A stretch of 64,000 nucleotides of DNA from Caecibacter massiliensis (GTDB taxonomy: Bacteria > Bacillota > Negativicutes > Veillonellales > Megasphaeraceae): assembly GCA_900095875.1 (NCBI GenBank), contig LT608311.1, positions 1,054,001 through 1,118,000 of the forward strand, read 5' to 3'. The number at the start of each line of letters is the position of its first letter. Positions within the stretch are counted from its first letter, which is position 1. This document shows positions 1-64,000 of this stretch, piece after piece. Below the pieces are notes generated by a model, which was given only the letters and a program-made list of their open reading frames with translations, made no database searches and was not told the origin of the DNA. Position numbers and translations under genes: made by a program.

Positions 1-235
1 CTGCTGCCCCCGTCGTAGGTGTCACGGTCACCACTGCCGCCGGAGCGGCCTTGCCGTCAGCGCGCCCGCCGGATGGCGCCTGTTCGTTCAGGCTCTCCTC
101 GGTACGCTGCGAAAAATGAGTCGGGACGGTCCGCAATGCCGTTTCTCCTGCCGGGACCGTGTCTGTGCCGGCCGCCCATGCGCTCCCTGCCGACAGGGCC
201 AGCGCACAAAGTGCTGTCATTATGGTCTTACGCAA
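1..235 (-). CDS. secreted protein, N-terminal part only (runs off left edge)
   Basis: The reading frame is open from a TTG at 233-235 to the window edge (78 codons). No ATG or GTG lies between the upstream in-frame stop and this TTG, and AGAGGA sits 7 nt before it, so TTG is the best start. The first 21 residues form a clear Sec signal peptide: a basic LRK start, a core TALCALALSAG, and an AWA-AG cleavage site. The exported part seen here is rich in Ala, Pro, Thr and Gly and shows no known domain. A TGGTATAAT extended -10 at 308-316 is the likely promoter. The function is unknown. Confidence 0.7.
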   Translation of the reverse strand, partial: MRKTIMTALCALALSAGSAWAAGTDTVPAGETALRTVPTHFSQRTEESLNEQAPSGGRADGKAAPAAVVTVTPTTGAA

Positions 236-307
236 TCTCCATTCCTCTTTTCCTGGCAGCCCGGACAGCCTGACGGGCTGCCCCTGCCCATATTAGTCTT
301 TTGTTTT

Positions 308-316
308 ATTATACCA
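308..316 (-). promoter_or_regulatory. extended -10 promoter element
   Basis: On the minus strand this reads TGGTATAAT, a perfect -10 with a TG extension. It lies about 75 nt upstream of the secreted protein at the left edge. No good -35 box is visible at 17 nt, which fits an extended -10 promoter. Confidence 0.5.
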
Positions 317-363
317 TACGCAAAGCCCTGCCCAGTAGCTGTATACACGCAGTTTCGTCTTTT

Positions 364-840
364 TTAATTAATCCGGGCGCTGATGCTGACAATGAAGAAA
401 TTCTGCACGTCAAAGGCCAGCTGTTCCCCATCGGTGCCGTCATACACGTAGAGGGATTTATCATTGAAATTGTAAATATGGTCAGCTGTCCCATACTTGT
501 CGGAAAGGACACTGGCTTCCATCCCGACCGTGACCCCATCAGGCGTCGCCAGATTATCCGTCGTGCAGGTGACGGCCACGGCCTGGCTGCCAGCGCCATC
601 AAAACCGATGATATAGCCGTTATTGTAATTGTACTCCAGATACGTCTGATCGCCGTTGCTGCCCGATTCCTGGCTCGTCGGCGCGCCATATACGCTTTCG
701 ACATAGTCCGGTGTACACCCCGGGCCGACGCCGCCGATGGCGATGCGGTCGTTGGAAATCTGGGCCGACGCGACAGAAGATATCATACAGGCCGCTCCCA
801 GGACGAGAGCAAAGGCCCCAAGCTTTACACGATTGAACAC
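364..840 (-). CDS. small secreted protein, BamE/SmpA-like pattern
   Basis: This 158-residue protein starts at GTG 838-840, with AAAGGAAG 8 nt upstream. The longer open frame to 975 has no such ribosome site. The signal peptide (NRVKLGAFALVLGAACMISS) is followed by a VASA-QI cleavage site. The mature part has G-V-x-P-G-C-x-P-x-Y-V-x-x-x-Y-G-x-P near its start. A Y-V...Y-G-P pattern of this type occurs in small SmpA/OmlA (BamE)-like exported domains, so that fold is a guess. It has two cysteines in the mature region and no lipobox. It stands alone between the antitoxin-like gene and the left-edge protein. Confidence 0.7.
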   Translation of the reverse strand: MFNRVKLGAFALVLGAACMISSVASAQISNDRIAIGGVGPGCTPDYVESVYGAPTSQESGSNGDQTYLEYNYNNGYIIGFDGAGSQAVAVTCTTDNLATPDGVTVGMEASVLSDKYGTADHIYNFNDKSLYVYDGTDGEQLAFDVQNFFIVSISARIN

Positions 841-959
841 ACTATCTACTTCCTTTGTTTGCACTGCATTTTTCTGCACACAACACTCCCAGAAGAGGCC
901 GGTCGTCTCTTCCGGCAGCACAAAATATTGTAGCACAGAGACGGGGACCCTGCAACGTC

Positions 960-1166
960 TCAGCGGGCATCCCACTCGGCAAAGCGTTCGTTCATACGCT
1001 TCTTCTTTACCCGGGCCGCTCCATTCTGCGCCCGTCCAAAGGGCAGGCGCCCTTCGGCGATGGTCCGTTTATAAAACAAGGTAACGGCCTCTTCTTCGGA
1101 AAGCCCCAGCCGGGAAAAAACGGCCCGGGCGTCCTGCCGCACCTCTTCGTCAATGTGAAGTTCCAT
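960..1166 (-). CDS. RelB/DinJ-family antitoxin-like protein, no toxin partner
   Basis: This 68-residue protein starts at ATG 1164-1166 with AAGGAGA 8 nt upstream. Its sequence follows the RelB/DinJ pattern: a short beta strand (MELHIDEEVRQDARAVFSRL), then LGLSEEEAVTLFYKR, then GRLPF, the ribbon-helix-helix signature of this family. The start lies inside the 3' end of cobT (17-nt overlap), so translation is probably coupled. No RelE/YafQ-type toxin follows; the next 119 nt downstream are non-coding and then comes an unrelated secreted protein. It could be an orphan antitoxin or a repressor recruited to the cobT operon. Confidence 0.75.
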   Translation of the reverse strand: MELHIDEEVRQDARAVFSRLGLSEEEAVTLFYKRTIAEGRLPFGRAQNGAARVKKKRMNERFAEWDAR

Positions 1167-2211
1167 GATATGATTCTCCTTTCCCTGCCCTTTCGGCATG
1201 GCGTTCTTCGGCATCGGCATTGATGCCGTCGAGGGTTGCCATGTGGTCCACCGCATAGAGCATAGACCGCAGGAGGGTCACGGCCAGGACGGCCCCCGTT
1301 CCTTCTCCCAGGGAGAGATTGGCCCACAGCGGCACGTCGTAATCGTCGATGCCGGCGGCGTGCAGAGCTACGGACATACCCGCTTCCCGGCTCATGTGCG
1401 ACGGCAGGGCAAACCGGGAGACCTGGGGCATGAGCTGCACCGCCGCTGCCAGAGCCGCCGCCGTAATGAACCCGTCGATATAAAAGGGGATCCGCTCCCG
1501 GGCGCAGGTACACATGGCCGACGCCAGAGCGGCCAGATCAAATCCCCCCACATAGCGCAGGGCATCGGCGGCACCGGAAATGTGCGGTCCGTAGCGGGCG
1601 AGGGCATCGCGGATCAGGTCCCGCTTGTGCAGGAGGAGGCGGAAATTGCCCCGGGATGACCCGTAGCCGACCAGACTGGCCGCGTCGCGGGGCGCGATGG
1701 CCATGAGGACGGCTGCCGATGTCGTCGTATTGCCGATGCCCATTTCCCCGAAAGACAGGAAATTATACCCGTCGCGCTTCGCCACCAGCACCCGTTCCCG
1801 GCCGGCCGCAAACGCCTGTCGCAGCTCTTCTTCCGTCATGGCCGGTTCCCTGGAAAAATCCTTCGTCCCCCGGGCGATCTTATAATCCAGCCCGACCGCG
1901 TCGGGACTGTCGATGCCGACATCGACGACTTCCCAGGGAATCTGGTTGCAGCGGCAGAAACAGGTGACGGCCGACGTACCTTCCACCATATGGCAGCTCT
2001 GCATATAGGTGATTTCCGACAGCTGTGCTACCGCCCCGGAACGGCAGATGCCGTTATCTGCGGCAAAAACGATATGCTTTGGCGCAAACCTGCCGGGGAA
2101 ACAGCCCCAGGCCAGGAAGGCCTTCTTCGCCTGCTCTTCCAGAAGGCCCAGACTGCCCGGCGGCTTGGCCAGGTTGCGCAGCCGTTCCTCTACTTCATCC
2201 CCGAATGTCAT
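1150..2211 (-). CDS. cobT: nicotinate-nucleotide:dimethylbenzimidazole phosphoribosyltransferase CobT
   Basis: CobT moves phosphoribose from nicotinate mononucleotide to the lower-ligand base to give the alpha-ribotide used in cobamide assembly. The 353-residue length matches the family. Visible signatures are LAKPPGSLG (residues 14-22), AADNGI (50-55), the base-binding loop GEMGIGNTT (155-163) and the catalytic LGEGTGA (301-307, Glu303). Its start overlaps the thioesterase stop by four bases (ATGA) and its 3' end overlaps the antitoxin-like gene, so the three form an operon. A divergent paralogue lies at 10222-11214. Which base this enzyme prefers cannot be read from the sequence. Confidence 0.95.
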   Translation of the reverse strand: MTFGDEVEERLRNLAKPPGSLGLLEEQAKKAFLAWGCFPGRFAPKHIVFAADNGICRSGAVAQLSEITYMQSCHMVEGTSAVTCFCRCNQIPWEVVDVGIDSPDAVGLDYKIARGTKDFSREPAMTEEELRQAFAAGRERVLVAKRDGYNFLSFGEMGIGNTTTSAAVLMAIAPRDAASLVGYGSSRGNFRLLLHKRDLIRDALARYGPHISGAADALRYVGGFDLAALASAMCTCARERIPFYIDGFITAAALAAAVQLMPQVSRFALPSHMSREAGMSVALHAAGIDDYDVPLWANLSLGEGTGAVLAVTLLRSMLYAVDHMATLDGINADAEERHAERAGKGESYHGTSH

Positions 2212-2651
2212 CGTCTCGTCATCTCCTTATATGCCAGATACTGCTTCTGCCGGCGGGCCATCTCCGGTGGAAGCTCCGCCAGCGTCACACCGTGGGGTAC
2301 AGCCCGCCCCGTCGCTTCGTCGATGTGGACGAACGACACGAAACACGACGCCGCCACCGGTCCGTCCGGCAGGAGCGAAAGAGTAATATACACGCCGATG
2401 CCACTCGTCCCGGCATAGACGATGGAACTATCTACGCGGATTGTATCCCCCTTATGGACGGGATGAAGGAAGCGCAGGCCGTCCAGCCCCAGACAGACAA
2501 TATGGGGCGTACGGAGAAAACTCTGTACCGCCAGGAAGGCGCACTCGATCATATAGGACGTGCCCTGCCCGGCGAAGAGCGTATCGTGGGGATTGAGATC
2601 CCGGGAAAGGACCATGTGGGCCGATGAAATATGTGCATCAATACCAGTCAT
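2208..2651 (-). CDS. hotdog-fold acyl-CoA thioesterase
   Basis: This 147-residue protein has the look of a 4HBT/YciA-type acyl-CoA hydrolase. The N-terminal region has LNPHDTLFAGQ (the N-x-x-G/D-T-x-F-x-G pattern), followed by a long helix, then IRVDSSIVYAG and a beta sheet ending in SFVHID. Such enzymes hydrolyse acyl-CoA thioesters in the cytoplasm. The ATG at 2649-2651 is preceded by GGGAGGA. It is first in an operon with cobT (4-nt overlap) and the RelB-like gene. The link to cobamide biosynthesis is unexplained. The promoter has a TGGTATAAT element at 2677-2685. Confidence 0.85.
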   Translation of the reverse strand: MTGIDAHISSAHMVLSRDLNPHDTLFAGQGTSYMIECAFLAVQSFLRTPHIVCLGLDGLRFLHPVHKGDTIRVDSSIVYAGTSGIGVYITLSLLPDGPVAASCFVSFVHIDEATGRAVPHGVTLAELPPEMARRQKQYLAYKEMTRR

Positions 2652-2676
2652 ACTATTCCTCCCTTCTTTTCATTTC

Positions 2677-2685
2677 ATTATACCA
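2677..2685 (-). promoter_or_regulatory. extended -10 promoter of the thioesterase-cobT operon
   Basis: The minus strand reads TGGTATAAT, 26 nt upstream of the thioesterase ATG. It diverges from the lacI-type regulator gene. Confidence 0.5.
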
Positions 2686-2740
2686 TACGGGAGAACGATA
2701 TAAAAAACGCACCCGTCCCAGACGAGGCCTGTAAAACATC

Positions 2741-2769
2741 TTGAAAATTCCCTTCTTTTATGTCAAAAT
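2741..2769 (+). promoter_or_regulatory. putative promoter of the LacI-family gene
   Basis: TTGAAA (2741-2746) and a weak CAAAAT (2764-2769) are 17 nt apart, about 30 nt before the start codon. The -10 is poor, so this is tentative. Confidence 0.35.
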
Positions 2770-2799
2770 AGAAGGTGGATTAAAAGGGAGGGGCTTGTA

Positions 2800-3819
2800 T
2801 TGTCAACTATCAAAGATATTGCTAAGGAAGCCGGCGTTTCTATCGCTACCGTTTCGATCGTACTGAACGGCAAGGGAAAAGAACGAAAGATTTCCAAAGA
2901 AACACAATCCCGCATTTACGCCATTGCACAGCAGCTCAATTACGTGCCCAACCAGTCTGCCAAAAAGTTACGGGCCGCCCAGAAAGACAGCTACGCCGTC
3001 GCTTTTTACTGGGCCACGGACTTCCGTATCAACTACCTGGCCCGCATCACCCTGGGCATCCAGCAGGAAATCATGAATCTCAAAAAGAACATCCGCCTGA
3101 CCGTTATTCCCTATAAAGTAGATCACCTGGAAGAACAGATGAAATCGACACAAAACGATTTCTTCAACGGCATCATCATCGCCAACATGTCCAATACGGA
3201 TATGGAATTTCTCAATACGACCTATGTGCCGCCCTGTCCGGTCGTCTTGTTCAACAGGGAATCGCCGAAATTCAGCAGCGTCACTATGGACAACTATAAA
3301 GTCGGCCAGAACGTGGCCCGCCATTTCCTGGCAAAGGGTCTGTTCGACGCAGGCGTCCTGACCCATGACACGACGTTCCCCATCATGCGCCAGTGGATGC
3401 AGGGCTTCCTCGACACGTACAAAGAAGAAGGACACCCCATCGGCGAAGACCGGATTTACCTGTGTGAAACGTCGTCGGCCAGCGCCTTTGAAATCTGCAA
3501 GCGCCTGGCAGCGGAAGGCACCATGCCCAAAGCCATGTTCTGCGAATCGGACGTACTGGCCCATGGCATGCTCTTTGCCTGCTATGAAACGGGGATTGCC
3601 ATCCCCCAGGACGTAGAAGTATTTACCATCGGCATCAACATGCCGGAAATCAACGACTACACCGTACCATCCCTGTCGCGCATCGACATCCCCATGGGCG
3701 AAATCGGCCAGGAATGCCTGCGCATGACCGTCGATCTCATCGAAAAGAAAGTCCCCAGCCCGACGGTCCTCTTCCTGGAAGGCAAAACGATCATCGGCCA
3801 GTCTTCCCCCCTGGGATAA
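2800..3819 (+). CDS. LacI-family transcriptional regulator
   Basis: This 339-residue protein has the LacI layout: an N-terminal helix-turn-helix (STIKDIAKEAGVSIATVS, then a hinge helix around residues 47-60 with NQSAKKLR) followed by a periplasmic-binding-protein-like sugar domain. The start is TTG 2800-2802, with GGGAGGGG about 5 nt upstream; the HTH begins right after it, which supports this choice. No transport or catabolic operon adjoins it, so its targets are elsewhere. The D-xylonate-type genes at 54-57 kb have operator-like palindromes but no local regulator; a link is only speculation. Confidence 0.9.
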   Translation: MSTIKDIAKEAGVSIATVSIVLNGKGKERKISKETQSRIYAIAQQLNYVPNQSAKKLRAAQKDSYAVAFYWATDFRINYLARITLGIQQEIMNLKKNIRLTVIPYKVDHLEEQMKSTQNDFFNGIIIANMSNTDMEFLNTTYVPPCPVVLFNRESPKFSSVTMDNYKVGQNVARHFLAKGLFDAGVLTHDTTFPIMRQWMQGFLDTYKEEGHPIGEDRIYLCETSSASAFEICKRLAAEGTMPKAMFCESDVLAHGMLFACYETGIAIPQDVEVFTIGINMPEINDYTVPSLSRIDIPMGEIGQECLRMTVDLIEKKVPSPTVLFLEGKTIIGQSSPLG

Positions 3820-3866
3820 GGGATAGGAAGGGGATAGTTTTCAGTCTGTAGTTTACAGCGGTTAGA
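3813..3866 (-). repeat. degenerate 7-bp-phased tract
   Basis: Read on the minus strand, the gap after the LacI gene can be cut into heptamers such as TAACCGC, TGTAAAC, TACAGAC, TGAAAAC and TATCCCC. The period is kept while the sequence drifts. It belongs to the heptad family better seen at 8444-8499 and 14971-15033. This copy is the weakest. Confidence 0.45.
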
Positions 3867-3894
3867 AAACCAGAGCGTCCACGCCGGACGCATC

Positions 3895-3931
3895 AAAAAA
3901 AGAGGTTGTCTTAAAGACAACCTCTTTTTTT
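3895..3931. terminator. bidirectional Rho-independent terminator
   Basis: Arms AGAGGTTGTC and GACAACCTCT around a TTAAA loop are flanked by an A-run on the left and a T-run on the right, so it can stop both the LacI gene (+) and pta (-). Confidence 0.9.
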
Positions 3932-3947
3932 ACTATATTTTCACAGA

Positions 3948-4982
3948 TTAGGCGTTAGCCGATTCTTTTGCCAGGATATCTGTCGAAATAGCATCGGAGC
4001 AGCATACAGCTACGACGTCAGCAATATCTTCGGTAGAACAGCCACGGGACAAGTCGAGGATCGGTTTTGCCAGGCCCTGTACCAAAGGTCCAAGAGCCGT
4101 TGCATTAGCAAAACGCTGTACCATCTTGTAACCGATGTTAGCAGCATCGAGGTTCGGGAAAATGAGGACATTGGCATGGCCTGCAACTTTGGAACCAGGA
4201 GCTTTGTGTTCGCCGACTTCCGGAACGAGGGCAGCATCGGCCTGGAGTTCGCCATCGAAGTCGAAATCTACGTTGCGTTCTTTCAGGATTTCTACAGCCT
4301 GGCGGACCGTATCAACCGTTTCGCCGGAGCCGGAACCCTTTGTCGAATAGGACAGGAGAGCCACTTTCGGGTTGAGCATCTGTACCGTGCGGCGGGCACG
4401 TTCTACGCAGATGCATGCGATATCAGCGAGCTGTTCGGCCGTCGGATACGGAATAACGCCGCAGTCGCCGAGTACGAGGATACCATTATCACCATACTGC
4501 GGAGTGTTGGTCAGGAGGATGAAGGCACTGGATACAGTCTTATTGCCTTTACGGGGTCCGATGACCTGCAGGCCGGCACGGATAACGTCAGCCGACGTCG
4601 TAGCAGCACCAGAAACAACACCGTCAGCTTCACCAAGAGCAACGAGGCCAGCAGCGAAGAAAGTGTTGTTGTTCATCATGATTTCATGAGCTTTTTCTAC
4701 AGTCATGCCTTTCTTTTCGCGGCGTTTTGCGAAATACTGGCACAATTCATCCATGCGGTAGTACGTAGCCGGGTTGATGACTTCGACACCGGTGAGGTCG
4801 ATCTGGAATTTAGCAGCATCTTTTTTGATCTGATCCAGATTGCCGACGAGGACGATGCGGGCATAGCCTTCAGCCAGTACACGTTCAGCAGCTTTGAGTA
4901 CACGACGGCTATTGGTTTCCGGAAGGACGATTTTCTTCTGTGCCTTGGAAACACGGGCTTTTAAATCTTCTGTAAATCTCAT
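3948..4982 (-). CDS. pta: phosphate acetyltransferase
   Basis: Pta converts acetyl-CoA and phosphate to acetyl phosphate and CoA, the first step of ATP-yielding acetate formation. The 344-residue length fits the short clostridial-type enzyme. The PTA/PTB fold shows as IVLPE near the N-terminus, SGAATTSADVIRAGLQVIG, the VLGDCGVIPYPTAEQLADIA stretch, and LSYSTKGSGSG. I start it at ATG 4980-4982, with AAGGAG 9 nt upstream; a TTG at 4989 touches the ribosome site and is less likely. No ackA gene adjoins it. A strong promoter lies at 5036-5064. Confidence 0.95.
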   Translation of the reverse strand: MRFTEDLKARVSKAQKKIVLPETNSRRVLKAAERVLAEGYARIVLVGNLDQIKKDAAKFQIDLTGVEVINPATYYRMDELCQYFAKRREKKGMTVEKAHEIMMNNNTFFAAGLVALGEADGVVSGAATTSADVIRAGLQVIGPRKGNKTVSSAFILLTNTPQYGDNGILVLGDCGVIPYPTAEQLADIACICVERARRTVQMLNPKVALLSYSTKGSGSGETVDTVRQAVEILKERNVDFDFDGELQADAALVPEVGEHKAPGSKVAGHANVLIFPNLDAANIGYKMVQRFANATALGPLVQGLAKPILDLSRGCSTEDIADVVAVCCSDAISTDILAKESANA

Positions 4983-5035
4983 TCGTAACAACTCCTTAAA
5001 TAGGTACTAGATGGTCTTACACTATTCCGCCTTTT

Positions 5036-5064
5036 ATTATAATACAAACCCTGAGGCAAATCAA
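5036..5064 (-). promoter_or_regulatory. promoter of pta
   Basis: On the minus strand TTGATT (5064-5059), a 17-nt spacer and a perfect TATAAT (5041-5036) lie 54 nt upstream of the pta start. Confidence 0.75.
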
Positions 5065-5602
5065 AACACTTTTTCCACATACTCGCATTTCATCAGGAGA
5101 AAGGACAAAAAGAGAAGAAAGAGGTTCAAAACCAAAATAGACAATCCATTCTAATTTCAATCCACACACCTGCAAGGACGCGAGACAACGTTCCTACTGC
5201 CTTATTTTCCACAGTAATTACAGATTTTACTGACGCATGTATCGAGTTCTTTTTCTTCGTTTGTCAAGCTTTTTTATGAAAATGGTCTAAATTTTAATTT
5301 TCGTCTAATCTAGGTTTTTCCATTGCTGTTTTTGATGGATTTATATCAACGGATACTATATGCAGTCGTATATACATAAGAGCACTGCCTAGTAAAGACA
5401 GTGCTCTTATGGTGTTATATTTTTAGATTTTTCTTTCTTTTCCTTAAAAAAGATTTTTGTTGTTTTTTCCAGAAAAATTGAGTTTTTACCAGAAAAGACG
5501 GCCGTTCAGGCATCTTTTTCTTCTAATACTACATATAGTTCGAGATATGGCTCCATCAGGACTATATAAGTTCATCCAAAAACTGTATCATCGTTTTTTC
5601 TC
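5065..5602. other. AT-rich intergenic region with one hairpin
   Basis: No supported gene is seen here. A hairpin at 5376-5410 pairs ATAAGAGCACTG with CAGTGCTCTTAT around an 11-nt loop. It has no clean T-run. The rest is AT-rich sequence with no recognised RNA or protein. Confidence 0.5.
5376..5410. terminator. 12-bp perfect hairpin, possible terminator
   Basis: ATAAGAGCACTG and CAGTGCTCTTAT are perfect inverted repeats around an 11-nt loop. The T-rich tail is poor (TGGTGTTATATTTTTAG), so the terminator role is uncertain. Confidence 0.5.
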
Positions 5603-5714
5603 CTTGCATCTGACGGCCCCGCCGACGATGCCGGATGGAAACCGTCATCGGTCGTGGGTCCTGTATGCTGATTTTTGTATAAAAACATGATGTTCGACGA
5701 ACCGGCTGCGGCCT
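5603..5714 (+). repeat. mosaic intergenic element, first tandem copy
   Basis: In order it has the core word TTGCATCTGACGG, the GCCCCGCCGACGATGCC block, the arm CGGTCGTGGGTCC, an ATGCTGATTTTTGTATAAAA stretch, and a REP-like palindrome GTTCGACGAACCGGCT. The same order recurs at 14638-14843. Confidence 0.75.
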
Positions 5715-5731
5715 GCGAACGGCGGCCTTTC

Positions 5732-5837
5732 CGCCTTGCATCTGGTGCCATCTCGTGCGATTCAGGTCGGAAAGCGTCTCCTGTCGTGCAGCCTAATGCT
5801 GATTTTTGTGTAAAAATAGTCGGTTCGGCGAACCAGC
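5732..5837 (+). repeat. mosaic intergenic element, second tandem copy
   Basis: This is a diverged copy of the element at 5603-5714, about 129 bp downstream: CCTTGCATCTG, a decayed GTCGTGC arm, ATGCTGATTTTTGTGTAAAA, then GGTTCGGCGAACC. It runs into a heptad tract at 5840. Confidence 0.7.
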
Positions 5838-5839
5838 TT

Positions 5840-5902
5840 CATCAAACATCAAACATTAAACATCAAACTATCTCTTCCCACTAACCACCAGCCGCTAACG
5901 GC
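5840..5902 (+). repeat. 7-bp-phased array
   Basis: The units read in phase: CATCAAA, CATCAAA, CATTAAA, CATCAAA, CTATCTC, TTCCCAC, TAACCAC, CAGCCGC, TAACGGC. This order of motifs (CATCAAA, CTATCYC, TTCCCAC, TAACCAC) recurs at 14971-15033. Confidence 0.75.
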
Positions 5903-6082
5903 GGCTCTTCCCGCGCGGGCCAGTTCCCGTGACCGGGTTTGAGCGGGGGAGTCTTCAAACTCCCCGCTCTTCCCGTCCGGGACTGGCTGCCTGTTTTGAG
6001 GGGTTCAGGTGTCCAAACTCTATATAAGCCTGTGAGGCCCCATTATTTTGGCCCCCTTTTCAGCAACATTTTCTATCCGGTT

Positions 6083-8137
6083 TCATCGTTTTTTCTTATA
6101 ATTTATATAAACGAATCCATTTTCATCACGCTCCATATGTTCGCTGGCATCTATATATCTTCGGATTGTGTTACGGCTCAGATGCATGGCGTTTACTAAG
6201 TCTATTATTTTTACTACTTGTTTTTCTTTCTGGATTTCATCAAAGATTTCTCTCATGAGGTCTTGTCGCAATTCTTTGTTTGTTTTTTTATCCGAATTGA
6301 TCATTATCCGTCCCCGGCCCAAATCGTCGAGGTCTTCGTTCCAGGCGGCGATTTCTCCCGTCGTGTCTATATGGTGGATGGGATAGTCGAAGGTGATGTA
6401 AAAGGGCGGTGGCGAGGCGAATTCGCGCAGGATGGCTTCAATCCTAAAGGCCGGCGGGGCCCCGACAGGGCTTTTGACGTCGAGCATGTCGAGGATGGCG
6501 TCGGCGTCACGGGAAAAGACTCCTGAGCCCGATGCCCGGTCCTGTGCTTTTTTGACAGTCTGGCTGCCTTTGCTGTAGTGATGGCAGTAGATGACGGCGC
6601 ACTGTTTCTGCGTCGATAGCCGGTCCAGCTGGTTGCAGAAGATGCCCATGTCGTGGGCGCTGTTTTCGTCGCCGTCGGTGATTTTGTAAATCGGGTCGAG
6701 GACGATGGCCGCAAAGTCTTCGTGGTGAATCCGGCGCAGGAGTTTGGGGAGCAGTGTCTCCAGCGATTCCGAGTAGCCGCGCAGGTTCCACAGGACGACC
6801 TGATCCGTCCGGGGATTTGTGATGGCCATGGCCTTGTAGATGTCGGCAAAGCGGTGATAACAGGAGTGTTCGTCCAGTTCGAAATTGATGTACAGGACCT
6901 GCCCCTGGGCGCACTGGTACGTATCCATCCAGCGCCGTCCTTCGGCAATGGAAATGCACAGTTCGATGAGGGCAAAGGATTTCCCCGCCTTGCTGGGTCC
7001 GGCGACCATCATCTTGTGTCCGCGCCGCAGGAGCCCTTCGATGAGGACCGGCCGCAGGGGCGGCATGTCGTCCCAGACAGCAGAGAGACGCTGCAGCGGC
7101 GGCAGGTTGTCGCGGCTGTTCTCGGCGTATTCGTACCATTCGTCGAAGGTCCGGGTGCCCGGCGTAAAGGGGATGAGGTACTGCTTGTGTCCGCTTCGCC
7201 AGATGCCGGGCAGGCGCATGAGGCGCGACGGGTTTTTATTTTGCATGTCTACAATAAACCCCTGACGGCGGCAATACTGATAGAGGTAGTCTACGCGCCG
7301 GCTGTAGAGGTCCGGGTCGCTGCCGGCGTCGATGCGTACGACGGCATGGATGCTTTTTCCAGCACTGTTTACAAGCGCAACTGTGGGCAATCTGAGGCTG
7401 CGTATCCATGAGAGCTGCTGCTGTAAGGAAAGTTCATCCGATTCTACCAGTGTATAGCGGTACTCGCTGACGTTCTCGTTGCGGATACCCTTGCCGTCCA
7501 GAGGGTTGATGCGTACCCAGGCACCGGCAAGAGGGTCATAAGACCCGAGGGCTTTTTCCACATCGCCATAGGTATCGATGGCCTTCAGGATATCGTCCTG
7601 CGTGCGGAAATAAATGCCCCGGCCACGGGGAATATAGCGGTGTTTATGCTGATAGGAACGCATAGAAAACCCGACGAATTCACCGGGCCGGAACAGGCGG
7701 GAGAGAAAGGTCTTCGTCTCCCTGAGGCCGTCCCAGGGATCCGGCGGCTCTGTAAGGGGATTGTCCCTGCCGTCACGAGACAGGGCAGGAACCGTGTCCA
7801 TGCGCTGGGGAAGTTCCTCGTCGGCTGATACGATGGAAATGGGCGTATCCAGCGTCCAGACTTCATCGGGGTCACTATATCCCCGGTCGCGGGCCATCTT
7901 GACCAGCGTCGCCCCGGTCACGCAGGCCCCGGAAGACTTGCGGAACGAGGCCCATTTGCAGGCACACTCCCCGTCATGGAAGCGCGCCATATCGCGGCGG
8001 CTCCAGCTCTCCCAGAGAGACAGGGGGAACTGCTCATACTTGAGGGCCATGCCGACCTCGCACCATTCACTGTACGTACAACTGGCCGGATCGATGGCAT
8101 CCAGTAATTCGTGTATATGAGTTGATATATAAGAAAT
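6083..8137 (-). CDS. phage/plasmid-type primase-helicase (PriCT-2, AEP-like, AAA domains)
   Basis: This large protein (684 residues from the proposed start) looks like a self-contained replication protein. From N to C: a PriCT-2-like domain (about 10-85, with W-C-x-V-G-M-A-L); a stretch with archaeo-eukaryotic-primase-like marks ESDE (232-235), SAGKSIHA (258-265) and RLMRLPG (305-311); a RepA/KaiC-like ATPase with Walker A GPSKAGKS (380-387), Walker B AAIVLDPIY and the downstream HH; and a C-terminal helix-turn-helix (LVNAMHLSRNTIRRYI). A strong AAAGGAGG at 8143-8150 precedes no ATG, GTG or TTG; the in-frame codon at usual spacing is ATT 8135-8137. The frame stays open to 8218, but that part is encoded by an intergenic repeat. 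It pairs with the DUF669-like gene upstream. Confidence 0.8.
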   Translation of the reverse strand: MSYISTHIHELLDAIDPASCTYSEWCEVGMALKYEQFPLSLWESWSRRDMARFHDGECACKWASFRKSSGACVTGATLVKMARDRGYSDPDEVWTLDTPISIVSADEELPQRMDTVPALSRDGRDNPLTEPPDPWDGLRETKTFLSRLFRPGEFVGFSMRSYQHKHRYIPRGRGIYFRTQDDILKAIDTYGDVEKALGSYDPLAGAWVRINPLDGKGIRNENVSEYRYTLVESDELSLQQQLSWIRSLRLPTVALVNSAGKSIHAVVRIDAGSDPDLYSRRVDYLYQYCRRQGFIVDMQNKNPSRLMRLPGIWRSGHKQYLIPFTPGTRTFDEWYEYAENSRDNLPPLQRLSAVWDDMPPLRPVLIEGLLRRGHKMMVAGPSKAGKSFALIELCISIAEGRRWMDTYQCAQGQVLYINFELDEHSCYHRFADIYKAMAITNPRTDQVVLWNLRGYSESLETLLPKLLRRIHHEDFAAIVLDPIYKITDGDENSAHDMGIFCNQLDRLSTQKQCAVIYCHHYSKGSQTVKKAQDRASGSGVFSRDADAILDMLDVKSPVGAPPAFRIEAILREFASPPPFYITFDYPIHHIDTTGEIAAWNEDLDDLGRGRIMINSDKKTNKELRQDLMREIFDEIQKEKQVVKIIDLVNAMHLSRNTIRRYIDASEHMERDENGFVYINYKKKR

Positions 8138-8154
8138 ATGATCGCCTCCTTTTT

Positions 8155-8181
8155 GGACCCACGGCCGGAGGTCGTGGGTCC
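8155..8181. repeat. 27-bp palindrome of two element arms
   Basis: GGACCCACGGCC and GGTCGTGGGTCC face each other around a GGA loop (12 bp with one G-T pair). These are the two arms that bound the larger mosaic elements elsewhere. The copy lies just upstream of the primase ribosome-binding site. Confidence 0.85.
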
Positions 8182-8182
8182 T

Positions 8183-8342
8183 ATGCTGATTTGATGAAAA
8201 TGAGGCCCCTTCCGCCACTCCGTGGCCCTATCTCTGCTCTCCGTTTTGGCGACCAGCCTGCATCTCCCTACGGGTCGATACCTGCTGGGCCAAAAAGGGC
8301 CCTCACGGGGACGGCAAAGATCCCCAGTCCGTCAAACCAGCT
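8183..8342. other. degenerate intergenic repeat remnants
   Basis: After the palindrome comes ATGCTGATTTGATGAAAAT, a decayed match to the ATGCTGATTTTTGTATAAAA segment of the mosaic element, then GC-rich sequence with a GTCCGTCAAACCAGCT relic of the REP-like hairpin. I see no gene. Confidence 0.5.
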
Positions 8343-8377
8343 GCTAGTTGCTAACCGCTGACTGCTAACTGCTGCCT
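8343..8377 (+). repeat. 7-bp-phased array, GCTNNYN units
   Basis: Five heptamers in phase read GCTAGTT, GCTAACC, GCTGACT, GCTAACT and GCTGCCT. Confidence 0.75.
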
Positions 8378-8443
8378 GCGATTTTCATATCAAATCGTTA
8401 AGTAACAGGCTATACCCATGCAGGGAGATCCTGCCTTTTCTGA

Positions 8444-8499
8444 CCACTAACCACTGACCTACGGCCTACGACGAACGATGAACGAACTACTAACTACGA
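8444..8499 (+). repeat. 7-bp-phased array of eight drifting heptamers
   Basis: Eight consecutive heptamers read CCACTAA, CCACTGA, CCTACGG, CCTACGA, CGAACGA, TGAACGA, ACTACTA and ACTACGA. Each resembles its neighbour and phase is never lost. It ends about 11 nt before the stop codon of the DUF669-like gene (minus strand). Confidence 0.85.
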
Positions 8500-8509
8500 C
8501 CCTTCCCTG

Positions 8510-8932
8510 TCAGAACGGGGCCGGTTCGTCTGTCGGGACGATGTAGCGGTCTATCTGATTGTATTTTTTCCCGTTGTATTCCCGGAGGGAGATGCGGGCG
8601 CGCCCTTGTTTTGCTATGAGTTTCTTCCATTCGATGGTGATTTTGTCACCGACCCGGGCCAGTCCCAGTGTCCGGGCGAAGCTGGAGAGTTTGTACCGCA
8701 TTTTCCGGCAATAGTAGAAGCGGTCGATGATTTCCGTTTCTCCCTCATCGGTCACGACGGATAGTCTCGCCTCTACCATGGGGCACGAAGGAATCTTGCT
8801 GCTGCCTTCATAGGTCGAAAAGGCCACATCCCGTACGGTGAAATCGTATTCACCCGGTGCCAGTTCCAGATATTCCGGCTCGTCCATAATTTCAATAGCC
8901 TCGTCAAAAGATAATACGTCATTCAGTTCCAT
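8510..8932 (-). CDS. DUF669-like phage protein
   Basis: This 140-residue acidic protein starts at ATG 8930-8932 with AAAGGAGA 9 nt upstream; the longer frame to 9034 would run through the promoter. The pattern APGEYDFTVRDV, then a middle strand VEARLSVV, then DRFYYCRKMRYKLSSFARTLG, then a basic end, matches DUF669 proteins of phages, which sit in replication modules and probably bind DNA. That role is inferred. It precedes the primase-helicase (372 nt gap filled with repeats). A strong promoter and tandem palindromes lie upstream, suggesting repression by a factor not in this window. Confidence 0.75.
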   Translation of the reverse strand: MELNDVLSFDEAIEIMDEPEYLELAPGEYDFTVRDVAFSTYEGSSKIPSCPMVEARLSVVTDEGETEIIDRFYYCRKMRYKLSSFARTLGLARVGDKITIEWKKLIAKQGRARISLREYNGKKYNQIDRYIVPTDEPAPF

Positions 8933-8965
8933 GTCACAGATTCTCCTTTCAAGATGTAATTTTTT

Positions 8966-8993
8966 TGCATGATGCATTTGCACTTCCTGCAAA
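8966..8993. promoter_or_regulatory. tandem palindromes, operator candidate
   Basis: TGCATGATGCA (8966-8976) and TTTGCA-N5-TGCAAA (8977-8993) abut each other between the promoter at 9006-9034 and the start of the DUF669-like gene. They would sit about +6 to +33, where a bound repressor could block transcription. Confidence 0.55.
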
Positions 8994-9005
8994 CGAACTG
9001 ATTTG

Positions 9006-9034
9006 AGCCTAGCATAAAATCCAGCATATGTCAA
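9006..9034 (-). promoter_or_regulatory. promoter of the DUF669-like/primase module
   Basis: On the minus strand a perfect TTGACA (9034-9029), a 17-nt spacer and TAGGCT (9011-9006) with a TGC extension. Confidence 0.65.
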
Positions 9035-9039
9035 AAAAA

Positions 9040-9076
9040 TGCAGATTAGAAAATAGTGAGAAAATTTTAATCTGCA
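9040..9076. promoter_or_regulatory. inverted repeat upstream of the module promoter
   Basis: TGCAGATTA (9040-9048) and TAATCTGCA (9068-9076) are perfect inverted repeats 19 nt apart just upstream of the -35. They may be an activator or repressor site, or a remnant insertion boundary. Confidence 0.4.
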
Positions 9077-9124
9077 AGTTATGTTATTTGTAAAACCACT
9101 ACCTCAAAGTTCCCTGCAGGATGC

Positions 9125-9162
9125 AAAAAAACCTGCCGCACTCTGGGTGCAACAGGTTTTTC
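9125..9162 (-). terminator. Rho-independent terminator after larC
   Basis: On the minus strand AAAAACCTG...CAGGTTTTTTT flanks an inner GCAC/GTGC stem. It closes the CobT-paralogue/LarC transcription unit about 85 nt after the LarC stop. Confidence 0.85.
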
Positions 9163-9245
9163 CGTTTGGTATTCTATTCAATCCGTCTCCGGATCACGGG
9201 GATACGCCGGACGATGCTGCCTGGTTCCTTTTTTTGCTGCCAGTC

Positions 9246-10127
9246 TCAGAACTTCTTGCATTCACCGATGAAGCCGCGCAGGACGTTGGGGATGGCCAGG
9301 TCTTTGGTTCCTGCCCCGTAAGCCGTGGTTTCATGGATCAGTTCTTCCGGCCGCGGGCCGGCATAGGAGGCCAGTGTCTTGACCAGAGCGGCTCCCGTCG
9401 GGGTGACGAGTTCGCCATCGATATCGGTCGAGTAATAGGGCAGTCCTGCCAGGAGTTCTGCCGTTGCCGGTGCCGGTACGGGCATGATGCCATGGGCACA
9501 GCGGACGAATCCGCTCCCCACGTGGAGGGCCGATGTGCCGATTTGTTCGATATGCAGGTAGTCGAGGGCCCAGATGGTCCCTACGATATCGAGGATGCAG
9601 TCGATGGCGCCGACTTCATGGAAATGGATATCGCTGACGGGTACGCCGTGTACTTTGGCTTCCGCTTCGGCCAGGGCCTGGAATACGGCCAGGCTCTTTT
9701 GTTTGATTTCTTCCGTAAACGGCGAGGCTTCGATGATGGCCGTGATATCGGCCAGTCCCCGGTGCTGATGATGGTGATGATGGCCCGTGGCATCGATGAG
9801 GGAAGCTGCCGTCTTCACGGTCTGGCCGTGATTGTGATGGTCGTGGTGACCGTGGCCGTGGCCTTCTTCGTGGCCGTGGTCGTGATGATGACCTTCTTCA
9901 TGGTCATGATGGTGGTGATGGTCCTGTTCCGAGTCGAGGAGGACATTATAATACACGGACTGGATCCCCAGTTTGTTGACCGGCTGGCAGATCAGGGAAT
10001 AGCCGTCCAGTCCCAGCTGGGCCATGGCTTTTTGAAATTCTTCAAAGGGAACGCCTGCCTGAATCAGCATGCCGATGAACATATTGCCACTGATACCGGA
10101 AAAGCAGTCAAGATACAATGTTTTCAT
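9246..10127 (-). CDS. larC: LarC-like nickel insertion protein, N-terminal (LarC1) half only
   Basis: LarC inserts nickel into the pincer nucleotide cofactor of lactate racemase and related enzymes. The 293 residues begin with LYLDCFSGISGNMF, the family hallmark, and carry VHFHEVGA-like DIHFHEVGAIDCI and VPAPATAELL. Residues 70-122 hold three histidine-rich runs with more than 25 His, a likely nickel-binding loop. The family's C-terminal half (LarC2), which in Lactobacillus plantarum is joined by programmed frameshift, is not seen: the next 140 bp hold only a terminator. No larA, larB or larE is in the window. It follows the CobT paralogue. Confidence 0.85.
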   Translation of the reverse strand: MKTLYLDCFSGISGNMFIGMLIQAGVPFEEFQKAMAQLGLDGYSLICQPVNKLGIQSVYYNVLLDSEQDHHHHHDHEEGHHHDHGHEEGHGHGHHDHHNHGQTVKTAASLIDATGHHHHHQHRGLADITAIIEASPFTEEIKQKSLAVFQALAEAEAKVHGVPVSDIHFHEVGAIDCILDIVGTIWALDYLHIEQIGTSALHVGSGFVRCAHGIMPVPAPATAELLAGLPYYSTDIDGELVTPTGAALVKTLASYAGPRPEELIHETTAYGAGTKDLAIPNVLRGFIGECKKF

Positions 10128-10221
10128 ATACGTATAGCACCTCTTTTTTTATATATCTATATATAGTAGTATACTCACGAATGTTTTCCATGCCTATCCC
10201 CATAGGGGGCATCGGGCTTTT

Positions 10222-11214
10222 TTAGTCTTCTTTCATCGATTCCACGGCCGCGTCGAGGACGGAGAGGCCCAGAACCGATCCCATGGCCTGGTCGTCTTTT
10301 CCGGGATCGCTGACGACGGGGTTCAGGTGCAGGTATTCCATCTGCATCCGGTGTACCGGTTCGGCATAGGCCGCCGAAGGAAATACGTATCCCATGACGG
10401 CTGGCTGCAGAGCCTGTGCTATCAGGACGGCCGCCCCGGTGACGGCGTTGTCAAAGACCAGCGCGACGTGGCGGTGTGCGGCTGACAAGATGCATCCCAC
10501 CATGGCGGCGACATCGGGCGCGCCGGCTTTCTGCAGCAATTCGAGCGGCCGGGTACAGTCCAGTCCATGAGTACGCAGCACCGCGCCGAGCATTTTCATT
10601 TGATTCTTTTCTTTCAGTGAACCGGCAAGGTCCGGCATCTGGGAGCGGTAAAAGGCCGCCGTCAGGATAAAGGCCGTCAGGATGGACCGTTCTCCCAGGC
10701 TGCCTATGCCGATGGCCGTATAGCCTTCATCGGCCAGGTTCTGGCCAATCTGGATGCCGCTGTACAGGGCATCGAGCATTTCGTCTTCCGCCATGGCCGG
10801 GCCATTTCCATAGTAGTGGCTCCCGGCCATGACTTTCAGTACCTGGACGCCCGGTGATTCTGGAATGTCTTCCTGAAGCCCCATGTCGAGGAGCAGGACA
10901 CCGGCTCCTACTTTGTGTGCGACCTTGTTGATGGGGCCGCGGCCGCTGGCGATTTCCAGGGCGTCGGCCTTGCTGTTTTTGCCCTGCGATTCATTTTTAC
11001 CGCCATCGACGGCGTGATCGGCCGCAAAAATGATGACGGCCTTTTTCAACAGGTCATGGCGTTCACTGCCCCGTATGGCCGCCAGCCGTCCAGCCAGGTG
11101 ACACAAAACCGTATCGGCCTGACCGGAGGCAGCCAGTTTTTCTTCATAGGAACGGGCAAAATCCCCGTCCACTGGTTCTATCATTGAAATAAATTGCTGA
11201 AATTCCGCATCCAT
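10222..11214 (-). CDS. divergent CobT paralogue lacking the catalytic glutamate
   Basis: The 330-residue protein has the CobT fold, with IIFAADHAVD (61-70), GINKV-like GPINKVAHKVGAGVLLLDMG and a C-terminal helix. The base-binding loop is GIGSLGERS (169-177) instead of GEMGIGNTT, and the LGEGTGA motif with the catalytic Glu is replaced by DDQAMGS (307-313). It is therefore unlikely to be an ordinary CobT. Sporomusa and Veillonella use two CobT homologues (ArsA, ArsB) as one enzyme to make phenolic cobamides, so a partner role with cobT at 1150-2211 is possible. It lies 94 nt upstream of larC. AAAGGAGG precedes the ATG. Confidence 0.8.
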   Translation of the reverse strand: MDAEFQQFISMIEPVDGDFARSYEEKLAASGQADTVLCHLAGRLAAIRGSERHDLLKKAVIIFAADHAVDGGKNESQGKNSKADALEIASGRGPINKVAHKVGAGVLLLDMGLQEDIPESPGVQVLKVMAGSHYYGNGPAMAEDEMLDALYSGIQIGQNLADEGYTAIGIGSLGERSILTAFILTAAFYRSQMPDLAGSLKEKNQMKMLGAVLRTHGLDCTRPLELLQKAGAPDVAAMVGCILSAAHRHVALVFDNAVTGAAVLIAQALQPAVMGYVFPSAAYAEPVHRMQMEYLHLNPVVSDPGKDDQAMGSVLGLSVLDAAVESMKED

Positions 11215-11756
11215 GTCGTTTCCTCCTTTGCGTAGTATCTATAGTATATCACAGGAATGGCGGTCGTAAAAAGGAAGCCTTTTTCACGACTATTCGTTGT
11301 TTTAAATTTTTCAGAGGCAGTGTATCCTAAGTTCTCATTATCAAAATGTTTTAATAAGATAAAACGTTATACTTTTATTTTTTATTATATATATAAAATA
11401 TTTCATTATATAATTTTGCTATTTTCTGTATTTCCAACGTATAGGTGTAACGTCATACGGCACTTTTCTATACAAATTTGTAATAAACAGCAGTACCGAA
11501 TATCATATTACATGTAAAGATTGTTGTAAAAACACGGCAAAAGTAAATCATGTCGTGCCGTTATAGCATAAATCTTTATCATTTAAAGATTGCGTATTTG
11601 TCCTTTTGTCCACTGAAGGAAGAAAGGCTCTTGAATTTTTTGTCGTAAAGACTTATAGTTAAGGCGTGATACAGGGTATGTCCTTTGCGGGTCCTCTCAT
11701 TCATTATCTTTCCGCAGAGGATGGTGCTACTAAAATTTAAGAAGGAGGTTTTTTGT
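11215..11756. other. AT-rich divergent intergenic region
   Basis: No gene is supported in these 540 bp between the CobT paralogue and cstA. Two hairpins are visible: GTCGT..AAAAGG/CCTTTT..ACGAC at 11265-11292 and ACGGCA/TGCCGT at about 11533-11561. The rest is very AT-rich and probably holds both promoters. Confidence 0.5.
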
Positions 11757-13646
11757 ATGAACGGTTTGTTTGTTGTTATTATTTCTGCATTAGTGTTCAT
11801 ACTGGCTTACCGTTTCTACGGTGCTTTCATCGGTGCCAAGGTCCTGACGGTCAACCAGTACAATGTCACACCGGCCTTCCGTTTCGAAGATGGTCATGAC
11901 TATGTACCGACGAATAAGTACGTCGTATTTGGTCATCACTTCGCTGCTATCGCTGGTGCTGGCCCGCTCGTAGGCCCGGTCATTGCTGCCCAGTTCGGCT
12001 ATCTGCCCGGTGCCTTGTGGATCCTCATCGGTGGTGTTCTCGCCGGTGCTGTCCATGACTGTGTTATCCTCTTCTGCTCCATGCGCTACGATGGTAAATC
12101 CATCGCTGAAATCGCAAAAGCCCAGATTGGTGATAAGACAGGTCTGGCTACGTCCTTTGCCGTATTGTTCCTGAATATCCTCGCTATGGCTGGTATGGCC
12201 GTTGTTATTTCCAACGCCCTCCATGACAGCCCCTGGGGCACATTCACCATCGGCATGACGATTCCTATCGCTCTGTTCATTGGTATTTACATGCAGTTCC
12301 TTCGTCCTGGCAAAATCAAGGAAGGTACGGTCATCGGTGTCGTCCTGACATTGCTGGCTGTTGTCGCTGGTCCTGCTGTACAGGCTTCCCCGACACTGGC
12401 TCCGATTTTCACCATCAGCCGCCACGGAATTGATATCGCCCTGATCATCTACGGTTTCGTTGCCGCAGCTCTTCCGGTTTGGCTGCTCCTGGCTCCGCGT
12501 GATTACCTCTCCACGTACATGAAGATTGGTACTATCGGTGCCCTGGCTATCGGCGTTATCGTCGTCGGCCCGACCATCCAGATGCCGGCCCTCACCCAGT
12601 TCTGCGCTGGCGGCGGCCCGGTCATCACTGGCCCTGTTCTTCCGTACATCTTCATCACCATCGCCTGCGGTGCTGTTTCCGGTTTCCATTGCATGATTTC
12701 TACTGGTACAACTCCGAAGATGCTGATGAATGAACGCTCCATCGTTCCTGTCGGTTATGGCGCTATGCTGACCGAATCCTTCGTAGCTATGATGGCCCTC
12801 ATCGCAGCTACATCCCTCGTTCCGAATGATTACTTTGCTATCAACTCCACAGCTGAACATTTCAATGCTCTCGGCATGCAGGTCGTCGATCTGCCGCAGT
12901 TGAACGCAATGGTTGGTGAAAACGTTGCCCATCGTCCTGGCGGTGCTGTATCGCTGGCTGTCGGCATGGCATTCATCTTCTCCAACATCCCTGGTCTTGA
13001 TTCTCTCATGAGTTACTGGTATCATTTCTGCATCATGTTCGAAGCCTTGTTCATCATGACAATCATCGATGCCGGCACACGTGTTGGCCGTTACATGCTG
13101 CAGGAACTCGTTGGCCGCGTATGGACCAAATTCGGCGATCCCCATTGGACTCCGGGCGCCATCATCGCATCGGCTGCTATCTCTGGCGCATGGGGCTATA
13201 TCCTCGTACAAGGCAACTTGTCCACGATTTGGCCGATATTCGGTGTATCCAACCAGCTGCTCGCCATCATCACCCTGGCTATTTCCTCTGTTGTTATCTG
13301 CAGCATGGGTAAAGCCCGCTATGTATGGGTCACGGGTCTTCCGTGGGCATTCCTGACTGTCGTTATCTTCTGGGCTGACTTCCTCAACATGTTTGGTCTG
13401 TATCTGCCGAAGGGCGAAATGCTCCTGTTCGCCGTATCTGCCATCATGCTGATCCTGGTCATCATTGTAAGTATCAGTTCTCTCAGAAAGTGCTTCGAAC
13501 TGTCCAAGACGGTTCCGGCCAGCTACACGACTACCAAGTCGGTAGAAGAAGAAGGACTGAAGAAACTCCAGGAACTGGTCGCTACGGATCCGAAAGCAAA
13601 ACGCTTCGCCGAACTGACCTGCCCGAAAGACTTCAAACAGGCCTAA
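11757..13646 (+). CDS. cstA: CstA-family carbon-starvation/pyruvate or peptide transporter
   Basis: This 629-residue integral membrane protein matches the CstA family: an N-terminal helix, then RFEDGHDYVPTNKYVVFGHHFAAIAGAGPLVGPV-type sequence around residues 40-75, and about 16 hydrophobic segments. Family members take up pyruvate or peptides during carbon limitation. The start is ATG 11757 with AAGGAGG about 7 nt upstream; the frame opens at 11685 but without a ribosome site. It is single, ended by a strong terminator at 13664-13698. No LytS/LytR-type sensor genes adjoin it. Confidence 0.92.
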   Translation: MNGLFVVIISALVFILAYRFYGAFIGAKVLTVNQYNVTPAFRFEDGHDYVPTNKYVVFGHHFAAIAGAGPLVGPVIAAQFGYLPGALWILIGGVLAGAVHDCVILFCSMRYDGKSIAEIAKAQIGDKTGLATSFAVLFLNILAMAGMAVVISNALHDSPWGTFTIGMTIPIALFIGIYMQFLRPGKIKEGTVIGVVLTLLAVVAGPAVQASPTLAPIFTISRHGIDIALIIYGFVAAALPVWLLLAPRDYLSTYMKIGTIGALAIGVIVVGPTIQMPALTQFCAGGGPVITGPVLPYIFITIACGAVSGFHCMISTGTTPKMLMNERSIVPVGYGAMLTESFVAMMALIAATSLVPNDYFAINSTAEHFNALGMQVVDLPQLNAMVGENVAHRPGGAVSLAVGMAFIFSNIPGLDSLMSYWYHFCIMFEALFIMTIIDAGTRVGRYMLQELVGRVWTKFGDPHWTPGAIIASAAISGAWGYILVQGNLSTIWPIFGVSNQLLAIITLAISSVVICSMGKARYVWVTGLPWAFLTVVIFWADFLNMFGLYLPKGEMLLFAVSAIMLILVIIVSISSLRKCFELSKTVPASYTTTKSVEEEGLKKLQELVATDPKAKRFAELTCPKDFKQA

Positions 13647-13663
13647 TCTAGTCTGGTAATAGA

Positions 13664-13698
13664 AAAGGACGATCGCATTTGCGGTCGTCCTTTTTTTG
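13664..13698 (+). terminator. Rho-independent terminator after cstA
   Basis: GGACGATCGC and GCGGTCGTCC form a stem around ATTT, followed by seven T. Confidence 0.92.
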
Positions 13699-13725
13699 GT
13701 ATATAGTAGGATCGAGGTGATTTTC

Positions 13726-14634
13726 ATGAATACAACACAGCCCTGCATGGACTGTCCCCGTCAATGCCATGTCGTCCGGCCCCTTACCAGTGACGGCATC
13801 TGCCCGGACCTTCCCGGCTATTGCCACAGTCCACTCCAGCCGGTGCTGGCACGGGCGGCCCTGCATTTTTGGGAAGAGCCGTGCATCAGCGGCAGCCGCG
13901 GATCGGGAACGGTCTTTTTTTCCAGCTGCAACCTGCGCTGCTGTTTCTGCCAGAATTCCCAAATCAGCATGGATGGCAAAGGCATCCCCATCACGGTGTC
14001 CCGGCTCCGGGCCATCTACCACGAACTTATCGCCCAAGGGGCACACAATATCAATCTCGTAACCCCCACGCCCTATACGCGGTCCATCCTGGAAAGCCTA
14101 TCAGAGCCGCTGCCCGTACCAGTGGTCTACAACTGCGGCGGCTATGAACGGGTAGAAACGATCCGGGCCTTCGAGGGAAAAGTCCAGATTTACCTGCCCG
14201 ACCTGAAGTACATGGACCCGGCCATGGCCGAGTGCTACAGCGGAGCCCGGAACTATCCGGACGTAGCGGCCCGGGCCATCCTCGCTATGTACGACCAGAC
14301 GGGCCCCTATGTTCTGGACGACGACGGCATACTCCAGAAAGGCGTCGTCATCCGCCATCTCATCCTGCCCGGCCACGTAGACAATACAAAGCACGTCATC
14401 GATTGGGTACGGGACCACTTCGGACCAGAACAAGTCCTGTTCAGCCTCATGCGCCAGTACGTCCCCTGCGGCAGGGCCAGTGAATACCCGGAAATCAACA
14501 GACCCCTCACGGATGAAGAATACGACGAGGCCGAACAATATCTCTTTGACAGCGGCATCGAAGATGGATTCGTACAAGAAAAATCCAGTGCCAGCGAAGG
14601 ATTCATCCCGGCGTTTGACGGGACCGGCGTATAA
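13726..14634 (+). CDS. PflX-like radical SAM protein
   Basis: The 302-residue protein has the radical SAM cluster motif CNLRCCFC (C-x3-C-x2-C) inside FFSSCNLRCCFCQNSQIS and belongs to the PflX/COG1313 group, which resembles pyruvate formate-lyase activase but has unknown substrates. Two extra cysteines near the N-terminus (CMDCPRQC) are typical of this group. The start at ATG 13726 has GAGGTG 6 nt upstream. A TGGTATAT element 25 nt upstream may be its promoter. A mosaic repeat element begins 3 nt after its stop codon. Confidence 0.85.
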   Translation: MNTTQPCMDCPRQCHVVRPLTSDGICPDLPGYCHSPLQPVLARAALHFWEEPCISGSRGSGTVFFSSCNLRCCFCQNSQISMDGKGIPITVSRLRAIYHELIAQGAHNINLVTPTPYTRSILESLSEPLPVPVVYNCGGYERVETIRAFEGKVQIYLPDLKYMDPAMAECYSGARNYPDVAARAILAMYDQTGPYVLDDDGILQKGVVIRHLILPGHVDNTKHVIDWVRDHFGPEQVLFSLMRQYVPCGRASEYPEINRPLTDEEYDEAEQYLFDSGIEDGFVQEKSSASEGFIPAFDGTGV

Positions 14635-14637
14635 GAG

Positions 14638-14843
14638 AACCCACGGCCGGAGACTTATTTCCCCTGTCTCACCCGGTATGACGCCATCTGCTTCGTTGTC
14701 ATCAGTCGCCATAGCGCCGCTATGACTCCTTCTTCCGCCTTGCATCTGACACCATCCCAGGCGATTCAGGATGGAAACCGTCCCCGGTCGTGGGTCCTTT
14801 AGTGCTGAGTTTATATAGAAAAGTCGGTTCGACGAACTGGTTT
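14638..14843 (+). repeat. mosaic 3'-UTR-type element, full copy
   Basis: It starts 3 nt after the PflX-like stop: arm AACCCACGGCCGG, a core with CATCTGCTTCGTTGTC, TAGCGCCGCTA and TTGCATCTGACACC, closing arm CCGGTCGTGGGTCC (to 14797), a GTTTATATAGAAAA stretch and a hairpin GTCGGTTCGACGAACTGG. The core aligns with the opposite strand of the 191-bp copies at 18002-18192 and 24398-24588. Confidence 0.8.
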
Positions 14844-14870
14844 CTTCGTCAAACTCCAAACTATCCCTTC
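14844..14870 (+). repeat. short 7-bp-phased tract
   Basis: It reads in phase CGTCAAA, CTCCAAA, CTATCCC and TTCCCGG, between two mosaic elements. Confidence 0.6.
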
Positions 14871-14970
14871 CCGGCCCCGCCGACGATGCCTGACGTAAAA
14901 CGCCAGCCGTCGCGGCACTAGGATTGCTAATTTTAAGTATAAAGAGCCGGTTCGACGAACCGGCTCTTTT
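14871..14970 (+). repeat. partial mosaic element with terminator-like REP hairpin
   Basis: It carries the segment CCCCGCCGACGATGCCTG, then ACGTAAAACGCCAGCCGTC, CGCGGCACTAGG, then a perfect hairpin AGAGCCGGTTCG/CGAACCGGCTCT with TTTT after it. The order matches the ends of the copies at 17950-18192 and 24350-24588 in reverse orientation. Confidence 0.8.
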
Positions 14971-15033
14971 CATCAAACACCAAACTTCAAACTATCCCTT
15001 CCCACTAATCACTGACCACCGGCCACTAACCAC
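14971..15033 (+). repeat. 7-bp-phased array of nine units
   Basis: Units in strict phase: CATCAAA, CACCAAA, CTTCAAA, CTATCCC, TTCCCAC, TAATCAC, TGACCAC, CGGCCAC, TAACCAC. A further phased piece TCGATGA, ACGACCA, ACGGCTC follows at 15048-15068, next to the stop of the dehydrogenase gene. Confidence 0.85.
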
Positions 15034-15071
15034 CAGCTTTTTCTCTTTCGATGAACGACCAACGGCTCTTC

Positions 15072-16478
15072 TCACTCCACATCAAAGATTTTTCCCGGGT
15101 TGAGGATGTCGTTGGGATCGAAGGCTTTTTTTACAGCTTTCATGAGGGCCAGCTCTACCGGATCCGTGTAATGGGCCATGAGGTTCTTTCTCTTTTCGCC
15201 GATGCCGTGTTCTCCGGAGATACGGCCGCCAAGGCGGTATACGGCGTCATAGGCTGCTTTTTCAAAGGCTTCTACTTTGGCCGGCCACTGGTCGTCGGGA
15301 ATGTCTTTTTTCAGGATGTCCAGGTGCAGGTTGCCATCTCCGGCATGAGCTACGGAACGGACCGGAGTCTTTTGGTCGGCACTGATTTTTTCCAGTTCTT
15401 TCAAGAGATCGGCCAGTTCATCGGCCGGGACAACGAAATCTTCCATGACCATGATGGGACTGTCTGTCGTCGAGGCTTCAGAGAAGTTCTTGCGCACTTT
15501 CCAGATCCGTTCGGCGTCGGCGACGAAGACATCGATGGCCCCGTGGTCGTGACAGAGTTCATCGAGGGCGACGCACAGGTCGTCGATGCGGTCTTCATCG
15601 TTGCTGTCTACCTGGATAATCATGTAATTTCCTATATCAGAATGAGGCTGTTTTTCCCCGAGGAATTTTTCTGTGACCCGTACAGAATCATTGTCCATAA
15701 ATTCCAGGCAGGTCGGTTCGATGCCGGCTTTGGGCAGGGCGTTGACGATGGACATGGCGTCGTCGATAGTTTTGAAAATGGCCAGGACGTTGACGCTGTA
15801 TTTGGGCAGGGGCACCAGTTTCAAGACCAGTTTTGTGATAATGCCCAACGTACCTTCGGAGCCGATGACGATTTTTTCCAGAGGATAGCCTGTCGATACT
15901 TTTTTTAAGCGGCTGCCCAGACGGGTAATCTGCCCCAGGGGCGTCACGACTTCAATGCTATAAATCTGGTCCCGCGTCGTACCGTAGCGGACGGCCCGGT
16001 TGCCGCCGGCATTGGTCGAGGCATTGCCGCCGATGAAGCAGGAATCACCGCTGCATGGATCGCCTGCATAGAGAAGGCCCTGGGCCTTGGCAGCAGCCTG
16101 TACGTCAGCCGTGCGGACGCCCGGTTCGACGACCATGTACATTTTTTCCCCGTTCACTTCGAGGATACGGTTCATCTTTTCCGTGCTGAGTATGATGCCG
16201 CCATAGGTATTGGCAACGGCGCCGAATTCCAGCCCCGTGCCGGCGCCCCGGGGAATGACAGGGATATTTTCCGTATTGGCCAGCTGCAAGACCGCCGCTA
16301 CATCTTCAGCCGTCGTCGGGTAGACTACGGCATCGGGCGTACGGAAAAATTCCCGTTCCACTCCTTCATCCCGTTCGTACTGGACGAGGCGGTCCGGATC
16401 GGTGGAAACGCCTTTTTCTCCCAGTATATCCACTAATTTCTGTATGATATCTTTGGTAATTTTCTGATATGGTTTCAT
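15072..16478 (-). CDS. FAD-linked D-lactate/glycolate dehydrogenase (GlcD family)
   Basis: This 468-residue cytoplasmic flavoprotein oxidises a 2-hydroxy acid, most likely D-lactate, to the 2-oxo acid. The FAD-binding PCMH domain shows PVIPRGAGTGLEFGA (about 96-110) and FIGGNASTNAGGNRAVRYG; the C-terminal oxidase domain has SVAHAGDGNLHLDIL and SGEHGIGEKR. The length is standard. In lactate-using Negativicutes such enzymes feed an electron-transfer flavoprotein, but no etf genes are here. The MFS carrier 77 nt upstream could import its substrate. A hairpin at 16505-16543 separates the two. Confidence 0.88.
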   Translation of the reverse strand: MKPYQKITKDIIQKLVDILGEKGVSTDPDRLVQYERDEGVEREFFRTPDAVVYPTTAEDVAAVLQLANTENIPVIPRGAGTGLEFGAVANTYGGIILSTEKMNRILEVNGEKMYMVVEPGVRTADVQAAAKAQGLLYAGDPCSGDSCFIGGNASTNAGGNRAVRYGTTRDQIYSIEVVTPLGQITRLGSRLKKVSTGYPLEKIVIGSEGTLGIITKLVLKLVPLPKYSVNVLAIFKTIDDAMSIVNALPKAGIEPTCLEFMDNDSVRVTEKFLGEKQPHSDIGNYMIIQVDSNDEDRIDDLCVALDELCHDHGAIDVFVADAERIWKVRKNFSEASTTDSPIMVMEDFVVPADELADLLKELEKISADQKTPVRSVAHAGDGNLHLDILKKDIPDDQWPAKVEAFEKAAYDAVYRLGGRISGEHGIGEKRKNLMAHYTDPVELALMKAVKKAFDPNDILNPGKIFDVE

Positions 16479-16504
16479 CTTATATGCTCCCTTTCTGTAT
16501 ACAC

Positions 16505-16543
16505 AAAGTCCGGACAGGCTATCCGTTCTGTCCGGACTTTTAT
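16505..16543. terminator. hairpin between the MFS and dehydrogenase genes
   Basis: AAGTCCGGACAG and CTGTCCGGACTT form a 12-bp stem with a 10-nt loop. The T-run is short on the minus strand, so it may attenuate rather than stop transcription into the dehydrogenase gene. Confidence 0.65.
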
Positions 16544-16555
16544 ATCATAGCTGAT

Positions 16556-17815
16556 TTACTTTTCCTTGACAAGTATGGCCAGGATGGAAGAAATAATCAT
16601 CATCGAAGCCAGGACGACAAAGCCCGTCGTAAAGTTGCTGCCCGTCGATACGAGGCCGAACAGGTAGGGCCCGAAAAATCCTCCCAGATTGCCGATGGCA
16701 TTGATGATGGCAATGGCAGCCGCTCCGGTGACGCCATCGAACATGCGCGACGGGAAGGTCCAGAATGGGCCTACGGGGCATTCGCAGCAGGCCGTTGACA
16801 AGGACAGGCAGGCCAGGGCCAGGACGGGATAATTGTGGAAATACGTCCCTGCCAGAAGGCCCAAGGCGCCGAGGAAAATGGGGACGGCCACGAATTTCTT
16901 TTTCTTGTGGGACCGGTCGGCATAGCCTGCCACAAAGCCCATGACCACGATGGCCGTGATCCAGGGGATGGCGCTGAGGATGCTGGTAATCATATTATTC
17001 GTGCCGGCCATGCCCTTGACAATCTGGGGCAGCCAGAATAAAATCCCGTAAAAGCCGATATTGAGCGTCGTATAAATGAGAGCAAAATGCCAGACCTGGG
17101 GTTTCGTGCAGACGCTCCACATGGAGGTGGAACTGCCCATGGGCTTCGTCGCCCGTTCGCCCGCCAGTTTCTGAACGAGCCAGTCTTTTTCTTCATCCGT
17201 CAGCCACGATACGTCCCGCGGAGAATCGAGGAGGACCCGGTAGGCCACGAAGGAACAGAGAACAGCCGGCAGCCCTTCACAAAGGAAGACCCACTGCCAG
17301 CCGGCCAGTCCTGCCAAACCGTCCATTCCGAGAATGACGCCGCTCAGGACATTGCCGATGCACATGGAAATGGCCAGGGACATGTGAAAATAACTGAAGG
17401 CCCGCGTCTTTGCCTGGAGGGGGAACCAGTGATCGAGGTAATAAATGATGCCGGGATAAAATCCCGCTTCTGCCGCGCCCAGGACAAAGCGTACGATATA
17501 CAATTCGACGGCGTTGTGGACGAACATGGTACTCGTCGAAATGAGGCCCCACACAAAGAGGATAGCGGCAATCCAGCGCCGCGCCCCCAGCCGTGCCAGG
17601 ATAACATTACTCGGCAGGCCAAAGAGGAAATAACCGATAAAAAAGAGCCCGGCACCAAAGCCATAAGCCGCCGTACCGATGCCCAGATCCTGATTCATCG
17701 TCAGAGAGGCAATGCCAATATTGGCCCGGTCTACAAAGGAAATAAAATATAAAAACATAATAAGCGGCATCAACCGCCCAAATAACTTTTTAAACACCTG
17801 CTGTTGAATATTCAT
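16556..17815 (-). CDS. MFS transporter, anion:cation symporter type
   Basis: The 419-residue protein has about 12 membrane segments and the marks of the ACS family (organic-acid and sugar-acid carriers): YFISFVDRANIGIA near residues 23-36, LGARRW in loop 2-3, and GAAEAGFYPGIIYYL in the fourth helix. It probably moves a carboxylate; lactate or a sugar acid would fit the neighbouring dehydrogenase, but the substrate cannot be read. A TGGTATAAT element (17863-17871) lies 48 nt upstream. Confidence 0.88.
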   Translation of the reverse strand: MNIQQQVFKKLFGRLMPLIMFLYFISFVDRANIGIASLTMNQDLGIGTAAYGFGAGLFFIGYFLFGLPSNVILARLGARRWIAAILFVWGLISTSTMFVHNAVELYIVRFVLGAAEAGFYPGIIYYLDHWFPLQAKTRAFSYFHMSLAISMCIGNVLSGVILGMDGLAGLAGWQWVFLCEGLPAVLCSFVAYRVLLDSPRDVSWLTDEEKDWLVQKLAGERATKPMGSSTSMWSVCTKPQVWHFALIYTTLNIGFYGILFWLPQIVKGMAGTNNMITSILSAIPWITAIVVMGFVAGYADRSHKKKKFVAVPIFLGALGLLAGTYFHNYPVLALACLSLSTACCECPVGPFWTFPSRMFDGVTGAAAIAIINAIGNLGGFFGPYLFGLVSTGSNFTTGFVVLASMMIISSILAILVKEK

Positions 17816-17862
17816 AAGACTGCCCTTCTTTAAATCCGAATTTTTATGAAACTACATTACAT

Positions 17863-17871
17863 ATTATACCA
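17863..17871 (-). promoter_or_regulatory. extended -10 promoter of the MFS gene
   Basis: The minus strand reads TGGTATAAT; no convincing -35 is present. Confidence 0.5.
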
Positions 17872-17928
17872 CTCTTTGTAAAATTTAACAGCCTTTTATA
17901 CAAATATTCTGGTTTTTTATGACAGGAA

Positions 17929-17950
17929 GGGCCGCAGGCAGCAGGTAGCA
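17929..17950 (-). repeat. short 7-bp-phased tract
   Basis: On the minus strand the units are TGCTACC, TGCTGCC and TGCGGCC, immediately beyond the T-run of the hairpin at 17950-17981. Confidence 0.6.
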
Positions 17951-17981
17951 AAAAAAGCCGGTTCGTCAAACCGGCTTTTTA
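17950..17981 (-). terminator. REP-like terminator of the DUF445 operon
   Basis: AAAGCCGGTTTG and CAAACCGGC-type arms around GACG, with a T-run on the minus strand, follow the 191-bp element. It is the last part of the composite 3' module after the second DUF445 gene. Confidence 0.8.
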
Positions 17982-18001
17982 TACTAAAATTCCCACCCCT
18001 A

Positions 18002-18192
18002 GTGCCACGACGGCTGGCGTTTTACGTCAGGCATTGTCGGCGGGGCCGTCAGATGCAAGGAGGATGGAGGGAGGCGTAGCGGGGCTACGCTGACTGACGA
18101 CGACGCCGCAGATGATGGTCCAGCCGGCGAGGCATAGTAAATAAGCCAGACGCCGCGGCACGTCAGGAAACAAGATTCCAGCCGTGGGTCCT
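18002..18192 (-). repeat. 191-bp element, copy 1
   Basis: It runs, on the minus strand, from AGGACCCACGG to CCGTCGTGGCAC. Imperfect inverted ends GTGCCACGACGGCTGGC and GTGCCGCGGCGTCTGGC lie inside it. It begins 4 nt after the stop codon of the DUF445 gene. The copy at 24398-24588 has the same length and, by hand, about 8 mismatches. Confidence 0.9.
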
Positions 18193-18196
18193 ACGA

Positions 18197-19480
18197 TTAC
18201 ATAAATAAGTTGCGGATGAAGGGTACAAAGAAGGGTTCGTATATGACTTTCAGGATGACGAAGACGAAGAGGCCCAAGGTGCCGCCTACGATGGCGCCGT
18301 TGATACGGATCCAGGCCAGGTCTTCACCGACTTTGCTTTCCAGGAAGGCATTGAATTTCTTCTTGTCAAAGCCGGACAACACTTCCCGCACGGCGACGCC
18401 GATGAGGGAGTGTTCGTGTTCCAGGATGATTTCACATCCCCGGCGGATCTGGTCGTCAATCCAGTCCTTGATTTCCGGGTACTGGCTGCAGTAGTCGAGG
18501 TAATGCATGAATTCCCCTTCCAGGAGATTCTGCAATTTGTCCTTGCCTTCTACGCCGGTGGTGAAATAGGCCTGGCTGGCGCGCTGCGTCGAGGTGAGCC
18601 ACATTTCTACAGGCAGGGAATCGACGAACTGATCCTGCCAGCGCTGTACCGTGTAGGTCAGCTGGCCATTCATAGCATACATCTGCAGTTCCAGTTTCTG
18701 ACACAGCCACTGCCGTTCTTTGCCGCCGGCGTGTTCCCACCGTTCCAGCCAGACGATGATGCCCTTCTGCACGTCTTTGGCTACTTTTTTGGTGTCGACC
18801 ATGCCCGTAAATTTATTCAGGGTCATGATGAGGTGCGGAGCCGTCCGGGATTCGGCCATCCATTCGTCGAGGGCCCGGATGAGGACGGTTTCAAATTCCT
18901 TGCTGCGCACGCAGTCCTTGATGAGGCCGATGATATCGGTGAGCATCTGGCTGTCCGGGTCTTCCAGCATGGTGATCATGCGGTCCTGCAAAAAGCTCAG
19001 CAGGGGCTGCCGCTTGAGGTAGGTCCGGATATGGGCCGCGATATACTGCTGATTCTTGCTCTGCCGGCCATATTCATAGGCCTGCTGGGCGACTTCAAAC
19101 AACAGGGTCCGGAATTTTTCCCGGCCGCCGCTGCTGGTCAACCAGTTCGTAAATTTGTCTACAAAGGAGACGGTATATAATTTGTCTTTCCACATGCCCG
19201 GCTGCAGCAGTTTTTCCGACACGACGTGGGTCATGCCGTCTATGATCTGCGTGCGGTGGCTGTAGACCAGTTCCGTGTGATAGGGAAATCCCAGAGGCCG
19301 TTCAAAGAGGGCCGTCACGGCGAACCAGTCGGCAATGCTGCCGATGAGGGCCGACTGGATGACGAAAAACAGCAGCTCTCCCAACAGGCCCACTTCGTGG
19401 CTGTACCACCACCAGAATACGAGGACAAAGCAGAGGAAAGATAAGGCCAGGATGGCATTTGCCCGCTGACGGTATGTCAT
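18197..19480 (-). CDS. DUF445 membrane protein (second of a tandem pair)
   Basis: This 427-residue protein belongs to DUF445, whose function is unknown. It has a hydrophobic N-terminal pair of helices (residues 8-60, including GSIADWFAVTALFERPLG, the family's best motif), a long helical middle likely to form coiled coils, and a C-terminal membrane helix (AIVGGTLGLFVFVILKVIY). Its ATG lies 1 nt after the stop of the first DUF445 gene, with AAAGGAGG inside that gene's end, so the two are co-translated. It is the last gene of a four-gene operon that starts at 22603. Confidence 0.85.
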   Translation of the reverse strand: MTYRQRANAILALSFLCFVLVFWWWYSHEVGLLGELLFFVIQSALIGSIADWFAVTALFERPLGFPYHTELVYSHRTQIIDGMTHVVSEKLLQPGMWKDKLYTVSFVDKFTNWLTSSGGREKFRTLLFEVAQQAYEYGRQSKNQQYIAAHIRTYLKRQPLLSFLQDRMITMLEDPDSQMLTDIIGLIKDCVRSKEFETVLIRALDEWMAESRTAPHLIMTLNKFTGMVDTKKVAKDVQKGIIVWLERWEHAGGKERQWLCQKLELQMYAMNGQLTYTVQRWQDQFVDSLPVEMWLTSTQRASQAYFTTGVEGKDKLQNLLEGEFMHYLDYCSQYPEIKDWIDDQIRRGCEIILEHEHSLIGVAVREVLSGFDKKKFNAFLESKVGEDLAWIRINGAIVGGTLGLFVFVILKVIYEPFFVPFIRNLFM

Positions 19481-19481
19481 A

Positions 19482-20756
19482 TTACCAGCCTCCTTTCAAT
19501 GCGTACATGGCAAGGAAGATACAAGCGCCCAGGACGGCGCCGACCAGTGAGCCGTTGACGCGGATCATCTGCAGGTCGTACCATACGCGGCTTTCCAGCG
19601 CGTCGGCTAATTCCTGGCTGTCGTAGGCCAGTATTTCTTTTTCTGCCGTCGCGCCGAACCAGTTCTGGAGCCGTTTCAGTTCCTTTGCCGCCAGGGCCAG
19701 GACCATACGGTTCATCTGTTCTACCTGCAGGTCGCTGCTCTTCCAGCCTTCGAGACGTTCGATGGCGTAGGTCGCGGCGGCGCGGCAGATCCGGTTCTGC
19801 CGGTCCGGGTCCTGTACGTAGCGCTGCCACGCTTCTTTCATGTCCGGACGGGAAACGACGTGATGGAACAGGCGCATTTTATAGCTTTCCAGCCGTTCCT
19901 GCCAGACCGGATTGACTTCCAGCTGTTCCGCCTGCTGCCAGATGAACTGCAGGGCTTTCTTCCGTTCTTCCGAATCGGGTTTCTTTGCTTCCTGCAGTAC
20001 GGCCAGAAATTTTTCCTGCAGATTGGCCGCTACCCGTTCGGGGCTGAACATATCGCTGGCCAGGGCAGCCTTGACGATGAGGGCATAGACGAAATTGCGG
20101 TGTTCGTACTGGCGCAGGGATTCGCGGTAAATATCGGCCATGTACCGTTTGGCCGTTTCGCTCCTGGTCATCGATTCCAGTGTACAGATGAGAAAATCGA
20201 GGAAATCATTTCCCGCTTCCCCGACCAGGCCGGTCTTGAGGGCTTTGCCCATGATAGGCGCTATGCGGATTTTTTCGATGGCGTCGGCCCCCATATCGGA
20301 AAAGGCATCGACGATTTTTTTCATGTCCAGGGTATACAAAAAGGTATTGAGGACGTGCCCCAGGACGCGTTCTGCCGACTGGAATCCCTTTTCCGTATGA
20401 AGGTACGAAAGGCCCGCTTCCAGGACGGGATGATGCTTCAGTACATGATACATGTTGGGGACGGTCAGGATTTCACTTTCGATCATGTGCCGGGCCGTTT
20501 CGGCAATCCGTTCCTTGCTGCTAGGGATTAGTGCCGTTTTAAAGGAAATTCCCAGGGGCCGGCGGAACAACGCCGTCACGGCATACCAGTCGGCCAGTCC
20601 CCCGATGAGGGCCGCGCCGGACAGGTGCATGATGAGTCCTCCCCAGAACAGGTCCCGGAAAGGATAGGAAAAAAGCAGGAGCAGTGCCGCGATAATCAGT
20701 ATATAATTGGCTATATGACTCCGCGTCTGCCCTGTCGTTGTCTCAAATTGGGTCAT
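19482..20756 (-). CDS. DUF445 membrane protein (first of a tandem pair)
   Basis: This is a 424-residue paralogue of the next gene, with the same layout: two N-terminal membrane helices (AALLLLFSYPFRDLF and the GGLADWYAVTALFRRPLG motif), a long helical domain, and a C-terminal helix (SLVGAVLGACIFLAMYAL). The two proteins differ a lot in the middle, so they may form a heteromeric complex. The gene begins 45 nt after the MBL hydrolase. DUF445 proteins have been linked to the cell envelope in some bacteria, but no activity is established. Confidence 0.85.
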   Translation of the reverse strand: MTQFETTTGQTRSHIANYILIIAALLLLFSYPFRDLFWGGLIMHLSGAALIGGLADWYAVTALFRRPLGISFKTALIPSSKERIAETARHMIESEILTVPNMYHVLKHHPVLEAGLSYLHTEKGFQSAERVLGHVLNTFLYTLDMKKIVDAFSDMGADAIEKIRIAPIMGKALKTGLVGEAGNDFLDFLICTLESMTRSETAKRYMADIYRESLRQYEHRNFVYALIVKAALASDMFSPERVAANLQEKFLAVLQEAKKPDSEERKKALQFIWQQAEQLEVNPVWQERLESYKMRLFHHVVSRPDMKEAWQRYVQDPDRQNRICRAAATYAIERLEGWKSSDLQVEQMNRMVLALAAKELKRLQNWFGATAEKEILAYDSQELADALESRVWYDLQMIRVNGSLVGAVLGACIFLAMYALKGGW

Positions 20757-20801
20757 TATCGTTCCTCCTCCGGCTCGTGCCGGTCGTATAGTTATGCCGT
20801 G

Positions 20802-21497
20802 TCACCAAAGCAGTTTCGTATCTCCGCTATGGACAGGAATCCACAGGGACTGATCTGGATAAGCCTTGCGGAATGCCTCCGACGGCTGCCACGGTGTACC
20901 GAAATAGTGCATGGGGACCAGACAGAGCTTGACTGTCACATGCTTTAAAAATTCCCGTACACCCCATTCCCGGGCTCCTTCGAGGCGGGCATCGACGGGG
21001 AAAAAGGCCACATCGACCGTAAGGCCGTCCAATTTCTTCATTTCAGCGTCAAACAGGCGTCTGGCGTTTTCATTATTCTCATCGGTGTCGCCATTCCAGT
21101 GCCACCAGTTCAGGTCACCGGCATGAAACAGGCTCAGCCCGTCTGTCCGGACCAGGAAGGAACCGCCTTCATCGGTCGAGCCGAACTGGGTCACGATGGC
21201 ATCGTCGATGCGGCGCGTATCATAGACTTCCATGGAATACAGTTTGTCCTGCGGGGCCTGCCGGAACGGCACGTCCTTGTTGACGATATAGGCCTGGGCT
21301 TTATGGGAAAAGTCGATGATATGGCGGTTGAAATGGTCGCCGTGCCAGTGACTGACAAAAAACCACAACGGCTTGTCACCGTCGGCATAGCGGCGCACGA
21401 CGCGCTGTTCATCCTGATAATAATCAAATACGAGTACTTTCGTCGCTGTCTCTACAGCGAACCCGCTGTGAGCCAGATAGGTCATCTGTATACTCAT
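20802..21497 (-). CDS. MBL-fold metal-dependent hydrolase
   Basis: The 231-residue protein has the metallo-beta-lactamase fold of the COG2220 type. The metal-binding HWHGDH (H-x-H-x-D-H) sits near residue 50, a further metal ligand Asp lies in FHAGDLNWW, and a late His in VPMHYFG. The substrate is unknown. Its start overlaps the upstream ATPase gene by four bases (ATGA), so the two are translationally coupled. It also lies 45 nt from the tandem DUF445 genes. Confidence 0.87.
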   Translation of the reverse strand: MSIQMTYLAHSGFAVETATKVLVFDYYQDEQRVVRRYADGDKPLWFFVSHWHGDHFNRHIIDFSHKAQAYIVNKDVPFRQAPQDKLYSMEVYDTRRIDDAIVTQFGSTDEGGSFLVRTDGLSLFHAGDLNWWHWNGDTDENNENARRLFDAEMKKLDGLTVDVAFFPVDARLEGAREWGVREFLKHVTVKLCLVPMHYFGTPWQPSEAFRKAYPDQSLWIPVHSGDTKLLW

Positions 21498-22603
21498 CGT
21501 ACCGCCTCCTCAAACGGGTATGTATTGAATTCTCCTTTAATGTATGCATCATACAGCCTGCGCCGTTCACAGCGCAGGTGATAGGCGCTGATGGGCCAGA
21601 TCTGCGTTCTGCCCTGAAGGCCACGCCGGGCTATCCACAGCTGTTCCGGATGGAACAGGTCATTATCCAGGAGCAGCAGGTCATGGGTCACGCCCAGCAG
21701 CTGGCCCCGGTTGTCTTCCTGATGGACGAAATCACGGATGAGGTGCTGTACGACCGGCGTCATCCAGTAGGAATCCAGGTCGTCGATGATGACCGTACTG
21801 CCCTGCCGCATCTGTGCCAGGCCGGCTGCCAGAGCCGCCATCTTGCGCACGCCCGCCGCTTCGTCGGAAAGCCGGCAGGGACGGGATTCACCCCGGCGCC
21901 ACAGCAGGACTTCGCACAGACCTCCGCTGTCCGTATAGGAAATGCGGCAGATAGACGAGTCGATGAGCTGCAGCAGGGACAGGATGGCTCCTTCTTCTGC
22001 CTGCCAGTACGTCTGTTCTACTTCGGACAGGCGCATGGGCATCTGCTGCCAGACCGCCATATCCCGCTCCCGCACAATGTGGATTGCCGCCGCGGCCTGC
22101 CGCAGGCCTTCACTTTCCGGCAAAAAAGGCGCCGTCTGGGACAGGATATCTTCACCGCCGCTCACACGGGGCGCATTTCCCGGCCCGTGCCACTCGAGGA
22201 CTCCCCTGCTGTAGGCATACTGCAAGGTGCCGCCGATGGAAAGGCGTTCCTCCCCGATGCCATCTGCCGTATAGGACAGACTGTATTCATAAGAATGGTC
22301 ATGGACTTCATCGTACAGGACGATGGAAAAGGACACGGGACCGCTTCCCGAAGGCAAAAGTGCTGGCGTCCACCCCGTCAGGATGCTGTCGAGCAAAAAC
22401 TGCAGGGCAATGAGCAGATTCGTCTTGCCGGCGCCGCTGGGACCGAACACCAGCAGAGAGCGCATGATTTTATAATCGGGCAGGGCACGAAAACAAGGTT
22501 CATACCGGGTGCCTTTGATACGCGCATGGTCGGAAGGCACGAGGCGCAGTGTCACCGTGTCTGAAAAAGACAGGCAGCCCCGTACGGAAAATTGGACAAG
22601 CAT
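21494..22603 (-). CDS. COG1106-type AAA ATPase
   Basis: This 369-residue ATP-binding protein resembles the RloA/AbiLii-like COG1106 group. It starts with LVQFSVRGCLSFSD (the F-x-V-x-N-x-x-S-F pattern), has Walker A GPSGAGKTN (about 54-62), a signature-like LSDEAAGVRKM, Walker B TVIIDDLDS, and a C-terminal block VTHDLLLL..QLWIARR..Y-x-x-GEFNTYPFE typical of the group. Walker B ends in DD, not the usual DE. Relatives often occur in defence systems, usually with a different partner. Here it heads the operon ATPase-MBL-DUF445-DUF445. The coupling suggests one functional unit, but the role is unknown. Confidence 0.82.
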   Translation of the reverse strand: MLVQFSVRGCLSFSDTVTLRLVPSDHARIKGTRYEPCFRALPDYKIMRSLLVFGPSGAGKTNLLIALQFLLDSILTGWTPALLPSGSGPVSFSIVLYDEVHDHSYEYSLSYTADGIGEERLSIGGTLQYAYSRGVLEWHGPGNAPRVSGGEDILSQTAPFLPESEGLRQAAAAIHIVRERDMAVWQQMPMRLSEVEQTYWQAEEGAILSLLQLIDSSICRISYTDSGGLCEVLLWRRGESRPCRLSDEAAGVRKMAALAAGLAQMRQGSTVIIDDLDSYWMTPVVQHLIRDFVHQEDNRGQLLGVTHDLLLLDNDLFHPEQLWIARRGLQGRTQIWPISAYHLRCERRRLYDAYIKGEFNTYPFEEAVR

Positions 22604-22632
22604 ATAATATTTCCTCCCTTGGTATTAGTCCT

Positions 22633-22641
22633 ATTATACCA
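22633..22641 (-). promoter_or_regulatory. extended -10 promoter of the ATPase-MBL-DUF445 operon
   Basis: The minus strand reads TGGTATAAT, 30 nt upstream of the ATPase start. Confidence 0.5.
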
Positions 22642-22739
22642 CACATCTATAGTAACTTATATATACAGTTGAACGGATACACAAAAAACCTGTTCATAAA
22701 GAAAAAGTTACCTTTTTAGTATTTTTTCTGTTTTTCCTA

Positions 22740-22768
22740 TTGACAAATCAAAATGGAAAGTGTACTAT
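22740..22768 (+). promoter_or_regulatory. promoter of the cysK leader
   Basis: TTGACA (22740-22745) and TACTAT (22763-22768) with a 17-nt spacer, just upstream of the T-box. Confidence 0.65.
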
Positions 22769-22777
22769 AATCGTAAA

Positions 22778-23011
22778 CATTGAGATAGCGATGAGCAAAA
22801 CAAGTACCTGTAACAACGGTCGTCAGAGAACGCAGGCCATAGGCTGAAAGCCTGCCCGGCACGTATTGCAGCGAATGCCTTTGCGAGCAGAACGGGGGAA
22901 CCATGAGTATCCCGTTCCGGCAGCCGCCGTTACCGGTACCGAGTGGCAGTTATACTGCAACCAGAGTGGAACCACGGTCCGCCGCCTCTGAACGAGACGG
23001 CGGATTTTTGC
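22778..23011 (+). ncRNA. T-box leader, probably cysteine-specific
   Basis: The leader has a Stem I with AGTA (specifier-loop 5' side), a distal GGCTGAAAGCC-type loop, and a candidate UGC cysteine specifier at 22867-22869 followed by A. The T-box bulge AGAGTGGAACCACGG spans 22963-22977, and the terminator CCGCCG..CGGCGG plus T-run spans 22979-23009. Uncharged tRNA-Cys would favour the antiterminator and switch on cysK. Confidence 0.9.
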
Positions 23012-23094
23012 ATCATCGGGGGAAACGGTATCCGCATATACAGCCGCGCGCTCAATGTATACTATTTTTATCCAATTTGTGGAGGGATGTCATT

Positions 23095-24033
23095 ATGGGA
23101 AAAATTTATAAAAGCTCTTTGGAATTAGTAGGTCATACACCGCTCTTAGAACCACAGCGTTTCAATAAAAAAGCCGGCGTCAAAGGAAAAGTCCTGGTCA
23201 AACTGGACATGTTCAACCCTGCCGGATCTGCCAAAGACCGTATCGCCAAAGCTATGATTGAAGATGCCGAACAGAAAGGCATCCTCAAAGAAGGTTCGGT
23301 CATCATCGAACCGACCAGCGGCAACACAGGCATCGGCCTGGCAGCCGTCGCCGCCGCCAAAGGCTACCGCGCCATCTTCACCATGCCGGAAACCATGTCC
23401 GTCGAACGGCGCAACCTCATTGCAGCCTACGGCGGTGAAATAGTCCTCACGGAAGGCAAAAAAGGGATGCAGGGCACGGTCGACAAAGCCAACGAACTGG
23501 CAAAAGAAATCCCCAACTCCTTTATCCCCGGCCAGTTTACCAATCCGGTAAACCCGAAAGCCCACAAAGAAACGACGGGCCCGGAAATCTATGAAGACAC
23601 AGACGGCCAGGTTGATATCTTCATCGCCGGCGTCGGCACAGGCGGTACCCTTACCGGCGTAGGCCAGTACCTCAAAGAAAAGAAACCATCCGTCCAGATT
23701 GTAGCCGTCGAACCGGCTGATTCCCCGCTCCTGTCCGAAGGCCATGCCGGCCCGCACAAACTCCAGGGCATCGGCGCCAACTTCGTACCGGAAACACTGG
23801 ACACCAAGATTTACAACGAAGTCTTTACCGTCACGACCGACCAGGCTTATGATACAGCACAAGCCTTCTCCCAGGAAGAAGGCCTGCTTATCGGTATCTC
23901 CGGCGGTGCCGCCCTCTATGCAGCTACTCAGATTGCCAACCGCCCGGAAAACGCCGGCAAGACTGTCGTAGCCTTCCTGCCCGATAACGGCGACCGCTAC
24001 CTGACCACACCGGACTTCATCAAACAAAAGTAA
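23095..24033 (+). CDS. cysK: cysteine synthase A
   Basis: CysK makes L-cysteine from O-acetylserine and sulfide, using PLP. The 312-residue length is standard. The PLP lysine lies in NPAGSAKDRIAKAMI (about 38-52), followed by PTSGNTGIGLA and the GVGTGGTLTGVG phosphate loop; SGGAA is near the C-terminus. ATG 23095 has GGAGGG 8 nt upstream; the frame opens at 22903 but that part is the T-box RNA. It is single and regulated by the leader. No cysE is nearby. Confidence 0.95.
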   Translation: MGKIYKSSLELVGHTPLLEPQRFNKKAGVKGKVLVKLDMFNPAGSAKDRIAKAMIEDAEQKGILKEGSVIIEPTSGNTGIGLAAVAAAKGYRAIFTMPETMSVERRNLIAAYGGEIVLTEGKKGMQGTVDKANELAKEIPNSFIPGQFTNPVNPKAHKETTGPEIYEDTDGQVDIFIAGVGTGGTLTGVGQYLKEKKPSVQIVAVEPADSPLLSEGHAGPHKLQGIGANFVPETLDTKIYNEVFTVTTDQAYDTAQAFSQEEGLLIGISGGAALYAATQIANRPENAGKTVVAFLPDNGDRYLTTPDFIKQK

Positions 24034-24057
24034 AAACCACCTCATATACTCTACTCC

Positions 24058-24109
24058 CAGAAAATGGGCTGCCCCAGGAAGGAAACTTCAAAGGACAGCC
24101 CATTTTCCA
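24058..24109 (+). terminator. terminator after cysK
   Basis: GAAAATGGGCTG and CAGCCCATTTTC form a 12-bp stem with a 26-nt loop. The T-run is part of the stem, so it should act in both directions. Confidence 0.65.
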
Positions 24110-24128
24110 TATGTGGGGGAAGAGCTGG

Positions 24129-24160
24129 TGGTTAGTGGTTAGTGGGAAAGGGATAGTTTT
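24129..24160 (-). repeat. 7-bp-phased tract
   Basis: On the minus strand it reads CTATCCC, then (after one extra T) TTCCCAC, TAACCAC, TAACCAC, CAGC. These are the same units, in the same order, as at 5868 and 14992. Confidence 0.7.
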
Positions 24161-24250
24161 CGGACTCAGATACTGGAACTCAGATGATAAAAGGACCCTT
24201 CAGTCAGCAAAGCTGACAGCTTCCCCTCACAGGGACGCCATATTACACAG

Positions 24251-24313
24251 TTCGTCGAACCGGCTTTTCTATATAAACTTAGCAACAAAGGACCCATGAC
24301 CGGGGACGGAAAG
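24251..24313 (-). repeat. end module of a mosaic element
   Basis: On the minus strand: CCGTCCCCGGTCATGGGTCC, then a GTTTATATAGAAAA stretch and a hairpin GCCGGTTCGACGAACTG. This is nearly the same as 14777-14843 on the plus strand. The region 24161-24250 before it is without a recognised feature apart from a GTCAGCAAAGCTGAC palindrome. Confidence 0.75.
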
Positions 24314-24349
24314 GGATAGTTTGGAGTTTGGAGTTTGATGTTTGATGAA
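24314..24349 (-). repeat. 7-bp-phased tract
   Basis: On the minus strand: CATCAAA, CATCAAA, CTCCAAA, CTCCAAA, CTATCCC, in phase. Confidence 0.75.
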
Positions 24350-24397
24350 GAAACCAGTTCGTCAAACCAGCTTTTTATACTAAAATTATCAGCTCTA

Positions 24398-24588
24398 GTG
24401 CCACGACGGCTGGCGTTTTACGTCAGGCATCGTCGGCGGGGCCGTCAGATGCAAGGAGGATGGAGGGAGGCGTAGCGGGGCTACGCTGACTGACGACGAC
24501 GACGCAGATGATGGTCCCGCCGGCGATGCATAGTAAATAAGCCAGACGCCGCGGCACGTCAGGAAACAAGTCCCCTGCCGTGGGTCCT
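24398..24588 (-). repeat. 191-bp element, copy 2
   Basis: It has the same length as the copy at 18002-18192 and about 8 differences by hand alignment. It begins 2 nt after the stop codon of the upstream gene at 24591 and is followed by a REP-like hairpin (24350-24377) with arms AGCTGGTTTG and AACTGGTTT. Confidence 0.9.
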
Positions 24589-24590
24589 AA

Positions 24591-25670
24591 TTACCACTCT
24601 ATCAATATCCGCTTTTTGTAATCCCTGTACCTTTTGAGTACTGTCTCATTCGTGTTGACCGCCCGTTTCAGCGACTGGTACGCCAGGGACCGCTTTTCTC
24701 CGTAATGATTGGCCAGGCGCAATGATACCGACGTGACGGGAGCCAGCCACCACGTATGGGTAAAGACCGCTGCCGTTACGCCAAGGGCATGGCACACGTA
24801 GGAAAGAACGGACCGACGGCCAAATTCATTTCCTTTCCGGTAGTCGGATAATTCCACTTTCCGGGATACGGAATAGGCAATGAGGATATACGGGATGACC
24901 GACGGGAACAGGCTGTCGCTCTGCACGGCCTCTGCCGCATCGACGTGTTCCAGCACATACTGGGACAGCTCTTCATTGGAAATACCGCTGTCGATCAGGT
25001 GGGCCGACATATCTCCCATCGTTACCTGACTGTAGACTTCATCCGTAGAGACAATATCGATGTGAGGATAACGTTCAAAAGCATTCTCTATATACTGGGC
25101 CGATTCCGTCGCTTTGAGCTGCAGTACGTCATTGATGCTGCCATCACTATTATAAATCGCTATATCCCAGCCGGGCTGTGTCGCCGACTGGGCCATTTCG
25201 GCATGGCATCCTGCCGGCAGGTGGCCATCGTTCAAATAGTCCGTATAGCGTATTTCAAATAATTTTCCCTTCAGACCGTTTACAAATCCTTCAAGCTGAT
25301 TTTCATCCATGCTCTCTATGGCACTGCGGAAATCCATATCGGCAGCCTTATCGGGATAGGCCAGCTCATAGGCCTGCTGCAGGTCATCGGGAATCTTCCA
25401 GCCCAGCAGGCGCTGCCAGAAATTCGGCAGACTCAGCCCAATGGAATCGAGGATCATATCCCGCTTCGTTTCCCCTTTCAACTGGCTTTTCGCCATGAGA
25501 TGCTGGATATCCTGATACTCCAGGGATTGTTCGCGCAGCCTGGCGATGAGCATATCAAAATCCCGCTGCCGGTAGGTCAGCCCGCGGACATTCCGTACCA
25601 TACCCACACTGCCCTTTGCGGCCCCTACGACAACGCCGCCAGCCAATTTCGCCATCTTTTTCTTTTCCAT
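24591..25670 (-). CDS. unrecognised protein with PD-(D/E)xK-like motif and membrane segment
   Basis: This 359-residue protein matches no family that I can name. It starts at ATG 25668-25670 with GGGAG 7 nt upstream. It has a glycine-rich N-terminus (KLAGGVVVGAAKGSVG), a helical region, then GKLFEIRYTDYLN, GWDIAIYNSDG and LQLKATES. The last three have the spacing of a PD-(D/E)xK nuclease core (E...D...QxK). A hydrophobic stretch (SYVCHALGVTAAVFTHTWWLA) near residue 310 and a very basic tail follow. A nuclease-like effector at the membrane is one reading; this is inference. Promoter TGGTATAAT at 25748-25756. Confidence 0.65.
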   Translation of the reverse strand: MEKKKMAKLAGGVVVGAAKGSVGMVRNVRGLTYRQRDFDMLIARLREQSLEYQDIQHLMAKSQLKGETKRDMILDSIGLSLPNFWQRLLGWKIPDDLQQAYELAYPDKAADMDFRSAIESMDENQLEGFVNGLKGKLFEIRYTDYLNDGHLPAGCHAEMAQSATQPGWDIAIYNSDGSINDVLQLKATESAQYIENAFERYPHIDIVSTDEVYSQVTMGDMSAHLIDSGISNEELSQYVLEHVDAAEAVQSDSLFPSVIPYILIAYSVSRKVELSDYRKGNEFGRRSVLSYVCHALGVTAAVFTHTWWLAPVTSVSLRLANHYGEKRSLAYQSLKRAVNTNETVLKRYRDYKKRILIEW

Positions 25671-25747
25671 GGATACACTCCCATCACAGATGCACCACCT
25701 CAGCGCATCCCTCTGAATTATGTTCATAACGTGCATGCTATGTATGC

Positions 25748-25756
25748 ATTATACCA
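25748..25756 (-). promoter_or_regulatory. extended -10 promoter
   Basis: The minus strand reads TGGTATAAT, about 78 nt upstream of the ATG at 25670. Confidence 0.5.
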
Positions 25757-25862
25757 TAGAAATGAAATGACTGCACGATGAAGAAAGGGATGGGATAGTA
25801 TCAAGATATTGTGGGAATTTTTGGAGATAAGAAAAAGGACCTTGGTATAAAAGCTGCATAAT

Positions 25863-25924
25863 GATATGCTCCCCCTATGATGACAGTTTTATTTTTTTAC
25901 TATCTCTCATAGGGGGAGCATATC
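25863..25924. terminator. 18-bp perfect inverted repeat after the ABC transporter operon
   Basis: GATATGCTCCCCCTATGA (25863-25880) is exactly complementary to 25907-25924. The 26-nt loop has a run of seven T. It follows the binding-protein gene and probably ends that operon, but the external T-run is weak. Confidence 0.7.
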
Positions 25925-25959
25925 ACATTTTATTACAGCCCTTTTTAGTATGTATTTCT

Positions 25960-26937
25960 TTACTGAACAGACTGGCAGAGAGCTTTGATGTCTATCTTGC
26001 GGTCTTTTTCCAGCATGCCTGTTTCGACGAGGAAGTCCTGGGTCTTCGTAAGGTCTTCTATGTCAGCATCGGTGATGGCCGGGTTGAAATCGTACCAGCC
26101 AGCCATAGCCTGTACCTGGTCTTCCGTGAGGCCCGTTTCCGCGGCGGCTGTGCCGTAGTATTTCTGCGGATCTGCCAGGTAGTCTTTGACGACTTTTTCA
26201 TGGGTCTGCATGAATTTCTTTGCCACTTCGGGGTACTGTTTGATAAAGTCGCTGCGCATGGCAATGACGATGGTGGCATCGAGGAGGCCTTTGCCCGTCG
26301 TCAGGATGCGGGCGCCGTCGTTTTTCATTTTCAGTGTCGCCGGACCTGCCAGCAGGGCTGCATCGGCACTGCCGCCGCTGAGGGCTGCCGCTGCCTGGGG
26401 GATGCCCATGGATACGAACTGGACGTCATCGGCGCTCATTCCTTCTTTAGCCAGGGCCGCCAGGAGGAGCTGGTGCAGGATAGTACCCTTCGGGCCGGCA
26501 ATTTTTTTGCCTTTCAGGTCTTTGACCGACTGGATGGACGGGTCTTTGGTCATGATCATAAAGGCTTCCGGTGCCCGGCTGTAGACGCCGACGACCGTCA
26601 GGTCGATGCCGTTGGCCCTGGCCAGGATGGCACTGGTTCCGCCCAGAGCATGGCAGACGTCGATTTTGCCGGCAGCCAGGGCTTCCGTCTGTTTCGGGCC
26701 GGCATCGAGGTCGGAATAGGTAATGGTAATGCCGTCGTCCTTGAATGCTTTTTCAAATACCTGATCTTTCTTTTCTATGATGGACGGGATATTGAGGGGC
26801 GATTTGACATAGGTCATGTTGATTGTTTCCGGTTTCTTTACCGCATTGGCCGATTTTTCCTGGCCGCAGCCGGCAAGGCCTGCCATGGCTACGACAATAG
26901 CCAGGCCTGCCAGTACGAGTTGTACGCTTCGTTTCAT
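25960..26937 (-). CDS. ABC transporter substrate-binding lipoprotein, sulfonate/taurine/nitrate type
   Basis: The 325-residue precursor has a lipoprotein signal with lipobox LAGC (about 21-24), then a SsuA/TauA-like (NMT1) fold: TYVKSPLNIPSIIEKK, ALAAGKIDVCHALGGTSAILARANG, and GPKGTILHQLLLAAL. It captures a small organic anion, most likely a sulfonate, outside the membrane. It overlaps the ATPase gene by 4 nt and is last in the operon permease-ATPase-binding protein. The substrate cannot be fixed from sequence alone. Confidence 0.85.
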   Translation of the reverse strand: MKRSVQLVLAGLAIVVAMAGLAGCGQEKSANAVKKPETINMTYVKSPLNIPSIIEKKDQVFEKAFKDDGITITYSDLDAGPKQTEALAAGKIDVCHALGGTSAILARANGIDLTVVGVYSRAPEAFMIMTKDPSIQSVKDLKGKKIAGPKGTILHQLLLAALAKEGMSADDVQFVSMGIPQAAAALSGGSADAALLAGPATLKMKNDGARILTTGKGLLDATIVIAMRSDFIKQYPEVAKKFMQTHEKVVKDYLADPQKYYGTAAAETGLTEDQVQAMAGWYDFNPAITDADIEDLTKTQDFLVETGMLEKDRKIDIKALCQSVQ

Positions 26938-27662
26938 AGGGGAGTCTCCTTTTCTTCTTCAAGAATATGCAATATATCAGTTTTCAGTGCCATCCGTCCG
27001 ACAACAGATGGCCGGGGATAGGGTTCTTCGTTGGTGACGCGTCCGCCACAGCAGCCTTTGTGCATGACCAGGATGTCCTGCCCCAGCCGCACCGCTTCAT
27101 CGAGGTCATGAGTGATGAATACGATGGTCATGGGCTGCCGCACATACTGGGCCATGAGCTCGTCCTGCAGTTTTTCCCGGGTAAAATAGTCCAGGGCCGC
27201 GAAGGGTTCATCCATGAGGAGCAACCGGGGCTGACACGACAGGGTACGCACCAGGGCAGCCCGCTGGGCCATGCCGCCGGACAGTTGATCCGGGTAGGCT
27301 TTGCGGAAGGAATCGAGGCCGAAGGCCTTCAGATACTGGCCGGCCAGCTCGGCCGATCCGCCCATGCCATGCCGCCAGATGCACACATTGTCTTCTACGG
27401 TCAGCCAGGGGAGCAGGCGCGGCGTCTGGAACATGACACCGGTCCGCGGGCGGGAGCCGCCAAAATCGAGGGTCCCTTCGTCCGGCCGTTCCAGTCCGGC
27501 CAGAAGGCGCAGGAGTGTCGTCTTGCCGCAGCCGCTCTTTCCGACGATGACCGTAAACGAGCCGTCCCGGATGGACAGACTGCACCCTTTCAGGGCAGCT
27601 ACCCGTTTGCCGTCAGGCAGGGTATAGAAGCGGGACAGGTCTTCCATGCGGATATCACTCAT
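26934..27662 (-). CDS. ABC transporter ATPase, sulfonate/taurine type
   Basis: The 242-residue ATPase has Walker A GKSGCGKTT (about 37-45), the signature LSGGMAQRAALVRTL, Walker B LLLMDEPFAALD and a late H-loop THD. It is of the SsuB/TauB subclass. It overlaps the permease gene by 8 nt and the binding-protein gene by 4 nt, so all three are co-translated. It powers uptake through the neighbouring permease. Confidence 0.9.
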   Translation of the reverse strand: MSDIRMEDLSRFYTLPDGKRVAALKGCSLSIRDGSFTVIVGKSGCGKTTLLRLLAGLERPDEGTLDFGGSRPRTGVMFQTPRLLPWLTVEDNVCIWRHGMGGSAELAGQYLKAFGLDSFRKAYPDQLSGGMAQRAALVRTLSCQPRLLLMDEPFAALDYFTREKLQDELMAQYVRQPMTIVFITHDLDEAVRLGQDILVMHKGCCGGRVTNEEPYPRPSVVGRMALKTDILHILEEEKETPL

Positions 27663-28425
27663 GATGCTCCTTCCTTTCTGTCCAGAGATAGCGCTGGCCT
27701 ATGGCTCTCATGAGGGCATCAGCGGCGATTCCCAGGACGCCCAGGGTCAGGATGCCGGCCACGACGATATCAGGCCGGGCCATTTCTTCCCCGTCGAGGA
27801 TGAGATATCCCAGGCCTGCCGTGGCGGCAATCATTTCCGCCCCGATGAGGGAGCGCCAGCTGTAGCCCAGGCCGATGCGCAGTCCCGTGTACATAGCAGG
27901 CAAGGCCTGAGGCAGGCGGATATGCCAGAAAACAGCCCGGGAAGACAGGCCATAGACGCGGCCCATTTCCAGCAGCTGTTCATCGGGGTGGGACATGCCG
28001 TCGAGGGTATTGAGGAATATGGGGAAAACGGTCGCCAGGACGACGATGATGATTTTACTGGCCTCGCCAATGCCGAACCAGAGGATGAGCATGGGCAGCA
28101 GGGCCAGGGGCGGCACGTTCCGCAGAAATTCCAGGAGGGAATGGCAGACACGGCGGGCCGCCGGATGCAGGCCCAGCCAGATTCCGCCGGGAAGGGCCAG
28201 GGCCGCTGCGATGGCAAAGCCCGTCATGACCCGCATCAGGCTCGCCCCGATATGGCGGGCCAGCTGCCCCGACGCGGCCAGCTGCAGCCAGCTGGACCAG
28301 ACCCGTTCCGGCGGCGGGACGATATATGAGCCCCACCAGTGCCCCATGCTTCCCAGCTGCCAGCAGGCTATCAGAAGCAGGGGCAGAGCGCAGATTGTCA
28401 ATATCTTCGTTAGTATTCGTTTCAT
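27655..28425 (-). CDS. ABC transporter permease, sulfonate/taurine type
   Basis: This 256-residue inner-membrane protein has about six helices and the EAA-like loop GASLMRVMTGFAIAAALALP plus the C-terminal LGYSWRSLIGAEMIAATAGLGYLI typical of SsuC/TauC. I start it at ATG 28423-28425; a GTG at 28461 is inside the terminator hairpin of the leader. There is only a weak AGG before this ATG, but two overlapping leader frames end at it, so translation may be coupled. It is the first gene of the operon. Confidence 0.85.
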   Translation of the reverse strand: MKRILTKILTICALPLLLIACWQLGSMGHWWGSYIVPPPERVWSSWLQLAASGQLARHIGASLMRVMTGFAIAAALALPGGIWLGLHPAARRVCHSLLEFLRNVPPLALLPMLILWFGIGEASKIIIVVLATVFPIFLNTLDGMSHPDEQLLEMGRVYGLSSRAVFWHIRLPQALPAMYTGLRIGLGYSWRSLIGAEMIAATAGLGYLILDGEEMARPDIVVAGILTLGVLGIAADALMRAIGQRYLWTERKEHHE

Positions 28426-28429
28426 GGCA

Positions 28430-28477
28430 TTACCTGAAAAAAACCTCCATGCCGAAAGCACAGAGGTCCCTTGTCAT
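28430..28477 (-). CDS. possible leader peptide of the ABC operon
   Basis: A 15-codon frame starts at ATG 28475-28477 with GGCGGAG 7 nt upstream and ends TAA just before the permease ATG. The peptide MTRDLCAFGMEVFFR contains one Cys and internal Met. It runs through the terminator hairpin, so its translation could control read-through. There is no proof that it is made. Confidence 0.35.
   Translation of the reverse strand: MTRDLCAFGMEVFFR
28437..28468 (-). terminator. attenuator-type terminator in the ABC operon leader
   Basis: On the minus strand ACCTCTGTGC, TTTC, GGCATGGAGGT and seven T lie between the promoter and the permease gene. Upstream GCACAG (in GTCTGCACAGC) can pair with CTGTGC of the terminator and act as an antiterminator arm. 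Confidence 0.7.
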
Positions 28478-28577
28478 ACATGTACTCCGCCTTTGCTGTG
28501 CAGACACCTTTACAGTGAAGAACGACATATAGATATCATGTTTGCTGTCAGAATCACTCTTTCAACTCACATTCCGT

Positions 28578-28607
28578 ATTATACCATAAGCACGGGAAGC
28601 ATCACAA
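28578..28607 (-). promoter_or_regulatory. promoter of the sulfonate-type ABC operon
   Basis: On the minus strand TTGTGA (28607-28602), an 18-nt spacer and TATAAT (28583-28578) with a TGG extension; it gives a leader of about 145 nt. Confidence 0.7.
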
Positions 28608-28617
28608 ATCGTTTCCG

Positions 28618-30027
28618 TCATTCATCCCAGGCACTGTCCGGCAGATTTTCGATGTCCGGCCAGGCCGCGTTGATTGCCTGTGCCATGAGCTTCTTTCCTG
28701 CCGGATCCAGGTGGAGGCCGTCGAAGGCCAGTTCCGTCCGGAGCATCCCCTGGCTATCGTACATGCCCGGCGTAATGTCGATATGGACCTGGGAACGGAT
28801 ATAACGGTTGACGCGGCCGATCTGCCACTGCCAGTCCGGCGCCGTTTCATCGTCAAAAGTCCGTTTGATATTGTCGGGATTGACAGGCGGCACGGTCAGG
28901 AATACCGGACGGATACCGTGTTCCAGGGATTTTTTTCGCACCTCTTCCATATCGGAAATGACGACATCCGCCCCCAGGCCGTTGCGCAGGCTGTTCGATC
29001 CCATGAGGATCAGGAGATATTTCGGCCTGAATGGCAGGACATCGGCGTCGAACCGGTCTTTGGTCATGGTACTCGTATCGCCGCTCTGGGCCAGGTTGAC
29101 CGCAGGAAAATCGAGGTACGACAGATAGCTGAAATCCCAGTCAGCCGGCGAATAGGAGACGCTGCCACCACCGTGGCTGATGCTGTCGCCCAGGACGGCC
29201 ACCGTATAGGGCGTATCCGGATCGGTCAAAAACGGCTGGGCATCGGACCAGACGCCGATGGGGCCCCCCTGCTCATCGAGGGCCCGGACCCGCCAGTAAA
29301 AGGGATGATTCCCATAGCGCGGCCGGGGATCGTATTTCTGAGCCGAATCGGTCCGGTACACGTCGATGCGGTGCTGTGACGGTTCTACGCCTCCGGGATT
29401 TTCCGGCGCTGAATCCAGTACTTCCACTTCATACTGGCTGGCTCCGGGTACGGGGAACCAGTCGTAGACGGGATAAAGCAGGACTGACCCCTTTCCTGTA
29501 TTATACGCAGACAACAGCTCCGGCTTTTCTACAAAGGGAGCCATCCGGTCCAGGGGAACTTTTTCAATTGATGAATAGTCACTGACCCGGCGTCCCTCCA
29601 TATCCAGCCCATAGACGCGATAGTAGAAACAGTCGTCCTGGAAATCATCCGGCAGGGCCAGTTCGATGCCGTTGGTATAGGCCCGCTGTTCCGGCATGAC
29701 CGGTTCGTAGGCGATGTCTCCCGTTTTTTCATCCGGTTCCATCTGCCGCAGGACCTGCACATCGTACATGACAGCTCCATCTACACGGGTCCAGCGCAGG
29801 ATGGGGTGGACCGGAGCCGGCGCTCCTTCCGAATAATGGCGCAGGAGAACCGGTTTTTCCCTATCGGTCCGGTCTCCGGACGAACCGTATATTTTCTGTG
29901 CTTTTTCCAGAGGCGGCGACACGATGAGCCCGTGATGCGCATTCTGCCGGGCTGTCGTAGCCAGGACGCCGTAGCCCAGGGTAAACGATAAGAGTAATAG
30001 TAAAATCAGCATACTTTTATGGCGCAT
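28618..30027 (-). CDS. secreted SGNH/GDSL-type esterase with FnIII-like domains
   Basis: This 469-residue protein has an N-terminal signal or anchor (MLILLLLLSFTLGYGVLA). Two beta-rich repeats (about 60-170 and 180-280, with VMYDVQVL and SQYEVEVL, then FYYRVYGLD and FYWRVRALD) look like fibronectin type III folds. The C-terminal SGNH hydrolase has block I AVLGDSISHGG, block III MGSNSLRN, and block V FDGLHLDPAG with the catalytic D-x-x-H. It probably removes acyl groups from a surface glycan or lipid; that is inference. ATG 30025-30027 has AAAGGAGG 7 nt upstream; the ATG one codon earlier is nearer to the ribosome site. Confidence 0.85.
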   Translation of the reverse strand: MRHKSMLILLLLLSFTLGYGVLATTARQNAHHGLIVSPPLEKAQKIYGSSGDRTDREKPVLLRHYSEGAPAPVHPILRWTRVDGAVMYDVQVLRQMEPDEKTGDIAYEPVMPEQRAYTNGIELALPDDFQDDCFYYRVYGLDMEGRRVSDYSSIEKVPLDRMAPFVEKPELLSAYNTGKGSVLLYPVYDWFPVPGASQYEVEVLDSAPENPGGVEPSQHRIDVYRTDSAQKYDPRPRYGNHPFYWRVRALDEQGGPIGVWSDAQPFLTDPDTPYTVAVLGDSISHGGGSVSYSPADWDFSYLSYLDFPAVNLAQSGDTSTMTKDRFDADVLPFRPKYLLILMGSNSLRNGLGADVVISDMEEVRKKSLEHGIRPVFLTVPPVNPDNIKRTFDDETAPDWQWQIGRVNRYIRSQVHIDITPGMYDSQGMLRTELAFDGLHLDPAGKKLMAQAINAAWPDIENLPDSAWDE

Positions 30028-30172
30028 CATCCCGCCTCCTTTTAATGATATCGCTAATCATTACTTATTATATACCATTTCTATCTATCTTACAACATAC
30101 GGCCGGACAGGGAGAAAAAGAGGCGCCGCAATGATACGGCGTCCCTGAAAAAATTCACCCCTATCGGATAAA

Positions 30173-31426
30173 TCAGCTATGTCCTTCTGTTTTCTCTGTC
30201 CTGGCCTTATCCTTTTTAGCCGGCGCTTTGTAACCGTACTGGCTCTTCCATTTCTTGTCCAGTTTCTGGATTTCTTTGTCGGAAAGCATGGCCGGTTTGG
30301 CCCGCAGCGCCTGATTCAAGTTATGGACAATGGCCGCGCCGTCATCGCCGGGAGCACAATCCATGATGTGCTGTCCCTGGACGGAAATTTCGTTGCCATT
30401 CTGGAGGATCTGCCAGTCGTTGCCTGTCAGGTCCATGCCTTTGACCTTGCCAGAGGCAACGGGAGTCGTCCGGATTTTCTTGTCATCCTGCGCTTCCCCA
30501 TAGATGGTGTGGGTCACGCGTGACAGGTTCCCGGCAACGAGGAAAGCACGGCGGCGCCGCGAATAGTCACCGTACGGAGCGGGACTGACCACGGGCTGGG
30601 CATTGACGTAGACCATGTCTCCCCCTACCTGGACGTGATTGCCCGACCAGCGCGTCATGCGGCGGCCCAGCTTTTCAATGCGCTTCGTCATCTGTGGGTG
30701 GTTATTGGGGCTGATGACCCGTTTGAACCCTTCCTGATAGAGGTCGCCGTATTTTTCATAGACAAACTGCATCGACGACGGGGCACCGCCGACGTTGTAG
30801 GGCGTATTCTTCATGACCTCAAAGCCATAGGCATCGGCTTCTTTTTCCTGATTCATGGTTACCATTTCATTGTCGATGTAATTGATCACAATGCCGCCGA
30901 GGAGTACGTCGAGCATTTCCGCATGGCCGCCAAAGGCAAGGTCTACGGCAACGGAAACGCCGATGCTCTTCATGACGCCGTTGATGGCGTGATGGCGTTC
31001 GCCGTGCTGCATTTCATGGCACAGGGTGAAAGCCAGTTCATCATCGTTGAGCGTATCCATCATGCCCTGATTGACAGAAATGACGCCGCCCACCGTTTCA
31101 AAGGCGTTCAGATCCTTGCTGGGATTGGCATAGACATCGTAATTGCGTTTGATCATCCCCGTCCGGACGAGGTTGTCGGCAATCCGGTCCAGCCGCTGCT
31201 CATATTCATAATTATCTGCCACACCGGTCTTGGCCTGGGTCTGGGCCAGCATCTGCGGCTGCATCTGCGTATCCATCTTGACGAGCTGCTGCTTGATGAG
31301 GGCCGCTGCGGCGGCGCCATAGAGTACCGTTTCCACGGCAGACGCAGCTGCCGCCATCCCAACGGGCAGCGTCACCAGTGACGTCCCCAGTACCAGTGTG
31401 GTTATCCATTTTTTCCATCGTTTCAC
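30173..31426 (-). CDS. exported M48-family metalloprotease
   Basis: The 417-residue protein starts at GTG 31424-31426 with AGGGGA 7 nt upstream. It has a signal peptide (WITTLVLGTSLVTLPVGMAAAA). The zinc motif HEMQH lies in FTLCHEMQHGERHH, and the third ligand Glu in EKEADAYGFEVM. This is the BepA/LoiP-type arrangement of envelope quality-control proteases. The C-terminal part with many basic residues is not a known domain. It stands alone before the ppiB-GIY-YIG unit, with only 13 nt between. Confidence 0.88.
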   Translation of the reverse strand: MKRWKKWITTLVLGTSLVTLPVGMAAAASAVETVLYGAAAAALIKQQLVKMDTQMQPQMLAQTQAKTGVADNYEYEQRLDRIADNLVRTGMIKRNYDVYANPSKDLNAFETVGGVISVNQGMMDTLNDDELAFTLCHEMQHGERHHAINGVMKSIGVSVAVDLAFGGHAEMLDVLLGGIVINYIDNEMVTMNQEKEADAYGFEVMKNTPYNVGGAPSSMQFVYEKYGDLYQEGFKRVISPNNHPQMTKRIEKLGRRMTRWSGNHVQVGGDMVYVNAQPVVSPAPYGDYSRRRRAFLVAGNLSRVTHTIYGEAQDDKKIRTTPVASGKVKGMDLTGNDWQILQNGNEISVQGQHIMDCAPGDDGAAIVHNLNQALRAKPAMLSDKEIQKLDKKWKSQYGYKAPAKKDKARTEKTEGHS

Positions 31427-31439
31427 ACGAATCCATCCC

Positions 31440-31727
31440 CTATTCTTCTTCCGGCAGTCTCTGCTGCGTCTGAATCAGGTCTATTTTCTTCGCGCGTGGC
31501 CATTGTTTGATTTCCCATTCCCAGTGCATGGCCGCATGCTGCGATGCAAAGGCCTGGCTCCAGACGAGGGTCACCGGCCGGCGGCTGCGGGTGTATTTTG
31601 CCCCGCCCCGGCTGTTGTGGGCGGCGACCCGGCGCTGGATGTCACAGGTCCATCCTGTATAGTACGACCCGTCAGCACAGCGTACGACATAGGTATAATA
31701 GGCCCGGTCTGTCTGATTATTTTTCAA
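31440..31727 (-). CDS. GIY-YIG domain protein (UPF0213 type)
   Basis: This is a single-domain GIY-YIG protein of about 95 residues. The motif appears as YYTYVVRCADGSYYTGWT, then RRVAAHN and an EWEIKQW helix with the conserved Glu. Stand-alone members of this family (YhbQ-like) are widespread, and their cellular job is not settled. Start codons are TTG at 31725-31727 or 31734-31736, both inside or beside the ppiB 3' end and without a clear ribosome site, so translation probably depends on ppiB. Confidence 0.8.
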   Translation of the reverse strand: MKNNQTDRAYYTYVVRCADGSYYTGWTCDIQRRVAAHNSRGGAKYTRSRRPVTLVWSQAFASQHAAMHWEWEIKQWPRAKKIDLIQTQQRLPEEE

Positions 31728-32193
31728 CGATTTCAATGGTGTCGAGGACGACGTCTTCCAAGGGTTTATCCCGGAAATCGGTCGCCGTCTTGCTGATGGC
31801 TTCTACGACATCGTAGTTTTCTACTACTTTGCCAAAAATGGAGTGATGATTCTGGAGCCACGGCGTCGGAACGACGGTCACAAAGAACTGGGAACTGCCC
31901 GTATTGGGGCCGGCATTGGCCATGGCCAGGACACCCGGTTCGCTGAAGTCGAGGCCCGGGCCGAATTCATCGGGAATCATTTCATCGGAACCGCCAAATC
32001 CCGTTCCCTGGGGATCGCCGCCCTGGATCATGAAATCGGCGATGATGCGATGGAATATGGTGCCGTCATAGAACTTGCTGTCGGCCAGCTTCTTGAAATT
32101 GGCGACTGTAATCGGGGCCTTGTCGGGAAATAATTCTACGGTGAATTCCCCGCGGTTGGTCTTAAACAATGCATACATTTTTTTATCTGCCAT
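31717..32193 (-). CDS. ppiB: cyclophilin-type peptidyl-prolyl isomerase
   Basis: The 158-residue cytoplasmic cyclophilin has FHRIIADFMIQGGDPQGTG (the catalytic Arg and the GGDP loop), MANAGPNTGSSQFFVT and a C-terminal HSIFGKV. It speeds cis-trans isomerisation at proline. AGGAGG lies 9 nt before the ATG. The GIY-YIG gene overlaps its stop. Confidence 0.95.
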   Translation of the reverse strand: MADKKMYALFKTNRGEFTVELFPDKAPITVANFKKLADSKFYDGTIFHRIIADFMIQGGDPQGTGFGGSDEMIPDEFGPGLDFSEPGVLAMANAGPNTGSSQFFVTVVPTPWLQNHHSIFGKVVENYDVVEAISKTATDFRDKPLEDVVLDTIEIVEK

Positions 32194-32307
32194 AATACTG
32201 ATCCTCCTGAAATGTTTCTTTTATTTTTTCTTCTATTATATACTATATATTCTGCAAACTGCAAACCATCCTGCCCTTTAAAAAGTATATGTTTCCCTTC
32301 TGTTCTA

Positions 32308-32316
32308 TGGTATACT
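32308..32316 (+). promoter_or_regulatory. extended -10 promoter of the nitrilase gene
   Basis: The plus strand reads TGGTATACT about 44 nt before the start. Confidence 0.45.
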
Positions 32317-32359
32317 AGAATTAGATTCAGTTATTGTATATCAGAGGGGGATGAAGGTC

Positions 32360-33151
32360 ATGCGATTAGGAATGGCTCAGATGTCCATGTCGAAGGATAT
32401 GGAAGAAAATTTCACAAAAACACTGGATTTCTGCGATAAGGCGGCGGGCTGCAATCTGCTGTTTTTTCCGGAAGTACAGTTCTCTCCATTTTTTGCCCAG
32501 TATGAAAACCAGGATGCCACCGGGTATCTAATGGAAGATACGGATCAGAAAGTGCAGGCTATCCAGGAAAAATGCCGGGAACACGACATGTATATTTCGC
32601 CCAATTTCTACTTGAAACAACAGGGAAAGCCCTATGATGCCAACCTGTTCCTCGACCGTCAGGGCCGCATCGCCGGCATTTCCAAGATGGTCCACATTTT
32701 CCAGGCGCCCCAGTTCTATGAATGTGATTATTATACACCGTCAGAAGAAGGGTTCCAGGTCTTTACGACGGATTTCGGCAAAATCGGCATCGTCATCTGC
32801 TTTGACCGCCATCTGCCGGAAAGCATCCGCTCCTGTGCCGCCCAGGGCGCCGATCTGGTCATCGTGCCGACAGCCAATACGAAAGCCGAACCGCTGGAAA
32901 TGTTTGAATGGGAAATGCGCGTCCAGGCCTATCAGAACCAGACCTTCGTCGCCATGTGCAACCGCGTCGGCAAAGAAGGGGACATGGACTTTGCCGGCCA
33001 GTCCCTCATCATCGATCCCTGGGGCAATCTGCTGGCAAAAGGGGACGACCAGGAACGGCTCATCGCCTGCGATCTCGACCTGAGTCTGGCCCGCAAGGCC
33101 AAGGAAGAACGGCCCTTCCTCAAGCTGCGCCGTCCCGACATGTACCGCTGA
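32360..33151 (+). CDS. carbon-nitrogen hydrolase (nitrilase superfamily)
   Basis: The 263-residue enzyme has the nitrilase triad: Glu in LLFFPEVQ, Lys in ISKMV and Cys in IVICFDRHLPE. It hydrolyses an amide or carbamoyl group; N-carbamoylputrescine or omega-amide substrates are common for this size but cannot be told apart here. ATG 32360 has GAGGGGG 9 nt upstream; an ATG three codons earlier touches the ribosome site. It is a single gene with its own terminator-like hairpin. Confidence 0.88.
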   Translation: MRLGMAQMSMSKDMEENFTKTLDFCDKAAGCNLLFFPEVQFSPFFAQYENQDATGYLMEDTDQKVQAIQEKCREHDMYISPNFYLKQQGKPYDANLFLDRQGRIAGISKMVHIFQAPQFYECDYYTPSEEGFQVFTTDFGKIGIVICFDRHLPESIRSCAAQGADLVIVPTANTKAEPLEMFEWEMRVQAYQNQTFVAMCNRVGKEGDMDFAGQSLIIDPWGNLLAKGDDQERLIACDLDLSLARKAKEERPFLKLRRPDMYR

Positions 33152-33175
33152 TACGGAAAAACAGGATAAAAATAA

Positions 33176-33221
33176 ACGGAGCTGCCACCCATGAATAGTC
33201 TCTCATAGGTGGCAGCTCCGT
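33176..33221. terminator. 14-bp perfect hairpin between the nitrilase gene and ilvN
   Basis: ACGGAGCTGCCACC and GGTGGCAGCTCCGT pair around an 18-nt loop that contains TCTCTCATA. It lies between convergent genes and probably serves both. Confidence 0.75.
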
Positions 33222-33270
33222 CTGTCTCTATACGCTGCAACCAGTCTGCGCGATGAAGATATCCTGCGCC

Positions 33271-33774
33271 CTACATCTCCTTGACCGGCACGAGCCCCCG
33301 GGACAGGGAAATCGTCCCGGTGCGCACAATTTCCAGTACATTGTACGGCGAAAGCACCTTGATGAGGGCATCGACGTGATCTTCCCGGCCGGTCACGCGG
33401 AGAATGAGGGAATTCAGGTTGACATCGACGACTTTGGCGTGAAACAAATCGGCCAGTCCCGACAGTTCTTCCCTCGTCTTGGGAGAATCGTAGCGCACTT
33501 TGATCATCGCCAGTTCATAGCTGATAAAGGGTTCCTCATCGAGGTTGACGATTTTGATGATGTCGATGAGTTTTGCCAGCTGGCTCATGGTCTGCTTCAA
33601 TTCTTTATCGTCTTCGATGCTGATGACGATATTGAAGCGGGTCACATCCCGTTCTTCCGTGTACCCTGCCGTCAGGGATTCGATATTGATGGCCTTGCGG
33701 CTGATCAGTCCGGCAATATGGGTCAGGACGCCCGGTTTATTATCGCATAGTATAGCAAGATGCTGTGTCCTCAC
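33271..33774 (-). CDS. ilvN: acetolactate synthase small subunit
   Basis: The 167-residue regulatory subunit has an N-terminal ACT domain (ILCDNKPGVLTHIAGLISRKAINIESLTAG) and a C-terminal ALS_ss domain. It gives valine feedback control to IlvB. It overlaps ilvB by four bases (ATGA) and closes the T-box-ilvC-ilvB-ilvN operon. Confidence 0.95.
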   Translation of the reverse strand: MRTQHLAILCDNKPGVLTHIAGLISRKAINIESLTAGYTEERDVTRFNIVISIEDDKELKQTMSQLAKLIDIIKIVNLDEEPFISYELAMIKVRYDSPKTREELSGLADLFHAKVVDVNLNSLILRVTGREDHVDALIKVLSPYNVLEIVRTGTISLSRGLVPVKEM

Positions 33775-35471
33775 CCTGCTTCACCTCCCAGTATCATGTC
33801 ACAGAGCGCTTTGCCACCGGGAACGGTCGGATAGACCCGTTCCTCTTTGGATATCGCAATGTCGATGAGAGCCGTCCCTTCATAGGCAAGGGCCTCCCGG
33901 AGCACGGGAAAGAGGTCATCTTCCCGTTCGATGTGATAGCCCCGGACGCCCATCGATTCGGCCAGCATGGACAGATTCTTGCGGCTGTTCAGCGTGCACT
34001 GTGTATAATGCTTGTCGTAAAAGAAATCCTGGAGCTGGACGATCATGCCCAGGGTATCATTGTGGAGCACGATGATTTTAACGGCAATGCCATACTGGGA
34101 CAAGGTAGCCAGTTCCTGGCAGTTCATGAGGATGCTCCCATCGCCGGAAAAGACGAGGACCGTCTTGTCCGGACAGGCGACTTTGGCTCCCATGGCCGCC
34201 GGCAGTCCGTATCCCATCGTACCCAGTCCGCCCGACGAAAGGAAATGGCGGGGCTGCTCCGTATCAAAAAACTGGGCTGCCCACATCTGATGCTGCCCCA
34301 CGTCGGTAACGGCAATCGTATCCTCCGGCCGTGTCAGTGCCCGGACGGTTTCAAAGATAGCCTGGGGAGAAATATAGTCCGGTCTCGGCGCCACGGCAAA
34401 GGGATGAGCCTGTTTCATCGACCGGACGTGATCCCGCCAGGGAGCATAGGCGGCCTGATAATCAAAGGACGACTCCCTGATCTTTTCTGCCACAAGAGGC
34501 AAAGACCAGCGCAGGTCCCCTTTTACGGCCAGATCGACGTCGATGATTTTGCCGATTTCCACGTCGTCGATGTCGAACTGGATGATTTGTGCTCCCGGAG
34601 CAAAGGTATCAGCCCGGCTGGTCAACCGTTCGTCAAAGCGCACACCCATGGCGATAAGCAGGTCGCATCCGGTGATGGCCATGTTGGATGCATACGATCC
34701 ATGCATGCCGCCCATGCCGAGATGAAGGTCATAGCTGTCCGGCACAGCGCCCTTTCCCATGAGGGTTGTCACGACCGGTATCTGCGTTTCCCCGATGAAC
34801 TGCCGCAGCGCATCGGTCGTCCCCGACAAAATGACACCGCCGCCGATGAGCAGCAGGGGCCGTTTACTCTGCTGGATAGCGCTGACAGCCCGGTCGATGT
34901 CATAAGCCTGTCCGGCCGGTTCCAGCCGGTACCCTGGCAGCGACACCCGTTCAGGATAGATGAAATCGATTTCTTCCTCCAGGGCATCTTTAGTAATGTC
35001 GATCAGAACCGGACCCGGCCGGCCTGTAGAAGCTATATAAAAAGCTTCTTTCAGGACGCGGGGAATCTGCCGGCCGTCCTTGACGAGGTAATTGTGTTTG
35101 GTAATAGGTGACGTAATGCCCGATATATCGGCCTCCTGAAAGGCATCGCGGCCAATGAGACTGGCCGATACCTGTCCGCTGATGATGACCATCGGAATGG
35201 AATCCATATTGGCCGTCGCAATACCCGTGACCATGTTGCAGATACCCGGCCCGGACGTAGCGATGCAGACACCGGGCCGGCCTGTCACCCGGGCATAGCC
35301 GTCGGCAGCATGGACAGCTCCTTGTTCGTGACTGGTCAGGATATGGCGGAACCCGTCCTGGTACATGGCATCATACAGGGGAAGGATAGCTCCGCCTGGA
35401 TAGCCGAATACGACGGGGACACCCTCTTTCTTCAAGCAGGCTAACACAGCCTGTGCGCCTGTCATTTTCAT
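33771..35471 (-). CDS. ilvB: acetolactate synthase large subunit
   Basis: IlvB condenses two pyruvates (or pyruvate and 2-ketobutyrate) with thiamine diphosphate, FAD and Mg. The 566-residue protein has GYPGGAILPLYDAMY, the catalytic Glu in TSHEQGAVHAADGYAR, FGD-like and GDGSILMN for the cofactor. Five start codons are packed here (GTG ATG ATG ATG AAA ATG); the third ATG (35469-35471), 8 nt from GAGG, fits best. It follows ilvC by 87 nt; a phased heptad tract lies in that gap. Confidence 0.95.
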   Translation of the reverse strand: MKMTGAQAVLACLKKEGVPVVFGYPGGAILPLYDAMYQDGFRHILTSHEQGAVHAADGYARVTGRPGVCIATSGPGICNMVTGIATANMDSIPMVIISGQVSASLIGRDAFQEADISGITSPITKHNYLVKDGRQIPRVLKEAFYIASTGRPGPVLIDITKDALEEEIDFIYPERVSLPGYRLEPAGQAYDIDRAVSAIQQSKRPLLLIGGGVILSGTTDALRQFIGETQIPVVTTLMGKGAVPDSYDLHLGMGGMHGSYASNMAITGCDLLIAMGVRFDERLTSRADTFAPGAQIIQFDIDDVEIGKIIDVDLAVKGDLRWSLPLVAEKIRESSFDYQAAYAPWRDHVRSMKQAHPFAVAPRPDYISPQAIFETVRALTRPEDTIAVTDVGQHQMWAAQFFDTEQPRHFLSSGGLGTMGYGLPAAMGAKVACPDKTVLVFSGDGSILMNCQELATLSQYGIAVKIIVLHNDTLGMIVQLQDFFYDKHYTQCTLNSRKNLSMLAESMGVRGYHIEREDDLFPVLREALAYEGTALIDIAISKEERVYPTVPGGKALCDMILGGEAG

Positions 35472-35500
35472 CATCATCACCTCTTAGTATCGTTCAGCGA

Positions 35501-35552
35501 AGCAGCCATCCACCGCCTTTCGATGAACGACGAACGGCCTGCGATAAACGGA
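35501..35552 (+). repeat. 7-bp-phased tract between ilvC and ilvB
   Basis: Units CGATGAA, CGACGAA, CGGCCTG, CGATAAA keep a 7-bp phase. The 22-bp word CTTTCGATGAACGAC-S-AACGGC (35518-35539) recurs at 15045-15066. Confidence 0.65.
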
Positions 35553-35558
35553 TTTTAA

Positions 35559-36569
35559 TTAGTCATTCTGGTCGTTGTTGTGGAGCCAGGACATCATCTT
35601 GCGCAGTTTGGCCCCTACTTCTTCAATGGGATGTTCGGCGTGCTGGCGGCGCATCGCCAGGAAATGGGCCCGGCCGGCAGCCTTGTTTTCCAGGAGCCAG
35701 TCTTTGGCAAAGGTTCCGTCCTGGATATCGTGCAGTACGTCTTTCATCGCCTGTTTCGATGCATCGCTGATGACCCGCGGACCGGCCGTGTAATCGCCGT
35801 ATTCTGCCGTATCACTGATGGAATAGCGCATCTTGGCCATGCCGCCTTCGTACATGAGGTCTACGATCATCTTCATTTCGTGGAATGTTTCAAAATAGGC
35901 GATTTCCGGCTGATAGCCTGCTTCGCACAGCGTTTCGAATCCGTTGGTGATGAGCTGGCAGATACCCCCGCAGAGGACGGCCTGTTCGCCGAAGAGGTCC
36001 GTTTCCGTTTCTTCCTGGAACGTCGTCTGGATGACGCCGGCCCGGGTGCCGCCGATACCGCGGGCATAGGCCAGGGCGATGTCAAAGGCCTGACCGGAAG
36101 CATCCTGTCCGACGGCAAAGACATCGGGGACGCCGCTGCCTTCGACGAACTGGCGGCGTACGATATGACCGGGGCCTTTGGGGGCTACCATGAAGACATC
36201 GACGTCGTCGGGCGGGATGATCTGCTTGAAGTGGATATTGAAGCCGTGGGCAAAGGCCAGGGCACTGCCTGGTCTGAGGTTATCCCGGATTTCGGTTTTA
36301 TATACGTCGGCCTGTTTTTCATCGGGAATAAGGACCATGGTGATGTCCGCACCGGCGACGGCTTCGGCGACGGTCTGGACGATAAGACCGGCTTTGCGGG
36401 CTTTTTCTGCCGATTTACTTCCTTTATAGAGGCCGATGGTGACATCAATCCCGCTGTCGCGGAGGTTGAGCGCATGGGCGTGGCCCTGGCTGCCGTAGCC
36501 GATGATAGCGACTTTCTTTCCTTCCATAGCTTCCCAATTGACATCCTGATCATAAAATACTTTTGCCAT
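35559..36569 (-). CDS. ilvC: ketol-acid reductoisomerase
   Basis: IlvC converts 2-acetolactate to 2,3-dihydroxyisovalerate with NAD(P)H and Mg. The 336-residue class I enzyme has [17 protein letters not shown] for nucleotide binding (about 24-40), then [10 protein letters not shown] and the catalytic [10 protein letters not shown] (Mg-binding Asp and Glu). The ATG at 36567-36569 follows AAAGGAGA by 8 nt; the open frame to 36737 is T-box leader. It is first in the ilvCBN operon. Confidence 0.96.
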
Positions 36570-36635
36570 ACTACATCTCTCCTTTACCATAAAAAAAATA
36601 ATCTTGTTGGAATGTAGAGCTGCCAAAAGGGTAAC

Positions 36636-36941
36636 AAAAAAACTCCGCCCCTTCTGCAAGGGACGGAGTATAATCCGCGATACCACCCTGATTCCCGGAG
36701 CATTGCTGCAGCCGGGCTCTCTACAACGTACCAACATACGCGTTTCCTGTAACGGGGAACAGCCGTAGGCGCCTAATCTGATTCAGCACCGCTCTTCGGG
36801 GAGGACCTTCGTCTGCCGGCTCATACCGGCTCACACCACCCGCCGGCTCTCTGTCATGGGACCAGACACACTACTTTCTCCCGTCATCAGATTTTCATTA
36901 TGCATGACTATTTATTCCACTTCGCTATGGTTGCGAGGTAT
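36636..36941 (-). ncRNA. T-box leader of the ilvCBN operon
   Basis: On the minus strand the T-box bulge AATCAGGGTGGTATCGCGG spans 36693-36675. It is followed by the terminator ACTCCGTCCC..GGGGCGGAGT plus seven T (36670-36636). Stem I has GAAAGTAG and AGAGAG-type elements. The specifier region GAAGGTCCTCCCC holds GTC (Val) and CTC (Leu), so the amino acid is Val or Leu. Confidence 0.9.
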
Positions 36942-36947
36942 GGGCAT

Positions 36948-36976
36948 ATTGTACGCAATAGACAGGCCCCTGTCAA
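36948..36976 (-). promoter_or_regulatory. promoter of the ilvCBN T-box operon
   Basis: On the minus strand TTGACA, a 17-nt spacer and TACAAT; transcription would start near 36941. Confidence 0.8.
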
Positions 36977-37056
36977 GAGCATTTTCGGTGTTTATTTAAA
37001 TGTTATATGAGTTAAACGTTAAATCTTACAGCTCGTTGTTTAACTTTTTAATTTTG

Positions 37057-38262
37057 TTATAATTTTGTCTTGATATAATCGCCCAACCGCTTGATGCCCG
37101 TGTAGATTTTATCCGGCGGTACGGCACCGAAACTGATGCGCATGCAGTTCTTGCCGGCATCGCCGCCTTCGACGTAAAAGCCCCGGCCGGCGACGAAGGA
37201 AATATGGAGTTTGTCCATCGTTTCTTTTAAGAGTTCCGTCGTATCGATGTCGCCGGGAAGCTCGGCCCAGGTAAAGAGACCGCCATCGGGATACGTATGT
37301 TTCGTCCCTTCCGGGAAATACGCATCCAGGGCTTCCATCATGGCTGCGCACCGTTCGCGGTAAATGGCGCAGATTCTTTTCAGGTGATCGGGGAAATAGC
37401 CGCGCTTGAAGAATTCCGCTGCCAGGACTTCGGAAATCTTACTGGAATGGGAATTGGTCGCCACCTTGGCATAGGCGATTTTATCCATGATATCATCGGG
37501 CGCTACGACGTAGCCGAGACGGCTGCCCGGTGAAAAAATTTTGGAAAAGCTGTTGGCCAGGACGACTTTGCCGGCTTCATCAAAGGTCTTGATGGGCAGC
37601 AGGTCTTTCCCCTGGAAACGGATGTCCCGGTAGGGATCGTCTTCGATGACGATGACATCGTATTTGGCCGCCAGTTCTGCCAGTTTCTGCCGGCGGTCCT
37701 GGGACAGAGTCACACCGGTCGGATTCTGGAAGGTCGGCACGGTATAGATCATCTTGGGATGATATTTCTGGATTTTAGCTTCTACGTCTTCCATGATAAG
37801 ACCGTCATTGTCCATCTGGCAGGGAATGCAGACGGCGTTGAAAATCTGGAATATCATGACGCAGTGCACGAACGTCGGCGATTCGACAAGAATGACATCG
37901 CCTGGATCGAGGAATATATCGCACAGGAGCTTCATCGTTTCCAACCCGCCGGCAGTGATGAGAATATTATCAGCCGAAGTATGCACGCCCTTCGGTGCCA
38001 GAAGCTCACTGGCAATGATTTCCCGCAGGTCGCGGATTCCCATTTTAGTGCCATAGGCCAGTGCTTCGATGCCGCGGCCATCCCGGCGGAACACATCCTG
38101 GGAAATCTCCCGCAGCGCATCGACAGGAAGTGCTTCTACAGCAGGCGAACCAATGCTGAATGCAATGCCGTCTGCCGCCGTCATAGGCTGGAATAAGCGG
38201 TCCATGACATCACAGGTCGCCACCAGGGCCGGATCCGACCAGCGTTTTGAAAATTGTGTCAT
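37057..38262 (-). CDS. PLP-dependent aminotransferase (class I/II, 2-aminoadipate/MocR type)
   Basis: The 401-residue fold-type I aminotransferase has PTFQNPTGVTLS, the aspartate of IVIEDDPYRDIRF, and the PLP lysine in ANSFSKIFSPGSRLGYV, which matches the LysN/aromatic aminotransferase-like group without a fused regulator domain. The likely reaction is amino-group transfer between a branched, aromatic or 2-aminoadipate-type acid and 2-oxoglutarate. ATG 38260-38262 is 9 nt from AAGGGG; the ATG three codons earlier is too close. It lies beside the ilv operon but has its own unit. Confidence 0.87.
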   Translation of the reverse strand: MTQFSKRWSDPALVATCDVMDRLFQPMTAADGIAFSIGSPAVEALPVDALREISQDVFRRDGRGIEALAYGTKMGIRDLREIIASELLAPKGVHTSADNILITAGGLETMKLLCDIFLDPGDVILVESPTFVHCVMIFQIFNAVCIPCQMDNDGLIMEDVEAKIQKYHPKMIYTVPTFQNPTGVTLSQDRRQKLAELAAKYDVIVIEDDPYRDIRFQGKDLLPIKTFDEAGKVVLANSFSKIFSPGSRLGYVVAPDDIMDKIAYAKVATNSHSSKISEVLAAEFFKRGYFPDHLKRICAIYRERCAAMMEALDAYFPEGTKHTYPDGGLFTWAELPGDIDTTELLKETMDKLHISFVAGRGFYVEGGDAGKNCMRISFGAVPPDKIYTGIKRLGDYIKTKL

Positions 38263-38356
38263 ATCAAACATCCCCTTTTCTCTCTTTTACATACATAAGT
38301 ATACTACACAAACACAAATGACAAAAGAATTTTTATCTGCTCTTTTGCCGGCAGCA

Positions 38357-38404
38357 CAGAAAAAAACTGCAGGCTCTCATAGAGGGCACTACAGTTTTTT
38401 TCTG
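38357..38404 (-). terminator. terminator after the AGCS symporter gene
   Basis: CAGAAAAAAACTGCAG and CTACAGTTTTTTTCTG pair around a 16-nt loop with CTCTCATAGAGGG. T-runs on both sides make it bidirectional. Confidence 0.75.
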
Positions 38405-38435
38405 GGAATATGAGGAGATCCAGCAGGGAGAAAGG

Positions 38436-39905
38436 TTACGAAATTTTGATGCCTTCCCGCAGGGACGATGCATCTTCCGGTTTTTCCATAAGGCCCAGGC
38501 GTTCGACCGCATCGGCAGCCGTAGCATCCCAGGACTGGGTGAGCAGCCGTTCTTCGTAATCCCGTACGAGGAGGACGATTTTATCGCGCATGACGAAGAT
38601 GATGACCAGATTGCAAAGGACACAGACGCCGAAGAAGAAATCGAAGGTAGCCCATACGGTATTAAGGGCTCCGATGGCACCGACGATGCCGAAAACACTG
38701 GCCAGTGCGTAAAATACTTTAACCGGCGCACCTTTAAAGCCCAGGGCATTGAGGCAGATGCCGCCATAATAGGCATTGACCACGGCCGTCGTAAATCCGA
38801 AGAAAGCAATGACCACGGCGATGAACATACCGGCTGCTGCCGCGTTGCCGCCAAAGCCTTCCCCAAAGGCCGCTGCCGTAAGAGCCGCCCCGGTAGCACC
38901 GCTGTCCCAGACGCCAGAGGTCATGACGACCATAGCCGTCATAGTGCAGACGACGATCGTATCGAAGAATACTTCAAAAACGCCCCACAAACCTTGTTTG
39001 ACCGGGTGATTGACCGAGGCCGACGAATGGACCAGCGGTGCCGTGCCCGTACCCGCTTCGTTGGAGAAAATGCCCCGTGCCAGGCCCCAGCGGATGCCCA
39101 GCATGACCGACGAACCGAGGAAGCCGCCCGATGCGGCCGTACCGGTAAAGGCGTCGTGGAAAATCATGGCAAAGGCTGCCGGGATAGCCGGCGCATTGAC
39201 GATCATGACGACGACAGAAACGGCGATATAGATAACAGCCATAAAGGGAACGACGGCATTGGCAAAATTAGAAAGGCTCTTCAGACCGCCGACCAGGACC
39301 AGTCCCATGAGAACGGCGACGGCAATACCGATATATAAAGGCGAGATACCGAAGGAACCGCTCAGCGACTGGGCAATAGCGTTAGACTGTACAGCCGGTC
39401 CGACCATCATGCCCAGGCCCAGAGTAATCGTCCAGATGAGGGACAGCCATTTCCATTTCTTTCCCAGACCGTTTTTGACAAACCAGGGAAATCCGCCGTG
39501 CCATTCGCCCGTATCGGGGTCTTTTTCCCGGTAAGCCACGGCCAGGGTGACTTCCGAGAATTTGACGATGAGGCCCAGCATGGCGATGAACCACATCCAG
39601 AATACCGCACCGGGACCGCCGGTAGCGATAGCGACGGATACGCCGGCAATATTGCCTACGCCCAGGGTAGACGCCAGGGCCGTGCAGGCTGCCTTGAAGG
39701 GATTGATATTGCCTTCGCCAGAGCCTTTATCAAAGACTTTACCGAAGGTTTCTTTCATGATGAGCCCGAAATGGCGGAACTGGAAGAACCGGAGCCGGAC
39801 CGTCATGTAAACCGCAACGAATGATGTCAGTATCAGGATAGGCCAGCCCCAGATGACATCAGCAATGGCCATCATGCCACTTATGATACTCTCGATGATA
39901 AACAT
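38436..39905 (-). CDS. sodium:alanine/glycine symporter (AGCS family)
   Basis: The 489-residue membrane protein has about 11 helices and AGCS marks: GNINPFKAACTALASTLGVGNIAGVSVAIATGGPGAVFWMW spans the main signature, and GIFSNEAGTGTAPLVHSSA follows later. It takes up alanine or glycine with sodium. Its own promoter (40024-40052) is followed by an attenuator-like hairpin (39929-39966) inside the 5' UTR, so expression is probably set by early termination. Confidence 0.92.
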   Translation of the reverse strand: MFIIESIISGMMAIADVIWGWPILILTSFVAVYMTVRLRFFQFRHFGLIMKETFGKVFDKGSGEGNINPFKAACTALASTLGVGNIAGVSVAIATGGPGAVFWMWFIAMLGLIVKFSEVTLAVAYREKDPDTGEWHGGFPWFVKNGLGKKWKWLSLIWTITLGLGMMVGPAVQSNAIAQSLSGSFGISPLYIGIAVAVLMGLVLVGGLKSLSNFANAVVPFMAVIYIAVSVVVMIVNAPAIPAAFAMIFHDAFTGTAASGGFLGSSVMLGIRWGLARGIFSNEAGTGTAPLVHSSASVNHPVKQGLWGVFEVFFDTIVVCTMTAMVVMTSGVWDSGATGAALTAAAFGEGFGGNAAAAGMFIAVVIAFFGFTTAVVNAYYGGICLNALGFKGAPVKVFYALASVFGIVGAIGALNTVWATFDFFFGVCVLCNLVIIFVMRDKIVLLVRDYEERLLTQSWDATAADAVERLGLMEKPEDASSLREGIKIS

Positions 39906-39928
39906 ACATATTCCCCCTTTTACGGTAC

Positions 39929-39966
39929 AAAAAAGGCCTCCTGCAGTTTTACATTGCAGAAGGCCT
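39929..39966 (-). terminator. attenuator-type terminator in the AGCS leader
   Basis: On the minus strand AGGCCTTCTGCA, a short loop and TGCAGGAGGCCTTTTTT lie between the transcription start (about 40017) and the gene. The upstream word CTCATT can pair with AATGAG at the base of the hairpin. Confidence 0.75.
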
Positions 39967-40023
39967 CATTGCCCGGCATATAAGTTTTTATCCCGCCATC
40001 AAAACGATGAATGAGATGGTCAT

Positions 40024-40052
40024 ACTATACCATTTATTTTTTATCATGTCAA
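40024..40052 (-). promoter_or_regulatory. promoter of the AGCS symporter gene
   Basis: TTGACA, a 17-nt spacer and TATAGT with a TGG extension on the minus strand. Confidence 0.8.
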
Positions 40053-40138
40053 TGTCTTTATTGTATATTTTTAATTATTTTTATCGTATTATTTTAAATA
40101 ATAATATTTTTGTTCTGTTTTACATATTTTATTTCATC

Positions 40139-42094
40139 TTACATGTTTTCGTTGCGAAGGAGCGTGAACCCGGCCTCATAGCCCTGCTGAACCGCCGTGG
40201 CAATCCGTCCCCCGCCGGCCGCATCGCCGATGACGCGTACTGTATCAAACGCTGTCCGGAAGGCATCGACCGTATCCTGCCGCGGTACAAGCCCCATAGA
40301 CAAAATGACCGTATCGGCCGGAAGGATGACCTGCTCATGATCGCTCAGCCGTTCCAATGTCACCGTATGTTCCTGGACAGAACGGATGCTGTGACCCGTG
40401 TAAATATCCGGATGGTACGGTGTAATTCGGCTCATTTCATCATTCAGGACGGCCGGGAAAATAGCGCCGCCGATGACAGGCATCATTTCAACCAGACTGA
40501 CCGGATGGTGGTCCTTCAAAAGCACGGCGGCCGTTTCCAGTCCCGTAAGGCCCGATCCGATAATGACAGACCGGCCCTGTACGGCAGCTTTTCCCTGTAA
40601 TACGGCTTCTGCCGTGACGACATGGGGAAGGTCGAATCCCGGCAGGGGCAGGATCCGCGGTCTGGCCCCGCAGGAGACGACGACGGCTGCCGGATGGAAG
40701 GAGGCCGTTTCCTCCACCGTTCCCGCAGCCCGGCAGCGGATGTCTACGTTCAGGCACTGCAGCTGGCACGTCATGGTATGCACCAGTCTGGTAATCTGTT
40801 CTTTTAGCGGTGGTTTGTCGGCAACGTTAAGCATGCCGCCCAGAGACGCTTCCCGTTCCAACAGGACTACGTGGAATTGACGCAGAGCCAGCACGCGGGC
40901 GGCTTCCATCCCGGCCGGGCCGCCGCCTATGACGACGACGGTCCTTCCATCGCCATTTTTCTGCAGATCGTCAAATTCGATTTCCCGGGCCGTACGGGCA
41001 TTGATGGCACAGCGGATAGGCATGCCATTTCCCAAGACCCGTTCCCGGCAATAGAGACAGCCGATACACTGCCGGATTTCATCACTGCGGCCTGTGCGGG
41101 CCTTTTCGACAAAATACGGATCGGCCAGCTGGGACCGGCCCAGTCCGACAAAATCACAAACGCCTTCTTCGAGGAGTTCTTCGGCAAATTCTGGGTTTTT
41201 AATAGTATTCGTCGCGATGACCGGGATGTGGAGCGCTTCTTTATATGCCTTTGCCACATGCTTTTTCCAGCCCGGACGGTACGAATAGGGTTCACAATTG
41301 GCATCGGCATTGCGGGCACTGCCATTACTGATATTGATGGCATCGATACCGCAAGATTCCAGATAGCGGGCAATTTCCAGCCCGTCTTCCAGTGTGAGGA
41401 ACCCTTCTACGGGCGTCATTTCATCGCCACACATGCGCACCATAATGGGAAAGCGGCCCAGTTTCTGCCGGATGCCCTGGATGATTTCGCTGATGAACCG
41501 ACAGCGGTTTTCCACCGTACCGCCGTATTCGTCGTGGCGGCGGTTATAGTACTTGCTGAAAAACTGGGCGATGAGGTAGCCGTGTGCCCCGTGGAGTTCG
41601 ACCGCATCGTAGCCTGCTTTTTTGCAGCGCACTGCCGCATCAATGAATTTCTGCTGGATCCGGTGGATATCATCTTTGGTCATCTCCTGCGGTACGGGTT
41701 TCCCCGGCGCAATCGGTACGGCACTGGGAGCCAGATTGGGCCGGCCCGTCAGTGCCGGATTGGACGTAGCACCAGCGTGATGGAGCTGGGCTGCGATTTT
41801 ACAATCATACATATGGACGGCATCGGTCAGTTTTTCCATTTCCGGGACATGATACTCCCGGGCTATTCTCAGGTTATGAATCGATGGGATACTGTCTATA
41901 TCATCGACCCCCGTATACTCTTCGATAATCATCCCCACGCCGCCTTTGGCCCGTTCCTGATAATAGCGGATCTGCCGGTCGGTGACGACGCCATGGCGGT
42001 CAGCCAGATCGGTTGCCATGGGGACCATGACGGCCCGGTTTTTGAGACGCAGTGGACCAATGGTTCCCGGTGACAGCAATACTTGATAGTTCAT
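40139..42094 (-). CDS. FMN/FAD/4Fe-4S NADH:flavin oxidoreductase (2,4-dienoyl-CoA/enoate reductase family)
   Basis: The 651-residue enzyme has an N-terminal old-yellow-enzyme barrel (about 1-340: LSPGTIGPLRLKNRAV, HGAHGYLIAQFFSKYYNRR, GLGRSQLADPYF), then the iron-sulfur motif CIGCLYCRERV...CAIN (about 350-370), and a C-terminal pyridine-nucleotide/FAD domain with VIGGGPAGMEAARVL and IGSGLTGLETAAVLL. It reduces an activated C=C bond; dienoyl-CoA, enoate and steroid reductases share this layout, so the substrate is open. It is a single gene. Confidence 0.9.
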   Translation of the reverse strand: MNYQVLLSPGTIGPLRLKNRAVMVPMATDLADRHGVVTDRQIRYYQERAKGGVGMIIEEYTGVDDIDSIPSIHNLRIAREYHVPEMEKLTDAVHMYDCKIAAQLHHAGATSNPALTGRPNLAPSAVPIAPGKPVPQEMTKDDIHRIQQKFIDAAVRCKKAGYDAVELHGAHGYLIAQFFSKYYNRRHDEYGGTVENRCRFISEIIQGIRQKLGRFPIMVRMCGDEMTPVEGFLTLEDGLEIARYLESCGIDAINISNGSARNADANCEPYSYRPGWKKHVAKAYKEALHIPVIATNTIKNPEFAEELLEEGVCDFVGLGRSQLADPYFVEKARTGRSDEIRQCIGCLYCRERVLGNGMPIRCAINARTAREIEFDDLQKNGDGRTVVVIGGGPAGMEAARVLALRQFHVVLLEREASLGGMLNVADKPPLKEQITRLVHTMTCQLQCLNVDIRCRAAGTVEETASFHPAAVVVSCGARPRILPLPGFDLPHVVTAEAVLQGKAAVQGRSVIIGSGLTGLETAAVLLKDHHPVSLVEMMPVIGGAIFPAVLNDEMSRITPYHPDIYTGHSIRSVQEHTVTLERLSDHEQVILPADTVILSMGLVPRQDTVDAFRTAFDTVRVIGDAAGGGRIATAVQQGYEAGFTLLRNENM

Positions 42095-42235
42095 AGGAAA
42101 TCCCTCCCCGTGTAGTCAGATGTTTTTTCACCAGCACCAACGTGTACTGATACCTATACTATATCATCAATAGTTCATTTTTGCTAATAATAATTATCTT
42201 ATATTAGCTATGATGGAAAACTAGTACAAACGGCA

Positions 42236-42820
42236 TCATTCCTGCCGGGAAATCCGGATAACACCTTTTTCTGAAATGACCAAGTCCATCCGTTCATCGT
42301 GATCCTCCATGGGAATCTGACCGGTCATTACCTGATGACGGCATAAGACAGCCCGGGCGAAATGGCTGTCATGAAGATAGATATCATAGAAACCTCCGCC
42401 ATAGCCCAGACGCTGGCCTTTTTCATTGCACGTGCAGCAGGGGATAAGGCCCAGGTCGATTGTATGGGCGGCCATGACAGGACAGGTCGTATCCGGTGCC
42501 AGTATGCCATAGCGCCCGGGCTTCAGGTCGGACAGAGAGCGGATCTGCCGGACTTCCATCTTTCCCAAGGAAATACAATAGGGTACGCCGACTTCTTTTC
42601 CGTCGGAGAGCATCTGCGCAATCAGCGGCAGTGTCTGGATTTCTGACGGCGTACCGGCATAACAGAAAATGCGCCGGGCCTGTCCGTATTCCGGCAGAGA
42701 CAGTACATACTGGCGGATAGCGGCATCAGATTTCTGGCAATAGTCTTTTGGTAGTTGTGCCACCCGTTCTTTTACCTGCCGTCTGAGAGCCTTTTTTTCT
42801 TCACTCACGGTTCTTGTCAT
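42236..42820 (-). CDS. 5-formyltetrahydrofolate cyclo-ligase
   Basis: The 194-residue enzyme (MTHFS/YgfA) turns 5-formyl-THF into 5,10-methenyl-THF with ATP. It has KKALRRQVKERVA at the start and the C-terminal family signature RLGYGGGFYDIYL. AGGAGG lies 8 nt before the ATG at 42818-42820. Confidence 0.93.
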   Translation of the reverse strand: MTRTVSEEKKALRRQVKERVAQLPKDYCQKSDAAIRQYVLSLPEYGQARRIFCYAGTPSEIQTLPLIAQMLSDGKEVGVPYCISLGKMEVRQIRSLSDLKPGRYGILAPDTTCPVMAAHTIDLGLIPCCTCNEKGQRLGYGGGFYDIYLHDSHFARAVLCRHQVMTGQIPMEDHDERMDLVISEKGVIRISRQE

Positions 42821-42944
42821 GATGGGTTCCTCCTGTGCATTCTATATTCTATATAATATAGGATATCATATTTTTTCCGGAATACCGGCCAATCATTCCA
42901 CATGTTCCCGCAGTTTTAGTATAAAAAATATTTTTTTCCCGTTC

Positions 42945-42960
42945 CGTTGCATATACAACG
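42945..42960. promoter_or_regulatory. 16-bp inverted repeat centred near -41.5 of hcp
   Basis: CGTTG-CATATA-CAACG is a palindrome (with a palindromic ATAT centre) overlapping the presumed -35 region. With a -10 TATACT at 42982-42987 and a start near 42994, its centre is at about -41.5, as for CRP/FNR-family activators such as HcpR. Confidence 0.5.
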
Positions 42961-43066
42961 ACATTTTTTTGTTTTTTCACTTATACTATAAGAGCAGTCA
43001 GGAACTGCCGCAATCAAGATTTTAATTTAGTATTGTATTTGAATAGATACTCAGGAGGTAATGATG

Positions 43067-44632
43067 ATGGAAAATCAGATGTTTTGCTTTCAATGTGAAC
43101 AAACGGCGCGGGGTACGGGATGTACCGGTTGTGCTGGTGTCTGTGGTAAATCCGCTGCCGAAGCGGGTCTGCAGGATGCTCTGACGGGCGCTCTCGTCGG
43201 TCTGGCACGTACCTGTCAGACTGCCGCTCCTACAGCCAAGACGTACCGTGCCATTCTCGAAGGCCTGTTCACGACGATCACTAACGTCAACTTCAACACG
43301 ACGACGACCCAGGCCATGATTGATAAAATCCATGCGGAAGCCGCTGCCCTTTCGTCTACTCCCGCAGCTGACTACGACATGAACCAGATGTGGAACGCCG
43401 ATGAAGATATCCGTTCCCTCAAATCCCTCATCCTGTTCGGCATGCGCGGCATGGCTGCTTATGCTTACCACGCTCTCATGCTCGGCAAATCGAGTGAAGA
43501 AGTCGATTCCTTCTTCGTCAAAGGCTTGTCGGCCATCGGCGAAGACTGGGGCATGGACGAACTCCTTCCGATTGTCATGGAAACAGGTAAAGTCAACCTG
43601 ACCTGCATGGCCCTCCTCGACGAAGCCAACACGACGACTTATGGCACACCGGTTCCGACAACGGTTCCCCTGACCGTAGAAAAAGGCCCGTTCATCGTCG
43701 TCACCGGCCACGACCTGAAAGACCTGGAACTCCTCCTCAAACAGACCGAAGGTAAGGGCATCAACATTTACACTCACGGTGAAATGCTCCCGGCCCATGC
43801 ATATCCGGAACTAAAAAAATACAAACACCTCAAAGGCAACTTCGGTACGGCCTGGCAGAATCAGCAGAAAGAATTCGACGGCGTTCCCGGCGCATTCCTG
43901 TTCACGACAAACTGCCTCATGCCGCCCCGCAAATCCTACATCGACCGCGTCTTCACGACAGAAGTCGTTTCCTTTGACGGCGTAACTCACATCGGCGAAG
44001 ACAAAGACTTCACGCCGGTCATCGAAAAAGCTCTGGCACTCGGCGGCTACAGCGAAGACCAGCACTTCACCGGCATCAACGGTGGCAGCACTGTAACGAC
44101 TGGTTTCGGTCATGGAACAGTCCTCTCCGTAGCCGATAAAGTCATCGACGCTGTCAAAGCTGGCGCTATCAAACACTTCTTCCTCGTCGGCGGCTGCGAC
44201 GGTGCCCGCCCCGGCCGTAACTACTACACGGAATTCGTCAAACAGACCCCGGCTGATACGGTCGTCCTCACCCTGGCCTGCGGCAAATACCGCTTCAATG
44301 ACCTCGACCTCGGCACCATCGGCGGCTTGCCGCGCATCATGGATATGGGCCAGTGCAATGACGCTTACAGCGCTATCCAGGTAGCTGTCGCTTTGGCAAA
44401 AGCCTTCGATTGCGGCGTCAATGACCTGCCTTTGTCCATGGTCCTCTCCTGGTACGAACAGAAAGCCGTCTGCATCCTTCTGACGCTTCTCTCCCTGGGC
44501 ATCAAGAACATCTACCTCGGACCGACACTGCCGGCATTCCTCTCCAAGAATGTCCTCAACTACCTCGTAGAAAATTTCCAGATTTCTCCGACCAGCACGC
44601 CGGAAGAAGATCTGAAGAAAATCTTAGGATAA
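43067..44632 (+). CDS. hcp: hybrid-cluster protein (hydroxylamine/NO reductase)
   Basis: Hcp is a cytoplasmic iron-sulfur protein of nitrosative-stress defence that reduces NO (and hydroxylamine in vitro). The 521-residue protein starts with MFCFQCEQTARGTGCTGC, the N-terminal cluster cysteines, and later has GHDLKDLELLL, TNCLMPP, FLVGGCDG and ACGKYRFN that ligate the hybrid cluster. The third of three ATGs (43067) is 8 nt from AGGAGG. No hcr reductase follows; a terminator at 44671-44703 makes it monocistronic. Confidence 0.95.
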   Translation: MENQMFCFQCEQTARGTGCTGCAGVCGKSAAEAGLQDALTGALVGLARTCQTAAPTAKTYRAILEGLFTTITNVNFNTTTTQAMIDKIHAEAAALSSTPAADYDMNQMWNADEDIRSLKSLILFGMRGMAAYAYHALMLGKSSEEVDSFFVKGLSAIGEDWGMDELLPIVMETGKVNLTCMALLDEANTTTYGTPVPTTVPLTVEKGPFIVVTGHDLKDLELLLKQTEGKGINIYTHGEMLPAHAYPELKKYKHLKGNFGTAWQNQQKEFDGVPGAFLFTTNCLMPPRKSYIDRVFTTEVVSFDGVTHIGEDKDFTPVIEKALALGGYSEDQHFTGINGGSTVTTGFGHGTVLSVADKVIDAVKAGAIKHFFLVGGCDGARPGRNYYTEFVKQTPADTVVLTLACGKYRFNDLDLGTIGGLPRIMDMGQCNDAYSAIQVAVALAKAFDCGVNDLPLSMVLSWYEQKAVCILLTLLSLGIKNIYLGPTLPAFLSKNVLNYLVENFQISPTSTPEEDLKKILG

Positions 44633-44670
44633 TCTCCCCTACCCGAAACAATCCACCTCTCCTATATACG

Positions 44671-44703
44671 AAAAGGACTGCCCCCCCAGGCAGTCCTTTT
44701 TGT
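44671..44703 (+). terminator. Rho-independent terminator after hcp
   Basis: AAGGACTGCC and GGCAGTCCTT with a C-rich loop, then T5. It faces the porin gene and may serve both. Confidence 0.9.
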
Positions 44704-44719
44704 GTTTGAAGTTTGAAGT
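44703..44719 (+). repeat. two-unit heptad repeat
   Basis: TTTGAAG occurs twice in tandem (GTTTGAAGTTTGAAG), directly after the hcp terminator. On the minus strand this is CTTCAAA, one of the heptads at 14985. Confidence 0.5.
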
Positions 44720-44736
44720 GTATCGCCGGCGTGGCA

Positions 44737-46062
44737 TCAGAAGGCGAATACGAATTCGGCCCGTGTCTGTTCTTCCGGATCGGCAGCGTTCTTCTTGTTG
44801 TCTTTCCACTTGGAAGCGAAGGTCTGATATACGTTGAACTGGGCATTTTTGGCTACGACATAGCTGCCGCCGACACCCCAGGACTCGATGTTGCTCAAAG
44901 CCTTTTTGTCAAAGCGCCAGCTGTTCGTCGAACCGCCGAGGTAAGCGCCATCTTCGACATTGAGGTATTCCACCCAGGCACTCCATGTACCCGGCTGGGA
45001 TTTGATGGCTTTGCCATAGATCAGCTGGGCAATCCAGAGGTTGCCATTGTCGTCATTATTGATGGTCTTGTATCCGTTTGTCAGGTTGACCTTTTCATAG
45101 TTGACGAGGAGATTCCATTTGCTTCCGAAATTGTAGGATACGTAAGCACCCCAGAGGTCATCGCCCATGAAGGAATCACCTCTATTTTTACCGCCGGCAC
45201 GGCTAAAGTCGTTGTAGTATACGCCGACTTTGGAGCCATTGCCGAAGAAGCCTTCGATTTCGCCATAGCCGGTCTTTACGCCATCGATTCCCTTATCATC
45301 ATCACCAGCAAAGGTCTTATCCGAGCCGTTGATTTTAAATTTACCATAGCCGGCAGTGACGGCAAAATTGTCGTTCTTGTATTGTAACTGAGCACGGTCG
45401 AAGACATCGCCGTAGTTGAGGCCATAAGCATTACCCATGACATATTTATCCGTACGGCCGGCGTTGATTTTGAAATTCCCCAGTTTCGTTTCTACTTCTG
45501 CCCGGTCGGTATAAACGTCACCATTGTCACTGCTGGCCGTTTCATTATCCGAGAAAGCAATGGAGTCCGTGCTGAGGCCGTATTTGACCGTCGTTTTGTC
45601 ATTGACTTTAGCCGTTGCGCGGAGTCGTACACGATAATCCCAGGAATCATCGTTTTCCTTACTGCTCTGCTGATAACGGTAACGGACACGGGCATCACCA
45701 GTCAGTTTGACGTTGCCCACTTTCTTTTCCAAATTGGAAACGCGGACGCCGAGGCTGTTAAGTTCATCGGCATATTCGTCAGCCAGTTTATTGATGAGGG
45801 CACGCTGTTCGACCGAGGCTTTGTCCATGTGAGCCATAGCCTTGGCAGTCATTTCGGCTGCTTCGTACCGGGTAATATTGCGTTCCCCCTGGAAATACGA
45901 GCCATCGACACCCTGGATAACACCGGCATCGGCCAGTTCAACGACCGACTTATAAGCCCAACTATCAGTCGGTACATCGACAAAGGGATTGGCGGCAAAA
46001 GCGCTGGCTGCGCCCAGTGTTAGAACGGCTGCAAAGGCAGCGGCAATTTTAGATTTCATCAT
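44737..46062 (-). CDS. SLH-domain outer-membrane porin (OmpM/Mep45 type)
   Basis: In Negativicutes this class is the main outer-membrane porin; its SLH domain binds the peptidoglycan and fastens the outer membrane. The 441-residue precursor has a signal peptide (KSKIAAAFAAVLTLGAASAFAA), an SLH domain (about 25-80: NPFVDVPTDSWAYKSVVELA, RNITRYEAAEMTAKAM), a short coiled coil (NSLGVRVSNLEKKVGNVK), and a barrel that ends in the terminal Phe (AEFVFAF) recognised by Bam. ATG 46060-46062 is 7 nt from AGAGAGGA. The promoter holds a palindrome in its spacer. Confidence 0.93.
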   Translation of the reverse strand: MMKSKIAAAFAAVLTLGAASAFAANPFVDVPTDSWAYKSVVELADAGVIQGVDGSYFQGERNITRYEAAEMTAKAMAHMDKASVEQRALINKLADEYADELNSLGVRVSNLEKKVGNVKLTGDARVRYRYQQSSKENDDSWDYRVRLRATAKVNDKTTVKYGLSTDSIAFSDNETASSDNGDVYTDRAEVETKLGNFKINAGRTDKYVMGNAYGLNYGDVFDRAQLQYKNDNFAVTAGYGKFKINGSDKTFAGDDDKGIDGVKTGYGEIEGFFGNGSKVGVYYNDFSRAGGKNRGDSFMGDDLWGAYVSYNFGSKWNLLVNYEKVNLTNGYKTINNDDNGNLWIAQLIYGKAIKSQPGTWSAWVEYLNVEDGAYLGGSTNSWRFDKKALSNIESWGVGGSYVVAKNAQFNVYQTFASKWKDNKKNAADPEEQTRAEFVFAF

Positions 46063-46214
46063 GATAGATTCCTCTCTTTCCCAAAAACAACAGGCAGGAT
46101 CATTGCCCGGGAGAGGCACGCATGACTCAGGCGAGTTTTCCTCGTTTCCTCTCTGAATCTACATTTCGCGCTCTCGCAGCAGTCCCGCGCAGACGGATAT
46201 CCGCCTGCACCGCT

Positions 46215-46244
46215 AGTATAGAGGAAATGTTTCCTCCTTGTCAA
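46215..46244 (-). promoter_or_regulatory. promoter of the SLH porin with a palindrome in the spacer
   Basis: On the minus strand TTGACA (46244-46239), an 18-nt spacer and TATACT (46220-46215). The spacer holds the perfect 16-bp palindrome GAGGAAA-CA-TTTCCTC (46221-46236), a probable operator. Confidence 0.7.
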
Positions 46245-46430
46245 AATACCTATAATCCGCATAAATACGCCACTTATCGAGTCTTTTTACAGAGTGCTTA
46301 CCCATATTTTTCTCTTTCCATCCCCAATTTTTACACGGCCTTCGCCCTACTGCTTTTGTATCGTATTAAAAGACAAATTATATTTTACTGTTTTATTACC
46401 CGTGCGTAACGGTTTGTTTACAGCCCAGAG

Positions 46431-46476
46431 GTAAGGTTATGACAGAAATCAATTTTGGTAACTGTCGTTACCTTAC
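46431..46476 (+). promoter_or_regulatory. leader hairpin abutting the adhesin ribosome-binding site
   Basis: GTAAGGTTATGACAG and CTGTCGTTACCTTAC can pair over 15 positions (one mismatch, one G-U) around a 16-nt loop. The AGGAGG follows directly at 46477-46482. Confidence 0.55.
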
Positions 46477-46492
46477 AGGAGGCATGTTCAAC

Positions 46493-47809
46493 ATGAAAAT
46501 ACATCATCCACGAACCTGGAAAAACCACGCAGCCGTACTCATGACTGTCACCGCACTCTGTACAGCTGCCGCACCATTCACGGCCCTGGCCGCCGGTCCT
46601 GTCACAGCTAGTGAAGTCAATATTTCCATAAAAGGCGGCACACGGGGTCTTACCGAATCGGGCATCACGCCGGGCCATGTCTATGCCGGTGCCGATGGCT
46701 GGAGTGAAGGAGCTGCCGGCAATACGAATTCCGTCGCTATGGGTGGTGGGCAGGTCGGTTCCATGAGTACGCCAGCTTCCGTACGGGGCCAGAACAGCGT
46801 TGCTGTCGGTGCCGGGGCTTCTGTCGATGTCTCGACCAGCCAGAACGATTTCAATTCTGCCAATGCAACGGCTATTGGCGCTGGATCCAGTGTCTCGGCC
46901 ATGCAGGGCACGGCCGTCGGCTATGGCAGCAAAGTAACAGGGGCCCAGGGGACGGCTATGGGTGAACAGAGTGCAGCAACAGCCGCTGGTTCTGCTGCAT
47001 TCGGCGAAGGCAGCCATGCGAAGGCCGAAAAATCCACGGCTATCGGTACAGGGGCAAACGTCGGTGATGGGGCTAAAAACTCTGTTGCCCTTGGCGCTGA
47101 CAGTACCGTATATAGTTCTGATTTGAAATCTACAGACAAAAACGGCGTCGTCTCCCTCGGCTCTGGTAATGCCGAACGGCGCATCATCCACGTTGCTGAC
47201 GGCGTAAACAATAGTGATGCCGCCACGGTCGGCCAGCTTGCCAAAGCCACAGAAAAGAGCAATGCAGCCGTAACCGCCAATGAGAAAAAAATTGGCTCGG
47301 CGAACCTTTCCAATGGTTCGGCTGACCTCACGGAAGGTATCAATACTAATACGGCATCAATTCAGCAAAACAGCACTGCCATCCAGGAAAATACCAGTGC
47401 TATCCAGCAAAACAGCAACGCCATTACGTCACTGAATACGCACGTACGCAGCCTCGGTCAGGAAATCGACAGTGTCGGCGCCTTATCTGCCGCTCTGGCC
47501 GGTCTTCATCCCATCGATTACGATGGCAGCGGTTCCCGTTTCCAGATCAGCGCTGCGGCTGGTACCTATGATGGCAAGCAGGCTGTCGCTCTCGGTGGTT
47601 TCTATCATGTAAACCGCGATGTCATGTTCTCTCTCGGTGCCTCCAGTACCTTCGGCAATGACCGCAAGGCCGCCGGCAATTTCGGCGTTACCTTCCGCGT
47701 CGGCCCCGGTGCTTCCCAGTTTACATCCCAGACTTCCAGCGACGTAGAAGCACTCAGGGCCGAAGTTGAAGCTCTGAAAGCGGAAATCCAGGCTCTCAAA
47801 GCCCGATAA
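46493..47809 (+). CDS. YadA-type trimeric autotransporter adhesin with C-terminal coiled-coil tail
   Basis: The 438-residue precursor has a signal peptide ending FTALAA-GP, a YadA-type head of repeated 14-residue-like motifs (NSVAVGAGA, NATAIGAGSS, QGTAVGYGS, KSTAIGTGANVG, NSVALGADS), a neck (ERRIIHVADGVNNSDAATVGQL), a stalk with repeated IQ-NS-AI heptads, and a C-terminal YadA anchor (LAGLHPIDYDG to FGVTFRVGPG). After the anchor is an extra tail of EALRAEVEALKAEIQALKAR type. The anchor is normally the very C-terminus. I start at ATG 46493 after AGGAGG; the frame opens at 46439. It diverges from the porin gene. Confidence 0.88.
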   Translation: MKIHHPRTWKNHAAVLMTVTALCTAAAPFTALAAGPVTASEVNISIKGGTRGLTESGITPGHVYAGADGWSEGAAGNTNSVAMGGGQVGSMSTPASVRGQNSVAVGAGASVDVSTSQNDFNSANATAIGAGSSVSAMQGTAVGYGSKVTGAQGTAMGEQSAATAAGSAAFGEGSHAKAEKSTAIGTGANVGDGAKNSVALGADSTVYSSDLKSTDKNGVVSLGSGNAERRIIHVADGVNNSDAATVGQLAKATEKSNAAVTANEKKIGSANLSNGSADLTEGINTNTASIQQNSTAIQENTSAIQQNSNAITSLNTHVRSLGQEIDSVGALSAALAGLHPIDYDGSGSRFQISAAAGTYDGKQAVALGGFYHVNRDVMFSLGASSTFGNDRKAAGNFGVTFRVGPGASQFTSQTSSDVEALRAEVEALKAEIQALKAR

Positions 47810-47918
47810 TTCCTGCGACAGACAAACCGGCTTTTTACCGAATTCCTCTGCTATGACACATCGGAGCTATTCGCTGCACTGAATATATCCTGACCGGTCT
47901 GCCACGCAGATTGTATAC

Positions 47919-47975
47919 AAAAAGGGACTGCCACAGCAGAATCAAAAAAAGATTCTGCTACGGCAGTCCCTTTAA
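47919..47975. terminator. bidirectional terminator after the adhesin gene
   Basis: AAAGGGACTGCC and GGCAGTCCCTTT enclose CAGCAGAATC, an A7 loop and GATTCTGCT; a very stable 21-bp stem with one bulge. Confidence 0.85.
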
Positions 47976-47997
47976 AATGCCAAATTCAAAACAAAGT

Positions 47998-48031
47998 GTG
48001 TCCCATTACGTGTTTTTGCGTAATGAGACAC
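47998..48031. terminator. second hairpin between adhesin and pyk
   Basis: GTGTCCCATTACG and CGTAATGAGACAC pair (one mismatch) around TGTTTTTG. With the hairpin at 47919-47975 it forms a double stop between convergent genes. Confidence 0.65.
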
Positions 48032-48056
48032 CCTCTGTCTGTATCACCAGCTCACG

Positions 48057-49802
48057 TTACCGGGCATTGGCTTTGCCACGGAAAATCGTACCGCGGCTGG
48101 CATCGACGGTCACTACTTCGCCATTTTCCAGGACATCGGCGGCATGTTCTGCCCCGACGATAGTCGGAATGCCGAAGGTGATGGCTACGATAGCCGATTC
48201 ACTCGTAAGGCCCGCTTCTTCCGATACGATAGCGCTGGCCCGTTTCATATAGTCTACGTATTCCGCACTGGCCGAACGCATGACCAGGATGGCGCCGTCG
48301 GTGAAATGAGCCTTCAGATCATCGAGACTCCCGGCTACGCATACGGGGCCTATAGCCGAATTGCGGCCGATGCCGGTACCGCGGAGAAGGACATCTCCTA
48401 CGACCTGCACGCGCACCATGTTGGTCGATCCGGCTTTGGCCACGGGAACACCTGCTGTGAGGACGACGAGATCGCCGGCATTGATGAGGCCGGCATCAAG
48501 AGCGGCGTAAATGGCGTTATCGACGACTTCATCGGTCGTATTGCTTTCTTTCCCCAGGATAGCCTGGACACCCCAGTTCATCTGCAGGCGGCGGACAATA
48601 TTTTCATGCGGGGAGACGGCAATAATCGGGCATGCCGGACGGTACTTGGCTACCATCTGGGCCGTGCCGCCCCGTTCGGTCGAGGCGATGATGGCCGCCG
48701 CATGAAGGTCTTCGGCAATTTTAACCGTCGCCTTGCCGATGGATTCGGTCGTCGTCGCCGGGGCTTTATTTCCTTCCTGATGAGCCTGCGGTGGGAACTG
48801 ACTTTCCGTGAAGACTGCCACCCGGGCCATGGTCTGGACGGCTTCTACGGGATACAGGCCGCCTGCCGTTTCACCGCTGAGCATGACTGCATCGGTCCCG
48901 TCGAGGATGGCATTGGCTACGTCACTCGTTTCAGCCCGGGTCGGACGGGGATTATTGCACATGGATTCCAACATCTGCGTTGCCGTAATGACCGGTTTGC
49001 CGGCCGCCTGGCATTTGCGGATCAGGAGTTTCTGCAGCGTCGGCACTTCTTCCGCCGGTACTTCCACGCCCAGATCACCGCGGGCTACCATGATGCCATC
49101 GCTCATGCTGATGATTTCATCGATATTGTTGACCGCAGCCTTGCATTCGATTTTGGAAATAATCTTCATATGGCTGTCGTGATTTTCCAGAATCTTGCGG
49201 ATGGTCAGCACGTCTTTGCCACGCTGGATGAAAGAAGCGGCAATCCAGTCCATATTCATGTGGATGCCAAATTCGATATCGGCTGCATCACTTTCCGATA
49301 CGGCCGGCAGATTGATGGGAATCCCCGGTACGGCAACACGCTTGCGGTCACTCATCTTGCCGCTGTTGAGGATTTTCGTGTGGATGTCTTCGCCTTCAAC
49401 GGACGTGACTTCCAGATTGACCAGGCCGTCCGACAGGAGGATATGGTCACCGGGTTTGACATCCTGGGGCAATTCTTTATAGTTCATAGAGGCGATAGTT
49501 TCATCACCTTCTACGTCACGGGCCGTCAGGGTAAAGTCATGACCGGCTTCCATCATGATAGAGCCATTTTTAAACTTGCCCAGACGGATTTCCGGACCTT
49601 TTGTATCGAGCAGAAGGGCAATGGGCGTGCCTAATTTCCGGGAAACGGCACGGACCATTTCAATGCGTTTTTTATGTTCTTCATGGCTGCCATGAGAGAA
49701 ATTGAACCGGGCTACATTCATGCCGGCACGGACCATGCCTTCCAGGATGTCCGGCGTATTTGAACTGGGACCCAGGGTACATACGATTTTTGTTCGTTTC
49801 AT
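48057..49802 (-). CDS. pyk: pyruvate kinase with C-terminal PEP-utiliser-like domain
   Basis: Pyk makes pyruvate and ATP from PEP and ADP. The 581-residue form has TKIVCTLGPSSN, the MNVARFNFSHG loop, the active-site signature ISKIECKAAVNNIDEI with its Lys, GDLGVEVPAEEVP, and GTDAVMLSGETAGG. About 110 extra C-terminal residues (ending ITFGIPTIVGAEHA, TVDASRGTIFRG) are the PEP-utiliser mobile-like domain common in Firmicutes. It lies 14 nt after mgsA and shares its promoter. Confidence 0.96.
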   Translation of the reverse strand: MKRTKIVCTLGPSSNTPDILEGMVRAGMNVARFNFSHGSHEEHKKRIEMVRAVSRKLGTPIALLLDTKGPEIRLGKFKNGSIMMEAGHDFTLTARDVEGDETIASMNYKELPQDVKPGDHILLSDGLVNLEVTSVEGEDIHTKILNSGKMSDRKRVAVPGIPINLPAVSESDAADIEFGIHMNMDWIAASFIQRGKDVLTIRKILENHDSHMKIISKIECKAAVNNIDEIISMSDGIMVARGDLGVEVPAEEVPTLQKLLIRKCQAAGKPVITATQMLESMCNNPRPTRAETSDVANAILDGTDAVMLSGETAGGLYPVEAVQTMARVAVFTESQFPPQAHQEGNKAPATTTESIGKATVKIAEDLHAAAIIASTERGGTAQMVAKYRPACPIIAVSPHENIVRRLQMNWGVQAILGKESNTTDEVVDNAIYAALDAGLINAGDLVVLTAGVPVAKAGSTNMVRVQVVGDVLLRGTGIGRNSAIGPVCVAGSLDDLKAHFTDGAILVMRSASAEYVDYMKRASAIVSEEAGLTSESAIVAITFGIPTIVGAEHAADVLENGEVVTVDASRGTIFRGKANAR

Positions 49803-49816
49803 CAGTTATGCTCCTT

Positions 49817-50209
49817 TTACAGGTTAAACAAATCAGGCTTTTCATCCAGTGCCGAAAGCAGGATACGGGCACTGGTCACATTGGTAGCAACAGGCACAGA
49901 ATGGACATCGCAGAGGCGCAGGAACGCCGACACATCCGGTTCATGAGGCTGGGCTGTCAGGGGATCGCGCAGAAAGACGACGCCGAGTACTTCATCGGAA
50001 GCGATCATGCCGCCGATCTGCTGGTCGCCGCCCATCGGGCCGGGCTGCATCTGTTTCACTGTAAGTCCCGTTTCGTTTTCAATGCGCCGTCCCGTTTCAC
50101 CGGTTCCTACGAGGGGATACCGGGATAATACGTTTTTAAACTGTGTTGCCAGTTTGACAATGGCATCTTTCTTGGCATCATGAGCGATGAGTGCAATGTA
50201 GGTTCGCAT
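49817..50209 (-). CDS. mgsA: methylglyoxal synthase
   Basis: MgsA turns dihydroxyacetone phosphate into methylglyoxal and phosphate, a bypass of lower glycolysis used when phosphate is short. The 130-residue enzyme has ALIAHDAKKD, the phosphate-binding GTGETGRRI and the signature GPMGGDQQIGGMIA with the catalytic Asp. ATG 50207-50209 follows AAGGAGG by 7 nt; the frame open to 50353 crosses a palindromic leader. It is first in an mgsA-pyk operon. Confidence 0.95.
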   Translation of the reverse strand: MRTYIALIAHDAKKDAIVKLATQFKNVLSRYPLVGTGETGRRIENETGLTVKQMQPGPMGGDQQIGGMIASDEVLGVVFLRDPLTAQPHEPDVSAFLRLCDVHSVPVATNVTSARILLSALDEKPDLFNL

Positions 50210-50266
50210 AAAATACCTCCTTGTATAAACTCCATACTGTGTCTGCGTAAGTGCTGTTGCATTTTT

Positions 50267-50303
50267 GTTCCCAGTGGTACAAAATTTGTCCCACTTGGGG
50301 AAC
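50267..50303. promoter_or_regulatory. 37-bp imperfect palindrome in the mgsA leader
   Basis: GTTCCCAGTGG and CCACTTGGGGAAC flank an ACAAAATTTGT centre. It lies about 30-65 nt after the expected transcription start and can act as a DNA operator or an mRNA hairpin. Confidence 0.55.
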
Positions 50304-50338
50304 ATACCATAAAATCTATGGCATGCTCTTCTCCTGTG

Positions 50339-50367
50339 ATTGTATCGTATCACCTGCGATAATGCAA
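50339..50367 (-). promoter_or_regulatory. promoter of mgsA-pyk
   Basis: On the minus strand TTGCAT, a 17-nt spacer and TACAAT. The -35 lies in a hairpin (50361-50394: AATGCAAGGGAAA with TTTCCCCTGCATT) downstream of pepO. Confidence 0.55.
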
Positions 50368-50413
50368 GGGAAAACGATGTCTTTCCCCTGCATTATCTAT
50401 GTGGACAGGTATT

Positions 50414-52405
50414 TTACCAAAGTTTTACCCGGTCTTTTTCGGCAATATACATGCCGTCTCCGTCAGTAATGCCATAGGCACCGTAAAACCCGTCCGTAGA
50501 CGACAGGGCACCATTGACCCGGGCCCGCCCTTCCGGATGGGGATCGAGCATAAGCAACTGATGGAGAAGCTGATCTGTATACTTGGAGGCGAAAATAGAC
50601 GCGAAATTACGATACAGGTCCTGGAGGACCGTCTTGTCGCCTGCGGCAATTTCCGTCGCGGCTGAAAGGCCGCCGCAATCGGCGATGGCCTCATTCATGA
50701 CGAGCTTGCCGTTTTCATACTGCCCCGGTGCCAGCTCATAGCGGCTGTAATAAGGGGCAAAGGCGGCAGCCCGCTTCTGGAAGGCGTCATAGTCGGCTTT
50801 CGTCCACCAATCACGGACATTCCCGTCTTTATCGGTATGACTGCCATTTGGGTCAAAAGCATGGGATATTTCATGGCCGATGACGACGCCAATACCTCCC
50901 AGATTCGCCCCCCGCGAAGCACGGTCATCGTAGAATGGGGGCTGGAGGATCCCTGCGGGGATGGTGATGCTGTTATTGTCAGAAATATACGCTGCATTGA
51001 CATCCTGCGGATCGAAGGCGTACCACTTATCGGGGTTGAAATCCGTACCTATCAGTTTCTCTTCCTCCCGGGCGGCCCAGGCATTGCTGGCCAGGATATT
51101 GCTGAGCAGGTCGCCTCCTTCAGATTCGGGGATGACGACGTGCATATCTTCAATGGTCGGTTTGTCATCGGCTGCCGGACCTCCGACGAAGACGCGCAGG
51201 GCATCGAGCTTTTCTATGGCCTGTGCTCTCGTACGGGGACTCATCCAGGTATTGGCTGCCAGACGGGAGCGATAGACCTTCCGCACTTCATCGATCATGG
51301 CCCGCACGTCCTGCACCATATGAGGGGTGCAGCGTTTTTTCAGGTAAATCTGTCCTAATTCGTAGGGCAGCATGTCCTGCAGCAGATAAGAAGCACGTTC
51401 CCGTTCCGTCCGGTTCTGTTTGATGCCATAGCGCTGGTTATAATAGGCTTTCGTTATGTCGCGCAGGGGGATGTCGGCAAAAGGCGCCAGCATGTCGTAA
51501 GTGCGGGCAATGAAATAATTCCGCATCAGTTCCAGGTTCTCTTCTGTATAGGCTGCATCAATCTGACAGAGATAATCCGGATTGGAAAGGAAAAAGACTT
51601 TTTCCCGGGAAAGGCCCCAGTCTTTCAGCAGGCGTTTCCCATCCAGGTGAGGCGTCATTTCCAGGAATTCCTTGCGCGTTACCATCTGGTTCATCACCAT
51701 AATATCATTTTTTTCCTCGCTGGTCAGCATATGCGGTGCCAGGGACTTTTCATAGGCCAGGATAGCTTCTGCCATCGTATCGGCTTTGTCTTTGGCCGAC
51801 CCATCTTCCTGGAGCAGCCGGGATATATATTCCGTATGACGTTTCCATGTACCCGGCTGGGGCTCCTTTTCCAGGTCGTAGCGCGACAGGAAAGGATTAT
51901 TGGGTTCAAAGCGGGCCACATAGCGCCGGCTGTCGGGCAGGCGCTGTTCGTCCATGCTCATGAGCACGTTGATGCCATATTTCTGATGGAGTTCTCCTAC
52001 TGCCTCCGTCAGTTCCTGTGGTGTCTTAGCTGCTTTGACAGGAGCCAATATATCCCGGATGTGCTGCCGGGCTGTGGCATTGCGCGTTTCCTGGTCGGTA
52101 ATGCACTGGTACAGGTCGGCGATTTTCTGTTCCGGCGTACCCTTGGCATAGGTTCCCTGATGGCTGGCAATATCTTCTATTTCCTTAGTCAGGAATTCCT
52201 TATTTTCCAGATTCCGTTCGTGGAACCAGGACCACGAGGCTTCCGTCGGCTTGATCTGTTTTTCTCTCAGCGTCTTTTCATTGACCGCCTGATAAAAATC
52301 GTCTTTTTCACTGGCTGCCAGGACAACCGCCGGGGAAGAAAAGATTCCCAGTACGGCCGTCAGGGCCAGAGCGGCGCATAAGGCGGCTGTTTTCTTTGCT
52401 ATCAC
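50414..52405 (-). CDS. exported M13-family metallopeptidase (PepO/neprilysin type)
   Basis: The 663-residue precursor starts at GTG 52403-52405, with AAAGGAGA 8 nt upstream, and has a signal peptide (ALTAVLGIFSSPAVVLAA). The M13 domain follows: FYQAVNEKTL, NAAYISDNNSITIPAGILQPPF, the zinc motif HEISH in VIGHEISHAFD, and the third ligand Glu in NEAIADCGG. The C-terminal RVNGALSS..F is usual. It cleaves small peptides outside the cytoplasmic membrane. It lies 30 nt after queC; a functional link is not evident. Confidence 0.93.
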   Translation of the reverse strand: MIAKKTAALCAALALTAVLGIFSSPAVVLAASEKDDFYQAVNEKTLREKQIKPTEASWSWFHERNLENKEFLTKEIEDIASHQGTYAKGTPEQKIADLYQCITDQETRNATARQHIRDILAPVKAAKTPQELTEAVGELHQKYGINVLMSMDEQRLPDSRRYVARFEPNNPFLSRYDLEKEPQPGTWKRHTEYISRLLQEDGSAKDKADTMAEAILAYEKSLAPHMLTSEEKNDIMVMNQMVTRKEFLEMTPHLDGKRLLKDWGLSREKVFFLSNPDYLCQIDAAYTEENLELMRNYFIARTYDMLAPFADIPLRDITKAYYNQRYGIKQNRTERERASYLLQDMLPYELGQIYLKKRCTPHMVQDVRAMIDEVRKVYRSRLAANTWMSPRTRAQAIEKLDALRVFVGGPAADDKPTIEDMHVVIPESEGGDLLSNILASNAWAAREEEKLIGTDFNPDKWYAFDPQDVNAAYISDNNSITIPAGILQPPFYDDRASRGANLGGIGVVIGHEISHAFDPNGSHTDKDGNVRDWWTKADYDAFQKRAAAFAPYYSRYELAPGQYENGKLVMNEAIADCGGLSAATEIAAGDKTVLQDLYRNFASIFASKYTDQLLHQLLMLDPHPEGRARVNGALSSTDGFYGAYGITDGDGMYIAEKDRVKLW

Positions 52406-52435
52406 GTCGCACGTCTCCTTTCGTCGTATGCCGGA

Positions 52436-53125
52436 TTATTTCTTCAGTGCCGGGTCGGGTACACCATTGGCCGCAAAGGCAGCCGCCCGGTCACGGCAGG
52501 TCCCGCAGACGCCGCAAGGCATATCTCCCCCTTCATAGCAGCTCCAGGTCAATTCGTAGGGAGCTCCGAGGCGCAGTCCTTCTTTGACGACGCCGGCCTT
52601 ATTCCACGCAAGGAGCGGCGCTTCCAGATGGCAGGTGTGGCCGGACCCTTCATAAATAGCCGTATTCATGGCCTGTTCAAATTCCGGCGTGCAGTCCGGA
52701 TAGGCCCGGCCGGCAGCATCATCGGCATGGGCGCCGTAGTAGATGACTTCGGCATGGACACTGACCGCAACGGCGGCGGCAAAGGAAAGGAACAGGCCGT
52801 TGCGGAAGGGGACGTATGTTTCTACCGTACCTTCTCCGCCAGCCTGGGCCAGCTGTTCGGCATAGGACATATGGGCAATCTCCTTATCGTTATTGCGTTC
52901 CAGGAGCGGGCAGTCACTGTGCACGAAAGCCTGGGCCAGATTGATTTCTTCCTGCTGTACGCCATAATAGGCTGCCACTTTGCGGGCCGCCTGTAGTTCC
53001 TTTTCATGGCGCTGTCCATAATACGCCGTCAGGGCCAGTACATTTTCTTTTTTATATTTTTCTACGGCCATAGCCAGACACGTCGTCGAGTCTACGCCGC
53101 CACTGAGTAATACGACACATTTCAT
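52436..53125 (-). CDS. queC: 7-cyano-7-deazaguanine synthase
   Basis: QueC makes preQ0 from 7-carboxy-7-deazaguanine, ammonia and ATP in queuosine synthesis. The 229-residue protein has the PP-loop LLSGGVDSTTCLAMA, YVPFRNGLFLSFA, and the zinc cysteines C-x8-C-x2-C-x2-C (SCYEGGDMPCGVCGTC). No preQ1 riboswitch is visible upstream, and queD, queE and queF are not in the window. Confidence 0.95.
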   Translation of the reverse strand: MKCVVLLSGGVDSTTCLAMAVEKYKKENVLALTAYYGQRHEKELQAARKVAAYYGVQQEEINLAQAFVHSDCPLLERNNDKEIAHMSYAEQLAQAGGEGTVETYVPFRNGLFLSFAAAVAVSVHAEVIYYGAHADDAAGRAYPDCTPEFEQAMNTAIYEGSGHTCHLEAPLLAWNKAGVVKEGLRLGAPYELTWSCYEGGDMPCGVCGTCRDRAAAFAANGVPDPALKK

Positions 53126-53266
53126 TTATATCATCCTCCTCTTCGGACTAACATATATATTATACTACATTATGGTACGCCGCTAAAACGGTATGAAAGG
53201 ATTTTCTTACAGCCCCTGTCCCGTTCGTGTTATAATGAATACATCCTAACAAAGGAGCCGGTACGT

Positions 53267-54124
53267 ATGATTAAAGCATTGATTCTCCTATATATGATCT
53301 GGGGCTACAACTGGGTCGTCATGAAAGTATCGACGGCCTATTTCCCGCCCGTCCTGTTCGTTGCCTGCCGGGCCCTGATGGCAGCCGCCGTGCTGCTTCT
53401 GGTCTGCGCGTTCCGCCACACGTTCTGGCCGGAGCGAAAATACTGGCCCTGGATATTTCTCACGGGAGTTTCCCAGATTGTCCTGAATAATGCGGCTATG
53501 CAGATTGGCATCGTCACTCTTTCGGCGGGGCTCGTGGCCGTACTCAATTACACCATGCCCGTATTCATGGCCATCCTGGCCCATTTCTTTCTGAATGAAC
53601 GCCTGACGAAGCGCAAATGCTTTGGCATTTTCCTCTCCATGGCCGGGCTCTGCCTGCTCATGAATATCCATTTCGACAATCACATCGGCGCCATGCTCAT
53701 CGTCCTCGGCGGTGCTCTGGGATGGGCTGTATCGGGCGTTATCCTCAAGCTGAAACTCGGCGGCTGCGATATGATAACCTGCACGGCCTGGCAGATGGCC
53801 CTGGGCGGCATAGTACTCGCCTTCTGGGCAACCGGGAGCGGTCAGACCACCGTCATCTGGAACCTGACCAGTGTATCGGCACTCTTATATAACGTACTTC
53901 TGGCCGGTGCCGCCGGATTCTTCCTCTGGAACTACATCCTGCAGCATATGGAAGCGTCCAAAGCCGGCACGGCCATCCTCGTCGTCCCGGCTATCGGTGT
54001 ACTGAGCGGCATCCTCTTCCTGGGAGAAATGCTCACCTGGAACATCGCCCTGGGCATGATTCTCATCCTCGCCGGCGTCGTCATCATCGTCAGGAAGCAC
54101 AGCAGCCACATCCTGCACCGATAG
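53267..54124 (+). CDS. DMT-superfamily (EamA) transporter
   Basis: The 285-residue protein has ten membrane segments in two EamA repeats (LLYMIWGYNWVVMKV at the start, YTMPVFMAILAHFFLNERLTK at the end of the first, GEMLTWNIALGMILILAGV in the second). Such proteins mostly export amino acids or metabolites; the substrate is unknown. The promoter has TATAAT at 53229-53234. It is a single gene with a bidirectional terminator at 54183-54229. Confidence 0.9.
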   Translation: MIKALILLYMIWGYNWVVMKVSTAYFPPVLFVACRALMAAAVLLLVCAFRHTFWPERKYWPWIFLTGVSQIVLNNAAMQIGIVTLSAGLVAVLNYTMPVFMAILAHFFLNERLTKRKCFGIFLSMAGLCLLMNIHFDNHIGAMLIVLGGALGWAVSGVILKLKLGGCDMITCTAWQMALGGIVLAFWATGSGQTTVIWNLTSVSALLYNVLLAGAAGFFLWNYILQHMEASKAGTAILVVPAIGVLSGILFLGEMLTWNIALGMILILAGVVIIVRKHSSHILHR

Positions 54125-54182
54125 GGCCTGTTGTCATAAGCCGGTGTCGTAAAAGCGGCAGTCAGCCGGCATCCACGGTACG

Positions 54183-54229
54183 AAAAAGGCGCTGCATGCT
54201 AGCGGAAATGCTTCATGCAGCGCCTTTTC
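54183..54229. terminator. bidirectional terminator
   Basis: AAAAAGGCGCTGCATG and CATGCAGCGCCTTTT pair around a 15-nt loop between convergent genes. Confidence 0.88.
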
Positions 54230-54255
54230 TTTATACGTCAGGCTGTGCCTGTGGC

Positions 54256-56235
54256 TTATTTATTTTTCTTGGCCAGTGCTTCTTTACCGGCTTTCAGTGT
54301 TTCAATGATCTTATCGACATCGTAGACAGTACCTTTCCATGTGCCGCCGCTGACATCCTGCAGGGCTGCCCAGAGACGGGTATCATCAGGCAGATCGTCG
54401 TCTTCGTGGATGGCCGGGTTCGTTTCCCGTTCAGCCAGTACTTTGGCGCCTTCTTCATAGGTCAGCTTGTGGTCTTTCGTGCCGATGAAGTTCAGGCTGC
54501 CTTTGAGGTTTACCGTATCGACGATGATTTCTACGACATCACCGTCACGGAGTTTGCCGATAGGACCACCAGCCAGTGCTTCCGGACCTACGTGGCCGAA
54601 GCATGCACCTGTCGATACGCCGGAGAAACGAGCATCGGTGATGAGGGCTACGTGTTTGCCGAAGGACAGGTGTTTCAGTGCGGAAGTCAGCTGATATGTT
54701 TCTTCCATGCCGGTACCCATCGGGCCGCCAGCCATGACTACCATGATGTCGCCAGCTTCTACGCCGCCGTTCTTAAGAGCTGTAATGGCAGCTTTTTCAG
54801 ACGGATAGCATTTGACCGGAGCGGTATGACGGTATACGTGATCGTCGTCGATGACGGACGGATCGATAGCTGTCGATTTGACGACCGAGCCTTCGGGAGC
54901 GATATTGCCGGTCGGGAAGGTAATGGTCGAACCGATACCTTTGGCTTTTGCCTGTTCCGGGCTGAAGATAACGTCGTCAACGTTGAGGTTATCCAGTTCT
55001 TTCAGGCGCTTCTGGCAGGATACACGGCGCTGGGACTGTTCCCACCAGTCGAGGTTTTCACCGAGGGTGCTGCCCGTAACGGTCATGACATCTTCGTGGA
55101 GCAGGCCCATCTTGCGCAGGTGGAGCATGACTTCCGGAACGCCGCCGGCCATGAATACGTCAACGGTCGGATAGTTGATCGGACCCATAGGCAGAACGCT
55201 GACCAGACGGGGAACTTCTTTGTTGATCCGTGCCCAGTCATGAACGGTCGGTACGTGGCAGCCAGCCATGAAAGCAATAGCCGGGAGATGGAGCAGGAGG
55301 TTGGTCGAACCGCCGAAAGCGGCATGGATAACCATGGCGTTTTCGATGGCTTTATCGGTAATGATATCTTTCGTCGTAATGCCGGCTTTATAAAGATCCA
55401 TAGCGGCAACGGCCGATTTTTTCGCCATGTCGTACCAGATGGGTTCACCCGACGGGGACAGGGCAGCGTGAGGCAGGCAGAAACCAAGGCCTTCGGCTAC
55501 GACCTGGCTCGTGCCGGCTGTACCGAGGAACTGACAGCCGCCGCCACCACTGGCACAGGCGATGCAGCCCAGACGGCAGGCACGGTCGAAGGACAGTTCT
55601 TTATTGGCATAGCGTACGCTGATAGTCTGTACGGTGCCGAGGTCTTCCCCGTCATTTGGCATAAGGGTAGCGCCGCCGGGAATCAGGATCGTCGGCAGGT
55701 CATGCATGTTGGCCAGGGCCATCATCATGGCCGGCAGGCCTTTATCGCAGGAAGCGACACCGATGACGGCTTTGCGGGTCGGAAGGGACCGGATGAGGCG
55801 GCGCATGACCATAGAAGCGTCATTACGGTACGGCAGGGAATCGAACATGCCCGTCGTGCCCTGTGTACGGCCATCGCAGGGGTCGGTGACAAAGGCAGCC
55901 GTCGGTACATAGCCCATATCTTTTAATGTATCAGCCGCTTCTTTTAAGAGGCCGTCCAGTTCGAAGTGACCGGGATGGAGACCGACGGCAACGGTCGTGC
56001 CATCGTCTTTTTTGAGACCGCCATAGGTGCTGATCATCATAACATCGCCATTGGCCAGTGTCTTGGGGTCCCAGCCCATGCCGGCATCAATGGTCATGCC
56101 AAAAATATTGCCGCTCGGGGAATTACGCAGTGTTTCCGGAGTCAAAGGCAATACGCCATCTGGTCCATCTGCATGTGTGCGCGAACGGAGAATTAAGTCT
56201 GATGCATCGTTAGCATATAATTCTTTTACTGACAT
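54256..56235 (-). CDS. yjhG: IlvD/Edd-family sugar-acid dehydratase, YjhG/YagF (D-xylonate) type
   Basis: The 659-residue length and sequence (RTHADGPDGVLPLT, SGNIFGMTIDAGMGW, SDPCDGRTQGTTGMFDSL-like, GGGGCQFLGTAGTSQVVAEG) match the YjhG/YagF subgroup and not the 560-residue biosynthetic IlvD. It dehydrates D-xylonate or a related sugar acid to the 2-keto-3-deoxy acid, with a labile iron-sulfur cluster (C in PCDGRTQGT and CIACASGGGGC). The aldolase at 56504-57442 takes the product to pyruvate and glycolaldehyde. The promoter carries an inverted repeat. Confidence 0.9.
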   Translation of the reverse strand: MSVKELYANDASDLILRSRTHADGPDGVLPLTPETLRNSPSGNIFGMTIDAGMGWDPKTLANGDVMMISTYGGLKKDDGTTVAVGLHPGHFELDGLLKEAADTLKDMGYVPTAAFVTDPCDGRTQGTTGMFDSLPYRNDASMVMRRLIRSLPTRKAVIGVASCDKGLPAMMMALANMHDLPTILIPGGATLMPNDGEDLGTVQTISVRYANKELSFDRACRLGCIACASGGGGCQFLGTAGTSQVVAEGLGFCLPHAALSPSGEPIWYDMAKKSAVAAMDLYKAGITTKDIITDKAIENAMVIHAAFGGSTNLLLHLPAIAFMAGCHVPTVHDWARINKEVPRLVSVLPMGPINYPTVDVFMAGGVPEVMLHLRKMGLLHEDVMTVTGSTLGENLDWWEQSQRRVSCQKRLKELDNLNVDDVIFSPEQAKAKGIGSTITFPTGNIAPEGSVVKSTAIDPSVIDDDHVYRHTAPVKCYPSEKAAITALKNGGVEAGDIMVVMAGGPMGTGMEETYQLTSALKHLSFGKHVALITDARFSGVSTGACFGHVGPEALAGGPIGKLRDGDVVEIIVDTVNLKGSLNFIGTKDHKLTYEEGAKVLAERETNPAIHEDDDLPDDTRLWAALQDVSGGTWKGTVYDVDKIIETLKAGKEALAKKNK

Positions 56236-56306
56236 TCAAATCTCTCCTTTTCTTACAAAACATCCACTAGATAATTCTTTAAATATGAAAATCAACCTAG
56301 AACTGT

Positions 56307-56339
56307 AGTATACCAGTTTGGATTGACAAAAGCCAAACT
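56307..56339 (-). promoter_or_regulatory. promoter and operator candidate of the dehydratase gene
   Basis: On the minus strand TTGGCT, an 18-nt spacer and TATACT with a TGG extension. AGTTTGG and CCAAACT (56315-56321, 56333-56339) straddle the -35 and spacer as an 11-nt-spaced inverted repeat. Confidence 0.6.
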
Positions 56340-56445
56340 AAAACCTGGTGAATGTACGTTCATAGTAACGTAAAAATCCGCCTCTGTCAATGAATCAGAG
56401 CTTGCAATTATAGGTGTATTCCGCTTCAATTATGCATATTTTGCA

Positions 56446-56488
56446 TAAAAAAGCCGTCTGATTCATTGCTGCTATGAATCAGACGGCA
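56446..56488 (-). terminator. terminator after the aldolase gene
   Basis: GCCGTCTGATTCAT and ATGAATCAGACGGC pair around a 7-nt loop, with TTTTTT after it on the minus strand. It separates the aldolase from the dehydratase transcript. Confidence 0.88.
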
Positions 56489-56503
56489 GGAGCGTACCTT
56501 ATA

Positions 56504-57442
56504 TTATTTTGTTTCTTTCTTGACAGCCTGTTTGTTGTTGCGTTTCATGAGGTTTTCCAGATCAATGCCATCGATGAAGGCCTGGAGTTTTTTCACCGTC
56601 GGCGGTCTCTTGGAGAAATGCATGCAGTATTCGCTGACGGGAACCCCCTGGAGGTTGAGAGCCTTCTTGGCAACCTGCGGGAACGGCGTCTTGGACGAAT
56701 AGATGTACATCAGTCCATTGACTTTTTCCTGGCAGTCAAACATGTATTCCCAGTTCTTTTCATTAATGGCCCGGCACCATTCGGAGCAGAGTTTCGGAGC
56801 AAAGTTGGACAGGCCGCCGATACAGCCGTTGCCGCCACTGAGCATGATGTGGACGAGGTTTTCATCGTAGCCGGAGTAAACGATGAAGTCGGGGAATTCG
56901 TCTTTTGTGACTTCGATCAGTTTACGCGTATGGGAAAAGAGTTCAATCGTATCTTTGTAGCCGACGAGGTTTTTATGTTTGCGGAGCAGATTGAGAGTAA
57001 TTTCCGGCGTCACGTCATCGCCCGTTGCACCGGGATAATTGTAAATGAAGACATTGCCCCGGACCTGGGGAAGAACCGTATCATAATAGGCTTCAATATC
57101 TTCTGCGCTGAGCGGGAAATAATAGGGGCAGACAATCATGACGGCGTCAGCGCCGGCATCGCAGGCATAGTTGGAAAGTTCTACCGTATCGCGGACGCTC
57201 ATGCAGCCCGTACCGATCATGCATTTTACTTTCCCTTTGATATAGGGCACGGCAATGTCGATAAGGCGTTTCTTCTGTTCCATAGACATGGCAAAAAATT
57301 CACCCGTGCTGCCCATAACGACGATGCCGTCTACACCGCCTTTGATGAGGAAATCATAAACCATTTCATTGCCTTTCTGGTCTATGTTGCCCACGCGGTC
57401 AAAAATAGTGACGACAGGCGTTAAATATTCTGCTTTTTTCAT
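56504..57442 (-). CDS. DHDPS-family aldolase, 2-keto-3-deoxy-sugar-acid (YagE/YjhH) type
   Basis: The 312-residue TIM-barrel enzyme has GGVDGIVVMGSTGEFFAMS, FIYNYPGAT with the conserved Tyr, and VGYKDT with the Schiff-base Lys. It belongs to the dihydrodipicolinate synthase superfamily; next to the YjhG-type dehydratase it is best read as a 2-keto-3-deoxy-pentonate aldolase giving pyruvate and glycolaldehyde, not as DapA. ATG 57440-57442 follows AAGGGAT by 10 nt. The promoter at 57518-57545 has an operator-like palindrome over its start site. Confidence 0.85.
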   Translation of the reverse strand: MKKAEYLTPVVTIFDRVGNIDQKGNEMVYDFLIKGGVDGIVVMGSTGEFFAMSMEQKKRLIDIAVPYIKGKVKCMIGTGCMSVRDTVELSNYACDAGADAVMIVCPYYFPLSAEDIEAYYDTVLPQVRGNVFIYNYPGATGDDVTPEITLNLLRKHKNLVGYKDTIELFSHTRKLIEVTKDEFPDFIVYSGYDENLVHIMLSGGNGCIGGLSNFAPKLCSEWCRAINEKNWEYMFDCQEKVNGLMYIYSSKTPFPQVAKKALNLQGVPVSEYCMHFSKRPPTVKKLQAFIDGIDLENLMKRNNKQAVKKETK

Positions 57443-57490
57443 GTATATCCCAATCCCTTCTGCACAGTAGTCTTTTTCGTATATACTAAC

Positions 57491-57510
57491 TTGGTCGTTA
57501 TTACGAACCA
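57491..57510. promoter_or_regulatory. operator-like palindrome at the aldolase transcription start
   Basis: TTGGTCG-TTATTA-CGAACCA is an imperfect palindrome at about +1 to +20 of the promoter. A GntR- or LacI-type repressor is a fair guess. Confidence 0.5.
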
Positions 57511-57517
57511 TGCATTT

Positions 57518-57545
57518 ATTCTACATGAAATTCTCTGAATGTCAA
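57518..57545 (-). promoter_or_regulatory. promoter of the aldolase gene
   Basis: TTGACA, a 16-nt spacer and TAGAAT on the minus strand. Confidence 0.7.
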
Positions 57546-57624
57546 GACTAAAAATGCAACATCTTCCGTGTATCCTGCATACAACTATATTCTTTTTTTC
57601 ACATAAAAAGTCCCATTTTTACGG

Positions 57625-57670
57625 AAATAAAAAAATATAGAGTATGCTGTTTCCAACAACATACTCTGCA
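57625..57670 (-). terminator. terminator of the molybdenum operon
   Basis: GAGTATGTTGTTGG and CATACTC-type arms with TATATTTTTTTATT downstream on the minus strand, just after the mocA-like gene. Confidence 0.75.
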
Positions 57671-57687
57671 CATATATAATAGATATT

Positions 57688-58293
57688 TTATTTTTTATTC
57701 ATGAGTGGCAACAAAACCCGGGCATCGGCTTCTGTATCAATATCGGAGAGCTCTGTTTCTGATGCATCATATACCCAGCATTGCTTCCCGTATTTTTTCA
57801 ATAGAACGCCGGCGCCGCAGTCACCGCGGAGGGACATAAGTTCCTGCCGGAACGTACTTCTGAAAACGGCCGGATTTCCTATAATACCCGAGGCCCGCAT
57901 GGCGCCAACCGACTGTCCTGAATGAACATATCCAGTCAAAAAACTGGCTATGGTCTGTGCCTGCAGCAGAGGCCGGTCAGCCACAAAAAAACCATAGGCA
58001 TCGCTGTCACGAGTGGCGGTACCAATGCGGATCGAGGCGGCTATGCCCTCTTGACTGGCATCGTTGGGATACACCTGTGCTCCCCGTTCCCGACACCAGT
58101 GGCGCAATTCTTCATAGGGTGAAACCACAACGATATCACACCCTATGTTCTCCTGCCGCACAGCTCCTATCCCCTCCCGGAGCTGGAGAAACCCATGCTG
58201 ATACAGAGGTCTTCCGGCAAAAGGAGTAAGCAGTTTATTTCTTCCAAACCGGCGCCCCTGCCCGGAAGCCATATATACCAGGCTTATATGCAC
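57688..58293 (-). CDS. MocA-like molybdenum cofactor nucleotidyltransferase
   Basis: The 201-residue protein has the NTP-transferase fold: LVYMASGQGRRFGRNKLLTPFAGRPL (the G-x-x-x-R-x-x-x-K motif, with ASG in place of the more usual LAAG) and ADRPLL for metal. In the YqeB/YqeC clusters a protein of this type attaches CMP to molybdopterin for molybdenum hydroxylases. The start is GTG 58291-58293, after AAGGAAGGG, overlapping the end of yqeC by 10 nt. It is the last gene of the operon. Confidence 0.82.
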   Translation of the reverse strand: MHISLVYMASGQGRRFGRNKLLTPFAGRPLYQHGFLQLREGIGAVRQENIGCDIVVVSPYEELRHWCRERGAQVYPNDASQEGIAASIRIGTATRDSDAYGFFVADRPLLQAQTIASFLTGYVHSGQSVGAMRASGIIGNPAVFRSTFRQELMSLRGDCGAGVLLKKYGKQCWVYDASETELSDIDTEADARVLLPLMNKK

Positions 58294-59081
58294 GGAATCC
58301 CTTCCTTTCCGGCAAAGGACGTGATGAGCCCTGCAGGAAGATCCATTTCCTGGAAAATCAGGCTGGCAGCGATGCGATGCTGTGGCGTATCGGCCTGATT
58401 CAGTACGGGAAGAACTGGGATATCCCATGCCATGCCGGAAAGGCAGCAGTTCTGCCAGAGCCGGGCAAACAAGCTGATAGACAGCGGTACGGTCCCGTCA
58501 GCCGCTTCCTGCGGAAAGGTCCGTCCAAACCGCCGTGCCGCATCAGCCGCCTCATCCCAGCGGAAGCAGACAGCCTGCAAGGACCGTCCCAGTGCCGACA
58601 GGCCGGCAATGGACAGTACGGCGTCACACCGGGCGGGAAGGACCGGCTCGTTCACCCCCGGCACTTTAAAAGGAAGGCGCCGCGATCCATCGGCTTCGAC
58701 GAGGACGACATCGGCATGGCGCGCCGCTGTATGATAGGCCGCATCACCGATATACGAAATCTTGCCGCCATCACAGGGAAGCCCCGCCACGGCAATACCC
58801 GTTTCCCGCATCTGCCGGACGATTGCGGCGGCATCATCGGTCAGCACGCCATACTGTTCGGGCTGATACATATGGGTCGTCGTCACGACGAGGACGCGTT
58901 TGCCTCTGTCCATCAATTCTCGTGCCAGAGCGGCAATACAGGTCGTTTTGCCGCCGGCACCGGTAACGGCCAGTACGACCGGGACATCAGTCCGTGCCAG
59001 TTCCGGCAGGATACGGCCTATGCCCTCCCACAGGGTGGATACATGTTCATCCGAATCTTTTTTATATACGACAATGTTCAT
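58284..59081 (-). CDS. yqeC: YqeC, accessory protein of selenium-dependent molybdenum hydroxylases
   Basis: The 265-residue protein has a P-loop VTGAGGKTTCI (about 38-48), VVTTTHMY, VLVEADGSRRLPFKVP and EPVLP, the YqeC pattern. Comparative genomics ties YqeB and YqeC to molybdenum hydroxylases that carry a labile selenium. The ATG at 59079-59081 lies inside the xdhC-like gene (20-nt overlap), with GGAG 11 nt upstream; the frame stays open to 59147. No hydroxylase structural gene is in the window. Confidence 0.85.
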   Translation of the reverse strand: MNIVVYKKDSDEHVSTLWEGIGRILPELARTDVPVVLAVTGAGGKTTCIAALARELMDRGKRVLVVTTTHMYQPEQYGVLTDDAAAIVRQMRETGIAVAGLPCDGGKISYIGDAAYHTAARHADVVLVEADGSRRLPFKVPGVNEPVLPARCDAVLSIAGLSALGRSLQAVCFRWDEAADAARRFGRTFPQEAADGTVPLSISLFARLWQNCCLSGMAWDIPVLPVLNQADTPQHRIAASLIFQEMDLPAGLITSFAGKEGIPCI

Positions 59082-60150
59082 TCCTATACGCTCTCCAGAC
59101 TTTGGCATCCTCTTTTTCACGGCCTTCACGGCGGGCCCGGACAGCAATGAGTTCGGCAGCGATACTGACGGCGATTTCTTCCGGTGTCGCCGCCGAAATG
59201 GGCAGGCCTATAGGCGCGTGGCAAGCGTCGATGGTATCTGCAGGAAATCCGTCAGCTAATAGTTTGGAACGGACGAAAGCTAACTTTGCCCGGCTGCCGA
59301 TGACCCCGATGTAACCGGGATGACAGGAAAGGGCATATTTTTGTGCGTCATAGTCCCCCAGATGGCCACGGGTCATAATGCAGACATAATCGTCGCCTGA
59401 TACCGGGACATAGTCTGCCAGGTGATGGAAATCGGCTGTAATCCGCACGGCCGCATCAGGAAAACGGCTGGCAGATACAAATTCGCCCCGGTCTTCGACA
59501 ACAGTACAGGAAAATCCCAGCCCTGTCAAGAGTGGAACCAGTGCTTTGGCTACATGACCGCCCCCGAAAACGATGACCCGCCGGGGATAAGCCAGTATTT
59601 CTTTATACAAGAGATGGCCTGGAAGGGATACTATGCCCGGTACAGACCTTTCCTGACCCGGTTCTTCATGAAATTGCTGCAAATAGCGGTCATGACCACA
59701 ATATACCGGTCCATCATCTGTCAAAAGGGCCATGCCCCAATGCGCCGGATCAGTCAGATCCAAGAAGAGCCGGCAGGCATGCTGACCGGACAGGCACTGC
59801 ACCGCCCGGGCCAGCAGGGGCATCAGGGACGGGACAGCCGGATCAAAATACTGGCAGAATACGCGCAATTCGCCGCCGCATACGGCCCCGATATCTGCTA
59901 CAGGATCCTTGTGCAGGACCAGTGGCAGTATGAATGACTTTTTTTCTTTCAGAGCCTTCCTGCCTGCTTCACAGGCCAGGTGTTCCTGATAGCCCCCGCC
60001 GACCGTTCCCGGCGCCGATCCGTCTTCCAGGATCAGCTGGTGGCTGCCAGCGCCGCGGGGAGTCGAACCCACCGTATCAATAATCGTCAGTAATACGGCA
60101 CTGCGCCCGGAAGAAAGTTCTTCGAATAGTTTGGAAAAAAGAGATTTCAT
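59062..60150 (-). CDS. XdhC/CoxI-family molybdenum-hydroxylase maturation protein
   Basis: The 362-residue protein has an N-terminal XdhC domain (LLTIIDTVGSTPRGAGSHQLI, VGGGYQEHLACEAG) and a C-terminal Rossmann domain (VIVFGGGHVAKALVPLL, IGSRAKLAFVRSKL, CHAPIGLPISAATPEEIAVSIAAELIA), the full CoxI/XdhC layout. These proteins put the sulfido (or selenium) ligand on the molybdenum cofactor. It sits between modC (20 nt) and yqeC (overlap), so it is in one operon. Confidence 0.88.
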   Translation of the reverse strand: MKSLFSKLFEELSSGRSAVLLTIIDTVGSTPRGAGSHQLILEDGSAPGTVGGGYQEHLACEAGRKALKEKKSFILPLVLHKDPVADIGAVCGGELRVFCQYFDPAVPSLMPLLARAVQCLSGQHACRLFLDLTDPAHWGMALLTDDGPVYCGHDRYLQQFHEEPGQERSVPGIVSLPGHLLYKEILAYPRRVIVFGGGHVAKALVPLLTGLGFSCTVVEDRGEFVSASRFPDAAVRITADFHHLADYVPVSGDDYVCIMTRGHLGDYDAQKYALSCHPGYIGVIGSRAKLAFVRSKLLADGFPADTIDACHAPIGLPISAATPEEIAVSIAAELIAVRARREGREKEDAKVWRAYRNEHCRI

Positions 60151-60170
60151 CGTATACAGGGTTCCTTTCT

Positions 60171-61211
60171 TTATGTATGCAGAAGCAGTATATCACGGGA
60201 AGATACGCCCAGAGACAATACCTGTGGCGGTTCATGACTTGTTTTATCTACCTGCCACCAGAGAGACGGCGTATTCTCTTTCTGATTCCGGTAGCGGAAT
60301 TGTACCAGCCAGGAAAAGGGCCGTTCCAGAATCGTCTCTACCGTAACAGTCTGACCGTTTTCTTCCCGGCCCGGCACAAACGACCGTTCTCCTATGGCTA
60401 CGGCACACAGGCCCGGCGGGACAGGGCGTTCCGGGTGAAAACGGAGATTCCAGTCCGGCACGACTACTTCATTTTCCAGAAGGCGGGCCGGCGCAATATT
60501 CCGGCACCCCGTCAGGATAGCCGCCGCCCTGGTAGGCGGCGCGGAAAAGATGTCCTGTACCTTCCCGGACGAATCGACGCGGCCATCTTCCAGAACGATT
60601 ATATGCCGGCATAACTGATAGGCTTCGTCCCGGTTATGGGTGACGATCAGGACATCTTTGTCATAGTACGTCAGCAGCTGCTTCAATTCGGCCAGCAGCT
60701 GCTCCCTGAGCCATGTATCGAGGGCGCTGAACGGTTCATCGAGAAGGAGGATATCCGGTTCATTGATGAGGCAGCGCGCCAGGGCCGTCCGCTGCTGCTG
60801 CCCTCCCGAAAGCTGTCCCGGCTTACGGTCCGAAAGGCCGGTCAGGTGCATCCGTCCGATCATATCATCGACCCGCCGCTGTCGCTCCCGTTTATCCTTG
60901 AGATAGCGGATACCACTATAGATATTTTCCTCTACCGTCATATGGGGAAACAGGGCGTAATTCTGGAACAGATAGCCTACATGACGGTCCTGAACGCGCA
61001 TATCCGTGCGGGAACGGGAATCGAACAGGACACGGCCGTTGAGCACGATCCGCCCGGCATCGGGTCTTTCGATACCGGCAATGCACTGCAGGGTCTTGCT
61101 CTTGCCGCTTCCGGAAGCGCCGAGGATGCCGAGGACACCGCCCCTTGTTTCAAAACGGACAGACAGGGTAAAGGCGCCCAGCTTCTTTTCTATATGGACA
61201 GACAGGCTCAT
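60171..61211 (-). CDS. modC: molybdate ABC transporter ATPase
   Basis: The 346-residue ATPase has Walker A GASGSGKSK, the signature LSGGQQQRTALARCL, Walker B ILLLDEPFSALD and the THN H-loop, followed by a TOBE-type C-terminal domain (about 225-346) as expected for ModC. It overlaps modB by four bases and drives molybdate or tungstate import. Confidence 0.9.
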   Translation of the reverse strand: MSLSVHIEKKLGAFTLSVRFETRGGVLGILGASGSGKSKTLQCIAGIERPDAGRIVLNGRVLFDSRSRTDMRVQDRHVGYLFQNYALFPHMTVEENIYSGIRYLKDKRERQRRVDDMIGRMHLTGLSDRKPGQLSGGQQQRTALARCLINEPDILLLDEPFSALDTWLREQLLAELKQLLTYYDKDVLIVTHNRDEAYQLCRHIIVLEDGRVDSSGKVQDIFSAPPTRAAAILTGCRNIAPARLLENEVVVPDWNLRFHPERPVPPGLCAVAIGERSFVPGREENGQTVTVETILERPFSWLVQFRYRNQKENTPSLWWQVDKTSHEPPQVLSLGVSSRDILLLHT

Positions 61212-61882
61212 AGAAGGCGTCTCCTTTCACGGCCTCTTTTTTCATATACGTTGATGGTGAGCAGCACGACCGCACTGATAGCGATATTGATGAGGACCCA
61301 GATAAATGCGTGGTATTCATCATTGGTACGCCAGAGCTGATAGACCGTCGTAGAAATCGTCGCCGTATTGTGAGGGATGTATCCGATGAGCATGGTCGTC
61401 GCCCCATATTCTCCCAGTGCCCTGGCAAAGGCCAGCACCGTCCCGGCGATGATACCCTGACGGCAGCAGGGCATACGGATGTGCCAGAAAATATACGTAT
61501 CGGACAGGCCCAGTGTCCGGCCGCTCCAGGCCAGTGTCTCATCAAAACTTTCAAAGGCCCCGCGGGCCGTGCGGTACATGAGGGGAAAGGCCACTACTGA
61601 CGAAGCGAGGACACCGCCGTACCAGGTCATGACAAAGCGGATACCCACATCGTTGAGAAACATGCCGACAGGATGCTTCAGGCCGAAGACGAGGAGGAGC
61701 AGCCAGCCGCAGACCGTCGGCGGCAGGACCAGTGGCAGCGTGAGGACGACATCGAGGATTCCTTTTAATATGCGGGGCAGGCGGGCAACGTAATAGGCCA
61801 GGCAGATGCCGCTGAAAAAGACGAGGATGCAGGAAATGCCGGCAATGCGCAGGCTGTTCCACAGAGGATACCAGTCCATCAT
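61208..61882 (-). CDS. modB: molybdate ABC transporter permease
   Basis: The 224-residue inner-membrane protein has about five helices and the ModB loop EYGATTMLIGYIPHNTATISTTVY. It starts 9 nt after modA and overlaps modC by 4 nt. Start ATG 61880-61882 or the next codon. Confidence 0.92.
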   Translation of the reverse strand: MMDWYPLWNSLRIAGISCILVFFSGICLAYYVARLPRILKGILDVVLTLPLVLPPTVCGWLLLLVFGLKHPVGMFLNDVGIRFVMTWYGGVLASSVVAFPLMYRTARGAFESFDETLAWSGRTLGLSDTYIFWHIRMPCCRQGIIAGTVLAFARALGEYGATTMLIGYIPHNTATISTTVYQLWRTNDEYHAFIWVLINIAISAVVLLTINVYEKRGRERRRLL

Positions 61883-61891
61883 ACCGCTTCC

Positions 61892-62731
61892 TTACGAGAC
61901 GGGACTAAAGCCGACGCTCTTAAAAATCCGCATGGCCCTATCCCCTTTCAGATAGTCCAGGAAGGCCCGGGCTTCCTGTTGATGCTGGCTGTGTTTCATG
62001 ACTGCTGCCGGATAAATGACCTGTCCGCACATGTCTTTCGTCGCTTCATCGACCGGTTTCAGGCGGGCACTAAAAGCATCGGTCGCATAAATGACGCCAC
62101 AGTCGGCACTGCCTTCCCTGACCTGGGTCGTCACTTCCTTGACATTGGAACCATACGTGATGTGGCCGGCACGGGCAATAGCCGTTTCATCGAGGCCATA
62201 GAATGTCAGGATCTTTTGCGTATACTGGCCGACGGGCACATCACTGTTGCCCATGACCAGACGGATAGAGCCTTCTTTCAATTTAGCAGCCATGTCATTG
62301 AAATTCTGAATGCCTCCGGGATTTTCTTCGGGCGTGACCAGGACAACTTTGTTTTCCAGAAGATCGACCCGGCTGTCGCTCTTGACGTAATCGAGCCCGT
62401 CGGGATTGGCTTTTTTATCCCGGGAACCATCGAGCTGGTTCATCTGCTTCTGGGCAGCCGAGATGAACAAATCGCAGTCTGCCCCATTCTGAATCTGCGT
62501 CTTCAGGGTACCTGATGAATCAAAATTAAAGGAAATGTCCACATCGGGATGTTCCTGTTCGTACTCTTGGGCAATCTGATTCATCGTTTCCGTCATGCTC
62601 GCCGCGGCAAACACCGTAAGATGAACCTTATCCTTTTCTCCCGACGCCGTTTCTTTCTGCCCGGTTCCGCATCCGGCCAAGGCAAACACCAACGTTCCCG
62701 CCATAATCGCTGCCATTATTTTTTTCCACAT
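61892..62731 (-). CDS. modA: molybdate-binding lipoprotein
   Basis: The 279-residue precursor has a signal peptide and lipobox ALAGC (about 18-22), then the ModA pattern VHLTVFAAASMTETMNQIAQEY, FNFDSSGTLKTQIQNGADCDLFISA and VMGNSDVPVGQYTQKIL. It captures molybdate outside the membrane. The ATG at 62729-62731 lies 11 nt after AAGGAGA; an in-frame ATG at 62753 is upstream of that site and less likely. Confidence 0.93.
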   Translation of the reverse strand: MWKKIMAAIMAGTLVFALAGCGTGQKETASGEKDKVHLTVFAAASMTETMNQIAQEYEQEHPDVDISFNFDSSGTLKTQIQNGADCDLFISAAQKQMNQLDGSRDKKANPDGLDYVKSDSRVDLLENKVVLVTPEENPGGIQNFNDMAAKLKEGSIRLVMGNSDVPVGQYTQKILTFYGLDETAIARAGHITYGSNVKEVTTQVREGSADCGVIYATDAFSARLKPVDEATKDMCGQVIYPAAVMKHSQHQQEARAFLDYLKGDRAMRIFKSVGFSPVS

Positions 62732-62769
62732 ACGGTGTCTTATCTCCTTTTTCATCGGTAATCACAGGG

Positions 62770-63705
62770 TCATGTCCGGGCACAATCCCCGCCTTCGCCG
62801 CGCAGCAGGTCGAGACCGTGGGGAATCGTATCCAGAAAGACATCCATACATTCCTGACAGGCTTTTTCACTGCCCGGCAGGTTGATGATCAACGTCCGTT
62901 TGCGGATAACGCTGACTGCCCGGGACAGCATGGCCCGTGGCGTAATCTTCAGTGAGGCCGCCCGCATGGCTTCGGCAATCCCCGGCACCATACGGTCAGC
63001 GACGGCTGCCGTCGCTTCCGGCGTGACATCGCGGAGGGAAAATCCCGTACCGCCCGTCGTCAGAATGAGATCTACCTGGCGCTGGTCTGCCAGCCGGCAA
63101 AGCTGCTGCCTGAGGGGTGCTGCTTCATCGGGAAGAAGCAGCGTTTCCACGACATCATATCCTGATTTCTTCAGTCTGGCCACAATGGCCGGCCCGCTCG
63201 TATCCTGGCGTTTTCCCCGACTCCCTTTATCGGACAGGGTAATGACCGCCGCCTGATAGGGACGCCGCTCCCGGCGCTCTGCTATGACCAGCTCGTCACC
63301 GGCCCGCAGGATGCCTCCACGGACGACCCGGGCAAACACGCCCTCCCGGGGCATGATACAATCACCTACGGCCTGATAAATCGCACAGTGCTGATGGCAT
63401 TCCTTGCCCACCTGTGTCAGCTCAAGCAGGACATCGCCGCTTGTAAACAGCGTCCCTACGGGAAGAGCGGAAAAGTCAAAGCCGCGGACGACGAGATTTT
63501 CCCCGAAGGCCCCGCTCTGCACATCGGCCCCACGGGCACGGAATGCGTCGATCCGGTCTGCCGAAAGCAGGCTGACCTGTCGGTGCCAATGGCCGGCATG
63601 GGCATCTCCCCGGATTCCCCAGTCAGCGACCAATTCTGCCGACTCTACGGGCTGTTTCTGCGTTCCCCGTACTGTACTAATACATATGGCTTCTATGCGT
63701 CCCAT
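62770..63705 (-). CDS. MOSC-MoaB/MogA fusion protein
   Basis: The 311-residue protein joins an N-terminal MOSC domain (about 1-140: GIRGDAHAGHWHRQVSLLS, GAFGENLVVRGFD, VGKECHQHCAIYQAVGDCIMPREGVFARV) to a C-terminal MoaB/MogA domain (about 150-305: AAVITLSDKGSRG, LILTTGGTGFSLRDVTPEA, LIINLPGSEKACQE). The second adenylates molybdopterin for metal insertion; the MOSC part may carry sulfur or a similar ligand. GGAGG, 5 nt before ATG 63703-63705, also encodes the end of moaA. Confidence 0.9.
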   Translation of the reverse strand: MGRIEAICISTVRGTQKQPVESAELVADWGIRGDAHAGHWHRQVSLLSADRIDAFRARGADVQSGAFGENLVVRGFDFSALPVGTLFTSGDVLLELTQVGKECHQHCAIYQAVGDCIMPREGVFARVVRGGILRAGDELVIAERRERRPYQAAVITLSDKGSRGKRQDTSGPAIVARLKKSGYDVVETLLLPDEAAPLRQQLCRLADQRQVDLILTTGGTGFSLRDVTPEATAAVADRMVPGIAEAMRAASLKITPRAMLSRAVSVIRKRTLIINLPGSEKACQECMDVFLDTIPHGLDLLRGEGGDCART

Positions 63706-63706
63706 C

Positions 63707-64000
63707 TTATCCTCCAATCTGATTCATCGTTTTATGTTCTGTAATCCGGCTGGCATCGGAAAACTGGTGCTGTTCCGGTTTTGCCATTATGGCTCTGGTC
63801 ACGGCCTGCCGCAACCGCTCCTGCCGGTCGGGAAGTCCGCTCCGGATAATGTCTCTGACAGATATGCCCTGTTCATAGCACAGACAAGGTTTCAATACGC
63901 CCGTACTGGTCAGACGCAGCCTGTTGCAGCTATGACAGAACTGGTGCGTATTGGCTCCGATAAAGCCGATATGTCCCGTAAGAGAAGTACTGCCATAATA
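63707..64000 (-). CDS. moaA: GTP 3',8-cyclase MoaA, C-terminal part (runs off right edge)
   Basis: The 97 residues seen match the MoaA C-terminus: GHIGFIGANTHQFCHSCNRLRLTSTGVLKPCL, with the second iron-sulfur cluster cysteines (C-x2-C, then C), and the protein ends in Gly-Gly, the tail needed for catalysis. MoaA starts molybdopterin synthesis from GTP. It is upstream of the MOSC-MoaB gene, 1 nt apart. Confidence 0.93.
   Translation of the reverse strand, partial: YYGSTSLTGHIGFIGANTHQFCHSCNRLRLTSTGVLKPCLCYEQGISVRDIIRSGLPDRQERLRQAVTRAIMAKPEQHQFSDASRITEHKTMNQIGG

Follow-up and report, generated by a model that had tools for sequence, protein, structure and literature searches.

The drifting 7-bp tandem tracts that occupy many intergenic gaps in a 64-kb stretch of the Caecibacter massiliensis chromosome (hereafter the window; G000:C2:1054001-1118000, within a 2.65 Mb genome) are interpreted, at about even confidence, as the arms, often solo, of intergenic elements that resemble intervening sequences and carry an IVP gene. 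IVP denotes the four-helix-bundle or 23S-rRNA-intervening-sequence protein family (S23; PF05635, TIGR02436). To our knowledge, neither the cyanobacterial heptamer arrays nor the IVP/S23 protein has an accepted function, and the two puzzles are linked by the placement of IVP genes amid inverted heptamer arms, observed in Cyanobacteriota, Bacillota, Spirochaetota, Bacteroidota, Chloroflexota and viral contigs. The analysis suggests that heptamer repeats derive from, or form part of, a single widespread mobile element. It also opens to test how the arms are copied, which target the IVP protein binds and why the elements occupy CRISPR, restriction and DISARM operons, while providing genome annotation with a candidate identity for much unexplained intergenic DNA of rumen and gut Negativicutes.

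Heptamer tracts of the window

Analysis of 43 kb of gap DNA, drawn from 464 kb of the window's genome, yielded 78 segments of 21 bases with at least 16 lag-7 matches, as compared to 0.1 on average after dinucleotide shuffling; other lags from 2 to 30 never gave more than 38 such segments in the same gaps. Within the listed tracts, lag-7 identity ranged from 0.40 to 0.90 and that at lags 5, 6, 8 and 9 only from 0.03 to 0.42. Pure chance or base composition as the source of the arrays is ruled out by the shuffles. The preliminary description had proposed lag-7 autocorrelation as a check, and would have been abandoned had the signal been no higher than in shuffled DNA or confined to the window; the signal lies far above the shuffles and above all other lags, and arrays occur chromosome-wide as well as in other species. 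When each of the 11 listed tracts was compared with 1000 local shuffles, eight passed at 2/1000 or better, two lay at ~3% and one at 7.7%. The claim of at least ten phase-locked gaps is thus borne out individually for eight tracts, with two borderline, while the tract at 3813-3866 is not significant alone. Coding does not explain the arrays, as had been stated earlier. A “stop in all frames” or codon role was likewise dropped, since units of the AGCCACG and CGTGGTT type are free of stops on either strand. The features of the window are as follows.

3813..3866, minus strand: weak heptamer tract, C-rich strand minus, reached by 7.7% of shuffles; GATAGTTTTCAGTCTGTAGTTTACAG visible
5600..5840, plus strand: dispersed composite repeat, two tandem copies, module ending in the GGTTCGNCGAACC hairpin (self-BLAST; also at C2:1-3000, L050)
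5822..5834, no strand assigned: terminator-like palindrome GGTTCGGCGAACC, immediately 5' of the array (from sequence)
5840..5902, plus strand: heptamer array CATCAAA x4 - CTATCTC - TTCCCAC - TAACCAC (0/1000 shuffles)
8343..8377, plus strand: heptamer array of CTAACTG type (0/1000)
8444..8499, plus strand: drifting heptamer array ACCACTA..ACGAACG..AACTACT (0/1000)
14640..14965, plus strand: dispersed composite repeat copies (self-BLAST: 73.7% to L050, 66-90% to other window gaps)
14844..14870, plus strand: short heptamer tract past a hairpin, unit order as in the 14971 array (30/1000)
14941..14970, no strand assigned: terminator-like hairpin AAAGAGCCGGTTCGACGAACCGGCTCTTTT (from folding)
14971..15033, plus strand: heptamer array CATCAAA-CACCAAA-CTTCAAA-CTATCCC-TTCCCAC-TAATCAC.. 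(1/1000)
17929..17950, minus strand: short heptamer tract GCAGGCAGCAGGTAGC (2/1000)
17952..18200, minus strand: dispersed composite repeat copy with hairpin (self-BLAST: 93% identity to 24348-24594)
24129..24160, minus strand: heptamer array of TAACCAC type, 3' of cysK (0/1000)
24314..24349, minus strand: heptamer array CATCAAA/CTCCAAA (0/1000)
24348..24594, minus strand: dispersed composite repeat copy (self-BLAST)
35501..35552, plus strand: weak heptamer tract GATGAAC/GACGAAC in the gap between ilvC and a TPP-enzyme gene (28/1000)
44703..44719, minus strand: short heptamer tract GTTTGAA x2 (1/1000)

Self-BLAST detected a dispersed repeat of ~110-250 bp with 66-93% identity between window gaps. 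Copies of this composite repeat lie at 5.6-5.9, 14.6-15.0, 17.95-18.2 and 24.25-24.6 kb of the window and at C2:1-3000 (L050 1-3050), and its last module is the GGTTCGNCGAACC hairpin, followed by the array. The order CATCAAA(n)-CTATCCC-TTCCCAC-TAACCAC is present at 5840 and 14971 and, in shortened form, at 14844; the loci at 24314 and 24129 have it on the minus strand. The unit order reported earlier for three loci is real, but the loci are not independent: each tract is part of, or adjoins, a copy of the dispersed repeat, which rules out independent recurrence within the window, and the common order was inherited by copying of the composite repeat. The clustering of this repeat also partly accounts for the window being richer in arrays than the remainder of the sampled genome (genome-wide figures for which derive from 464 kb of sampled stretches and pattern searches). 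The repeat modules are built around GACGATGCCTGACGTAAAACGCCGGCCGTCG and GGTTCGNCGAACC, form clusters in the window region, at C2:0-3 kb and at ~2.22 Mb, and partly adjoin a primase-like prophage gene. Stand-alone arrays elsewhere in the genome (L005, L007, L021, L022, L026, L028) lie mostly beside ordinary terminators.

A primase/helicase gene (PriCT_2 + AAA_25) of the kind carried by prophages or satellites occupies window positions 6083-8218 on the minus strand, with a similar-looking counterpart at C2:3-5 kb (L034). An Rfam search over the window returned two T-boxes only (RF00230), at 22782-22992 (plus) 5' of cysK and at 36656-36896 (minus) 5' of ilvC, and no match on the arrays.

Array grammar, layout and turnover among genomes

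An EM logo of 78 arrays from three genomes gave A(.85) A/G C(.87) N N C(.79) N, that is, A-R-C-N-N-C-N, with 4.68 bits of information as against 2.81 +/- 0.06 when columns were permuted inside arrays. Distribution is patchy: ARCNNCN arrays occur in 56 of 380 Negativicutes genomes and 13 of 102 genera (one genome per species throughout). Zero-match genomes were used as the control here, because arrays with a purine at position 7 also match the reversed pattern, which is consequently not independent. Strong arrays number 13-14 per 100 kb in G002 and G005 (other Megasphaera) vs 3 in G000, the window's genome; four-unit pattern places number 238, 212 and 10, respectively. Samples of G013, G006, G009, G014 and G008 contained no arrays. 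Lag scans free of pattern bias revealed extreme densities in some of the genomes with ARCNNCN arrays: G188 has 24 arrays in 56 kb and G170 has 16 in 35 kb, almost exclusively at lags 7 and 14. Genomes of genus g65, many of them incomplete, hold one array per ~2-4 kb. Very long pure arrays were also observed, namely TAACCAC with ~28 units on a Pseudoalteromonas plasmid (L313 22842-23044; no annotated IVP gene in L313) and GAGCCAC with ~20 units in G113 (L298 17495-17641), which has no PF05635 match.

Turnover of units is heavy. In orthologous gaps of the two species G002 and G005, whose flanking genes are ~92% identical, the layout is retained and the units are swapped (for example, CTAACTG x2 vs CTAACCA x4), and elsewhere the element is present in one species only. 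Clean 7-bp indels between the two are occasional, unit exchange being too heavy to count them.

Neighbouring arrays less than 100 bp apart, with no ORF between them, are mostly inverted outwards (31 pairs, as compared to 5 inward and 13 in the same direction; outward vs inward p=6e-6), and the C-rich strands of outward pairs point away from an AT-rich core. An element of ~190 bp, with many copies in G002 and G005, comprises a hairpin, an arm, a TTTAAATTTAAA core, an inverted arm and a hairpin; the ORF-less arm-core-arm element of G005 (L212 19014-19254) is similarly dispersed, as judged from its many matches. The 464 kb sample of the window's genome holds one clear inverted array pair only. 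For ORF-less arms, complementarity to the true partner hardly exceeds that of permuted pairs (p 0.03-0.09), and a selected hairpin structure for these pairs is only weakly supported.

IVP genes between inverted arrays

Array DNA of Megasphaera genomes matched cyanobacterial plasmids with a “four helix bundle protein” gene between arrays, and the IVP family was then sought regardless of arrays. Proteins between the arms in relatives match PF05635/TIGR02436 and have solved relatives (2GSC, 2RLD). A gene was scored as having both flanks arrayed when arrays lay in each 110-bp flank, a period of 6-9 being allowed in the Negativicutes test. The plasmid set covers five phyla; 24 of its 25 IVP genes were found by tblastn protein search and the remaining one (L312) via its arrays. 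Both flanks were arrayed for 20/25 plasmid IVP genes vs 4/159 other annotated CDS (p=1.8e-18) and 0/112 small CDS neighbours; the loci include orthologous copies (three Nostoc, two Planktothrix; effective n below 25), so that p-values overstate independence, though the five phyla agree. The same holds for 11/24 Negativicutes IVP genes vs 25/507 non-IVP ORFs in these genomes (p=4e-8; greedy ORF calls in unannotated genomes), and for 9/11 IVP genes of viral contigs vs 7/46 (p=5e-5).

The flanks are furthermore complementary to each other, with a median score of 26 vs 9 for plasmid IVP genes (p=6e-12) and p=1.5e-7 in Negativicutes, and folds of whole IVP elements predict 21-38 arm-to-arm base pairs. 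Across the 380 genomes, IVP genes and arrays occur together in 37, arrays only in 19, IVP genes only in 42 and neither in 282 (OR 13, p=5e-16), an association also present inside g65 (p=0.005) and inside Megasphaera (p=0.04). G338, G017 and G212 have no ARCNNC arrays, yet several of their IVP genes are flanked by arms, or by arms with an 8-bp period. In G342, clear arms are missing from most IVP loci, and nine genomes in which 5 or more array matches were counted have no IVP gene, among them G025 and G113, whose arrays are long and pure. The arms of IVP genes in G002 are built of CATCAAA, the main unit of the window. An S23/IVP ORF between complementary ends was accordingly found in relatives, plasmids and viral contigs, and no PF05635 gene was found in the window's genome.

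IVP genes often lie between genes of one operon, such as hsdS/hsdR, cas2/cas1, drmD/pglX, helicase/methylase and rfbA/rfbB. The rfbA/rfbB insertion point is common to G002, G014 and G017, and the arm units differ among them. The IVP genes of L341, L354, L355, L356, L358, L360, L361 and L363, the majority of which have heptamer arms, are located within defence operons, in the intervals from hsdS to hsdR, cas2 to cas1, drmD to pglX/MmeI and DUF1156 to Swt1-HEPN. The arms at L333 and L335 have a period of 8 (AGTGATTA, AGATCGAC), and the step of 7 is therefore not absolute. Alignment of IVP proteins separates two types, both armed, namely LLRSGTSIGANIREA.. (cyanobacteria and others) and LRRAAVSIPSNIAEG.. 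(G002, G170, G172).

Proposed element, alternative readings and known systems

A full element would consist of an arm (G-rich strand), the IVP gene and a second arm (C-rich strand), the two arms forming inverted, complementary phased repeats of 7 bp, or 8 bp in a few lineages. Reduced forms would retain either both arms, separated by a short core rich in AT, or one arm only, beside a terminator hairpin, and the window would contain such single arms or decayed copies. As its genome is without an IVP gene, this assignment is extrapolated from relatives and constitutes the weakest step. The arms would belong to the element instead of being its landing site, and the element itself is presumed mobile. 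By analogy with the 23S rRNA IVS, arm RNAs may pair into a long stem at which RNase III could cut, which would make insertion between operon genes tolerable. Slippage in steps of 7 bp may lengthen or shorten the arms and exchange among copies may rewrite their units, giving rise to host-specific units, while the asymmetry of C-rich and G-rich strands would stop each arm from folding on itself. A wider proposal is advanced tentatively and at less than even confidence: phased heptamer arrays across the bacteria, including the cyanobacterial STRR, would be arms of one selfish S23/IVP-encoding class, an intervening sequence for mRNA and intergenic DNA that survives in operons via paired, cut-out arms and leaves solo arms behind.

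An unlikely yet serious alternative holds that the arrays are neutral polymerase-slippage repeats in unconstrained DNA past terminators, and that IVP elements land in array-rich spots without being their source. Arrays do exist in IVP-free genomes, including that of the window; in many bacteria no class of long simple repeat is commoner than the heptamers, and slippage was proposed as the cause (summarised in PMC4679880). The clean 7-bp indels that now and then separate G002 from G005 agree with such slippage. Nevertheless, insertion into a single pre-existing array predicts direct flanks, whereas IVP arms are inverted and complementary; IVP genes are armed even in genomes lacking ARCNNC arrays, and neutral drift predicts no fixed A-R-C..C with free positions 4, 5 and 7 (4.68 vs 2.81 bits).

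That IVP is an ordinary small gene, its arms merely the array background of array-rich genomes, appears very improbable: the arrays of g65 are dense enough (every ~2-4 kb) to lend it some credit, but only 5% of other genes in the same genomes and 0/112 plasmid small CDS have both flanks arrayed, and the association spans five phyla and viral contigs. The arrays might instead recruit a protein that binds DNA or RNA and acts on the ends of transcripts or on the start of translation, a role suggested for the TAACTGA repeats; this reading is considered improbable. The omega repressor, which binds unspaced 7-bp heptads, offers a precedent; the grammar is common to several species, and arrays adjoin terminator hairpins in Megasphaera and sometimes lie directly 5' of the Shine-Dalgarno in other genera. 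Nonetheless, units are swapped at one locus between relatives whose neighbouring genes are 92% identical, unlike a conserved operator; genes next to arrays are unrelated, and sister species lack arrays.

Comparison with known systems places the window tracts among degenerate heptanucleotide arrays. They consist of tandem 7-bp units, non-coding and beyond chance, at many dispersed loci per genome, and the kinship in kind with cyanobacterial STRR drawn in the preliminary description is upheld; the long heptanucleotide repeats of cyanobacteria are similarly intergenic, with many families per genome and drifting units. The view that the arrays are an STRR phenomenon in their own right was not supported: unlike the STRR as reported, arrays form inverted arms around IVP genes, both in relatives and across five phyla. 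The present arrays further differ in their Negativicutes host and in the shared ARCNNCN grammar. The suggestion of novelty in Negativicutes agrees with a literature search, which returned no report of Megasphaera heptamer arrays; a search for IVP/S23/TIGR02436 with heptamers also returned nothing, most subscription journals lying outside the reach of both, and priority is accordingly uncertain.

For the TAACTGA heptamers of Beggiatoaceae, Cyanobacteria and Bacteroidetes, post-transcriptional binding sites were proposed, and an unnamed multi-copy protein was noted with the IVP family not mentioned (PMC4679880). These repeats, which are strain-specific, resemble the present arrays in being intergenic, scattered across phyla, of mixed types and, in some genomes, near start codons (as in g65). 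They differ in that their unit AACTGAT breaks ARCNNCN at position 6 and that no IVP link was made for them; no exact TAACTGA tandem was found among the listed arrays, whose units follow ARCNNCN. The GGGNATC heptamers of Xanthomonas and Nostoc, tied to G-quadruplexes (PMC4692102), likewise form intergenic arrays that are scarce between divergent genes, but their unit is G-quadruplex-forming, whereas the present arrays mostly lack G-tracts. A G-quadruplex reading was rejected as the logo has no G-tract, although some arrays of G005 (GGGGCTA) are close to having one.

With the 23S rRNA IVS carrying S23p, for example that of Coxiella, in which RNase III cutting is established (PMC4990558), the elements share a small ORF, the protein family and stem-capable complementary ends. 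However, the genes on either side of the arrays and of the IVP genes encode proteins, neither being located inside an rRNA gene, and the ends are phased heptamer arrays. REP/BIME and MITE-like repeats are likewise dispersed, palindromic, non-coding, mosaic and copied in gaps; unlike them, the present arms are tandem heptamers of host-specific sequence. Within the window, the module at 8215-8330 (CTGCTCTCCGTTTTGGC..GGGCCAAAAAGGGCCC) resembles, by eye, the GGGCCGCCC..GGGACGGCCCC dispersed repeat that adjoins arrays in G002 and G005, and the two possibly represent an older shared element.
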